The translations under genes were made by a program, and so were the position numbers. From Antedon mediterranea (Eukaryota > Echinodermata > Crinoidea > Comatulida > Antedonidae), in assembly GCF_964355755.1 (NCBI RefSeq), contig NC_092679.1:8246001-8310000 (forward strand): a DNA stretch of 64,000 bases, in the 5' to 3' direction. Below the pieces are notes generated by a model that was given only the letters and a program-made list of their open reading frames with translations, ran no database searches and had not been told where the DNA came from. The stretch's first letter is position 1. Each line of letters opens with the position of its first letter. Shown piece by piece: positions 1-64,000 of this stretch.

Positions 1-525
1 TCCGTTAAACGCCGACAGCATATAGAGTATAGCATCATTCCACAGTATACTCATGGAGCTATACAATTTTATAGCTCCATGGTATACTGTATTGAGTTTT
101 TGTGTCCGTTAAACGCCGAGCTAACGGCGGACGATAGTATTGAATTACAATAGAGTAGCATCATTCCACAATACTGAGTTTTTGTGTCCGTTAAACGCCG
201 AGCTAACGGACGATAGTATTGAATGACAGCATATAGAGTATAGCATCATTCCACAGGTTACTGAGTTTTTGTGTCCGTTAAACGCCAATCTAACGGACGA
301 TAGTATTGAATTACAGTAGAGTAGCATCATTCCACAATCTACTGAGTTTTTGTGTCCGTTAAACGCCGATCTAACGGACGATAGTATTGAATGACACCAT
401 ACAGAGTATAGCATTGTTCCACAGGTTACTGAGTGTTTGTGTCCGTTAAACGCCGAGCTAACGGACGATAGTATTGAATGACAGTAGGCCTATATAGAGT
501 AGCATTATTCCACAGTACTGAGGTT
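1..525. repeat. ~85-bp tandem array with two alternating unit types
   Basis: The word gtccgttaaacgccg recurs at 104, 186, 273, 354 and 441, with a truncated copy at 1. Spacings alternate 82, 87, 81 and 87 bp, because units carrying 'attacaatagagtag' alternate with units carrying 'gacagcatatagagtatag'. Each unit has an inverted repeat CCGTTA...TAACGG. The first unit is interrupted by a hairpin at about 42-90 (CATGGAGCTATA / TATAGCTCCATG). Short ORFs crossing the array are repeat translations, not genes. Confidence 0.85.
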
Positions 526-588
526 TTATGTAATATACAAATAACAATGAATCTGGGGAAAAGGCAGAATCCCAGAAAGATACAGGAT

Positions 589-3280
589 AGTCCAGTCAAA
601 AATCACCCTCACCATGGTATAAGAACGTACCCTAATAAAATTTCATCCGTAGGTTCTATGTATATAGGTAATAACATTTCTTGATGTTGCGTCTTGCAAA
701 ACTTGGGATTTTACGAGAAAATTTGACTTTTATACCCAATTTATAACTACCTCATGTCGTATTATTGTGTACAGCGAATGCGACGAAGCGTGACTGAAAT
801 TACGAGACGCCGTTTGCGCCCGTTGAAAAATGCATTAACAAAGCTAAAAACCTACAAAATTAATAGTTTATACAATAATTTAAATATAGTTTACAATAAA
901 TTGTATAATAAAATACATAACATATAAAGAAAACTCAAGTATAATCTCAAATATTTACAGATATGTGTTTAAAAATGTACAAATCAAAATGGCCTTCCAT
1001 AAAATAAAGTGCGCCCTCACTCTTCATACTTTTATCGGACTTGTATGGATGGTTATTCAAGGCATTAATAATACGAAACCCGATGCGGTTTGTTAGTTAT
1101 TGCCTCTGCAAGAGGCAGAATATTATATTTTCACAAATATATTTCTAGTTTTTATCATGGAAAAAAAGAATTGTATATATTTAAACACATTACAACCTCC
1201 AGTCTACCATCATGATGGATTAAGTGAAGCGCCGTATATGCTATCATGCGTAATGATCTTCTAGTTATCTGGTTATATCTGGTTATATTCTGGACATTCT
1301 TTTTTTCACAGCATTAGGCCTACTTGCGTGGATATCACAATGCATTTGTTTATTCGCGATTATAGTCAATATTAATTTGAGTAAGAATAATTTTTAAATG
1401 ACAGTCCATTTCGCGTATACGATATAATAAAGATTTAAATTAATAAAGTACTCTGAAATATTTTCTCATTGGTTATCCGCAACAAAGAATCCTTGTGATT
1501 GTTAGTTTTGTTTAATTTTCTTTGAATTGTTTATTGGCATCCATATCGTATGATGTGTGAGACAATTTCGTGTTTTAGAAAATGTAATCCTGCCACCGAA
1601 GATTCTTTCTGTTCGAAGACTTCTGACGGATAACTGTGTTATTCTTTTACATTTAATTAATTAATTAATGTTCATCTTCACTTTTGGGAAAAATATCCTA
1701 CATCTTTTAGGTTTAAAACGTCATTTATAAGCACTTGAATAAGCCAACAAATTAAACTACTGTGTTCTCCCAAACTTTTTAAATTTTATTTAAATGCATT
1801 AAAATGTGTCGGACTCGGCGGATAACAATACTTGAAATAAAATTAATGCATATAAAACTTTTGTTCTGGACTTTACTTTTTTGTCCCAAGTGAGAACTTT
1901 CAGGCCGTGGAGGTGAACCGATCGTTTATGACATGCTTTTGTGTATAAAATTTCCAATAATAATTGTAGGACTACTCTCAACCAAAACACTTTATATTAG
2001 AATGTATTTAATATACGTCACGTCTTAAAAAATTGGGAGAATTGGGTAATACAGTATGTCGTTTCTCGCGAATCTTACATCACACTCCAACATTCTCACT
2101 TTCTTTTATTTAGTGAAGTGTGAACGGTGGAAAAACGGGAAAATACTTTAAATTTAGAATGCTTTGAATTCTGGAAGACGACTTCGAACTTAAAGAATCG
2201 TCATGAATGCCGTTTATTGGCTCAAACTTCACACATCGGTACGATGTGAAGGCCAGACGGATTCAGAGAGGATCAAACCGGCTCCTCCTCCCCATTGGCA
2301 GTGGGGGAATCGGCGGGTGAAAGGGAAAAATGATAAATGTTGATTCAGACGAATGCCAACCAGCCCCTTTGATACGCTCTTAATAATTGTTGGAAAGTGA
2401 AAGTAGGGCTACTTGAGGTAGGGCCTAGTATCTTTCGTATAGGCCTACACGAAATGGATTATCCTTAAATGATTGGTTCTTACTCTAATTAAGATCATAA
2501 TCGCGAATGATAGTTCAAAATATGTAATGCATTGTGATATCCACGCAAGTAATGCTGTGAAAAAAAAAGAATGTCTAAAAATAAAACCAGCAAAACTAGT
2601 AGATCATTACGCTTCAGCAGATATACAAATACAGTATACACTTAATCCATCATGGTGGTATACTGGAGGTTGTAATGTGTTTAATATTATATACAATTCT
2701 TTTTTTCCATGATAAAAATTAGAAATATATTTGTGAAAATATAATATTCTGCCTCTTGCAGAGGCAATAACTAACAAACCGCATCGTGTTTCATATAATA
2801 TTAATGCCTTGTATAACCATCCATACAAGTCCGATAAAAGTATGACGAGTGAGGGCGCACTTTATTTTATGGAAGGCCATTTTGATTTGTACATTTTTAA
2901 ACACATATCTGTAAATATTTGAGATTATACTTGGGTTTTCTTTATATGTTATGTATTTTATTATACATTTTATTGTAAACTATATTTAAATTATTGTATA
3001 AACTATTAATTTTGTAGGTTTTTAGCTTTGTTAATGCATTTTTCAACGGGCGCTAACGGCGTCTCGTAATTTTAGTCACGCTTCGTCGAATTCGCTGTAC
3101 ACAATAATACGACATGAGGCGGTTATAAATTGGGTATAAAAGTCTAATTTTCTCGTAAAATCCCAAGTTTTGCAAGACGCAACATCAAGAAATGTTATTA
3201 CCTATATACATAGAACCTACGGATGAAATTTTATTAGGGTACGTTCTTATACCATGGTGAGGGTGATTTTTGACTGGACT
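589..3280. mobile_element. non-autonomous DNA transposon with ~800-bp terminal inverted repeats
   Basis: The left end starts AGTCCAGTCAAAAATCACC and the right end finishes with its reverse complement. The arms (about 589-1392 and 2475-3280) match along almost their whole length with scattered substitutions. The 5-bp direct repeat AGGAT abuts both ends (584-588 and 3281-3285) and is a clean target-site duplication. The ~1.1-kb centre is AT-rich and has no transposase. The short ORFs at 2473-2828 lie within the right arm and are not conserved as frames in the left arm. The superfamily is unresolved. It probably sits in an upstream intron of ATG2 or just outside the gene. Confidence 0.85.
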
Positions 3281-3285
3281 AGGAT

Positions 3286-5607
3286 CTTTGGTTGCTTATG
3301 CAGATTGCAATCAGCACATTTTTTTCCGTGAGAAGAATTCCTGGCGTTAAATAAAGTGTACCTTTCGAAATCCATGTTCTTCACAGTCTGAACTGATACA
3401 GTAAATTATTTTTAAAAATATTGTCTAAAGTGCAAATCTATTTGATTGTTTAATTAATGAAATGTTATGGATAAGAGTTGAAACCGTCACAAAATGGCTC
3501 AGTCAAAGCAAAATTATTTAACAATTTTAACGAGAGGAGGAGCTTATCTTTCTAGGCTTTCTACGCGATTGTCTGGCGGTGTACTTTTAACGAATCGTTC
3601 ATGGCCTAGCTCTCTGTAGTGCGGTATTCGCGTCAATATCATGTTACATCCAGGGATCAAAAATACGTATTTTTTTTCAGGTGAAAGTCGGCTATTAGAA
3701 ATTTAGACACGTGTCGCCCGACGTACCAGCCTAAAAAATACCATGAATCGGATCGTAAATAGTATGCTTAGACCTATATATTTTTATTTTACCGTGTAGG
3801 CCTAGGCCTATATATATTTTTATTTTACGGTAGGCCTAGGATATAGTATTATACATGATTATTTTAATAAATATAATTATATACGTTGTTACAACACGTT
3901 GTAACAACAATGACCGGACTGCTAATAACCCGTTATTTTGAGTCATCATAGGATTTCACGCAACATACCATAACAAGGACTGTTAATAACGCGTTGGAAT
4001 CATCGTTACGCAACACTGAACAGCATGTCCGGTCTCCCGTTAATTACGCGTTAAACAATGGAGTTATAACAACAGCATAGTAGCTAGTAAAGGGAGGGCT
4101 TGATATGCCTCACTGAACACGCCCAACCCCATTTAAATTAGCTTGCATATTACGGTAAAAGTTGCGTTACAACAAGTTTAACGGAGTAAAAACATTTGGG
4201 CACGCTTCCTTAGTATATAATCATGATTAGAATAACTACTGTACCAATACAAAAGGAAATCCATAGTTTTGAAGATCTATGACAAAATATTGAACATTTT
4301 TATAATATCTTATTAATTAAGCTAAGAAAACCTTACTAATACTTGATTATATAGTATATGTCTGTATAACTTTGTCATATGATTAACCTGTAGCTGTAGA
4401 TGTGCAAGAAACTTCATGAAATGACTTCAGAGTCGTGCCGCATAAGTTACGCGTGATTTTATGCATTTTAATGTAGAAAACCATACAACAATTTAAATTG
4501 AACTTAGCAAAAATGTAATTTATATAATGCGCTAACTTTCTGTGGGAAAAAATGGCATGTTTCACAGAAACTTACGTGCACATGTGCATTTAAAAATTGG
4601 AAGTGTGAGAAATCAATTTCTAATCAACTTTCTACGTGTTTCATACATTTTAAATATTTTCAAATTTCAACGTGAGCGCAAATTTTTAAGTGCGTGGTGT
4701 GCAAGTACCGCTAAAAATATTTTTTTTTTCGCATGAATTATGTTTTCCCAGCCTTTTATAGTAAACAATTTCGACTTAAAATCACGTCATACGAGCACTT
4801 CGAATTGAACAATTCGCACACGTTTTTTAGTTGTAGATATCGGATCATGGATCAATATGGCTAACCGTATCGTATGGCCACTCGAATATAAAATATAGGA
4901 TTTTTTTCACATCTTATCACATTTAATACAGCGCATCTCCACTTAATAGCCGTATTCCATTTTCCCCATATTTTTATATTGTCAAGGTCAATCAATTATA
5001 TTTCGCATGATTTACCATTTAAACATTTTTTAATGACGTCATCATGTTCAAAAGCGTGAATTCATCATTACAGTAAATTTCAATCTGTTATAGCTCCTCG
5101 GAATGATACTCATGATTAAAACATTTGCCGGAAGCTGTTGAATCAGAATTGTAGATACAAATTCACGTACAAATTTTGCACATCAGAGGTTGTGACGTCA
5201 TCATATGGCCAGTTGAATGATAAAAGTCATATTTTTATATTTTGCGTCGTAGTCCATGACATTTAAAAGAGCGCGCATTCATATTCTACGTATCCAAATT
5301 TCTTCAACACGTTTCATTATGATGTCATCGTGTTTAAAAATGAAATAAAAGGCTGGTTCCGTTATTTCCACCTATTCTTCACTGTATGTAGTATGTATAC
5401 AATATATAGTGTATACTGTATATACTTAGACACAAAATAGAGGGCACACTAGCATTTTATTTTCCTCAGGTCACAATGGAATAATCGTTTTTCTGTGCGT
5501 AATATTCTAATGTATGACAGGCACGTAGTGTTTCTGCCGCGGATAACCTAACTCGTCTATAGTGACGAGTTCAAATCTAGTTCATATTACTATTGTATAT
5601 ACTATAG
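3286..5607. other. AT-rich sequence with no recognisable gene; probably ATG2 intron
   Basis: No reading frame here resembles the N-terminal part of ATG2 or any other family I recognise. It holds an imperfect duplicated 'taggcctatatatatttttattttacgg' block near 3780-3845 and a short inverted repeat GTTGTTACAA/TTGTAACAAC at 3885-3908. The next upstream ATG2 exon must lie left of the window or be too short to identify by eye. Confidence 0.5.
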
Positions 5608-8600
5608 TGTCTGGAGAATATGGTAGTGACCCAACATCTGAGGTAACACATTACAAGCTCAGATTTGCCAGCATGTCAGTTACAATATTACATGAGGATC
5701 CAACACCTATTCAAGCAATAGAGAAGCTTGGTAACACCAAACTACAGGAGATGTCACAACACTTCTTTGATGAACTTCAGGCGGGATACGGGGTTAAAGA
5801 TTCTGCTGAGTGGAAAAGAAGGTTTGCTGTAGCATGTCCATATGATCATCTCAGGTATAACTATTATAATACAGTTTCAAGTAATATGAATAAAATAGGC
5901 TACACACTTTTAATTTAAAAACAACACTTTATTCAATTTGACAGATTTGTAGCTGCACCATGCAATCTTGAACTGCAGAGGAAAGAAATTGGTTTTTTTA
6001 CCCAGAATACCGCTGAGATATCATTAGGCACATTGCAAATATTGGAATGTTTATTCAACAAAAACAAGGCAGCCTCATCTCTTGATGCTTCTATGAATGG
6101 AAGTGCATCTTTGCAACCAGAACATACAGAGGTTATAATCTAATATTTATATATTGTAACTAAATTACAAAATTGTTTACAGAAAAAAAAAGGCTTTTGT
6201 TACAAGTATTTCCTTATTTACAAACTGTCCAAATAACGCTTTTTTATGTCACTGATCTTTAATTGTATCCATGCCAGCAACTAGATATTCTAATATGGAT
6301 ATAACCATACTTATCCCCTCAGCTGCCAACTTATTTTACTAACATAGTGTTAGAAAGCTTGGCAAACCACTGTATCATTGTAATTCTGAATTCTATAAAA
6401 TTGTTATCTTGACAGATCCTTACGTTTGATGAGCTGCCTCCAGTTGGAAATGTGTACTCTGCATTTACAGGAAAATCTAACTCTGCAGTACATGTTAAGA
6501 TCGAATCTAAAGATCGTACTGATAATGTAAGTTTTGTTTCATTATGGGTAATTATAGTGACACTGATTATAAGGTATTTTACAATCACTGTTATGTTGAT
6601 GTTGTGTGTAATATGTTTTCTAGATTTTATCCAGGCCTAACTAAATGTTACAATAAATTCATAGCTAAAATATGGTGGCCCAATAATGATGAATTATTCA
6701 GCCCCTAGATTTATTTTATATTATAAATTATAAAATAATAATTGTAAAGAAAACAATTAATTTTCTTTTGAATGAAGTGCTCCATAAACAAGTACTGTAT
6801 AGACAAATTTATTGTTATGTGTTATTATTTTGCCATTGCAGACCACAGGACATATTTATTGTTATGTTGCATTATTTTGCCATTGCAGACCATAGGACAT
6901 CGTGCCAGCAAACAAAAGATGAAAATTGAGGTTGAACTTGGTCAGTTGACCTGTGAAATTGATGTCACAATTGTAGACCGTCTTTATAGTTTACTTCATC
7001 CTCAAGAGTTTTCAGATATTAAACAAGGAGGTCAAATGTCATTCAAGTCAATGTATGCTTCCACCAATATGGTATGATAATACAAAAAAATATTAATAAT
7101 ATCGTATCCAGACAATTATCTCCGGACAGTTACCACCTGGACAAGGCGGGTAGTTGTCCTAGGCGGGTAGTTGTCCTAGGCGGGTAGTTGTCCTAGGCGG
7201 GTAGTTGTCTTGGGCAGGCGGGTAGTTGTCCTAAGCGGGTAGTTGTCCTAGGCGGGTGGGTAGTTGTCCTAGGCGGGTGGGTAGTTGTCCTAAGCGGGTA
7301 GTTGTCCTAGGCGGGTAGTTGTCCTAGGCGGGTAGTTGTCCTAGGCGGGTAGTTGTCCTAGGCGGGTAGTTGTCCTAGGCGGGTGGGTAGTTGTCCTAGG
7401 CGGGTGGGTAGTTGTCCTAGGCGGGTGGGTAGTTGTCCTAAGCGGATAGTTGTCCTAGGCGGACGGGTAGTTGTCCTAAGCGGGTAGTTGTCCTAGGCGG
7501 GCGGGTAGTTGTCCTAAGCGGGCAGGTAGTTGTCCTAGGCGGGCGAGTAGTTCCCTAGGTGAGTAGTTGTCCTAGGCGGGTAATTGTCCTAGGCAGGTAG
7601 TTGTCCTAGGCAGGCGGGTAGTTGTCCTAAGCGGGTAGTTGTCCTAGTCGGGCGGGTAGTTGTCCTAAGCGGGTAGTTGTCCGGGTGGTAGTTGTCCGGG
7701 TGGTAGTTGCCCGGGTGGTAGTTGTCCGGGTTGTAGTTGTCCGGGTTGTAGTTGTCTGGGTGGTAGTTTTTTAGGTGGTACAGTAGTTTTCCGGGTGGTA
7801 GTTGTTCAAAGGTAGGTAGGAGGTAGTTGACCTGAATAATATATATATATATATAAAACTTCCGTATTTTTAATTCGTTCTATTCATTATACATCTAAAA
7901 ATAATTTTTTTTTTAAACAATGTATTAAATTTTTGTTTTTTTTCTGAACTATGGTATTTTGTTTAATATCGTAATTTTAAATTTGTGATAGAGGTACAGA
8001 TAGTGTATTACTATTTTGTTTTTTAATAGAAACAAGCCTGCTTTAAACAAGCATTGGATGATGATACAACAAATTCTGCATATCATATTGACATTGATGT
8101 AACATGCCCACAAGCCACTTTAAATCTCAGGTAAGTATTTTTATTGTTATGTGTAAAATTTATACAAATTAACATTATCATAAATTTTCATTAAAAAATT
8201 GTGTTTCAAAAATCTTGTTCACACAGATTTCCCTGCCCAGATTTTCGCCCACCGACTGATATTGAACGTAGTCCATGGTGGAAGAAATCTGTTCGCCAAG
8301 AAATTCTGTCAATGGAATTGCTTGATGTAGATTTTTCCACAAAGCTTAACAGTGATGTCTTTGAAAAAAAGTGTATTGTACGAAGTCGCCAAGTAGATGG
8401 TAGAGATTGGTTTTTTTCAATGATTTTTGAGATAAAGAAACTGGTACTAATTATTTACATTGTTGTAATGAAAAAGAGGCTTAATAACTTTCATTCTTTT
8501 CAGCTAAGTTTAAAATGTCTGCAGATGATGTACCTGTGTCATTCTTGAAAGTAACTGGTGTTAAGTCAGTAGATCAAGTTGAAAATAAAGAATTTGATTG

Positions 8601-11600
8601 GCCTAGGTATTTTATATCCTAATTATCTATCTTATGTTTAATTAAGGCATAGGCAATGCCCAAGTATGTAACTAATATCCGTGTTATCACACACAATTCG
8701 TAATAATAATATGAGTGGTCTACTAATCTATTGGTATTCATCTTTAAATAGTTGTTAAAAAGTGTGTCTTATAATTCACTTTATGGCAGACTAATTATTA
8801 TGTGTTTAACTGCAGACTTGTTATAATGATTCGCCCTCCTAACCAAACTTCTGTGTTTGATCAAGAACAAGAATGCTCCCCAGAAACCACACCAGTTAAC
8901 TCGTTTGAAAGTCTATACTTTCAGAAGCCTGAACCATCGTCACCTTTCTCATCTAGGAATGTTATGTATGAAAATGATCAGGTACGTATAAAAAGAAACA
9001 ATGTAATGTAAATATGTACTTTGTACCATAGAATTAAAAAAGCAGTGTTACAATACAACATATACTAGTAGTCACTCAACACGTTTTTGCTTACTAAATT
9101 AAATGCTTGCAATAATATTGGATTCTCTATATATATTAATTGCATATAAAATATTTTTACATATAGTCAAAAGTTAAACATTTCCTTTGAATTAGATGGT
9201 AATACCAGGGGATGATGATGAAATGAGAGAATTTATTGAAACGTCAAATCAGGATTCACAGCTATTGATAGAAATCAACCTACCAGTGATAAACCTTCTG
9301 ATTCCTACGAATGAATTCCTTAATAATGTTTACAATAGGTAAGACTATCAACTTCTGTACACTTACACTCTCTTCATAAAACAATTTGAATACGCATATT
9401 ATTTTACTTTGACCAAAAATGAGATAAAATTTAAGAAAATAGTCGGACAACATGATTCAGGTTAAACGTAACGTTTATATTGTCCTTTTTATAAGCAGAA
9501 TCATTTCTTTTTACTTTTTTGTTAGTGAAAGTGAATAACCATAAAATGGCCTATTTAATTTTGATGCAGCTTTAAATAGTACAAGATTTTTTAATTACTA
9601 TATATTTAATTTTCTTCTTAAAATTATTAACTTGTTTGTTTCTGAATGTAGATTTTGTACAGACCTTTTACTTTGGCAGCCAACTGCTCCAACACCTACT
9701 GAAACTTGTAAAGATGTTTTCCAAAGTGCTATGTGGGATCTAGGTTCTCCATTAACATCATATCCAGACACAACTCAACCTTTTAAAATGTGCCACTCGA
9801 TGAAGAGTCATGGTAAGAATATAAATTAATTGAAGTGTACAATGTATGTGTGTGTCACTCTCTCTCTCTCTCCCCACAAAATCTATTAATTGCTTCTCAA
9901 TTTAGATTGTTATTCAGATGAAGACGAAGAGGATGATATTTTTCAAACAATGCATGATGCATCATTGAGAAGAAAACTAAGACAACAGCAACGACCAAAA
10001 GATTACTCCAACTACTTAGCACTAACTTTAACCGTTGGTCATGGCAGACTTACACTACATATACCAAGTGAGGTAAGAAATATGGCTCTTTCCAACCAAT
10101 TATTTAAATCCGAAAAAAAAAGATAACACTGATACTCATCCATTTACTTGGAACATTTATTTTGTAGGTTGAAGAAATGAATAATTTTCACAGTGAAGTG
10201 ATGTTTGAAATTGAAGAAGGCAATCTGTTTGTTGTCAATGAATATAAAGGGGATAAGGACTTGGCTTATGTATGTGTTCAAGGAAAGCGGTATGTTTTGT
10301 ACCATGCAGCTGAAGTTGAAAACAGCCCTTTACAGCCTTCTCTTGAGCCTTTATCTTGTATGGTTCCACGACATTTAAAAAAATGTCTACACCTTTCAGA
10401 TGATGGAGTGCCACAAAGTCATAATGACAATAAAAATACAAATATGTTGGCAGTGGCCGTCAAGTTGACAGTAGAACCTGATAAAAATGTCAAGGTTAGA
10501 AATAGTTTTCTATTATTATTGGTTATCCGCAACAAAGTTGCGGATACCCTGTGGAGCCGTAAAATGTGCAAAAAGTCAAATTTGTGCAAACATTTTAGCT
10601 TTAAATGTGCAAATCTGTAAAAATTCATAACCCGCAAATGTGCAAACATCACGCCGTTAAATGTGCATTCTATTCTATTTGTTTTATTCCTTGTGAGCTT
10701 TTCTTAACAACATGTTAATTCCTTTTATTTCTAGTTTTTGAAAGTTTACTTTTATTTGCTAATTTCAGAGTATAGTATGCTCAGTTAGTGCACGTACAAC
10801 AACACTTTGTCATTTTGTTACTAAGCCTGAACACAGCTGGATGGCACAAGTTGGGGCTATGTTTGACCTTTTAGATGACACAGTACCTGGATATACGTTT
10901 CCAAGAGTAGTCACTGAGCTTCATGTACACTTCTGGGAATGTGGTATTGACTATAGGCCGATTCATCTTCCAATATCAACATTCATTTCATTGAATTCCT
11001 TCAGTATAAGTAGTACACTTGTGTATGAGGCTAAACAGTCATTGTTGAAGTAAGCAATTTTAATGTTTATTATTTCTTACTGTGTGTCGCGTGTGTGAGG
11101 TGTGGTAGTCCTTCAAATTAAGCCTTAAGAAACGAGAAAAACTAATACATTCAAAACAAGATTTTTGAAAACTATTCAGTATAATTATTATACTGAATAG
11201 TTTTCAAAAATCTTGTTTTGGCTCAGTTCATATAGGATTATGCCTGTTATATATCAAATAATTACTAGTGACATTCATTCACAGATTTATAGTGGATGAT
11301 GCAGCTTTGTTTCTTTCGGATAAGTGCAATGGTGGAGTTGTTGACCTTAGAAAAAGTATGTTTTTTTTTACTCAATTGCAAAAATAATTAATTAATTGTT
11401 TGATATTAATTGATATCAAAACCTTAAAAGTAACAGTTTACTATAATTCACTTTATTTCATATTAACATACACTTATATAACATCTAAAACATTATTACA
11501 GATTTAGACTGGTTACTGTATGTTACCTACCAATTTAACTGTATGTAGTAGTACTGTAGTATGTTTTAACTTTATGCAGCAGTAGTGGGAGGCTTTAACT

Positions 11601-14600
11601 GTATGCAGTAGTGGGAGGTTTTAACTGTATGCAGTAGTGGCCAGTTTACTATATGCAGTAGTGGAAGGTTTTAACTGCATGCAGTAGTGGGAGGTTTTAA
11701 CTGTATGCAGTAGTGGGAGGTTTTAACTCTATGCAGTAGTGAGAGGTTTGAACTGTATGCAGTAGTGGCCAGTTTTAAAGTGGAGCTACACTCAGACTTT
11801 CTCAGCTTATATTATGTTTAAGTATGTTTAATTGAAAGTGATTACATAAAAAAAACAGGGAAAATACGGAAATATTTTCCAAAAACTCATTTATAAAAAA
11901 TCGGTCAGAAAATAGTGTTTTTTAACAAATTACAGTTTTTCAGTAACTTAGGGGTTATTAGTTTACAATACGTCGCGAAACGCGTTACACTTAGCGACTG
12001 ACGCGTTTTAGTCGCTGGTCAACGCATTGTGGAAATGTCTCCCCTTTGGTAAATTATGTGTCGAAAAATGGGGAATAAATTTTATACACACAATTAATAC
12101 GATTTGTTTAGGCCTAACTAATATTTCCGATAAGAATGTCAGTATAATTTACATGTAACCTCATGATTTTCACTGTACAACAACAGCATAATAATCTTAT
12201 CAGATTGCTTTTAACTTTAAGCTAGGGCTAGGCCTAGCTAAGCCGTCTGCTCAGCCTAGCTAGCCTTGAATTTTTGTCTAGAGGCCTATGTATTCATAGA
12301 CATGGTCGTTTCGCCCCATTTATCGTTCCTGGGTTTTCTCGCACATTAAGAATTGTGGAACACAAAATCCTATACAGAACAAGAGTAGTAAAGAATAGTA
12401 AAGCGATGTGCAAGCTTAGACCTGACTGAAAAGCAACTATTCAGGCACCCTATCATGGCCCATGGGTAGGCCAAGGTCGGGTGACAGCAAAACAAACTTC
12501 ACTGCTGTCAGCCTAGCCTAGCTAGAGGCCAAGCCACTGAGCAGCATCGGTACATACCTACACTCTAGTAGTAGGCCTAGGCCTAGCTTTATTGAATATA
12601 TAGCCACATCTTTCTCAAATCTCGTTAAATTTGACATTTTAGTAATAGTCTCATAATCACATTATTACACTGTGAAACATAATAGGGTCACATTCAGAAT
12701 GTTTTAATATACTTTTCGCCCGTCAAAAATAACATCGCGACAAAATAACAGATCGCCAGCTGCAGTAGTGTGATTGTGAAAAATGTCACGTGATCGTACT
12801 CCCTAGCAAAATGAAAAACCCAATTGGACCCGAACGGGGGAAAGTGTCTATTTACGCAAAATTGCGCAATGTATACGTGATAAAAATACCAGAAATAGAA
12901 AGATCTGGAAAAATTACATAAATATACATTTTACATTTTTTTTTTGGTGAAGAAATGAATTTTTTAGGATTATTCAAATATATCCCCCTTTTGCATGTAA
13001 AAGAATAGGAAATTACAAGGTATCCCCCCAAAACGCAAAAAGGCGTGATTTTCAAGAAAATCGTACTCATTGAAAAAAATTTCAAAAAAATATGAAGTAT
13101 AAGGGATGATATTTTTAAATAATAGTTGAAATGTATGAAAAATAGTAATTTTCTGGGTGGAGCTCCACTTTAACTGTATGCAGTAGTGGGAGGTTTTAAC
13201 TGTATGCAGTAGTGAGAGGTTTGAACTGTATGCAGTAGTGGTCAGTTTGAACTGTATGCAGTAGTGTAAAGTTTTAACGGTATGCAGTAGTGGCAGGTTT
13301 TAACTGTATACAGTAGTGGTAGGTATTAACTGTATGCAGTAGTGGTAGGTATTAACTGTATGCAGTAGTGGTAAGTTATTAACTGTATGCAGTAGTGGTA
13401 GGTTTTAATAGTATGTAGTAGTGGTAGGTATTAACTGTATGCAGTAGTGGTAGGTTTTAATTGTATGTAGTAGTGGTAGGTATTAACTGTATGCAGTAGT
13501 GGTAGGTTTTAATTGTATGTAGTAGTGGGGTTTTTTTCCAAATGATTTATACTATTTTTCAGATTATGTTTGTGTTATGGAACTTGGATCATTTGAACTT
13601 TCTCTTAAGATAAATGCAGACAAAGAAAAGGTAATTTGTTACTGAACTATGGAGAATTTTTTTTTTCCAAAATAAAAGATGAATGAATGAATTAACAATA
13701 TTATAATTATTAAAAATATTGCTTAAAATAAATAAAATTCTTAAAAAAAAAAAAAAAAAGATTTACTCTAAATATAACAGTTTTTAATTAAAACTAGAAA
13801 TATTTAAATGATCATGTTAATGAGAAATGTAAATACTAAATAATAAAATGTGAGCATGTTTGTCTACAGACTCCTCATCTAGAGTTAACTGCATCCAATA
13901 ATGTGTTCATCATAAAGACGTGTTCAGATTCATTCAGTGCAATACTTAAGTTGATACTGTACCTAGCAAACAGTGGGGATTTAAATGAGCCAGTACAACT
14001 ACAACAATCTGATACACAAGAGGTAATACATTTATATTTATATACTGGCACATTTCACTTCACAGCATCTGATTGGTTAATCACTGGTCTATAGTTATTG
14101 ACATTCCCTCGAAGTATAGACCGGCTAAACATCGTATGTCTGTTTCCTCTATCTTCTTCTTTAATACAATACAAGAATCAAATAAAGTATGATTTGCGAT
14201 TATTTATTGCATAGCAGCAAGCGTCAAATACAGGTCTTTTTTGTTTGCTTCTTGGCTGCGAAACTGTGTCACCAACTAAGCCTACTCTAACCAAGTCCAT
14301 GTTTGCATTCGCTTTAGCCTAGCCAGCCAAATTAGGTGGTACAGGTATATAACAAAATTATTTACTGGGCTTTCGTCATGATATGAAATATAGCCATTGG
14401 CGATCTGGAAACATGCTATATCCATCGACTTTATCTTTGCATATAGTATAGTCTCCAGACAACCTTGGGCTATATTTTTAACCATGCCCCTCAGCCCAGT
14501 AAATATTTGTATAGTATTTGTTTACATTTATTTCAAAATGATTATCACTTTTTTTTATCAATTTCCTTTACTATGCTAGCAATTACATAAATACTAATTA

Positions 14601-17600
14601 TAATAATTATTTTTTAGCCTGTTAGTATAGGGAAAACTGCAAATATTGGTGATAAGAGTCCTGTGTGCCAAGCTAACCATTATGATAAGATGCATGATAT
14701 GATGGCAGATGCAATGAAGGAGGTCAATGCTACAAGTGATATGCATTCAACAAAACAAGGTAAATTCATTGTAGTTCATTATATTTACAAAATATTTACA
14801 AAACACAGGAGTATAATTTGTACTGATCTTGAACTGACCATTATTTGAAATACTTTCAGAAAGGACAAATACAAACGTAGAAGATTCTTCCATTGAATTA
14901 TACTTATTTCCTGATGAGAACAACTTAACTCAGAGTGTTCCTCATGGTCATGTAGATAATGGAAATCAAGTAACAGATGTGAGGAGACAAACGGGTGACA
15001 ACTCTGATCTCTTTGATGATGATGAGTTCTGTATTCTAGATGATCCTGGGACTGGTTTTAGGGTAAGAACTGAACCTAATAATAAGAGATTTGTCATAAA
15101 TATCATACTGCATACTTTTGATTAATTTTGATAAAAATTATTTAAAAAATAACCTTTAGCCCAGAAATAATGAACCTGAAGTAAAAGTGAGAACATGCAA
15201 ACCAATAAAAGTAATCAATGATCATTTCAAACGACCTTTGGAGAAAGCAGATCAGTTGAAAAGTCCAGACACCTTCCCAGCTGCTCTTAAGAGGTTCACG
15301 TTAAAGGAAATGACGATTATCTGGCAAATGTACGGTGGAAAAGACTTTGCTGCAGTTTCAAAAGGTAGACATTTGAAGTTTTCTTTTTCCATGGCTTTGT
15401 CTTTTTGTGTACAAAAACAGAAATATTGAGTATAAATAAATAAATAAAATGTCAGGTGTGGACGCAGAGGGGTTGCCCTAGTTGCTCGGGCAACACCCTT
15501 AATTTCATACTAAATATTTTTTCTGCCACTAAATTAAAATTTAGATCCAATTTCATCGTATACAATATCCATATAAGGTTATAGAAGTCCAGAGATGGAA
15601 GAGAATATTTGTAAATTGACAAACTGCATCGTAAAATTTAACCACCAGATTCACGAATACCGTGCACAATATATCGGCAGTCAGAACTTATCTGGACTCT
15701 TCGGGCAACCCATTTCAAATAGTTCTGCGACCGCCCCTGCTTGTAGTAGACTTTACATTACATTATACAGCATTGATTCTATTTGTATTGTATAATATTA
15801 TATAACAAGACCAACATGGTATTGCACTGAAGAATTCTATTTGATTGACTGTTCAATATAATTATATTTGGAAAATAATAAATTTTCCAATTATTGTTTT
15901 AGGTAAAACATTTGAGAGTTCGTCTTCACTGAATGACAAAACGAGGTATGTAAAAAATATTTTGGTGAAAAGTTACCTGATTGAAAAGCTACAAATGTTG
16001 TTAGAAAGTATAAAATGTAGAACAGTAGGCACACATTTGTAAAAACAATGTATGTTATATAAAGCTGAACTTTATTGGAAGCTTTTGTTTAAACTTATTG
16101 TTAAATAGTTCTTCACCTCATGGGCGCAACTTGTCAGCATCACCATCATGTGCTCGCAATCCTTCAAAAACAAACAGCAAATGGTATTTACAAGGCGATC
16201 GAGATCAGGATGTTCTTATGGAATTGCAGCTAAACAAGGTATTCAAACCTCATGTATGAAAATAGGTGCTCCGAAGGATTTTAATGCCCAAAGTGAGATT
16301 TCACTTGATTTCACTTCACTTCTTGTACCATAGTAAAGCTTATATACTGTTGATTTATTAATATACAGCAGCAATACTTTATTAACATGAATTTTAGATT
16401 AAAATCAATTCAAAATAATGAATCTGCAATGCACTGGAAAGGTCTAAGGCCATTTGATTGAGGACAATATAGGCTTTCAATTCAATTAGTTTGTTTTTTA
16501 GGTGCGGTTTCAACATGATGAATATGTAAGAAGCACAGAGACAAAACAGTGTTCAAGACAAATCTTACTAATTAATGATATTGAGATTCGAGATAGATTA
16601 GTCCATTCTCAAATCAATAAATTTCTTTATCAATATTCCTCCGCATCAAGACCAAAGCAAACTCATGCTAATATGGTAATTATCTTTTACTTTATGTAAC
16701 TTTTGTTAATTATTGAAATTGGTTTATTTTTTATTATTAAGTATCAAACAACGTTTTTCACAACTTATCAGAAAATTACTGAAAGAAATTAGAAATAATC
16801 ACAATTATTATACTAGAAATACAGTATATTATTATACTACAGTATACTAGAAAGTACATTAGTTGTTCACTCTCTTCACAGGTACTTATCAAAGCAGTCC
16901 ATCTTCAACCAGATCCAGCATTATCTGCTGAAGAATGCTGTTTAAAGATCTCTCTACAACCATTAAGGCTCAACATCGATCAAGATGCTCTGTTTTTTCT
17001 TCGGGACTTTTTCACCAATGTTTCAACTGACGTCAATCGTATGAACTTTCCAATAGGTGAGAATATTACATACATCTATATTAACTATATTATAAGTGAG
17101 AGAGTTTGTACGTCTGTCTGTTTGTTTGTTCGTTATACACATTTTTGTTACTGCACATAACCTTACATATTGGGCATCAAAATGACCGCAATTGTACCGG
17201 GAAGGTTCTAAACTACATTTGAATATCATCCGCCATCTGGGATCCAAGTTAGAGGCCAAAATGTGGTAAAAATGGCCCACTTAGCCAATAGCCAATATGA
17301 CACATATTTATTTACATAGTTTGCAAAGTACTTACACCATGTCTATCAGCTATGTATTAAGATGCTAAAGTTGTTGAATTAAAATTGTGGGTATCGAAAT
17401 GACCACAATTGTACCTGGAAAGTTCTAAACTATATTTCAACATCATCCACCATCTTGGATCTAAGTTTGGTGGGAGAGGGCGTGGGGAGATAGGGTGTGT
17501 GAGTTGGGGTTAAGATTTGGAGTTGGATTTTGCTTAGGCTAGGGGTAGTAGGGTATCAAATTGACCAGAATTGTGTGGTAAGTATTTTAATTAGCCAGGG

Positions 17601-20534
17601 GAACAGGTGGGGATGACCGAAACTACATCTGAAAACTGCCACTCAGGGATTATGGGTTGGTAGTGATGGCTAACATAATTTGTACTAGAAACGTCTTAAA
17701 CACATCACCCAGTATCTGGGGTGTGTTGGGAGGGAGGAAGAGCGGGGCAGAAATACTGGCGTAATGAAGTATAACATGATTGGAATTGTACTAGGAAAAG
17801 TTACTACATTTGAACTGTCCATGGGAGGAGTTATGTTAATTTTTTTGGCTGGAATGGTGATAGGACAAAGAAGGCTGGGCCGCAGTATCTAAATTAGATA
17901 TTTTAATTATCAGCCAATATGACACCTATTCATTTACACAGTTTACAACGTACTTAAAACATAGGCCTATCATAGCTATGTATACCCCTACCCCTAAAGT
18001 TCAATTGAAATTTGTCCTCGGAAGAATTTGTTTTTAAAAAAGAGTGTGGTGTGTTATTGAAGAGAGGTGGAGGTTGGTGAGTATAGGGGGTCGGGTCGGG
18101 TGTTATGTACTGAGAAGGCTTTAAACTAATGTTGAAGCCCGCCCTGGGGCGGGTATAATTGCTAGTATTATTACACTACCATTGGGGTCCATGTGAAAAT
18201 ACCGTGCAACATATTGTGATTCAAGCAAGTTTAGAAAATGTGTTCACCTCGAACACACATATTATTTATTATTTTTACATATTAACAATTTATTCTTCAA
18301 GATTTTTTTTTTTTTTTACAGAATTAGAAACTGAACCAAGTAATTCAGCAAATACAACATCCATTAGAGTTGATTCAGAAGCAAGCGACAGCAGTGATTC
18401 TGAATCATTACTCACTTCTAAGATTTCATCAACATCATCATCAACTGAGAACAGTGATGTTAGTGATACTACCTCCATTCAACCAATATTTTTTAGGTGA
18501 GTTTACAGTTGCATTGTACCCAATTTGTTTAAGGTTGAATTTGTATAATAATCATGTAAAAAGCAATGGGATCATTTGTTATTTGTTAACAGATCTTTAG
18601 AATTTTCTCCAGCTGTACCAATAAGATTGGACTATCAAGGCAAAAGAGTCACTATGGAACAGGTTTGTTAACTATTAAGCAATTTGTATAGTATGTCCTG
18701 CATTAATAATAAATAGTGAGTATTGAATTGTATTTATAGGATCGAATAGTGAATATTGATTTTTATTATAGGGAACATTTATTGGAATTCTAGTTGGTCT
18801 TGCTCAGTTGAACTGTTCAGAGTTGACTTTAAAAAGGATACACTATCGTCATGGGTAAGCGTAAATTGTATACAATTTGAAGTATAGCTAGTTTTTTAGT
18901 TATCCGCATTGTATGACATCATCAAACAATTTTGTTTTCTGTATTATTGTTCTTTCTTTCCACTGATTTTTGTGCATCGCGTTTCTCTAAAACGTGTAAA
19001 CATAACATTTCATAACTTTGTCAATATATCGACATTTACGTGAAGTTGTGCACCTCCTGACAATATAATACTGTAGTTAAACATCTCATATATATTGTTA
19101 TTACTTGTGCACAGCTTACTTGGTGTTGATAAACTAGTTTTACACATGATCAATGAATGGGCCCACGATATTAAAAAGACACAACTTCCAAGTATCCTAG
19201 GTGGAGTTGGACCAATGCATTCATTTGTTCAACTTGGTAAGTATGTACTTTATTCACATCGATTCTCAATATTTATTTTTTCGTCTTTATTTTATTGAAT
19301 TGTATGGTTCTAATTATCTATCTAATCTAATAATTCATAAAATTTACTTTGATTTTGTTTTCTAGTTCAAGGTATTGTTGATCTTGTACGCATGCCAATT
19401 GAACAATACAAGAAAGATGGACGTATAATGCGAGGTTTGCAACGCGGTGCTAACTCCTTTGGAACAAGTACAGCAATGGCTGCTGTTGAGCTCACAAATA
19501 AATGTGTCCAGGCTTTACAGGTAAAGTTTCCTTTATTTAAATTAATTCAGAATTTTTTATCTTTCTAAAGTAAATGAGAATATAAAATAAATCCAAAGGC
19601 AAATTAGAAAATGACAAAATAGAATATGCAAAAAGCTAAACCAAAACGATAAAGTAAAACAGCCAGAAAAATTAGCAGAGCTTTTAGGCAACACTAGCCC
19701 TTCATAAGTGCAAGTGAAAATATAAAATAATATATAATCATGTGTATACCTATTATTTATATAAACAATTAGAAGTATAGTGGGGATATAAGCTGTACAG
19801 TGTCAAGGAAAAGGGATAATATAAATTAAAAGTATTAACATTTTGTCACAGAGTGTAGCTGAAATGACATATGATATGGTATCTCCTGGTCCCAGTGTTG
19901 TGTCCCATAGAGCAATAACAGTAAACAATGGTACTCAATACCGAATGGCTAAGCAACCAGCAGACCTCAGAGAAGGAGTCACAAATGCAATGAATGTTGT
20001 TAGACAAGTAAGCAGTAACAGTTGCATGAATACTTTTATTTTAAAAAAAAATCAATAATTTCAATTCAACATTTAAAAAAAGTATTAATTCTTTTTAAGA
20101 TCACACTATTGGAAACATTAAAAAAATTACCAGCAAAGCATAAGAACAGTTTTTAATCATAAAACACTCTTTAAATAACTCTACTGTTTCTTTATAACTG
20201 TGTTTAATTAGACCATCTCTTAAATCCTGGACACACTGTAATAGTAACGTTTCAGAACCTATACTGGAAATTTATATTTGAATTTTAATTTATTCATTAG
20301 GGTCTTGAAAATACTGCTTCAACACTTGTCCAAGTGGCAAAAGAGGAACATTCTCACAAAGGTGTATCAGGTGCTGTTGGTGGTGTCCTTCGCCAGGTAC
20401 CCCCGACAATGATTAAGCCATTGATCCTTGCAACTGAGGCAACATCAAATGTTCTTGGTGGTATGCGAAATCAAATGCAGCCAGATGCTAGGAAAGAAGA
20501 TGCCGAAAAATGGAAAACACAAGCAACAACCTAG
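5608..20534 (+). CDS. ATG2: ATG2 autophagy lipid-transfer protein, C-terminal ~1,570 residues (5' exons outside window)
   Basis: ATG2 bridges the ER to the edge of the phagophore and moves lipids into it, working with WIPI proteins and ATG9. I read 30 in-phase exons: 5608-5854, 5945-6131, 6416-6526, 6889-7071, 8030-8130, 8227-8399, 8504-8606, 8816-8981, 9196-9338, 9652-9812, 9906-10072, 10168-10494, 10769-11049, 11285-11355, 13563-13630, 13870-14022, 14618-14759, 14860-15062, 15160-15364, 15903-15945, 16109-16238, 16502-16675, 16882-17056, 18322-18496, 18593-18662, 18772-18854, 19115-19236, 19366-19520, 19852-20007, 20301-20534 (stop TAG). All donors are GT and acceptors AG. Family hallmarks include NIDQDALFFLRDFF, the C-terminal block PIEQYKKDGRIMRGLQRGA, and PLILATEATSNVLGGMRNQ near the end. 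An acidic FCIL motif (15027-15038) fits the known GABARAP-binding site, and DHFKRP (15220-15237) aligns with the WIPI4-binding YF site. The chorein N-domain is missing, and about 4.7 kb of coding sequence is present. Vertebrates have two paralogues; this could correspond to either ATG2A or ATG2B. Confidence 0.95.
6807..6900 (+). repeat. 47-bp tandem duplication containing an ATG2 3' splice site
   Basis: Two adjacent near-identical 47-bp copies (6807-6853 and 6854-6900) each contain ttttgccattgcag followed by ACCA(C/T)AGGACAT. The acceptors therefore fall at 6841 and 6888. Only the downstream one (exon from 6889) keeps the ATG2 frame. Use of the upstream one adds 47 bases and reaches a TAG at 6893-6895. 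Confidence 0.9.
7137..7815. repeat. 17-21-bp minisatellite in ATG2 intron
   Basis: The unit GGCGGGTAGTTGTCCTA is repeated roughly 35 times with length variants that add GGTG or GGCG. It degenerates at the right into a shorter GGTAGTTGTCCGGGT unit. It lies between ATG2 exons ending 7071 and starting 8030, followed by an (AT)n run near 7840. No coding role is seen. Confidence 0.95.
11152..11220. repeat. perfect 69-bp palindrome in ATG2 intron
   Basis: The arms are 34 bp each (CAAAACAAGATTTTTG... and its exact reverse complement) around a single central T. The sequence could form a long hairpin in the transcript. It is probably a minimal foldback or MITE remnant. Confidence 0.95.
11570..11774. 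repeat. 26-bp minisatellite, left half
   Basis: The unit GGTTTTAACTGTATGCAGTAGTGGGA is repeated about eight times. It is the left part of an array whose right part resumes at 13170 after a transposon insertion. Confidence 0.9.
11779..13169. mobile_element. 1.39-kb non-autonomous DNA transposon with TTAA target duplication
   Basis: TTAA at 11775-11778 and 13170-13173 flanks an element starting AGTGGAGCTACAC and ending GTGGAGCTCCACT, so the terminal inverted repeats match at 12 of 13 bases. Both TTAA copies belong to minisatellite units, so excision would rejoin one continuous array. TTAA duplication is typical of the piggyBac and Kolobok superfamilies. No transposase is present. The interior holds clustered TAGGCCTAG words near 12225-12290 and 12565-12590. 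Confidence 0.85.
13170..13530. repeat. 26-bp minisatellite, right half
   Basis: The array resumes directly after the TTAA element and continues for about 14 units of the same (TTAACTGTATGCAGTAGTGG) sequence. Late units alternate 'attaactgtatgcag' and 'ttaattgtatgtag'. It ends 30 bp before the ATG2 exon at 13563. Confidence 0.9.
17075..18165 (+). mobile_element. non-autonomous Helitron in ATG2 intron
   Basis: The element begins TCTATATTAACTATATTATA directly after a host A (17074). It ends with the GC hairpin CCCGCCctgGGGCGGG, then TATAATTG and CTAG (18162-18165), directly before a host T. This is the canonical Helitron structure: 5'-TC, a 3' hairpin about 10 bp upstream of CTRR, and insertion between A and T without target duplication. 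Inside, a unit beginning 'atcaaaatgaccgcaattgtacc' recurs in degenerate form (near 17180, 17395 and 17550). No Rep/helicase is encoded. It is inserted between the ATG2 exons ending 17056 and starting 18322. Confidence 0.85.
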
Positions 20535-21791
20535 TATAATCAATACTATGTATTCAATCATTTCAATTTATTTAGACCAATAATAGTTTCAAGTAACCAG
20601 CGGTGACGCCAGGATTTTCCCCGACGCGGGGGGCTATATTTCCTGGCGAGGTGGGGGACAGAGGGCCGCCAAACCCTCTTAAGCAATGCGTTCTAGCATC
20701 ATTTGGGGCCATTTTAATCAGATTTAGGGTAGCCACTTTTTCCATTTTTTATAATCCATAAATAAAATACTGCGTGCAAAAAAACGACGGGCGATGACTG
20801 TTTCAATCCATATTTTTACTGTATACTATATATTTTGCAAGGGAAGGATCCATGTGCTTTGATGCTAAAGCAAAAGCCTGATAAACTGTACAACCATAGT
20901 ATATAAATAGTAAATGTACTTATAATGCAAATTACTGTACTTGCTATTTACTTATGACAATGATTTTCCCCTGGCGTACAAGACCTTTGTCACCGGCTAG
21001 AGCAACTAGTGTGTTTTAATATAAAAAGAGGAAACTGCTACAGGATACATAATATAATCAATATAAAATCAAGAGTAGGTGTAAATTCAGAATTTTTTCA
21101 AAGTTTTTGTTGACTAATTTATTTAATTCAAGCTTTATACTTCATGATTAAAAGTATGTTTTATTCAATGTCAATTTAGTATTTTACTGCATTTTTCTCT
21201 CTTTTTGAGCGTGCAAGTATAGTGTGTCAGCATAATTGGTGTTATATATTAGCCATGGTATTGACACTATGATTCAAACTACAATGGTTACCATTTTCAC
21301 AGATATACTTTTATTAACATCATGATCATGCAAATAATAATAATAAATAGTTATATATACCACACAAACTTCTTGAAACTACAAGAATTGTCACAGAATA
21401 GTACATACAGAATAGTACATACAGAATAATACATTTAGGAAGTGTTATTTTAGAAACATCATCAGGAAAGTTATGTTTTTTTGTTGTTATTTTTGCCTGT
21501 TCTGTATAGTAGGCTAGGCAATCTATCATTTTTAGTGAAACTAATTGCAAACAGATTTTTTTGTTTAAATGAGATCAAAATTTGAGCATCACACCTCAGA
21601 ATACCTCAGCTTTGCAATTCCAAAAATCACACCTATGGTATATTTGAATCTACACAATCTTTTTTTATAATTTTACTATTATTTTGAAATCCCTTATAGA
21701 GCAACAGACACCACTATAACTATACAGGATTTATCATGAATATTTGTACACAGTTTCTTTCTAATTGGTTTGACACAGGATAGAATTGTTT
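20535..21791. other. convergent intergenic region between ATG2 and ACTR10
   Basis: The two genes end tail to tail 1,257 bp apart. An AATAAA at about 20758 could serve ATG2. Sequence at 20600-20700 (gtgacgccaggattttcccc ... ggggggctat) resembles a decayed terminus of the CAGGGGCG-type elements found at 27965. No gene is seen. Confidence 0.6.
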
Positions 21792-24700
21792 TCATTGCTT
21801 TGTGGGTGGCGTCTCACTTTGATCTGATAATCCACTAGATTCTTTTCGTCGCGGTGACCATTCTCGTTTAACATCGGATTCTCTTCTGCGAGCTAATAGT
21901 GTTTTTGTCAAACTACCAATATTCATCCGTTGAGGTGGAACTTTGTCTTTAGGAGCAAGTTCAGCAAGTTGTGCTTCGGCATCGAGCATGCACCAATCGG
22001 GTACACGTCCTGTCTCACGATAATGCTCTTTACTAAGTGATCTGTAACTTAAAACTTCAAGACTTCCTAAAATTGCACCTATTAAAAACAAGTAATATAA
22101 ATTAATTACATGGTCTCTCTAAAAATACATGTATGGTTTAAGCAAACCCAAATAACTTAATTAAGTTTGTATTGTAGTTCCATACTTTAGGATAACAATA
22201 ATCTATATGAGCATTTGCTAATTAACTTACCACCTAGCCAAGCTGTGTAGTTAGGCTGCGATGGAGGACTGTGCATCTTAAAGTTTCTGAAAGCTAGTTT
22301 TTGCCTGTACTTGGGTCTTTCAAGTAAGTTTTTTAGCTCCGACATGAGCCTGTCCTTAAACCCTGGTAGCATTGTTGTACCTCCAACACAAACAAGGTTG
22401 TGTGCCAGTGTTTTACGAAAGTCAATAGGACACTAAATATAAAATCAATAAAATATTGTTGATTACTATCGGGAAAAAAAAGCTTTATAATACTGTATAT
22501 AAATCATCCCTTGGCCTATAAATTGGAGTAAGAATATACACAAACCTGAATTATTGAGTCCAGAATCAGTGTCGCAACAGACTTTTCCTCATTATCTTGT
22601 TCAAACAGAACTTCACAAACAATTTCTCTGATTTGACCATCTATGGCTAATATCCTTCCCCCATCTAAAGGATATTCAACAGCTGGGGGAGGGGGTGGCC
22701 TCTGAATATTTTCACATAAAAACAGGAATAAAATTAAAATATATTTACACAATAAAAGCATATCACAAAATGTTTTAAAATAATCAATAATAAGATCTTC
22801 TCTGAACGTTAATTACAGTCAATCAAAATTTACCTTAACTGCACTGCCATCTAAAAGAGATTCTTTAATTTTAGCAGATCTTTGAAAATTGCATACAAAA
22901 CAAGTTTTAACTGAAAAAGAATACATCGCAAAAATATATTACACACTTCTGTACAGAAATAAAACATTTCATCATAATACCATTCAATAATGTTGCATTT
23001 TGAGTTGTAAATGCTTTGTGTTAGGTACAGTACCAACCATATACCATACCTACACACAGACAAAACGTGGTTAATTAGGTAACAATAGGACAGCCCACAT
23101 TCACTCAACCATTGACTGTCTAATGGGCTTAGTGGTATTCACTTGGCTAATTTCCCTAGGTGCCCTGAATGGACAGTCACTTTTATATAGCCTACTCATT
23201 TTTGTATGTTATTTCCTACCATAGTCATGCTTTAATACTTAATATCACTACAATATTTCTAATAATTCAATAAAATTATATATAACTATACAGTACTATA
23301 AATAAATCAAGAAAAAGTGAAGACATGTTTATTTTTTGCATAATATGGATGTATTTTCTTTACTGTAAAAAATTTATTTATTTATTTATTCAAGATACAA
23401 CAGTGTATCAAGAAAAAACACCAATACAGAATCGCCATAAAATATACATTAGATTTACATAAAAAAGAACAAGGAAAACAAACAGATTTATATATTGTTA
23501 AAAATGACATTAAAGACAGAAGTATTACAACTAAAATATCATAAAGTAAAGTTCCTACTTTTAGCAGGAAGTAGCTAGTAGTAGTTACGTAATCGGCCTC
23601 TCGTGGAATATTGACACATGCTTTTTTTCCGAATATTTTCCGCAGACAGTACAAGGGTAGATGATTTCTGGTATGCCTGTTGCACATAGAGTATCACGGT
23701 GTGACATCACAACGATAGAGGCGCTGCATGATTGCTAGACAACCAAAAAATGCGTTCAGCGCTACTATGTTGATAAACAGTAAAGATCTGTATTTCTATC
23801 AAATTATGTATCTTAGCTTGATTTTTTTTTAACTTAAACTGTAGTTGAAGAATAAATAGATTATTAAAAACAGATATTTAGTGATCTTTTGAAATTTTAG
23901 TTTGTTTTTATTGAAAATTATTAAGTTTTAAAATGACTACTTCAATAAGCCTATTCCAAACCATTGGTGATCTTGGAGTTACTCAGGCAGGCTGAACCAC
24001 GCAGCGCCACCTACAGTTGTGACGTCAACACCGTGATACTCTATATTGAGTTTATTTAATTTTCAGAGTGAATTTTTAAATAGATACCTTTGATATCTTC
24101 TAAAACTGCTTCTTGTACATGTCCCATTATAGAGGATAGTGGCTTCTCTTCTACAGAATGCCCTCTGACCATTCCATTTTCCAAAAGGTGTGCTTCTAAT
24201 CGCCTAGGAAATAAAATATAGGTAGTTGTTTTGCAAAATAAATATCAATGAAAGATAATGTTTATGGGTCTATGTCTTTAAAAATAATGTTGAACCATTT
24301 AATATGAATTAGATTTTTAAAATAGTAACTTACTTATAAATAGCACATCCTGCAAGAGGTATACCTTGCCATCCTTTTAAAATCGGTGTGCATTCACAAA
24401 CTTATAAATAAAATGTTAAAGAAGTGTTTTTATCAGTCAATTTATTGATTACAATAACATAAATTAATAACTTGCTTTTTAATAAAACCAGGAACTTGTT
24501 TATACTCCTGGATGTATTTAGATAAAGAAGACAATATGCAAACTCCTTAGAATTAAAAAAGGATATTGGAAGGACAAGAGTTTCTTTGTATCCACAATCT
24601 ATAACCAGAGCTGTGTTGATTCCTAAAGTGAATAACACCAAAAGATGACTAGGTGCATACAAGATGGAAGGTACCTATGGATGTAAAAAGAAAATCAATA

Positions 24701-27700
24701 TATTGTATATTTATTTTCAATAATTCTCTCCTAATTCATAACTAACATTTACTGTCTCAATAATATGTTAATATATACCTGTGGTCACTAAGTTAATTTG
24801 CCATTGGACTAGAATAATTAAAGCCCCATTCCCTACGTTTTTTAGATCTAATTTAAGATCACAAACTATATTTAATGTAAAAATAATACTATATGGTCCT
24901 ATTGCGATAACTTTTTTCGTCTTTAAACGGTTAAAAATGTGAAAAATAAATCGATTTTAATAATTATAGCGGCCCGCTATAAATCCCAAAATGCATTGCG
25001 CGCGGATTGATATTGTTGTTTTTCACCTGTAATTCGCCCACTTTTCGATCGATCGTGAAGCCAAAACAAATGGAAGACTCCTAACTTTTCAGCGAAAATA
25101 CTGGGTTTTCCCCAATTTGTATCAACGGAGTCTGGCAAAAATAGAAAGACAATTAATGCAGCAACTATACAACGTCAGACTAGGTATATAGCTAGCGTAC
25201 GATGTTCGTACGTTACCGATGTTTACCAGCTAGGCCTACAAAACTAAGCCTAGCTAGGCTAGGCCTGAGACCGTCCACGAGAGGTCGATCGCCGCGAGCT
25301 ACTTAGGTAGTGCATTGTTTCTCACTTTTTATCATAATTTACCATAAAACGTACATTTAAGACAAGGAATGACATGGTTTAATGTTTTTAAAGTGATATA
25401 TATGTATTATTTTCCAAAAAACGTCCAAAATTGCAGGGAAGGGGTCTTTAATTGAATGAATTGTTAACTAAAAAACGCCCCAAAATCGAAGAGTGGGCAT
25501 GTCCGACCTGCACCAATGACGTACATTTTACAAAGTATTAGAATGGTAATTGGTGAACCAAATTAGATTGCAATGATTATAGGGGGTTATAGGGTAGAAT
25601 TACTAATGAGTTGTACAGGAAAAGAAGTATAATGTTGCAGAAATGTAAATTTCAGTATCTATATATAAATTTACGTAAGGACAAAATTCGGTAAATCGCG
25701 AGTTATTTCTAGAATGTTTACTCGATGCATGGATTAAAGAATAGAAGGATATGCATCGACGGTGACATCAAACGATTTTACAACGCGCTTGCCTATACTA
25801 AAGCACTGCTGCCAATCAAACAAACACGCTCATTGAACTCTGTGTCTCTAACCGCGGCCCTCTGTAAAACGCTGCGAATCAACTGTTACATTTTTTAGAC
25901 CAAAACGTAACCATGTAGAAATCGTATGCGCAGTGTGAATGTTCTATTGACATGTCTGCGTCGATGATTAATTGACAACAAAAATATATTGCTGAATAAT
26001 TCTGTTTTAGTTTCATCACAATCGGACTACGAAAAGTTCACTTTCTTACGACTGGTAATTTTAAGTAGTTGGTAATATTGATAAAATATGCAATTTTTAT
26101 ATTTGAATTATCATTATTTGCCTGCCATCTTCTGTCATTAAAAATTGCGTTAATCTATAGAGAATATTAAATTATGCATTTGACCATGTATGTTGTTAGC
26201 GTGGCCGGTGTTCACCCATACAACAATCGTGTTTTTAATATATGGCTAAGCAGTGGTTTCTTCATAAATCTCCTTAATTATCGATGTGATTATATTTAAA
26301 TTGTAGTGCCTGGTGATTGGCTAGTGGTTATGTCATCCACATCACATTCAATCACCGGGTCTAATTGAATGAAAACAGCGATCCCTGATCCGGGATTGGC
26401 TGGCTATGTATAGTTGCGATTCGTTACCTAGCGGTCGTTTTGAAAAGTACACGCATGGCAAACTTAATCACGAACAAACGAAGTACTGTACCTATTATTC
26501 ACACAAGAAGTAAGACAACGGTGAGTATATAGATCATGATTACACGTTGTATCTACTACACTTAAGATTAGCCTAGGCCTACCTAGGCAGTATCAATGTC
26601 GGCAAATCATATGGTTTACTAGTAAGCCTAGAAGGCCTAGGCTTAGTATCCTTGCTGATTTTGTAATTTTACATGTAGGCTGAGACAACAAATAGTTATT
26701 GTCTCAGATGTAGGGCTACTACAGGTCATAAACTGCTACTCTGTCATAAAAACATTAGCGTAGATCAATCGCGGCAGAAACCTATACTAATTGCAATTAC
26801 AGCATCTACAATTCTAAGCCAATAACAATATAGTATTTTATCTGGTATATTGATGAAGTAAGCCTACACTAGGGTCTTCACAATAACATACAATGTAATT
26901 GAATAACTGTTTTCAATAAACATTATACTCAGTGGCGTGAGACAGAGGCCAACAAGGTTAAATGTCGTTGCACATGTGCAGTAAACAATATATTAGGCAC
27001 GCGACCGTTTCGTTGTTACCATGCGGTTAATTAAACTGTAACATTGTGGGCGGTCCGCGCTCTGTCGGCGAGAGTCAAGGAACCCTTGATCTCAAGTCGA
27101 TGCATATCCTTCTATTCTTTAATCCATGCTCGATGGTATATAAAGTTGGTTAGAATCTCGGTACTGATTTAAACCACCAGATGTAACCCTGTTTACTAAT
27201 TAAATTGAGTTAGATAATTAGTTATTGACATTGACGATTTGCCCCAAATAGGGGTGTTTTCCGACCGTAGTATACACTGTTTAATGGATGTCCTCTTAAA
27301 AAATACCTGCACACAATAATACGAGGATGCTTCGCATTTTCCTATCTCCTCCTACGATAATTGTTTTTAATAGCTGAAAACCGGTTGAACAACTCGAGTA
27401 CAGTATCATAATGTTGAAGCCAGGCCGATTTTCTTAAAAAAATACTATTTTGATAGATTTAATATACGTTTATACAAATGTATTGATTTGCGATGAATGG
27501 AACATTCCAATCTCTTAGGCCCTGTTCAGACCCATGGCGTTAGACCGTTTTAGCGTACGACGCTAAAAGAATGTGTGTCTGAACAGTTGGGGATTAGCGT
27601 ACAACGCGTCGTACAACGGTTATAGCGTTGTAGTGGAAAACGGTTGATAGTACCGTTTTAGCGTACGACGCTACTGTAAGTCAACGTTGTATCCAATCAG

Positions 27701-30700
27701 AACGTTTCCTGTTATGACGCGATACAAGGTTTGACCTAGGCTGACATCTTGTATCGTCAATGTGTGAGATGTATTTCAATAACAAAAAGGCCAGAATAAA
27801 TAAGGCCTAACTACACTACAAATACAACTGTTACAAAGGCTACAAAACTATCAACTGATTACCATTATATTTTCTAACAAATGACATAAATACATGCACC
27901 TTGTATTTAAACATAGGGACTACGATCCCATCCGCTTTTAGGCCTAGCTAGGCCTAGAGCCATTCAGGGGCGCAGCCAGCAAAGAATTAAAGGGGGGGTC
28001 AACCAATATGTGGCTGGCTGGGGTCCAGGGGGCGAATCCCCCTGGAAGCTTTGGCGGTCTAGGGCAATCTAGATCATTTGAATCGGTTTACGCACACACA
28101 AATATGACAATGTTAACACTAATAAACTGAAACAAAGAAAACAAAAAACAACTCTCATTTTCATTACAGAACATTTTTATATTCCAGGCTGCCACAGACA
28201 AACACTTTTTTTCTTGCTTGTTTGTTGATTTGTGTAGAGAGGCTGTAAACTCAGAGGAGAAATTATTTGAATTCCTCCCTTTTCACCAATACAAAAGTTG
28301 CATGAAATGAACGTAGAGATGCAAAAGTTTGAAAAAAGAAATTAGAATGATAGCATGGAGGGAGTGATATTATTAAATGAGAACCGTAAGGGGAGAGTTC
28401 ATACACTGTGCAAGTCCAAGAAGCTATCTTGGCTCCGTGTGTATGTGAGACGCTTATCATACCCAGTACATACAATATTTTGTTTAAAAATATACCTATT
28501 TTGTTCGAATGTATAGTATAGGTGATAGCTTATACATAATTGTAATAACTAACTTCTAAATTATTATCATACATTTTACGTTAGTTACTATAACGGCGCT
28601 CTTGACATCGCGTGATGCATCTTTAAACATAAGTTTGGAACATACATTCTTCTTGGCTTGGAGACAGAATTCGCGAATGACATTCTCTGTATTAATGTTC
28701 ATGTTAAAGTGTATGTTCATGAGGCACAATCCCGAAAGCTGCTCATAAGACATGTGATTTCCCAAACAGGTTTTCGTTCTCCATAAAGTCGAAAAACTCC
28801 GCTCAGCTTCAGCAGACGTTACGGGCATAGGCCTACGCGATTAGAAGAAGTGCACGCACATTCGGGAACATATCTGGATCCGCTAATTTTACACAGTCGC
28901 TTCCATCACTGAAGCTCGGAATGAAGATGTTCGTGTCTTGGCAGATCATCGTACCAAATTCAAGTTCCTTGAAGACTTCTTCAACATTACACTTCACTAT
29001 AGACTCTGGTGCTACGCCAAATATTTTAAAGCATGGCCTGTTATCGGCAGAAAAACGGGTTTTTAACTCGGTTTGTAATCAAGAAGTTGATTTGGTAATA
29101 CTGCTCGGTAGTAATCTTCCACAGTATCTCCAGGATTATTTGATCTGTATTGTTGTCTCATGTTTTTATTTATTTTTTCTAAAAAAAGGGGGGGGGGGGT
29201 CAACACCCCCGTGACCCCCCCCACCCCCACTGGCTGCGCCCCTGCCATTCACGCATTTCATTCAAGCTAAAAACTAGCGTGGGACATCAAGTCACTCATT
29301 CATACAAGGCAGACTAGACTGGACAAGTTTAATGCTGAAAAACCCCTAACTCCTAACCATGGAGGTATAATCCTAACAAATTCAGTAAACAAACAAGGGG
29401 AGCTGTGTCCCTTTTATTAGCAAGTTAAGGGTTATTTTCAACCGACTGGAACAAAGAATATATATCTTTGACTGGACTGGATAGACTAATCACAATCAAT
29501 TTTTCCTTCATCATTAGGAGGCCTGCTTTATTTTCGTAACACAAGAGCCTGGGGAAAATGTTTTTTAATACAAAATAAAAACAATAGAAACAGAAATTTG
29601 GCTTTACTATATTTTTCTTAAATAAATTCTGAGGTATGTTTTATTTACGGCAAATTTTGTCATAATTGTAGGGCTGAGATCTAGGCCTATATACAGTGGA
29701 AATAATTATGAAAACACGTGGGTAAGAGCACATGAATATGCAACTAGAAACAACCTGAATGACGTACTTCCGTTGTAACGATAATCGTACGCTATAGGTC
29801 TGAACACCTCGTTTTTTTCTCTGCGGTTTGTAACGTGACCTTGCTAGTAACGTTGTACGCTAAAACGGTCTAACGCCATGGGTCTGAACATAGCCTCAGA
29901 CTCCCAGTTTGTAGGTAAATTTATGAGCCCTCCATGGTTTAACACAAGTAGGTAAATTTATGGGCCCTTTGAGAATAAACTTAACACTGAGATATGGCAT
30001 TGCAATACTTTGACAATATTGTAAATACTGAACGTAATAACTATTTTTGGTCGCCATTTGAATCGAAATTTTCTTACTGTGAATGTGGTTACTGTTTATT
30101 GTATTAATTAGTAATTATAAAAAATATAAACGTTGTAGTGGTGTATCGTTACATGTACTTTACTATTTCAATCGACTTAACAGGGACAGTTTTAGATTTT
30201 TGGACTCATTTTAAGACAAGTTTCTCCTTCGGAAGTAGGCCTATTTCCCAGTGTGCTAATTTTAGTTGACTACATTAATCATCGTGTCTATTTATTCGTT
30301 TCTGAAAACGACGATGTATTTGTACTCCTGTGGTACGTACATTTGAAATCGCCAGTTTTTTTAAGCTGAAATTACTGTGTATTCGAGAACCATCTGTGGA
30401 CACGACCTAGATGGTACGCGAGCGTGCCATCTAGTATTGATAATTCCTATAAGAAATTAATTTATGTATTGGCATTTATAAAAAATATTACCTCATAGTG
30501 CTTGAATAACACTTTTGCAAGAGTTTCCCTAAATGAAGAGGGACATAAAAACGACTCACAGATTATCACTCTACGGTCACGTGTGTTAACAAGCAAATGT
30601 CTGCAAAAAACAACAAAAACAACATACTTTAATAGATCATGTCACACACCAATAACAATAAAACATGATAGTCAAATTTCACATTGTTGGAATTCATTAC

Positions 30701-31775
30701 CTGAAATAAATGACATGAAGAAAATCAATAAGTGTATCATAAAGTTCATCATCTTCAGTTTGCTCGAACACTTTGATTACTTTATTGGTCTTTGTACATT
30801 TTACTTCACTTCTTATTATAGCCCTTGGTTGGCATTCTCCTGCAAATCCTACTCTAAAAAAAAAAAATTGTTTGTAAGAACAATCTACAGATGTGAAGGA
30901 TAAATGACCAAACACACTTATTATATATCACTTCTACAATGCTAAATAAAAGCAGCATCATTGATTTCAGTGTTTCAGTATTATTATTTTATCAATTTGC
31001 TTTGTTTGCACTTTTTGCATCAATCCGAGTTTGACAGATTAGGTTTTGCCGAGTTGACTTGAGGCTGACTTGACATGGGGCCGATTTCACATTGGCCAAG
31101 ATGATTTAGGGCCGACTTGGATCGAATTCGTTCAGTCAGCATCAACAAAAATTAAATCAGAGAATCAATACGAAGATAAGATTATTATATTAAGAGTAAT
31201 AATGTTATTGCCTAGGCAGTAAAAATAGTAGGTCCAGTCTAGGCCTACTAGATGGTAGGGTTAATTTAAATAAGGTGATTCTGTATATTTATTATTATTA
31301 TTTCTTTTCATATCCATGAGGACCGAAGCTACCATTTTACCCTCTCTTCCCAGGTCCTACTTTACGTTACGAGGACTGGCCGGCGCCGACTGGCCTACCT
31401 TTCGCCTAAAAGACCAGCCTAGCTAGCCCATTTCCATAGGCCAGGCCTACTAGGCCTAGCCTATCTATATACTTTCTAGGCCCTAGGCCTACCTGTCGAT
31501 CGGCCCTAGGCCTACCTGTCGATCGGCCCTAGGCCTACCTGTCGATCGGCCCTAGGCCTAGATAGTTCCCAGTAGTAGGCCTAGCCTAGGCCTAGTACAG
31601 TAGAAACAATCAATGACGTATTTATTGACTAATTGGTACCACATCAACTTCTAGCCTAATATAATTATGATTATCATATTAATTATATTTATAAGTACTT
31701 TGTATAAACGGTCCCTAAATCAAATATAACTGCTGTTTTTTCTACAGCAGCTGTTAATCCTTCATATAGAGGCAT
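21792..31775 (-). CDS. ACTR10: ACTR10 (Arp11), actin-related pointed-end subunit of dynactin
   Basis: Arp11 caps the pointed end of the Arp1 filament in dynactin and helps cargo binding by dynein. Ten exons, in transcript order on the minus strand, give a complete 450-residue protein: 31775-31699, 30853-30701, 30600-30492, 24674-24567, 24401-24334, 24203-24088, 22910-22834, 22701-22546, 22432-22231, 22078-21792. The start was chosen at MPLYEG in exon 1, which matches the family N-terminus. Later hallmarks are [65 protein letters not shown] and TTMLPGF. Phases add up through all exons. The usual length is about 417 residues; this copy has a longer basic C-terminal tail ([20 protein letters not shown]). 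The junction between exons 4 and 5 looks U12-type with AT-AA ends. Intron 3 (24675-30491) is filled with transposons. Confidence 0.95.
23371..23687 (-). mobile_element. probable 3' end of a truncated LINE or SINE
   Basis: Read on the minus strand, this T-rich sequence ends in TGTATCTTGAATAAATAAATAAATAA, a tail typical of L2/CR1-like retroelements. A 101-residue ORF covers it, but its second half is low-complexity and unlikely to be functional. It lies in an ACTR10 intron, next to a TA-flanked MITE. Confidence 0.4.
23689..24041. mobile_element. 353-bp MITE with TA duplication
   Basis: TA dinucleotides at 23687-23688 and 24042-24043 flank inverted ends GAGTATCACGGTGT...ACACCGTGATACTC. The similarity continues inwards imperfectly (tgacatcacaac / gttgtgacgtca, gcgctgc / gcagcgc). 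TA duplication suggests Tc1/mariner-type mobilisation. It sits in the ACTR10 intron before the exon at 24088. Confidence 0.75.
24402..24566 (-). other. ACTR10 intron 4, U12-type with apparent AT-AA termini
   Basis: On the minus strand the intron starts ATATCCTTTTTT, an exact U12 5' splice-site consensus, directly after the codons for LVLP. Near its 3' end is TTCTTTAAC (8 of 9 to the U12 branch-point consensus TTCCTTAAC), followed by ATTTTATTTATAA and then GTT TGT GAA. Frame and homology require the exon to start with GTT (aligned to Ile-Tyr-Glu in human ACTR10). The nearest AG is one base further downstream; using it breaks the frame and gives an early stop. Confidence 0.65.
24822..25447. mobile_element. 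626-bp TTAA-flanked MITE
   Basis: TTAA at 24818-24821 and 25448-25451 flanks an element with inverted ends AGCCCCATTCCCT / AGGGAAGGGGTCT (11 of 13 matching). The interior has TAGGCCTA words and no transposase. Like the element at 11779 it starts with AG next to TTAA. It lies in ACTR10 intron 3. Confidence 0.75.
25727..27129. repeat. pair of perfect 34-bp inverted repeats 1.3 kb apart
   Basis: The sequence gcatggattaaagaatagaa... at 25727-25760 reappears as its exact reverse complement at 27096-27129. Each copy can also fold on itself (CGATGCAT...ATGCATCG). I see no clear target duplication and no long ORF between them. It is probably an unclassified element in ACTR10 intron 3. Confidence 0.6.
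27965..29244 (-). mobile_element. hAT-like transposon, internally deleted, nested in the 27518-29895 element
   Basis: The inverted ends are CAGGGGCGCAGCCAG and CTGGCTGCGCCCCTG, followed inwards by G-rich / C-rich tracts. CCATT directly abuts both ends, and the longer string GCCATTCA occurs at both edges (27959-27966, 29244-29251) overlapping the termini. The duplication is therefore most simply 5 bp. It carries decayed hAT transposase sequence on the minus strand. Confidence 0.75.
28556..28828 (-). pseudogene. hAT transposase C-terminal dimerisation domain fragment
   Basis: The frame contains [20 protein letters not shown] followed by [12 protein letters not shown], the conserved hAT C-terminal signature of the ZMYM1-like group. 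Sequence further upstream on the same strand (up to about 29060) still reads as related protein but is interrupted by stops. It lacks the catalytic core and N-terminal zinc finger, so it cannot encode an active enzyme. Confidence 0.85.
31475..31565. repeat. 23-bp tandem repeat in ACTR10 intron 1
   Basis: The unit CCCTAGGCCTACCTGTCGATCGG starts at 31481, 31504 and 31527, with a partial copy at 31550. It is embedded in a region very rich in TAGGCCTA. Confidence 0.9.
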
Positions 31776-32590
31776 AATTATCTCTCTGCTGGCTGCAGCT
31801 ACAGTAGCAGCTAGCTGTAAAGTCGCCCATCGCATGCAAAGTCGCCCCAACACAAAGTCGCCCCATCGCGCGCAAAGATGTAGTCATCCAAGTCGGCCCT
31901 ATACCGTCTCGGCCAAAGTCAAGTCGGCCCCAATTCAAGTCGGTCCCAGGTCAACTCGGCCTCAAGTCAACTCGGCCTCACGTCAACTCGGCCAAAAAAT
32001 AATCGGTCAACTCGGCCCCGCTAAAGTATGGAACGCAAAAAGTGAAAATGAAGGGGATTGATAAAATAATATTTATTCAAATTTTTTATTGATTAATAAG
32101 CATTCACGGGCATTCATACTATTATTAATGATTATAATGAACATTTGGATAATAAATAGGAACACATTGTAGGCCCAATAATGATGATGCACGTAGTGGG
32201 CGCGTATGTTCGTTTGTGCGTCAAAATTCAATAAACATGTCCGATATGCGAGGACATTTATTAGGTGTAATAAGATTGTTTGGTTGAATCATTGATGTAT
32301 AAAATAATGTTAACTCCATTGTTGAATCACGCGTAGATTTCTTCAGTGTATGCATTTGATTAGGCGACAACATCTGAGACCAATTCGTAGCTGCGCCTCC
32401 CTACCTGCGCCTTTGGCAGCTATTTCGATATCTACAACTGCTACGTGTTTTCGCTGGGGATTCCCCTTTTTTAAAAACGCAAATCATGGACAAAAACGAT
32501 ATGTACGATCATTTTTTCTATGGCCAAATGGTGGAACGTAGGCCTACGTCTTTGATTTACAATGCGGTAGGCATAGGTAGGTAGTCATAT
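31776..32590. promoter_or_regulatory. ACTR10 upstream region with degenerate AAGTCGGCCC repeats
   Basis: Directly upstream of the ACTR10 start codon (minus strand), 31818-32015 holds a run of related words: AAGTCGCCCC (three times), AAGTCGGCCC, CAAGTCGGTCCC and CAACTCGGCC (several). No TATA box or other core promoter element is clear, so promoter activity is inferred from position only. The rest up to 32590 shows no gene. Confidence 0.4.
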
Positions 32591-32629
32591 ATACTTTATT
32601 GTCCATTAAAAAAAAACCAGAAATGTGAT

Positions 32630-33708
32630 TTGAAAACTGGCAAAATACAAAAATATAAATATTTTCACCAACCAGGTGATGTTTTAATTAATGAATTGTT
32701 GTGCTTTCTCGTTAATCTTCACGCTATCACTGTTGCAAATTTCACGTTAAATGACATTAAAGCTGCAAAGGATTTACTATGTGCGTGTGTCCAAATAATG
32801 TGCACAAACCAAGACGAAAGGGTGATATTAGTCTGACATGCTCAGTTACCTGGTAAATTGTGATGCATCGTCTGTGCCTACATTCACAGCTGCAAATCTG
32901 TCTAAAATCCCATTTGTAGATGTGGAACACATTGATGCAACTTTGCTGCTCAGAGAGATTCACAAACTGCGATCGGATTTTACCATGATGAAGGCAGATA
33001 TCGCTTATGCAACTAATCAGAGATGCAAATTGGCCCAGCAAGTGAGAGAAGCTATGCAGACACAGCATTCTCCTGCACTGACTCACCCGTAAACCTGAGA
33101 ATTATCCAGCAAAGCAAATAGTTATTCCTGACGAACCGTATAAACCACATGATTGTAAGAATTCTCAAATTCCGTCCGCTGAAGCAATTGTTGGTGAAAT
33201 TTCCAAGAATATAGAAGGAAATCCTCGTAAGGGGAATCCCCATACTAAAGAAGGCGATGTTCAACCTGCATCATCAGCTTGTGTTCCTGTTAATCCAATG
33301 AACACATTCGCGTCTGCTGTAAAGAACACAAAGGTGAGCTCAGGCTGGAGTGAAGATGAGGATGGATTTCGCTTTTAAAGAAGAAAACAACGCCGTCAGT
33401 CCAAATTTAAACGAGGAACCGGTGATGAGGGTATTGAACTTAAGGCTAGGCCTCCACCACCTTATAAACTATACCTGGGTAATATGGATAATGACACTAA
33501 AGCAACAGATGTGCAATCATACCTGAAAAGAGTCAAGAACATTACTGTCACCGTCAATGCTCTTGAAAGTAAACGAACAGACTGTTCCTCTTTCATGATA
33601 CAATGTGAATTTAATGACAAAGATATTGTTAATGATACAAATATCTGGCCAAAGTATGCTTTTCTTAGGAGGTTTTATGAACCTAAATATAAGCAGGGTA
33701 ATGAATGA
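32630..33708 (+). pseudogene. LINE ORF1 (gag-like nucleic-acid-binding protein), broken
   Basis: Three consecutive frame segments read as one decayed ORF: 32630-33092 interrupted at 32834, a shifted segment to 33378, and a final segment to the TGA at 33706-33708. The C-terminal part (YLGNMDNDTKATDV, IWPKYAFLRRFYEP) is typical of ORF1 proteins in invertebrate LINEs. No zinc knuckles are visible. ORF2 starts inside its last codons. Confidence 0.7.
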
Positions 33709-36525
33709 CTCACATAAAATTAACAAACTTATGGTAGTCTCCCTTAACTGTAATTCTTTTAAATCTGCTCAAAAAGAAATTTATGATCTCTGTGATGTTC
33801 ATGACATTGTATGTTTACAAGAGATTTGGTTGACAATGATGAGCTACCCATGCTTAAAAATTTTCACCCCGATTTTGATTGTTTTAGTTTTTTCCCCCAT
33901 GGATTCGGCCTCATTACTTGTGGGACGGCCATATGGGGGTGTAGCGACACTATTTAGGAAAACATTACACGATGTTGTTAAACTTATTGATCTTAAAGAT
34001 AATAGGCTTGTCGCTATTGAGGTTGGCAAGGGTAGGGATAAAACCTTATTTGTTAACCTGTACTTACCCTATGAATGCGACGACAACTTTGGTGAATATT
34101 TACAATATTTAGGTAAAATCGAAAGTATTGTTGAAGAGTTTGACAATGACAAAGTAGTCCTTGTTGGTGATTTTAAGTCTGATCCAAAGAAAAAATTCGG
34201 TAACGAATAATTGATTGATTTTTGCACTGAGTATAACTTGGTTATATCTGATTTGGAATACTTTGGTCATTACTCAGATACGTTTACTTATTTTAGTGAT
34301 GCTCACAGTACCACAAGTTGGTTAGACCATGTTGTGAGCACTCATAGTTCCCATTCTCTGCTGTGTAATTTTATAGTTAATTATGATTTTATGTGTTCTG
34401 ATAACTGTCCTATTTCGTTTGACTATTTAGGCATTGATATTTGTGATGATTGTAATGACAAGGGTGAAAATATGCATGAATCCTCAAAAATTATCAAAGT
34501 TAACTGGAATAATGTTAAGAGGGAGGATATAAACAATTTTAATGAGATAACTGAATCCTTACTTAGTAACCTTACTCTCAATTGCGATGGTTTACTTTGT
34601 AATGATTCCTCATGTAAAGATGAATGCCATTGCAATGATATTAGTGATTTATATGACAATATTATTGAGTGTCTGAAAGTCAGTTCTGAGTGGTGTTTTA
34701 AGTCGACTAAAAATCAAAAAGTCAATGTTGTCCCTGGGTGGAATAACCGAGTAGCTGGATTTCATAAACATGCCCGGGAAGCATTTCTGAAGTGGCGTGA
34801 GTTGGGTAAACCCAGATATGGCCACATCTATGAACACATGAAAATCACTAGATCTAATTTCAAAAATGCCCTCAGAAAGTGTAAATCCAACGAAGAAATG
34901 CTAAGGGCGGACTCGATGGCCAAGTCTTTTGACGATAAGGACTATAATAGTTTCTGGGGTAAGGTTAAGAAATCCAGTTACGCCAATTCACAGTCTAACA
35001 TTATTGGTAGTGCTAAGTGGGAAAATGACATTTGTGACCTATGGCGTCAACATTTCTCCGATTTATTTAATAGTATTGACTCATCTGAGCATAAGACTTT
35101 TGTTAATGAAACTCTTGAAAACTGTACAGACGGTGAAATTGATGTTTCACCCCATAATATTAAGCTTTTAATTGACAAATTGCCCAATGCTAAAGCAGCG
35201 GGATATGATGGTCTATGCAATGAGCATTTCAAATTCGCTTCTGAGCGACTTAGTATTATTTTAAGTGTATGTTTTAAGGCTATGTTTGTTCACGGGTTTG
35301 TTCCAAGTAATCTCACAAAAGTCACGCTTGTGCCGGTAATTAAATCTAAATCAGGGAATATCACTGATAAAGGGAATTATCGGCCATAGCTTTGGCATGT
35401 GTAGCTTCTAAACTTCTAGAGTCTGTAATGATACAACATTGTGGTAATTCACTGGACTCCCATGACAACCAGTTTGCCTTCAAATCTGGTCACTCAACCG
35501 AATTGTGTATATTTGCTCTTAAACAGATTATCGAGCATTACAACAATCATGGTAGCCCAGTTTATTGCTGTTTCTTGGACGCTAGCAAAACCTTTGATAA
35601 AGTGAACCACTGGACACTTTTCAAGACCCTAATTGACAGGGGTACCCCTTCACCTGTAGTTAAGATACTGAGGTCATGGTATAGGAATCAGGAATTTGTT
35701 GTCAGGTGGGGAAGTTCCGTTTCCGATTCTTTCACTGTTCGTAATGGGGTTCGCCAGGGAAGCGTTATGTCCCCTCTTCTTTACAATGTGTACACTGATC
35801 CGTTAACTGTTGAACTGACTAAGTCTAAAGAAGGTTGTGAAATTAACAGTCTTAAACTGAATTGCCTAAGCTTTGCCGATGACTTGGTCCTTTTGGCTCC
35901 GTCAGTGATTGGCTTACAAAGCCTAATTGGACTCGGTGAAGGTTTTGCTAGTGACAATGATATTACTTTTAATGAAACCAAATCCAAATGCTTGCTATTT
36001 TGCCCGAAAGTCCGCAACCTCAAAGGTGTTCCACATATTACCTTAAATGGGGCATCTCTAATCGTTGATAATTCAATAACCTATCTTGGTCATGTGATCA
36101 GTAATAACCTGAGTGATGAAAGTGACATCAAACGTCAATATCGATCTATTTGCATTAGGGCCAACTCTCTAAATAGAAAGTTTGGAAAATGTTCTACTAA
36201 GACTAAATGTTATCTATTTAAGAGTTACTGTGTCAGCATGTACTGTTCAACCTTATGGTGTAGATATAATAAGAGCACTCTGAGATCACTGAAAGTATGT
36301 TATAACAATGCCTTACGTTTGCTGCTGAAGCAGCCAAGACATTGTAGTGCAAGCATGATGTTTGTCTTAAATGACGTCCCATCCTTTGATGAGTTCATTA
36401 GAAAATCTGTTTTTAGTTTTAAAAATCGTGTGAACGCAAGTAGTAATTCCTTGATCATGGCCATTAATCGCCACGTTCTTAATGTGTCAAGAATGCACAT
36501 ACAATGGAATGCTTTGTTGCATTGA
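33701..36525 (+). pseudogene. LINE ORF2: APE-type endonuclease and reverse transcriptase, two premature stops
   Basis: The ATG at 33701 overlaps the ORF1 stop in ATGAATGA. The N-terminal third has an exonuclease/endonuclease/phosphatase fold signature (VSLNCNSFKSA, CLQEIWL, LVGDFKSDPKKKF). The middle and C-terminal parts are reverse transcriptase, with QFAFKSGHST, DASKTFDKVNH, GVRQGSVMSPLLYNVY and the catalytic FADDLVLLAP box near 35872-35900. In-frame TAA (34208) and TAG (35387) codons make this copy inactive, but the reading frame is otherwise kept, so the insertion is fairly young. Confidence 0.9.
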
Positions 36526-36921
36526 CTTTATATATTTACATATCTTTGTTTTTGTTCTATGAGCTGTTAGATTAAGATTTTTTTTTCTCTCTTTTGCTAT
36601 GGATAAAATATTATGTCACCATGATATTCCGAAATAAAAAGATAAATGAAATGAAAATACAATTTACAAAAACACACACAAAAAGTTAAGAGGCTAAAAA
36701 TTGTTGAAATTAGATAAATATCATTATTATTTAATTGTATTATATGATTTATTATTATATTGCACTAACGATGATTTAAAGTTTATATAAAAGCATTAAA
36801 AATACATGCGTGAGCTATAAAAATAAACTAAAATCGGTTACATTTTATCTTTGTACTCTGGAGTTATATAAGTGTATAGCATTTAGGTACAAACGAGCAC
36901 CTAAACCGTTTTGTTTTGGTA

Positions 36922-37434
36922 GGGTTTCGTAATATTACGAATACGATAACGAAAACGGATACGTCACGCACACGTATTCGTTTTCGTAAGCCATAAAAAA
37001 ATCTGTTTCGCATGGCAACGAAAAATATCGAGGCGCGTCTAAAATATGACTGCGGTAAATTTGAGCGAAGCGCAGGTACGTGTTGCTTGGTGCTTGGCCA
37101 GCAGCTGACTATGCCTAGCGTAACATCAAAGCGAGTGAGGACTTTAAAAACTGTTATTTATCTAAATTGACATGGCATTTTAGTAAATTACTTTAGTAAA
37201 TTACTTTAAATAAATCTATAATTATATTATAATCATGAATCATTCCTAATTCAAATGCAAAATGTGCAAAATAGATCAAAAACTATACTCGTTTTGTAGT
37301 TACGAATAATGACTGGTGATATTCGTCAACACGAATACGCCTTACGAATATGAAATGGGGATCAGCTCAAAAGTTTCACAAATGTGTGACGTATCCGTTT
37401 TCGTTATCGTATTCGTATGGTTGCGAAACCTCCC
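36922..37434. mobile_element. 513-bp TA-flanked MITE, copy 1
   Basis: TA at 36920-36921 and 37435-37436 flanks ends GGGTTTCGTAA...GGTTGCGAAACCTCCC. Each terminal region repeats the palindromic string attcg-tatcgttttcgtta (atacgataacgaaaacggat). It interrupts the C-terminal codons of the minus-strand LINE. The same family occurs at 38917 and 44367. Confidence 0.8.
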
Positions 37435-38241
37435 TATTAAGTGCACGTAGTCTTATGCCAGAATTCATGAGGGCAAATTGTTTGTGAAGAGGATGTGTTT
37501 CATCATCAATGATACTTTTTACTCCTTTTAACACATTTTCCTTAATTATACAAGGATTCAACATCAGGTAAGTGCTCTCCTACTAGTCTAACTATTTCCT
37601 ATTCGATTAAGTTTAATTTTATCTTTTTGCATTGTATTACCAAAACAAACATTACAAAAAAGTATTACACTGAGAATTACAGAGTTATAAAACAATTTAA
37701 GTATAGGCCTAGTTTTGTCAATTTGTAGGTAGGCCTACTTCATTTTTCTTAAAATAAACATCCTTTGGTTGGCTTTGCATGTGGCTTTATGTACATTATT
37801 TATCCAATTTAGCTTATTGTCAATTATACAACCCAGATTTGTACTCATTTACTACTTCAATCTCATTTTCATTTATAATCAGAGGTTCTAAGGGTTCTTT
37901 AATTTTCCTAAAATCAATTTGCATTTCTTTTGTTTTCTTTATGTTTAGTTTTCAGGTTGTTATTGCAGCACCAGTGATAAAAATCACATCCTAGTTGTCT
38001 ATAGCTTGTTTCATCATTGCCAGTAATGTATCCAGGATGACTGTGTCATCTGCATATTTTACAATAGGCTACAACATTCATTTGAATTTTGGCTCTGAAA
38101 CTGCTGGTGAACAGTGAAAACAACATTGGGGAGATAACAGACCCTTGTGGCGTGCCAATTCTAACAGTTCTTTTATCAGATAAAATACCGTTTAGTTTAA
38201 CATACTGGAACTTTTTTGTTAAGAAATTATATATCCATGAA

Positions 38242-38904
38242 CAGGCCCGTATGCAGCATTTATAATGGGGGGGTGCGAGCGAAGCGAGCAACAATAGCTG
38301 GGGGCCAGGGGGGCCGCCAAGGGCCCCCGGTCAGGGTCCAGGGGCCGAAGGCCCTGACAAAATTTGCGTTATTTGACGTTCTAAAGACTGATTTAAGACT
38401 CTCTGTTGTGGCTTGGGCTAGTTGAACGATGGACACCAGAACTTAACGCTTTCATGATGAGGCCAACTCAGACAGCGTCGTACGACGCTGTCTGAGTTGG
38501 CCTTCCCCCCTTGTTTAGGCGCCGTATTCGATAGAGTGTCTGTATTTCCAGACACGTCTTTACCGCCGGTTAAGTTGTCTGTATTTCTCCAGCAAACACT
38601 TTACCGCGTACATGAAGCGCTAAGCTATTGCTTGTCGTCACATGATCGACTGCGCATGTTTTACATCGAGTTTGTAGTCAGTTCAGATTCCGTAATTTAA
38701 TTACCGGTATTTTTTAATTTTATATTAGCATATTTTTGTTTGTATACCATTGATAATGTAAATGTTGTATATATATAATGATATTGTCTTTAGTTAAATA
38801 AGACAAGAAAAAATACCAACCGAGGAAATAGTGGACCTTTTGGGACTTGGGGGGGGGGGGGGGGTGCGTCTGCACCCAACGCACCCCCCCTGGATACGGG
38901 CCTG
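38242..38904. mobile_element. 663-bp hAT-like MITE with 5-bp duplication
   Basis: The inverted ends are CAGGCCCGTATGCAG / GGATACGGGCCTG. The pentamer ATGAA abuts both ends (38237-38241 and 38905-38909). Subterminal G-rich and C-rich tracts (gggggggtgcgagcg / gcaccccccc) resemble those of the element at 27965. It interrupts the minus-strand LINE and holds a perfect 44-bp palindrome at 38460-38503. Confidence 0.85.
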
Positions 38905-38916
38905 ATGAAGTCAATA

Positions 38917-39380
38917 GGAAGGTTTCGCAACCTTACGAATACGATAACGAAAACGGATACGTCACACATTTGTGAAACTTTTGAGCTGTTCCCCATTTTT
39001 CTCAGTCATATTCGTAACTACAAAACGAGTATATAGTTTTTGATCTATTTTTTGCACATTTTGCATTTGAATCAGGAATGATTCATGATTATAATATAAT
39101 TATAGATTTATTGAAAGAAATTTACTAAAGTAATTTACTAAAATGCCAGGTCAATTTTGATAAATAGCAGTTTTTAAAGTCCTCACTCGCTTTGATGTTA
39201 CGCTAGGCCTAGGCAGCCAAGCACCAGGAGGCAACACGTACCTGCGCTTCGCTAAAATTTACCGCAGTCATATTTTGGACGGCGCCCTCAATATTTCGTT
39301 ACCATGCGAAACAGATTTTAACTGGCTTACGAAAACGAATACGTGTGCATGACGTATCCGTTTTCGTTGTGTCGTTTACG
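38917..39380. mobile_element. TA-flanked MITE, copy 2, truncated at its right end
   Basis: It starts GGAAGGTTTCGCAACC after TA (38915-38916) and aligns in inverted orientation with most of copy 1, including cgaatacgataacgaaaacg, the aattatattataatcatgaa block and the cgagtgaggac segment. The right end stops at gtatccgttttcgtt without the final GCGAAACC. It sits in the minus-strand LINE, 12 bp from the hAT-like MITE. Confidence 0.8.
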
Positions 39381-40117
39381 TTCATTTCTTTAAGTTTGCG
39401 TACTAATGAACCAGGTTCAACGGTATTAAAAGCTCTAGAAAAATCTATATACAAACATCTTACATTATGATCTAGGCACATCTAAATGTTGGTAAATATT
39501 ATGTAAGTGGAAGAGCACAGCATCTTCAACACTTCTATTAGTATTACTCTGATAGGCAAATTGAAGAGGATCGAGATTTGGTCTGATCAAGCAACTGCCT
39601 GAGTAGGCCTACAATCTTTTCTAGGCACTTACCAACATTGGATGTGATTGGCCTATAGTTATTAAGTTCCTTGGGATTTTTTATCTTAGGAATTGGTGAG
39701 ATACAGGCCGTTTTCCATTGATTGGGCACTGTACCACGTAGGCCTAATTGTCCCCCTGAAAAATTAATTCTTAAACATTTTTCTGTTGAATAGGGCCTGT
39801 GCCATTTTTGTGTCACCAAATAGTTATCCACTTTGACCAAATTATTGGAAGGAAGGTTTTTGGTTGAATTTAACCATTTATTTTGTAATTTTATAAAAAG
39901 AATAAAAAAAAATAATAAAAAATATCTATTCAAAGTCTGAATTTATAATCTTTATTTTTCATGTTTTGGGGGACAATACATCTTTAAACGTTAAAATATT
40001 AGTTTATAAGTACGTGCGTAAAATTACGCATTGATATTCTTGGGCAATTTGAACACAAAATAACACGGAAGGCCGGTGTAGGCATAAAAAGAGAAAGCCC
40101 CCGCCGTATATATATTA

Positions 40118-40170
40118 GTACTAGCATGGAGGGTAAAAAAAAATGTTTTACCTCCATGGTACTGTACGTA
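40118..40170. repeat. CATGGAGG hairpin
   Basis: AGTACTAGCATGGAGG...CCTCCATGGTACT forms an imperfect inverted repeat around an A-rich loop. It resembles the CATGGAGCTATA hairpin inserted in the first unit of the array at 42-90. The surrounding 39999-40484 region shows no convincing gene. Confidence 0.55.
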
Positions 40171-40536
40171 CTCAGTAGGCCTACATCGATGATCGGCAAC
40201 GCTCCTATCAAAAAGAGAAGAAGCCCCGAAGTAATTAGGCCTACTTCACTGTGTCGGGCAACCCCGTAATTACTCCGAATTTTATGACGATGTCGGTCGC
40301 GTTTGAAATCGGCCGCGTTTAATTTTGGTCTCGATAAAATATAAATTTTTTTTGCTTTGGTCGATGAATATATATTATTAATAACTAAATTGTTTTTATT
40401 TTTTATTTTACACAGGTCTATGAGAAAAATGTGTGCCTTAAAAAATGACAATTTATTAACATAGTTTAGTTTATATACATTCAAGTCTAGCTTAAAGACT
40501 CATTTATTAATTCACCGTCTTGTAGCGTATTTGTAA

Positions 40537-40571
40537 TTGTTCTGCATGGAACCCCCGCAGTTTAAACGCGA
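40537..40571. mobile_element. half of a 142-bp MITE
   Basis: The sequence ttgttctgcatggaacccccgcagtttaaacgcg matches the left terminus of the complete element at 44101-44242. It is cut off exactly where the inverted duplication of retroelement sequence (40572) begins. Confidence 0.8.
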
Positions 40572-41131
40572 ATTAGATTCTTGAACTTTCCACATTCGTC
40601 AACATGATGAGCCTCTTCACAAAACGGACATTTTTTACCATCAAAGTTCACAGTTTTTCTTTGGTTTGTTTCATCGTGCGCTACTGTGGCCAACGATGAA
40701 GTATTCTCTGACTTTGTAAATGAAGTGAATGTTGCGATGCAGAGAATTCCGTATCTACAAGTGTTGAATTTCCCACAAGAGAATGCAAAACTTGTTACAA
40801 AATTGCCGTTATATATTGAAGCAAAATGGCGTCATATTGTCCAAGAACAGAGGCCTATATTTCCAACGTTTACTAAATTTGCTAAATTCATCAAAACACA
40901 AGCACGTGAAGCAAACATACCTGCCTTTGACCAACGTTACAAGAGTGATGAAGCCAAAGGAACTACAAGGTCAAGACAACAAAGGGTACAAAGTGAGAAT
41001 ACTTCATCGTTGGCCACAGTAGCGCACGATGAAACAAACCAAAGAAAAACTGTGAACTTTGATGGTAAAAAATGTCCGTTTTGTGAAGAGGCTCATCATG
41101 TTGACGAATGTGGAAAGTTCAAGAATCTAAT
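40572..41131. repeat. perfect 137-bp inverted duplication within BEL/Pao gag
   Basis: Positions 40572-40708 are the exact reverse complement of 40995-41131, separated by 286 bp of retroelement sequence. The right arm lies in the gag zinc-knuckle region in sense orientation. The left arm is the displaced, inverted copy at the 5' edge of the fragment. Confidence 0.95.
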
Positions 41132-41286
41132 CCGGAAGGAGAGAAAAGAATTCTTGAGAAAAAATAGGTTATGTTATGGTTGCTGAATGACTGACCAACA
41201 TCAATTAAAGACATGTGAAAACAGAATCAAATGTAAAACATGTTCTAACGAACACCTTACTAGCCTACACTTTGACAGGAGGCTAT
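40709..41286 (+). pseudogene. BEL/Pao gag fragment with C-rich knuckle
   Basis: The open stretch starts inside retroelement sequence and contains LVTKLPLYIEAKWR and FAKFIKTQARE, both typical of BEL gag. A cysteine-rich end (CPFCEEAHHVDECGKF, CYGC) follows. A TGA at 41187 stops the frame; related sequence (CKTCSNEHLTSLH) continues beyond it. The N-terminus is missing. The first codons of the open frame fall in the inverted duplicate and are not part of gag. Confidence 0.8.
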
Positions 41287-41436
41287 AGTGCCTACCACTT
41301 CTCATCGTACTTTGGTACGCCGACAGAATATTGATTATTCAATGGTGGTAGGCCTACCTGTATGAGTCCGAAAGAAAAATGATGTTTCAAATGACTTCAA
41401 GTTTATGGGCATGCAACTCAACTCTCACTGTCTACG

Positions 41437-41916
41437 ATGTTAGAAGCAAACGTGATGATACCTAGTAGGAAAATTCACGATTTGGAAGTGTTGAGTTTTG
41501 ACAGAAAAGAAATGGTTCCTCTATCGAGAGTGTTTACAAGAGACCAGATTCCAATAGGAAGATCACAAATACCCAGACAGCAAGACGCGAATAAATTCTC
41601 ACATTTACAGCGCATTGCTAATCTGATTGTACCATACTTACCTGACGTAAAAGTTGGGATCCTTATTGGTAACGATATACCTCGAGCAATAAGACCACGT
41701 GAGATTGTGGCTGGAGATGAAAACGATCCTTATGGCCAACGTTCCATTCTGGGATGGGGAATAATTGGAAATGTTAGCAAAACTTTCAAAACTCTATCTG
41801 ATTCCCATAAGCAATCTTCTAGAAATCCAGGCTGCGTTGACACAGTCAAAAATCCTAAAAACAGACTTACTCATGCTACCAAGGTGAAAGAAAATAATCA
41901 GCATGCAACAGGTTAG
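41437..41916 (+). pseudogene. BEL/Pao protease-region fragment
   Basis: The segment has the features of the aspartic protease/linker region of BEL elements: LPDVKVGILIGNDIPRAI followed by DPYGQRSILGWGIIG. The frame closes at 41916, just inside the start of the polymerase segment. The upstream part that should carry the catalytic aspartate is interrupted by stops. Confidence 0.75.
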
Positions 41917-43997
41917 GCAGATGTTTGAGATGGATTTTGTAGAGCATGTATCAACAAAAAAGGGGTATTCTGTGGAAGATCATAGATTTATTTCCATACT
42001 TTCCAGTAAAATTGTCAAGAGAAATGATGGTCATTATGAGATGCCATTGCCGATGTGTCGTGATGAAGTACGATTTCCTAACAATCGTTTAGCAGCCGTG
42101 AGACGGGCTTTGCAGCTTAAGAGAAAGTTTAAAAGAAATTCAACATTTAAAGAACACTATATTGCCTTTATGAATGGTATACTTGCAGGCTATGCAGAAA
42201 AGGTACCTGAATCTGAGTACGGCATAACCAATGGTAGTGTTAATTACATACCGCATTCAGGCGTGTACCATCCAAAAAAAACGAATCAAATAAGAGTTGT
42301 GTTCGACTGTTCGGCGAAATACGAAGGCGTCTGTTTAAATGATTACCTACTTCAGGGTCCAGATTTAATGAATGGTCTGATTGGTATTCTATGTCGGTTC
42401 CGGAAAGAAGAGGTTGCCATCATGGCCGATATAAAAGGGATGTTCCATCAATTTTATGTAACTCCCAAAGATCGAGACAAACTACGGTTCTTGTGGTGGG
42501 ATGGTAGTGACTTTGAACAAAAAATGGTGGAATATCGTATGAAAGTTCATTTGTTCGGTGCTAAAAGCTCTCCCGGGTGTGCAAACTTTGGCTTGAAGCG
42601 AGCTGCCGACGACGGAGAAGGAAAGTTTGGTGAAATTGCAGCCAATTTCATTCGAGATGACTTTTATGTAGACGACGGTTTAAAGTCACTTCCTACTATT
42701 CAACAGGCTATCGAACTTGTCAAGAGCAGCACGGAACTGTGAGCATCAGCTGGCTTGGTGCTACACAAAATGGATGTCAAATAAAAGAGCTGTTCTAGAA
42801 GCAATTCCTGAAGAGCAAACGCCCGTATTCTTAAACCGGACTTTAGTCGTAGTTCGAAGTTCGACTTGGAAAAGTCGTAGTTCGAGCTATTACTTCAAAT
42901 TCGATTCAAAAACGAAGTAGTCGAAGTTTGCAGTTCGACTTAATGAAGTCGAGCTTTTAGTCGAGTTGCACACGTCTGGGTAACAAAGGCTATACATTGG
43001 CCAATGACAAGAGAGTATTTGAGGAGCAGACGAAATTTTGCGCATTGATATCACTTTCCATTTCTTACAACACTTTTTACGCATCAGGACTATATACATG
43101 AAAAATAATTTTAATCGTTAATTATTAGAACAATATCAGTATTAATTTAACAGTGAAGTATATTTGATTAACAACAAATAAAATCTTAAAAATATATTTA
43201 GGAACCATGGCGGTACGGTAACTTTTATATTTTCTAGGACCCCAACAAAGTATGATCGCCACGAACCACGCACTTCATAGCGTGACAAGAAAGCGCTAGG
43301 CCCCCTAAACATTCCATCGCGTGGTGAATTGCCGCATCTCCCATTGTCGCTATGGCGTGACGTAGCTCAAGTCGGACTTGCGCGAAGAAAATAATGTAAT
43401 TTGTATACAGTTGTAAATAAAGATGATTTTCATTATTATAATTTATACCAATGTATATTTAATTAAGCTAATATAAATATAGATATTTCATTCTTCAATA
43501 TCTGGCCAATATAACAACTCAATGACTGTTAAGTTTTTTATAAACATCGTTTAAAAACCATTTAGTCGACCATTTAGTCTGCCCCCTCCAGGACTAAAAA
43601 AATCGATCAAAATCCGTCTCGATTTAGTCGAGGTTGGCCTGATTTAGTCGGTGATTTAGTTGAAGTTCGGTTTATGAATTAAAATGACGTCATTTTTTTA
43701 GTTTTAGCTCGAACTACGACTAAAGTCCGGTTTAAGAATACGGGCGAAAGAGCTAAGGGTCTGAAAACGTTAGACATCAAGACCGATCCGCTACCAATTG
43801 AACGTGCATTGGGTGTCACTTGGTGCGTGGAAGCAGATACTTTTCAATTTCGAATAGTATTGAAAGATTTTCCTTTGAGTCGAAGAGGCGTTTTATCAAC
43901 AATTAGCTCCATATACGATCCACTAGGATTCGCAGCACCTGTTGTCCTCGAAGGAAAGATTATTCTTCAAGAGACGTGCAGAGAAAACGTTGTATGA
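41903..43997 (+). pseudogene. BEL/Pao reverse transcriptase, interrupted by a MITE
   Basis: The frame at 41903-42742 contains the RT core: HSGVYHPKKTNQIRVVFDCS, IMADIKGMFHQFYV, FGAKSSPGCANFGL and the catalytic YVDD box (near 42667). A frameshift follows at about 42735. The protein similarity resumes after the inserted MITE at 43745 (KTDPLPIERALGVTW, SRRGVLSTISSIYDPLGF) and ends at 43997. Confidence 0.85.
42822..43744. mobile_element. 923-bp MITE inserted in the BEL/Pao polymerase
   Basis: Inverted ends CCCGTATTCTTAAACCGGAC and GTCCGGTTTAAGAATACGGG match perfectly and extend through TTTAGTCGTAGTTCGA. CG flanks both sides, a possible 2-bp duplication. Within both ends the words 'agtcgaagttcga' and 'tttagtcgaggt' repeat. 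There is no transposase. Confidence 0.85.
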
Positions 43998-44100
43998 GAG
44001 CGGTGCACTATAGGCGATACGTTGTATTAACGTTGTTGTACACCTTCAATGCTCCGTGTGGAGACATAATCATAGATAAGTGATCCCTAGTATCAGTTTA

Positions 44101-44242
44101 CTGTTCTGCATGGAACCCCCGCAGTTTAAACGCGGATGAACGGATGAATAGTAATGAAGTGAGCAAGTATAGCTCAAGAAAGAGAAGCTATTCTTCTGTG
44201 GTTTTGTCCGCGTTTAAACTGCGGGGGTTCCATGCAGAACAG
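44101..44242. mobile_element. 142-bp TA-flanked MITE
   Basis: TA at 44099-44100 and 44243-44244 flanks perfect inverted ends CTGTTCTGCATGGAACCCCC / GGGGGTTCCATGCAGAACAG. The match runs on through GCAGTTTAAACGCGGA, giving about 36-bp arms around a 70-bp centre. A half copy sits at 40537. Confidence 0.9.
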
Positions 44243-44366
44243 TAATGTTTGTGTCTTTAAGATTTGTAACTTTTTTTTCATGTTCTTTGTTGTCAGTAGC
44301 GCAGTGAGCGTAATTTTTTAGACGGATGCTTGCGCTTTACAAATTTCTATTATTTCTAGCCTAATA

Positions 44367-44485
44367 GTGAGGTTTCGCAATCTTACGAATTGGCCTACGA
44401 TAACGGGTACGATAACGAAAACGGATACGTCACGCACACGTATTCGTTTTCGTTATCGTATTCGTAAGAGGTTGCGAAACCTCCC
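44367..44485. mobile_element. 119-bp terminal-only form of the TA MITE (copy 3)
   Basis: TA at 44365-44366 and 44486-44487 flanks GTGAGGTTTCGCAAT...GGTTGCGAAACCTCCC. Only the terminal palindromic blocks (gataacgaaaacggatacgt / acgtattcgttttcgttatc) remain, with the ~400-bp centre of copies 1 and 2 missing. Confidence 0.8.
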
Positions 44486-44487
44486 TA

Positions 44488-47137
44488 AATTCGGCATATG
44501 TCATTTAACGGTACAGATACATAATTAGGTAGGCTACGTTTGTGTCTTTTATATGCAACAAACGTAAAATAATTGTTATTCAGCTCAGTAGTTTACTATT
44601 ATTAGTATTACAATGATGAACATTTGATTCATAAACCCGGAAAGGCAATCCCATCAATCCATTATAAAATTGCACCATATCACCAAAAAGTATATCGTAA
44701 AAATTAATGATGATGTACGTGTGTGTATAATACTATATAGTGTCGTGCGTCCGTGTAGGCCTACGTGCCTCTTCACTGTCTTGTTAAATTAAAAATTCAT
44801 TAACCCATTGACCCCTAAGTTTATTTTGCTCCCCTGGGACCCAAAAAGCATATGTCATATAATTAACCCTAACTTTTTTTCTAAACACAGACATTAAAAA
44901 AATTAAAAAACAAAAATAATGCAAAGGACATTTTATTTCCAAATATGTTTTCAAATTTGTGTTACAACTTATTTTGGCGGAGTATGGATTATGCAAATTT
45001 TAGAAATATTTTAGGAAAATTATTAAAAATTTGTAATTTATCTTTGACTACCAAATGCACAAAAATTAATAAATATTTCATAATAAAACTCATCTCTTCA
45101 TCAGAACCTATTTCTTCTCTTCAAAATAAGACCAAACTTGACCATTATGAATGACCGGTTTCGAAATTATGAAGAAATTAGTAGACTGACTCATCCGACG
45201 ATGACCATATGGGGCCTAGGCCTATCGGGAGCCGCCCCGAGAGCGTCCTCGCCGCTGTTTGTTCACCGGGAATGTTAAAAAAAACATCCCGAAAGCGACT
45301 TGGAATTCGCGATTCCCACGCGCACCGGCATCCCTCGGGAGCTTAGTCCGCTGTTTTAGACGTGTAGCTTGCAGAAAATTTGACGAAAATGCGTCGAAAA
45401 CTTATGAAATTAAAACAAGTTTGGTATCAAAATGTTTGTCAAAAGTTATGCTTCAATAAACTGACCTTTGCGCAGAGTTTGAACAAATATTTCATGCCCA
45501 TAATGCATCTGACATGTCAGGGTTCATATTACAATCAAAGGTAAACAATATGGCGCGGCCCTTGTGAGGACATCTTCACGACTTTTCTCCGGTAGAAAAA
45601 TCACATTTTTACATGGAAATATGACGATTTAGACACTGTAACTGATACATAATCTTTATTTATTATACATTTATTGTATACAAGCTTCAAAATAGTGATT
45701 ATTAGAAATAAAGATGGATTTTAGACGATTTTACGTTGTATGTCTAGGCCTAGATTCATTCAACGCGCCTGTCGCGTTTCGAACAGCGTGCTTCGAAAAA
45801 CGGTTATATTTTCGAATTTTATTTTCAAACTAACTTCAACAATTGTTTTTATATATTTAGAAGCATATTTTTAAAAAAAAAGTTGTGAGTATTTTGTATA
45901 ATTTGTTGTTACGATTCATGCACAGCAAACTGCGCATGTAAATTCGATTTACTTTTTTTTTGTTGAAAATTTGTTTACAATGACCTTGACTTTTAACCTT
46001 TTGAGCGCTTTAAGCGCTTATCGTGGTGAATCGGTTTTAAACGCCCGATCGGATGAGGATATTTATTAGGTTTGATAATTAGATCGTTATAACCAAAAGG
46101 GTTGAACGGAATTTCTTCAGTAAAATCATCATTTTTGTAATGATTTTCAAAAAGCACATTAGGCCTACTCCAACCTGAATAAAAATTAAAACACAAATTA
46201 TGTATATAGGCCTAATAGGATATAATAGGCCTACACATCATTATAATGTGTACGACATTTAGCGCGACCAAAGTAGGCCTAACAACGCGATCGATATCAA
46301 ACGCAACCGATATGATTAACAAAAAAATGCAAAAAACTTAGTAATTTGGCGTTTCATCGCCATGTTTTGCGAGTTGTTACACAGCGTCGGCGGCGCTTCA
46401 TACCGAAATAAAACCGCGGGCGACTTTGCGTTGGGGCGACTTGACTGGTTCCCTCCCGCCCCCCCTTCCCCCTGCTGGGGGATCGTCCTTCTCCATGCTT
46501 ACTGATGCGTGACAACAAAAAACAACCACAATATTTTTTCACGAGAGAGTGACAGATTAAATAATAACCATCATTACTCTACTGGTAATATAATATTAAT
46601 AGGATTACTGAGCCCTATAGGCCTAGTTCTAGTTACGGTAAGAGCATTTATTATTGTAATTTTGAGTAATTTTAAGGGGTGGGTACGAAACTGCATTAGC
46701 GCCAATAATAATAGGCCTAGAATTTGAAGATATTTTAATAATACTGCCTAGCTAGGAGATACACGTACACACACGTACACACACGTACACACAGAGTCTA
46801 GAGTAGCAGCATTTATTTGTTAGTCGTCACACCCTAGTTAACCTAGCCCGAATCCTGGACGATTCGGCCCACTTTTGGTGGGACGATTCGGCCCACTTTT
46901 GAGATTCGAAACTTGAATTTACCAGGGAGATTTGGCCAAGGCGTTTTACTCACTGAGCTATAGCTGATGATTTACGAAATACATTATATGTTCCAAGGAT
47001 ACGGTAGGTGTAATTAATTAAATGCAATCAGTCGATACAATTTGCCGGTTTTCGAGACTAAACTTTGTATTTGACGGCTCGGCATGGTATTTGTTTGTAG
47101 ATCCGGCCATTGTACAACAGTGGAAGCAGTGTAGTTG
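44488..47137. other. intergenic sequence with no recognisable gene
   Basis: I see no conserved coding sequence. The region contains AAGTCGCCCC-type words at about 46420-46450, a duplicated 'cgattcggcccacttttg' at about 46858-46905, and a short tandem 'acacacgtac' run near 46765. A homopolymeric G/C stretch lies at about 46455-46480. Confidence 0.5.
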
Positions 47138-50100
47138 GGGTGTGTCGAAAGCGAAGACCTCGAAAGCGAAGATCGAAGACCGAAGACCTCGAAAGCGAAG
47201 ACCCTACGAAATGGTAGTGTTTACAAAATCCGACCAAAATCATACAAAATCGTGATAACACCTTGAATTTACAGATTCTAAAAAAATATTTCGATTTTAA
47301 TTGTTACGTTATCAAAAAACATGACTTTATCTATGAACAAGCTCACGCGTTTTCACCAATGGAGTTAATATGTGATATGGTTTTACGAACAAACACATCG
47401 CGCTATTTGCAAGGCGACGGACGCACAAGAAGGACCTCGCACAGAGCATTGAATTGAATGCAAAATTAAATGTCACTTTTGTTCCGATAACTTTGTAGCA
47501 CACGTCGCCTACAATTTAAACCCATAGCCAATTGTTTATAAGTATAGAAATAAACTACATAAAGTAAATTGTAAGAAGTAAAGGATGGCGGTAGGCTTTT
47601 TTAGGCTTATTTTAGAGCCTATATAAAAAGTGTCCGTATTTTGATTTTATATGTTGCTATGTGTTTTTTATCTATAATATTTGCCTATTGTTTATTATCC
47701 AAATGTATAAATAAATACAATAAGATATTCATTTTCCTGTATTGTATTTAAACTTTTACATTTTCCCATTGTATACTATTGCTGTTTTACTTAATCGCCA
47801 GTTTCAAAATGTTTTCTAATGTATTCATAATAGACAAATAATATATCAGTATCAGAATATTTAGTGTGGTTGGTGAAACGACAGTAGGCCTACTATGTAA
47901 AGAAAAATTTAAAAAGGAAAATAAATATTTCATTAACCAACGTATAAACCACTAACAAAAAAATCCTGCCACAACGTATCGTATTGATGCGCAACGTAAA
48001 GAAAATACTCATCTATCTATTTTGCATCCCCTCACGATCGAAAAGATCATTATGATGAACGTAAAGCAGAAACGGTGTGTTGAACACGTCGATTCCCACT
48101 TGTGATGACACGCAAGGTTATTTCCTTAAGCTTGGTTCCCACTAGAACGTAACGCAAGAACGTACACGCAACGCAAGCGTTTTAACCAATGACAAGCGAA
48201 GTTATAGACAGTTAGCAATCAGAAGCGAATAAGCCATCGCTTGTGATTGGTCAATTCACTTGCGTTGCGTTACGTCCTTGTGTTGCGTCGCTAGACCACG
48301 CATTACGGCGCACTTTGCGTGGATACGTTGCGTCGATCTGAAAACAAATTTCAGCTCTTAAAATATTTCCCGGGCCGATGACAGTTCGTCCCAATAGCTT
48401 ACCGTGAACTAACGGAACTTTATTTTATATCTTTTTATTGTCAAAATCAAAAATTATACTGTATTCAAATTAATAGGCCTACTGTAGAACGAACGATAGG
48501 CATCACATTCTGAAGATTTTGCTCGATCGTTAACCCGTTATAATAGTATATAATTCTCTTAGATTTGTTTGTGTAGTGTCAATTCTATATTTAAATGGTC
48601 AGTATACAACCGGTAACCTGTTTCTTCATTTTTTTAAAATTTATATTTTCTTTTGTTAATGGAGACTCATGGCAGGGATATGCAAACATTTAGAAGCGGG
48701 ACGTCGACAATCTGTTGAAAATCGGGAGACTGTTGAATAGTCGTCTCATCCCACAAGCCTGTGAGATAGAAGGTTGGGGGTTAGAGTGGTTAAGCCCGAT
48801 AAAAATTCACCATCCTTAACAAAGACATGTATAGAGAGTAACTCTTTTTTTTGTATTCACCACGGGCAATGCTTCAGAAGTCAGTTTTTTTACTTTGATG
48901 ATAAGGACAATTGTGGTTGGCGGAACTGGAACTTCATTAAACTGTCTGGAACTGGAAATGTCTTTTGACAGTGTCGGTAAACGTAATACCGATATAAATA
49001 AACACCCGTTTTAATATCGTCACTAATCACATTGCAACCGTAACAAAATCAACAATTTTGGAGCGAATATTTTTTATTTCAATCATTGTTTTGAATGGCT
49101 TTTGTCTTTGTTAACGTTGACATAATGGCATAATTAAATGTTATTCTGAATTATGGAAGCCGTGAAACAGATGATATGTCGCAGGAAACGATCGATTATA
49201 ACCAAAATTTGCAGAACGCTGATTCCTATCGTTCGTTCTTTTTAGCTTTTTGTCAAATCATAATTTGAATATGTTCTGTCAAATTTGGCCTGGAAATATT
49301 TTAAGAGCTGGAATTAGTTTCCAGATCCACGCAAAGTGCGCATTAAGAACAAACTTGCGTGTCCTCACAAGTGGGAGCCGACGTGTTCAACACCGTTTAT
49401 GCCTTACGTTCATCGTAATGATTCTCTCGTGAGGGGATGCAAAATAGAGTATTTTCTTATGTTGCGCGTCAATACGATACGTTGCGGCAGGATGTTTTTG
49501 TTAGCTTATTCGCTTGTGATTGCTAACTGTCTATAACTTCGCTTGTCATTGGTTAAAACGCTTGCGTTGCGTTTACGTCCTTGCATTACGTTCTAGTGGG
49601 AACCAAGCTGTTCATACGTTGGTTAATGAAATATTTATTTTACTTTTTACATTTTTCTTCTTTACATATTACTGTCGCTTCACCAATCACACTCACTAAC
49701 CGATACTGATAATATTATTTGTCCATTATTATTAGAAAAACATTTTTAAACTGGCGAATAATTAAATCAGCAAAACTGCAGTATAGGCTAAAATGGGGAA
49801 AATGTAAACGTTTAAAATACTATACAGAATAATTAAAGGAAAATAAATATCTTATTGTATTTATTCATACATTTTAGATAATATGCAAATATTATAGATA
49901 ATAAACATAATATCAACATATTTAAATGCAAAAAAAAAAAAGGATCTCTAAGTTGTATTCACGCGTATAACATTTTTTAAAACAAGTGTAAAATCTATGA
50001 TACGGACACTTTTTATATAGGCTCTAAAATTAGCCTAAATAGGGCTATCGCAATCCTTTGCTTCTTATAATTTACATATTGTAGTTTATTTCTATACTTT

Positions 50101-50463
50101 TCTATACAATTTGGCTATGGTTTTAAATTGTAGGCATTGCATTCAATTCAATGCTCTGTGCGATGTTCTTCTTGTGCGTCCGTCGCCTTGCAAATAGCGC
50201 GATGTGTTTGTTCGTAAAACCATATCACATATTAACTCCATTGGAGAATACACGTGAGCTTGTTCATAGATAAAGTCATGTTTTTTGATAACATAACGAT
50301 TAAAATCGAAATATTTTTTTAGAATCTGTAAATTCAAGGTGTTATCATCAGTTGTTTGTGATTTTGGTCCGATTTTGTGTACACTACCATTTCGTAGGGT
50401 CTTCGCTTTCGAGGTCTTCGGTCTTCGATCTTCGCTTTCGAGGTCTTCGCTTTCGACACACCC
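47138..50463. mobile_element. 3.3-kb Mutator-like foldback element with 10-bp target duplication
   Basis: AGTGTAGTTG is repeated directly at both edges (47128-47137 and 50464-50473). The ends are GGGTGTGTCGAAAGCGAAGA and its reverse complement. The inverted arms run about 1.2 kb (to ~48380 and from ~49287) and start with several tandem copies of cgaaagcgaagacc. A 9-11-bp duplication plus very long inverted repeats is characteristic of Mutator-like elements. Neither the arms nor the ~900-bp centre encode a transposase. Within the arms two blocks are in swapped order. Confidence 0.8.
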
Positions 50464-50992
50464 AGTGTAGTTGATATGTGACGTAACAACTCTCAAAACA
50501 TGGCCGCTGAAACGCCAAATTACTGTTATTTTTTGCCTTTTTTAGTGTTTATCCTAAAAATTCATGAAAATGATATAGCATATCGTGTGCGGTCATCAAG
50601 AAACACCAGTGTGCTAAATGTGACCACGTACCATTCAGCGGTTTCAGATATTTAGTAGCATTAAATTAATATATTAGATAGACCAAAACATTGCAGAAAT
50701 ATTAAAATTTTCCCAAAAAATCTCAGTTGGTATTGGTTTATATGTAAAAACTTGTAGAGAAGAAATATAGATATGATCCTATCCTATGATCTGAAGTAAA
50801 TAGTACTGAATACTACTGTAAATGTAATTAGTATTAGTATTGCACTTTATTATGCATGAAATACACAATGAATATACAACATAAAGAGTGCAAATGGTTA
50901 TGTGAAGTGGAATTTTGTGTGAAAGATGGAATTCATATTCAGTATTAATTTTTTTCTGCATTTCAGATACATGTCCATAGAAATATCCACCG

Positions 50993-53900
50993 ATGAAAGC
51001 CACAAGACATTTTCGTTTCTCTACACAACTCCTATATTTGTGCATTACTTCACTGATCATCGGTGTTGTTGTAACATTATGGAATGTTCATGTGTTACAT
51101 ATTATGCAAAAGTTACACATGGAAACTCATCACGCTGTAGAAGTATATGAACCACTGTCTTTTGTAAAAAGAAACACGCCAGTTTATTGGATTCATGCTC
51201 AAAATGCAAGTATATTATTCTTACCAGCTATTTAGTCAGAGTTCATGAAAATGAATTAGTTCAATTTATTATGAAAGTTATGAAAAACGATAATCAAATG
51301 TAAAATCGATCTTTAAATGTTTCCATTTTGCACTTTTACTAAATGCACATGGCACAAACAATGTTCAAAATTTGGACATGCTCAAAATGGCCCGAAACAT
51401 GCAGTACAGTTTTTTGTCTATGAATTTCTTTACCAAACACTATAGGTCCAAATTTCATTTGGGTAAGCTCTTAATAATGATCAAGAATTTGTTTGAAAAA
51501 TTGCTTTTAAAACAGTACACATAGTAATAGTGCATCCTCAATGTAAAACATCCTTTACAAAATCCAAAGTAAACTAAAAAATATATATAAAATAAAAAGT
51601 AACCTAAATTAAACAGTAGTACCCCCTCCTCCACTAATCCAAAAAATAACAACTAGAGGGAATCTATAGTATAATTTCCCTACATATTTCTCCCGACATA
51701 AGATTTCCCCCAACATTTAAAAATATTGTTGTGCCTTAGTGCTGAGTGTGATTAGGCTAATTACATTCCAACCTTGTGAATGGGTCATTCCACGTCAAAT
51801 CAACCAATGGTGGTATGGGTCACGTCATGGATTTGGTTTTGGTCGTTTTGAAAATATGGCCTATTGAAGACGGGGTACTATAATCTTCAGAATTCACATT
51901 ATTTTGAGTAATTGAATATTTTGTGTTTTGTAATATGATTTATGACACTTTAAAATTAACATACAAAGCTGTAAATTGGTATCTAGGGTCAATTCCCATC
52001 ATATAATGCAAATCTGGCCTCAAAATAAGTGTATCTCAAAAGGGGTTTTCACACAGAAATGCGGCAATTTTGCGGTAGGTAAGCTGACGTTATTGCCGAT
52101 CTAGACCCATTCTCACAGAAGGTAATATTACGGTTTATGTGTGAAAGGCGCAATATTTAAAGATTACTGTTCTAATAAAATAAAGGTCGCACTTTTTTAG
52201 GGAAAAAAATGGCAGGCACCGCCGACGAAACATGCCTTTCGTGCACATTATATCCACTGCTTATGGTAGAAGTTCTTTTGCAGCAATAGCACCTTCATTA
52301 TGGAACAAACTTCCACTCTTTGTGAGACTTGCTCCTTCAGTCAGTATTTTTAAATCACGACTGAAAGCCCATCTGTTCTCATCCGGTATTAATTAACTTA
52401 TTCATTCATTCTTTATTCCTTCCCCGAAACCTTGACTCAGAAATACCGGGATGGTGTCCGGCGGGGGATAGTTTAACCCTAGCTTAAGTTGTGCATGCTT
52501 CATTTACTCTCTATTCTTAATTCTGGCCCCGAAACCTTGACTCAGAAATACCGGGATGGTGTCCGGCGGGGGATAGTTTTACCTTAGTTAAGCATAGTTA
52601 AGCTTAGTTACATTTTTTTTTCACATTATTGATTGTCTCCATCCCCGAAACCTCGACTAAGAAATACCGGAATGGTGTCCGGCGGGGGATAGTTTATTAC
52701 CATTAGTTAAGGTCCTATGTAAAGCACCTAGAGGGGTCAGTGATCCATTAGGCGCTATATAAATACTGTTTATTATTATTATTATTATTATTTGCTGCTG
52801 TTGTGTGTCCATTGTTTAGTTTTATTGGTTTTTATTTACGCTGCATAAAAACGCTATATTTTTGCCCAACACTCCATGCTAATAATTGTCCTATCAGGAT
52901 TAGTAGAGCAGTTAACGCCATAAAAATAGCCAAGTTGTGCACTTTATTACCAAAGCATGAAACTTTCCACAAAGTTTCTTTGATGTATATAGATTAAAAA
53001 TATCGGGGGGTGCCAAGTGTCCAACGTCCGGTATGGCGGCCATCTTGATTTCAAAATGGCCACCATAAAAACAAAAAGTGTTCATATCTTGGCAACTATA
53101 AACAGTAGAGACTTGGTTCTGGTGTTAAATTGTTCACAAACCACATATTTCTATTTGTTCTAATGTAAAGTTTCGTCCAAAAATGACCGGAAATGACGTT
53201 TCTTCCAGTTTGACCTTTGACCTATTATTTGTATCTCAGTAACTACTGATCATTTTCAATCGATTTTGGTGTCATTTTGTTCAGAATAGAGACATTTATA
53301 TTTGTAGTAATGAAACATTTTCACATAAAATGACTGGAAATACAATTTATAACCTTTGACAATGACATAATTATGTGAACATACTGTATGTGGTTTACAT
53401 TGGTATAAATGCACCTAATTTTTATACCGAAATAAATGACACATAACGCAAAAATGACCAGGAATTATTATTCTGAATTTTTGACGTTTGATGTGATAGG
53501 ATAGGCATAAAGTATGACAGATCACTGAGCTCATCTATGCCGACTTGTTTGATGTGTCAATCGTTAGATAACAGTTTTGGTCCTCTCTCCTTCATCTTTT
53601 CTTTTTTTTTTTTTTTTATGTATTATACCATATGTTGAATTGAATTGTTAGATGCCATTTGGAAAAAGTTTTGATGTAAAGTAGCATTCTTTCGTTGGCC
53701 TCTTTGATGTTGCATATGAGACAAGTTCGGAAAGTTCTCATTTTCGTGAGTTAAGAGAAGAGAACACCATCTTTCAAAGTACTTACTACAAACTTATCCT
53801 GCATTTGTGCAGTAGACCTCAAAGTCAAAAACTCAGATAATTCTTGTTCATTTTCGTTGCATCTAAAAAAATGTACTCCATTTTTATGGTATTGCTGTAA

Positions 53901-56900
53901 ACCTTTCATCTGAATCATTTTCTCTAGTCATTGATTTTTTAGCAAAATCCGAACCAAATCAATTCGTAAAAGACATCTCAATATAATTATTCAAATAATC
54001 CTCAAATTAGTGACATGGACCTACAATATACTGTTCTGTACAAGACCTTTTTAAGCATCCACCTGTGGACTTTCACTTTGAAGGTCTTGGTCTCCTAATC
54101 ATACAAGAAACAATGTCTGATTTAATCAATCAAAGCAGTGGGTCCAGACAAAGAAGGGGGTGTAAGACCATCCACATACAAAGAAGGGGGTGTAAGACCA
54201 TCCATATACAAAGAAGTGGGTATAAGACCATCCACAGACAAAGAAGGGGATATAAGACCATCCACAGACAAACAAAGAAGGGGTGTAAGACCATCCACAG
54301 ACAAAGAAGGGGGTATAAGACCATCCACAGACAAAGAAAGGGGTATAAGGCCATCTACAGACAAAGAAGGGGTGTAGGACCGTCCACAGACAAAGAAGGG
54401 GTTGTAAGACCATCCACTGACAAAGAAAGGGTATAGGACCATCCACAGACAAAGAAGGGGGTGTAGGACCGTCCACAGACAAAGAAGGGGGTGTAAGACC
54501 ATCCACTGACAAAGAAATGTGTATAGGACTACTTACAGACAAAGAAGGGGGTATAAGACCATCCACAGACAAAGAAGGGGTGTAGGACCATTCACAGACA
54601 AGGAAGGGGGTGTAGGACCATCCACAGACAAAGAAGGAGAGGTAAGACCATCCACAAACAAAGAAGGGGGTATAAGACCATCCACAGACAAAGAAGGGGG
54701 TGTAAGACCATCCACAGACAAAGAAGGGGTGTAAGACCATCCACTGACAAAGAAAGTGGTATAGGACCACTTACAGATAAAGAAGAGGGTATAAGACCAT
54801 CCACAGACAAAGAAGGGGGTGTAGGACCATCCACAGACAAAGAAGGGGTGTCGGACAATCTACAAACAAAGAAAGGGATGTAAGACCACCCACAGACAAA
54901 GAAGGGGTGCAAGACCATCCACACACAAAGAAGGGATTATAAGACCACCAACAGACAAAGAAGGGGGTGTAGGACCATCGACATACAAAGAAGGGGGTAT
55001 AGGACCATCCACAGACAAAGAAGGGGTGTTAGACCATCTACAGACAAAGAAAGGGGTGTAAGACCATCCACACACAAAGAAAGGGGTGTAAGACCATCCA
55101 CACACAAAGAAAGGGGTTTAATACCATCAACAGACAAAGAAAGGGGTGTAATACCATCACCAGACAAAGAAGGGGGTATAAGACCACCCACAGACACAGA
55201 AGGGGGTATAAGACCATCCACAGATCAAGAAAAGGGTGTAAGACCATCTACAGACAAAGAAGGAATGTTAGGACCATATTAACCCAGGAAGCATACAAAA
55301 AGAAGATGCAATCAAAATAGGCCTACCACTTCGAAAACAATAAATTGTAGAATAACTGAGGCTTAATTGTTGAAATATAAAGGGTTCTTTGTAAGGTCAT
55401 TAATAATATATTGATATAAACACGATCATCATACTAATTATTTGAAATTCAAATACAGTCTATCTCGAAAAGAGGCTCATACTATCACCTTTTTGAGGTT
55501 TTACGGTATTCCATACATGTATGTTATTTCCTCTGTCAAACTATTAAAACTTTTAGCGAATCAGAAGGTGCCAACATCGTTGAACTAATGGTACCACCAA
55601 GCACAATGTTTACCAATTTTATGTACTATATACAATTTAAGTCTATTAATCATTTAATATAATTACGCCTATCAGGTAAAAGTTCAAAATTAGGTGCATT
55701 TAAGACCAACAAAAACCACATACAGTATATTCACATAATTAAAAATCAATAAATAAATGTCAAAGGTCATAAATTGTATTTTCGGTCATTTTATGTGAAA
55801 ATGTTCCACTACTACAAATATAAATGTATTTATTCTGAACAAAATGACACCAAAATCGATTGAAAATGACCAGTAGTTACAAAGATATACAAATACAAGG
55901 TCAAAGGTCAAACTGTAAGAAACGTCATTTCCGGTCATTTTTGGACGAAACTTTTCATTAGAGCAAATAGAAATATATAGTTTGTGAACAATTTGAGACC
56001 AGAATTAAGTCTCTAATGTGTATAGTTGCCAAGATATGAACATTTTTTGATTTTATGGTGGCCATTTTGAAATCAAGATGGCCGCCATACCGGACGTTGG
56101 ACACTTGGCACCCCCCGATATTTTGAATCTATATACATCAAAGACACTTTGTGGAAAGTTTCATGCTTTGGTAATAAAGTGCACAGCTCATGTCATTAAC
56201 TGCTCTACTAGATGGCCATTCTATACTAATACTAATAGTAATAGGCCATTTTAGGCCGCCTAAAATGATTGCCACAGTCTTTCTCAAGGAAAATGTTCCG
56301 AATTTAACCTTTGTTTTAATGCTTTGCTGTGTAAGCAGGCGTTATATCGTGGACTCTTTCACACTGATCAGGCTTACGAACGTGACGGTAATATTACTGC
56401 AATTTTACTAAGTCCAGAGGTGGTCTAACGGAAGCCGGCATTAAGGGGTTTTTACCCTTTCCCTTTTACCCTAGGCCGGAGTTCACGAATTACCGCACTA
56501 TTACCGTCTTACAGCTCTGTGTGAAAGGGGGTATATACTTTTCCATTTAATTGTTATGAAAACCCTAGGTGATTGTACTGGTCTAATTAGTTTTAGACCC
56601 CCTTAATGGTAAGTAAGAACAATCAGAAAAGCTTTATATTGTATATGACCACTTGTGGTTGCCTCAATGAAATATTAGACCATTTACTCTTTTCAACTAT
56701 TTCTGGCATGGCTCTAAAGTTGGTTATACAGACCGAAATTGGGCAAAAATGCTGATATTTACGTCGTGAGGTAATTTCCCGCATGATCGTAATCAAAAAC
56801 ATACTGGGTTTGGTCTACTAGCGTTCCTGCTTTATCATTTGACCAACAATTGTCAAATGACAGGAGTTTATTTAGGTGTTATATAATTTATAATATAATA

Positions 56901-59900
56901 AATTGACAACAAAATGTTATTTCATATACTGTAGATACAAACTGGTTATTTGGACCATGTTATGGCAGTTTTTGATCGAATAGGCTACATAAAAGGTGGA
57001 CACAATTCTGATTGGGATGTATTGTGGTCGCATGATTATCCATTTACGGAGCTTCGTGAGAAAATTTCAAAGATAAGACCTCATCAAAAGGTAGGTAAAT
57101 TATCTCTGCCAAAGGTACTGTAGGTGAATGAGAATGTCTTCAAACCTCCATGTTTTTCCAAGTAAAAGATCTAAAAAATTAATAAAGAATATTCTAAAAA
57201 AAGACATGTTTAAAGCAGGGAGTTGTAAAATAATATATATATATATATATATATATTATTTTACAACTCCCTGTTTAAAGTAATGTCATGGATGATCATA
57301 TTCCCATACTTCAGGCAACATCAAATACGAAAATTGTAAATGCGGAACTAACCTACTAACTCCGAAATATGAAACAAGTCTCCAGAACTAAGACAATTTT
57401 GAAAAATAGAGCTGTTACAGTATGTCCCCAGAAATTGGATTTCTACAGGACCAGCCCCGGGACCAGCTCACCATGGTCAGGGTGGAGCTAAGAAGATTTT
57501 GAAAAATAGAGCTGTTTAGTTTTAGAACCCCGGAAATCTTAACTGCATTGTTTACTTTAAGTAGAACTGTTCGATGATTTGGTAGCACATAGGGACATTG
57601 ATGTGGTCAAGGCAGAATTAAAAATGAACATTGAAAACTGCCAAAGATGGCTTATAAACAATAAATTGTCCCTTCATATGGACAAAACGGAATTTATTAT
57701 CTTTTGCTCCAAATCTAAAACGAAGTATACTAAAAAATGCATCTATCAAAATTTGTAATTCAACTATCAAAGCCAAACCATCTGTAGTTTACTTGGGCCT
57801 TGAATTGGACCAACATCTGTCAGGGAAGGTGATATGTTCGCATATCCTCAAAAAGGTCAACTCGAGACTCAAATTTCTGTATAGATCTGCTAGCCGCCTT
57901 GATCTTAAAACAAAGAGATTATTGGCATCATTCTGCTTTGGCTCTATAGACTATTGCTGTTGCTCTTGGTACTGTGGTATTTCAAAATTGTATGTCTCCA
58001 AACTCCAACGTGTCCAAAATAAGGTCATCATTAGATTTGTCCTAGGTAAGGGACCACGATATCACCTTTCTGCCTCCGACTTCAAACTTGCTGGCTATCT
58101 AAATATTATAAATAGAGTGAATCAACTGCAACTAAATCATATTTTTAATTTAATGCACAATTTCTCCCCTGTGTATATGCGTGAAAACTTTTTGAAAGTT
58201 TCAGAAAGACATCACCATAATACAAGGTTTTGCATACACGATTTTGTTAACATTTATAAAAAATCCAGTTGCATTGCTTCTACATTTTTTTATAATAGCA
58301 TAATTCTCTGGAATAGTTTACCTCATAATATCAAAGAAATTAATTTAAAATCCACCTTCAAGCTTCATATAAAGAAAATCCTCAAAGAGCGAATTGACTA
58401 ATTTAGTATTATCTCACTTCTTGCCGTCTGATTAATTGTTCTTTTTTCCTTTGTTTTTTCTTTCTGGACCCCTCAGGATACAAACCTCCGGGTTTAGAGG
58501 GTTATCCTTTGCTCCTACTCGTTTTTTGTTGTTGTCTTTGTTCTGATTTTGTTGTTTGTAATTAAGTCTGCGACTTTTGATGTCTATATATTTTCTGTAC
58601 CACTGTTGATTTTTATATGAGCAAAAAATAAAAACAAACAAACAAACAAACAGCATGGAAAATGAAGGGGTGAATTAAGTAGTTTAAGTCACTGGCCCAT
58701 CCAGTGTCAAAATTTCACAACTTATGGCAATTTCAACATAGATTTTAGCTATACTGGATGCTAAGTCCATCATCGCTAAAGGGATCCTACCTTTGAATCA
58801 ATGAAAACTAGCTGCCTATGTTGTCGCAAACCCCGTCACGAACAGTTCCCCTTTTGCCGGGAACTAGTACAAATATTGCACACTCTCTGGCGTGGCCTTT
58901 TTCCTGTCGTCTGGGTAGTCCATTTTTGGTTTGTATACAAGTCGGGTCTTAAACACAGATGTGACACAGAAAATATGGTATAGGCATACCATATTAATTT
59001 ATGCAGGAAAAAATCATAACAAATATTTGTCTCTTTTAAACAGGTCAATCATATTCCAGGTTCAGGTTTCATAACAAACAAAGTAACTTTAGTTTTGTCT
59101 GATATTGAATACATTCCAAAAGCATTTCAAATGCCTCAGCAGAAATCATTATTTAAACAATATGTAAGTAAGGTACTTATTATTATCTATTGCATGGTAT
59201 CACAAAACATTTTGATAATAAAAAAATAATTTCACCATTTAATGTGGATGACTGAGACCATGGAATAAACATTTAAATGTAACCTTTTTTTTCTAATTTA
59301 ACATCTGAAACAGAATAATTGTCATTGATAGTTTCTCAGTTTAAATTGATATAAAACGGTAATTTTTCTTCAGATATTAGATCATCCTGAAAAGTTATGG
59401 GTACAGAAGAGCAGTAATCATCGGGGTATACGTGTAAAGAATGTAGAAGGTGTGATTATAGTTTACTCACGATGCAATTTGTGTTCTTTATAAGATACAA
59501 GATAACTTTATTGTCAAATAGTTTGTCAACGAAAGATTTGAAATTGGTTTTTCTCATAGCAATAGAATAAAATCAGTAAAATGTTAAAACATGAAGTAAA
59601 TTACACAGTGATCACCATGCGTGGCGCCGTGGGAGGATTGATCGCTAAATTAAAATAATGTTCGAATTGGAATTTAAAAAGCTTACAACATTTTTTATGA
59701 AATGTATAGTGTACTTGATTGAATGAAGTTGTAATGTGTTCATACGTGCATAGGCCTAGCTTGTGGTTTATTTTAAGTCTTCTTTAGTCTTTATATACAT
59801 CTACTCGTGTGAGGTATCCATGCTCTGTTGATTAAAAGTCTTGAAAATTTCCAATGCAAACTTTGCGGATTGCTCTTTCTTCTCATACAGTATATATTCT

Positions 59901-62900
59901 TTGATCTTACTGCATAATACTGAGTGATAGTTTACTTTTAAAATTTTCTTAAATTTATTTCTTATAGCTTTGGATTTAAGGATGGAAAACACGTTTGTAC
60001 AAGAATTTGTTCAGGATCCATTACTGGTTGATGGGAAAAAATTTGATATTGGAGTGTACACAGTTGTGACATCTGTTTCTCCGCTCCGTGTTTACTACTA
60101 TTCAGGGGATATGCTTATAAGATATTGTGGAAAAAAGTATGATAAGACAAATTTTGATGATGTCAATACTTATGTGGTTACTGATGACTATACACCAACA
60201 TGGAAGGTTAGATTTTGAAAACTATGTTTTCGAATGCAAAAATAGACAAATTTTCAAATTTATGTGGATATACTAAACAGTAAAACATTTATATTTTTTT
60301 CAGTAGTTTCTACCATCATAAACTTTGTTTTAAAAAAGACATTATTAAATATATTTAATATATCTTATATACAGCCTTTTTTACTTTCTGATACAGTGTA
60401 GCTGCCTTGTATACAGTATTAAAAGAATAATTTCATCTGATAAGCCATAATATTTGTAAGGCAACTGTACCCCTGAAGAATTGAAACTTTAGCTCAGCCT
60501 ATGTTACAGTTGCAATGGTCTGGCCATTTCCTAAAATCCAATCCAACATAAATCATTGAAATAATAACAAAAACAAAACATAACAAAAGATAGAAGATTA
60601 GGTTTAGAACTTCATTTGACTATATTTAGACATGGCCTACTTATTTAAAAATTCTAGCTCCTCCATTTTAATTGGTCACATTGTGCAACAATTGGCTTTA
60701 CTGCACATTTTGAAACATCTGGCACAGTAAAAATTGTCCCTGTCCCTTAATTAGAGTTTGATTGTGGAGAACATTGCCCTCATTTCACGGAAATGTTTCA
60801 CCTTAAGGATGTCTCCAGAATTCAATTAATTAAGTTTTGGCAGTTTTAACAGGCATATACTACTTGTATTATAAAATACATATAAAATACTATTTTTTTT
60901 GTTGTACCTGATAATAGTAATTTTTGTTATATATCAGATGCCATCACTACATCAGTATTATACTGATATGAAATTTACACACAAGGAAACATTGTATGCT
61001 CACATCAAATCAAGGGGTAAGCTTTTTGCCATTACTCTTGTTTTATTTTATATCTGAAATCTACTGCAAGTACAAACGAGCCAAATTACAGTAGGAGCCC
61101 ATAGGCTAGGCGATCTAGTATTTTTAGTGAAATAAATTGAAAACAAAGAATTTTCTTTTTTAAATGTAAAAAATAATGTTTGCCACATCTAAAGGTACCG
61201 GCAATTCAGAGGCGGATGCACTTTCTTGTGTCACTGCTTTGTCAACCTCATCTTCACCGATAGATTGCGCGATTATCGCTAAAGCACAATGATGTTGAAT
61301 TGCAATAGTATATCTTTCGAGACGAGTAGGGGGTTACCCGGTGTTGTAGTTCACACACACTGTCGTAGACAGACGTAATGGTGCCTTAGTTGGCTGCTGA
61401 TGACACCATGTGACCCTTAGGGGAGAAGAATGTTGTTGAAAGGGTGTAACATCTCCACAGCGCTCTGATCTTCATGTCACATTATATTATATTATATAGC
61501 TATTAAATGTAAATGTAGCAGAGGGTTCCTCTTTGCCTGTGATAAGTACGGCAAACATTAGCCTACCCATTGGTATGAATATAGACAGCATACCATTTAC
61601 TCCATTCAGAATGCTGAATTATGGTGCAACACAATTTGAACAGCTTACATCTGTTTCAACACATTCAACACACTTACTTGCCGTCTGCTACAACCATGTC
61701 TTTATCAGGTAGTGATAGGGTTTTCAAAAAACGTGGATATAACATTTCTGTTAAATTGTTAAGTTGTTGGCTCCACAATAGCAAATGTTGACGCAATAAT
61801 CTTTTTTCGCAAGTTGTATAATTCTTCGTTGACCCAATGTTTTAATTTTGCCACAAATATGTCCAATGTCATCACAAGTTGTTGATTCAAAGGCAACCGA
61901 ACGATTTGCTTGTAGTCAAATGCCTTTTTATATCGAGCTCTTAATATTCTTAATTTTCTTTCTTTGCGGCAGTGTTCCACGAGATATGATATTTGTGTTT
62001 TATTGAGCTTGACTTAAAAATTCAATAAACACAAAATACTGTATCTACACATTATTTTGATTAATATGGTCATTTCTTAATCTAGGTTTGGATTCTTCTA
62101 AAGTAGACAAACAAATAGAAGATGCCATTCAAAAAGTATTTCTAAGCAAGCTACCACAATTACAGCAATCATTAGAGAAGTACCAACATAAAAAGTAAGT
62201 TCAAAATAATGTTTTTATATACCACACAGTAGATGTGTTTATAATCTTTTTTTATTTATACACTTTTACCTATCTTGTAGATATTGAATTAACACTGATT
62301 TGTTTTACTTAAATTTGTAGCATATTTTTTGAGCTGACTCGATTTGACTTTGTTTTAGATAAGGACTTAAATCTTTACTTGATGGAGGTATGATTTGTGA
62401 TTTTGTTTCTTCACATTAATTGCAATTTACATTATAGTATTTATTATATAGTTAAATGACATCTTTAACTGTAAAATATAAAAAAATTATTATATAATAA
62501 TGTGTTGATGATATATAGCTAAATGGTTTGGAACACAATCGCATTGTTATCGTGATCATCAAAAGAACATTGTTTCTAACCATGAGATATGGTTGAGTAA
62601 TTGTAGCTGCATATGGCACATTCTATTGGTAAATAACAAGATTTTATGATGCACACATGACATCATGGCAAAACCCTGTCGACAACTGTACAGTGATCGC
62701 GTTTCCGAAAATCTAAAATCTGTACTTATACGTTCGAGCAGCACACCATCTTGTGTACTGTAACCAGTAGGCACACAGCTTTACCTGTGTGATGTACCCA
62801 TTTGAGGGAAACATTTAATTTTCCGAAAGTCATGGTACAATGACATGGTTATAATTTAATTCAGATAATTGCTTTCATAAAGCAAAATGAAAATATGTGC

Positions 62901-63972
62901 GCGCAATGCATGCTGTATTTATATTTATTTTTCACATTTTTCCATTTAAAGATGAACACAATTATCACAATAGGCCCATACAGTATTTATTTGTACATAA
63001 AATGCAGTTTGTGACCTTAAATCAAAAAATCATAAGGAAAGTGTCTTTAATGGTCTGTTTATTAGATGCATTATCATGCATATCTTATTGATTTTGTCAG
63101 AATCTTTATTTATTTATTCTTTCCTTAGCACTATTTTGTCCATCAATTATCTTGAGATCAATTTCATCTAGCCACGTCAATTTTGGCCAGGAATGATTTG
63201 ATTATCTTTTCACGGTGCCAATCAAAAATTCGTTCATCATTAATTGTGATATCGGCTATTGTATTTGCGTTAGCAAGATGCTATCTTTCATACATTATAA
63301 ATAATTAAAGATTCTGACAAAATCAATCAATATATCTTAAATCAATTATCTTTACTTAAATCAATGCATATAACCTTCGTCATAGTGATAAATTAAATCT
63401 AGTTCATACTTCATTTTTTTTTACAATTGCTATGCTCCTATTGCTAAGATATTACTGTATAGTTTGTAACTAGACAATTTTCAATTTATTCTCATTAAAA
63501 AAATTATCAATATCATTTTTAAGTTTCTTGTTGATCAAAGAAGATCTGTTGAATTGCTGTTTTATTTTAGGTCAACATGTCACCTAACCTATCCACAGGT
63601 CATTTTTCTGCAAATAAACTACTCTACGAACAAGTTATTTACAATACATTTAGCCTAATTGATGTTGCACGAAACATTCCAGTTAGTTTAAAATCAAGGT
63701 AGGAACAATTTCTTGAGCATCTGGTTTTACTAAAGGGGTTATTTTTGCGGAGATTAACACAACATAAGTGTTCTATGTGGACAATTCTGTTTCAAATATA
63801 TATTTTATTATTTTTCTTACGTTCTTATGACGAGTGTGGGATATCTTTGTATCTATGTGAACAATTTTTTTCCAGCTCTGAAGATCAAGACTTAATGAGA
63901 GTGAGTTTACGTGATATTCAGACGGATGCAAAGACTTGTTCCAGTGAGGAATGCAATGGATGTCAACAACTG
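50993..63972 (+). CDS. TTLL15: tubulin tyrosine ligase-like protein, TTLL15 type, 5' part (3' end outside window)
   Basis: TTLL enzymes use an ATP-grasp fold to add amino acids to tubulin; the activity of this subtype is less certain. Ten exons: 50967-51205 (ATG 50993, preceded by an acceptor that implies an upstream 5' UTR exon), 56935-57090, 59044-59163, 59374-59449, 59968-60206, 60938-61016, 62086-62194, 62321-62387, 63571-63698, 63876-63972. They encode 428 residues in continuous phase. Residues ~10-35 form a hydrophobic segment (LLYLCITSLIIGVVVTLW), so a signal anchor is likely. Family motifs are VNHIPGSGFITNKV, SSNHRGIRVKN, EFVQDPLLVDGKKFDIGVY, SVSPLRVYYY, ELTRFDFVLDKDLN and MEVNMSPNLS, the last containing the metal-binding Glu and Asn. 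The TTLL family is certain; the TTLL15 assignment rests on the anchor and motif wording from memory. The first intron appears to have a GC donor. Confidence 0.85.
52225..52793 (+). mobile_element. 5'-truncated LINE with triplicated 3' UTR segment
   Basis: The left part encodes a typical LINE polymerase C-terminus (STAYGRSSFAAIAPSLWNKL, SVSIFKSRLKAHLF, stop). It is followed by a segment starting ccccgaaaccttgactcag at 52422, 52527 and 52643 (third copy slightly diverged). It ends GCGCTATATAAATACTG and (TTA)n, a common tail of L2/CR1-like LINEs. It lies in TTLL15 intron 1. Confidence 0.8.
52898..56211. repeat. foldback structure with ~530-bp inverted arms enclosing a satellite
   Basis: Sequence from 52898 (tagtagagcagttaa) to about 53430 is mirrored by about 55683-56211, including gtgccaagtgtccaacgtcc, ggtatggcggccatcttgat and gatttttggtgtcattttgt-type segments, with moderate divergence. 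The ~2.25-kb spacer is half satellite (54147-55290). No transposase or clear target duplication was found. Confidence 0.8.
54147..55290. repeat. 30-bp satellite, open in several frames on both strands
   Basis: The unit GACAAAGAAGGGGGTGTAAGACCATCCACA (quoted here as GACAAAGAAGGGGGTGTAAG plus ACCATCCACA) is repeated about 38 times with 29/30-bp variants. Because the unit length is near a multiple of three and has few stops, it yields ORFs up to 214 residues (minus strand). These translate to simple repeats such as STDKEGGVRP or CGWSYTPFFV and change frame at 29-bp units. I treat them as non-coding. Confidence 0.9.
56350..56535. mobile_element. small CTTTCACAC-ended MITE (tentative)
   Basis: CTTTCACACTGATCAGG near 56350 faces CTGTGTGAAAGG near 56520. 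A related pair (TTTTCACACAGAAATGCGG near 52040 and TTATGTGTGAAAG near 52145) lies on the other side of the foldback. Boundaries and duplications were not resolved. Confidence 0.4.
57216..57273. repeat. 58-bp palindrome with (AT)n centre
   Basis: CAGGGAGTTGTAAAATAATA is mirrored exactly by TATTATTTTACAACTCCCTG around an alternating AT core. It lies in TTLL15 intron 2. Confidence 0.95.
57555..58652 (+). mobile_element. 5'-truncated LINE in TTLL15 intron 2
   Basis: The copy starts within the reverse transcriptase, just after the catalytic region (NKLSLHMDKTEFIIF). A frameshift near 57750 follows. The frame at 57793-58401 then carries the C-terminal RT/thumb region (LKKVNSRLKFLYRSASRL, LWNSLPHNIKEINLK) to its stop. 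A ~250-bp 3' UTR (cctcaggatacaaacctccgg) ends in (AAAC)n. It is inactive and in the same orientation as the host gene. Confidence 0.85.
57793..58401 (+). pseudogene. LINE reverse transcriptase C-terminal fragment
   Basis: This 202-residue frame ends the LINE copy above. It includes SFCFGSIDYCCCSWYCGISK and LQRVQNKVIIRFVLG, the conserved region after the RT domain in L2/CR1-like elements. The catalytic YADD box is absent because of 5' truncation. Confidence 0.85.
63088..63331. mobile_element. 244-bp MITE with 8-bp target duplication
   Basis: ATATCTTA occurs at 63080-63087 and 63332-63339. Between them, TTGATTTTGTCAGAATCTTT (63088-63107) is the exact reverse complement of 63307-63326, with a few extra bases (tcaat) at the right end. 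An 8-bp duplication is typical of hAT elements. It lies in the TTLL15 intron before the exon at 63571. Confidence 0.7.
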
Positions 63973-64000
63973 GTAAATCAGTGTTACACTTTTTTTTTAC

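Follow-up and report, generated by a model that had tools for sequence, protein, structure and literature searches.

The window, a stretch of 64,000 nucleotides from Antedon mediterranea, carries on its minus strand a gene of ten coding exons between positions 31775 and 21792. Exons 1 (31699–31775, beginning MPLYEGL), 2 (30701–30853), and 3 (30492–30600) were located by tblastn with the N-terminus of the human protein, and their ends were placed by eye. Exons 4 (24567–24674, ending in LVLP), 5 (24334–24401), 6 (24088–24203), 7 (22834–22910), 8 (22546–22701), and 9 (22231–22432) were defined by translation and by alignment to PDB chains. Exon 10, which includes the stop codon (21792–22078), was read from its translation, with the PDB alignment reaching the DWCMLD stretch. 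Joined together, exons 4–10 encode 337 residues up to the stop codon. When this protein was searched against the PDB, the best four matches were dynactin Arp11/ACTR10 chains (E 1.3e-103 to 5e-103), and the next was an actin (E 2.5e-18). Judged by these sequence matches, the gene is ACTR10 (Arp11, of the dynactin pointed end), as the initial annotation had proposed, and not an actin or another Arp. A genome search with the same protein, in which the best candidates were scored, found no second or processed ACTR10 copy. Its 17 matches comprise seven at the ACTR10 locus (60–97% identity) and ten elsewhere (32–39%), and the latter look like other actins.

Coding exons 4 and 5 flank a 165-nt intron that runs, on the minus strand, from the A of ATATCCTTTTTT at 24566 to the second A of ...TTATAA at 24402, the next base being the G at 24401. 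The minus strand reads CTT GTC CTT CCA / ATATCCTTTTTT ... TTCTTTAAC ATTTTATTTATAA / GTT TGT GAA TGC ACA CCG ATT TTA AAA GGA TGG, where slashes mark the intron limits. The 5′ splice site is an exact ATATCCTT (24559–24566), conforming to the U12 donor [A/G]TATCCTT, and begins at a codon boundary, in phase 0. The U12 branch site TTCTTTAAC (24415–24423) is near TTCCTTRAC and one base off TTCCTTAAC; the 13 nt that follow it, ATTTTATTTATAA, lead to the end of the intron. The final two of these 13 nt form the AA terminus (24402–24403), which is overlapped by an AG one base downstream (24401–24402). Counted from the branch site, the AA end is thus at 13 nt and the AG end at 14, and U12 branch sites are usually found about 10–15 nt from the 3′ end. 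Three claims of the initial annotation are borne out here: the exact U12 donor at the 5′ end, the near-consensus branch site shortly before the 3′ end, and the coordinates 24402–24566, which are exact on the minus strand.

Taken alone, neither motif is beyond chance in the 64 kb window, where ATATCCTT was seen five times against 3.77 expected and TTCYTTRAC three times against 3.69. The placement of both motifs at the break defined by homology is beyond chance. If the donor is allowed to deviate by 1 nt and the branch site to fall anywhere among 10 nt of offsets, the window expectations give a joint probability of about 2.5e-8; both ranges were set after the site was seen.

The junction was examined by a scan over all pairs of a first intron base between 24600 and 24481 and a last base between 24480 and 24361, with introns of at least 40 nt. 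The products were scored against a 67-residue ACTR10 stretch from the PDB dynactin match. Stop-free products came from 1515 junctions, 39 of which excise exactly 165 nt; among these 39, solely 24566–24402 (AT-AA) has GT-AG, GC-AG, AT-AC, AT-AG, or AT-AA termini. The eight top-scoring junctions all excise 165 nt. Six of them reach 212 points (TA-AG, AT-GT, TC-TT, CC-TT, CT-TG, and TT-GT) and two reach 211 (AA-TA and AT-AA), the seven rivals to AT-AA differing from it in a start shifted upstream by one base or downstream by one to six. When introns of every length are ranked together, no other pair with any of the five termini appears before rank 64, and the one placed there deletes residues.

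Excision of the AT-AA intron gives a junction that aligns without a gap to the ACTR10 of solved dynactin (LVLP-I-YEGIPVLNCW). If the real donor is combined with the AG, the product becomes LVLPFVNAHRF followed by a stop, that is, it terminates after seven residues, and retention of the intron leads to a stop at its last codon. Both points had been made before, namely that the frame and the ACTR10 alignment put the intron end at AA, and that the AG one base downstream shifts the frame to an early stop. The second is upheld outright, and the first holds in that 24566–24402 is the sole 165-nt junction with one of the five termini, although TA-AG scores one point higher. The TA-AG junction, one base over, yields I after P as in the solved ACTR10 chains (212 versus 211 points), where AT-AA yields V. 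No other result weighs as much against reading the ends strictly as AT-AA, yet the TA-AG form requires cleavage within the U12 donor, one base in. The Pfam Actin matches of the two forms (124.7 bits with V versus 124.1 bits with I) lean slightly toward V but are too close to separate them. From reading frame and homology, AT-AA is most likely the exact junction.

Other ends were considered and rejected. AT-AC ends further down were set aside, as their use would insert or remove residues or disrupt the frame. The 39 junctions of 165 nt also include CT-AC (24550–24386) and AT-AT (24535–24371), termini that are described for some minor introns (PMC2831892, PMC10639083); these two lack a U12 donor at their start and would substitute conserved residues.

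The components needed to process such an intron were sought in the genome. All four minor snRNAs are present, with matches above the gathering score for U6atac (136.6 bits), U12 (125.7), U4atac (97.6), and U11, which has two good matches (88.6 and 82.9 bits). Rfam re-detects minor snRNAs at all five fetched loci. In the U12 snRNA the stretch GAGUAAGGAA, which pairs with the branch site, is intact. A second, weak U6atac match (33.7 bits, with deletions, at positions 1501–1602 of locus L002) is likely a pseudogene. In addition, the CENATAC family (PF14968) is represented by five matched stretches at one locus (E 1.2e-17 to 3.3e-5). CENATAC is described as promoting AT-AN minor introns in human cells, which depend on it; its loss is reported to affect 92% of A-type versus 24% of G-type minor introns (PMC8280824). 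The earlier prediction of an active minor spliceosome stands as far as the snRNA genes are concerned, while the word active would go further than the presence of genes, which alone does not show activity.

As controls from the same genome, A-type U12 introns were chosen in STX6 and PHB2, which a table in PMC2831892 gives as AT-AC introns common to fly and human. In the STX6 family gene (PF09177), the exon end ACA ATT G is followed by the donor ATATCCTTG, and the acceptor reads TTCTTTAAC ATATTTGTTTTAC / GA ATT GTG GAG. This intron ends in AC 13 nt past the branch site, and it shares with ACTR10 both the identical branch-site 9-mer and the 13-nt distance. The second control gene (PF01145) is presumably PHB2, by likeness to the human protein; its donor reads ATG / ATATCCTTT and its acceptor AACCTTAAC ATTGATTTGTAC / CTG GGA GAG, ending in AC 12 nt past the branch site. 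In both controls, the terminal AC thus lies as far from the branch site as the AA of ACTR10, to within one base; therefore, the ACTR10 AA occupies the usual place of the AC. The controls also show that the homology method recovers canonical ends where these are present. No second AA end was found among the two control introns.

We consider that 24566–24402 is a genuine A-type (AT-AN) U12-type intron of ACTR10, cut after AA, with a probability of about 0.88. What the sequence itself shows is the splice signals, the frame, the genes for the minor snRNAs and for CENATAC, and the two control introns. U11 and then U6atac would recognize ATATCCTT, and U12 would pair with the branch site TTCTTTAAC, recognition steps that belong to the established knowledge of the minor spliceosome. 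The minor spliceosome would then cut after AA, 13 nt past the branch site, and join CCA to GTT. The outcome would be an ACTR10 mRNA of full length; the intron is in phase 0. We infer that the AA outcompetes the overlapping AG. The joined sequence predicted under AT-AA is CCA / GTTTGTGAA, and the contrary joins would be CCA / TTTGTGAA and CCAATTTGTGAA.

A related but unlikely arrangement is that both 3′ ends are used, the AA giving the productive mRNA and the AG one base later giving a frameshifted one with an early stop that would presumably undergo nonsense-mediated decay. If both were used, the tandem AAG acceptor would therefore set ACTR10 output. The position of the two ends, at 13 and 14 nt from the branch site, is in keeping with such mixed use, as is the stop seven residues on in the AG product. 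A human ACTR10 AT-AG junction has also been reported among U2/U12-like sites, with GT in other mammals outside some primates, the source leaving class and intron unspecified (PMC4176328). Nevertheless, if the protein is required, AA must account for a good share of the output, and the STX6 and PHB2 introns end 12–13 nt past the branch site. That the acceptor is in addition a regulated switch, in which AA leads to a working ACTR10 mRNA and AG to a decaying one, appears distinctly improbable. If this were true, the supply of dynactin would serve as a readout of how active CENATAC or the minor spliceosome is.

There is a slim chance that a 1-nt assembly error or an allele, with two As in place of three before TATCC, hides an AT-AG U12 intron in phase 1 encoding LVLPICEC. 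The added A would restore both the I of the solved ACTR10 chains and an AG end, with which an A-type donor can be paired. Against this, we judge a consensus error in a run of two to three bases to be unlikely for an 18-contig assembly, and exons 4–10 translate without a stop. Moreover, the V at this position does not lower the Actin match, and the genome search with exons 4–10 found no second gene copy showing another form.

Splicing of the U2 type was assessed through the donors. The scan contains six stop-free GT-AG pairs, from donors 24595, 24532, and 24505, the latter two, inside the intron, scoring −9.5 and −6.3 bits with a donor-scoring matrix. With the same matrix, the other eight ACTR10 donors score 1.9 to 5.6 (five), 1.6 and 1.8 (two), and −2.3 bits (exon 1). 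It is highly improbable that a U2-type GT-AG intron, 24505–24401, is excised with a 20-residue in-frame insertion kept, or that both forms occur as a twintron: the frame is preserved and human ACTR10 appears on a list of twintrons (PMC3564746), but the donor GGAGTATAA is matched or exceeded by 65% of the 3558 GTs on the minus strand, the 61-nt insert (24566–24506) reduces both the alignment (211 to 182) and the Actin match (124.7 to 107.4 bits), and the perfect U12 donor is left unexplained. The U2-type GT-AG reading is rejected because it adds residues.

The ACTR10 intron of Antedon, read as AT-AA, can be compared with three described cases. Within the A-type AT-AA subclass as presented in PMC10639083 and PMC8280824, it shares the ATATCCTT donor, a branch site near the end, AT-AA termini, and a genome with the minor snRNAs and CENATAC. 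No difference can be defined here; an AG overlaps the AA one base downstream and is out of frame. With the U12 intron of vertebrate ACTR10, it shares the gene, the U12 type, and unusual termini in at least one species (PMC3564746, PMC2831892), whereas the Antedon intron ends in AA. Human ACTR10 is given as a U12-intron gene and as a twintron with a U12 variant (PMC3564746); the U12-type intron of zebrafish actr10 is reported with GA-AG ends and its vertebrate orthologues with AT-AC or GT-AG (PMC2831892). The human U2 variant is listed at 219 amino acids (PMC3564746), a length that corresponds to Met199 to 417 in the numbering of the PDB alignment. Its span would fit an intron upstream of residue 199, which is consistent with the same place as in Antedon, although it is no proof. 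Finally, the U12 intron of human and mouse PRMT1 is likewise A-type with an AA 3′ end, but its U12 product reportedly undergoes nonsense-mediated decay (PMC3564746), whereas in Antedon ACTR10 it is the AA product that keeps an open frame.

The weight that the initial annotation gave to an AT-AA intron in ACTR10, as a rare and notable find, was too great. AT-AA is described as the commonest noncanonical terminus of minor introns in animals and plants, and ACTR10 is an established U12-intron gene (PMC10639083, PMC3564746, PMC2831892). The figures in PMC10639083 cap the share of AT-AA among animal minor introns near 1.4%, and therefore a few would be expected in any genome whose minor introns number some hundreds. 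Literature searches on ACTR10 minor or U12 introns and on AT-AA U12-type introns found no report of an AT-AA end in ACTR10. The novelty is small, since both the end type and the minor intron of the host gene are already known. What the intron offers is a clean natural case in which the 3′ end used by the minor spliceosome must be AA despite an overlapping AG one base further on. Such a case would lend itself to testing how the minor spliceosome gauges distance from the branch site and selects the final nucleotide. It is also a warning to annotators, as a gene caller restricted to GT-AG would break the ACTR10 model. Aside from the overlapping AA/AG end and this warning, it is an ordinary minor intron.

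Several further features were seen in and around the gene. Intron 1 contains about three tandem copies, by eye, of a TAGGCCTAGGGCCGATCGACAGG unit at 31480–31560. In intron 6, the ends AGAGTATCACGGTGT...ACACCGTGATACTCT of the segment 23688–24042 suggest, by eye, a short inverted-repeat element, and the repeat finder gave no inverted repeat of at least 18 nt there. Intron 3 carries a perfect inverted repeat of 34 nt, with arms at 25727–25760 and 27096–27129 separated by 1335 nt. Of the five ATATCCTT matches that the window contains, two fall within these arms, and the whole segment (25727–27129) is possibly a DNA-transposon-like insertion. Downstream of the gene, at about 20300–20513 on the plus strand, a peptide translated by eye corresponds to the final positions of the model PF13329 for the autophagy protein ATG2 (E 3.6e-18), and therefore an ATG2 gene and ACTR10 seem to be arranged tail to tail.
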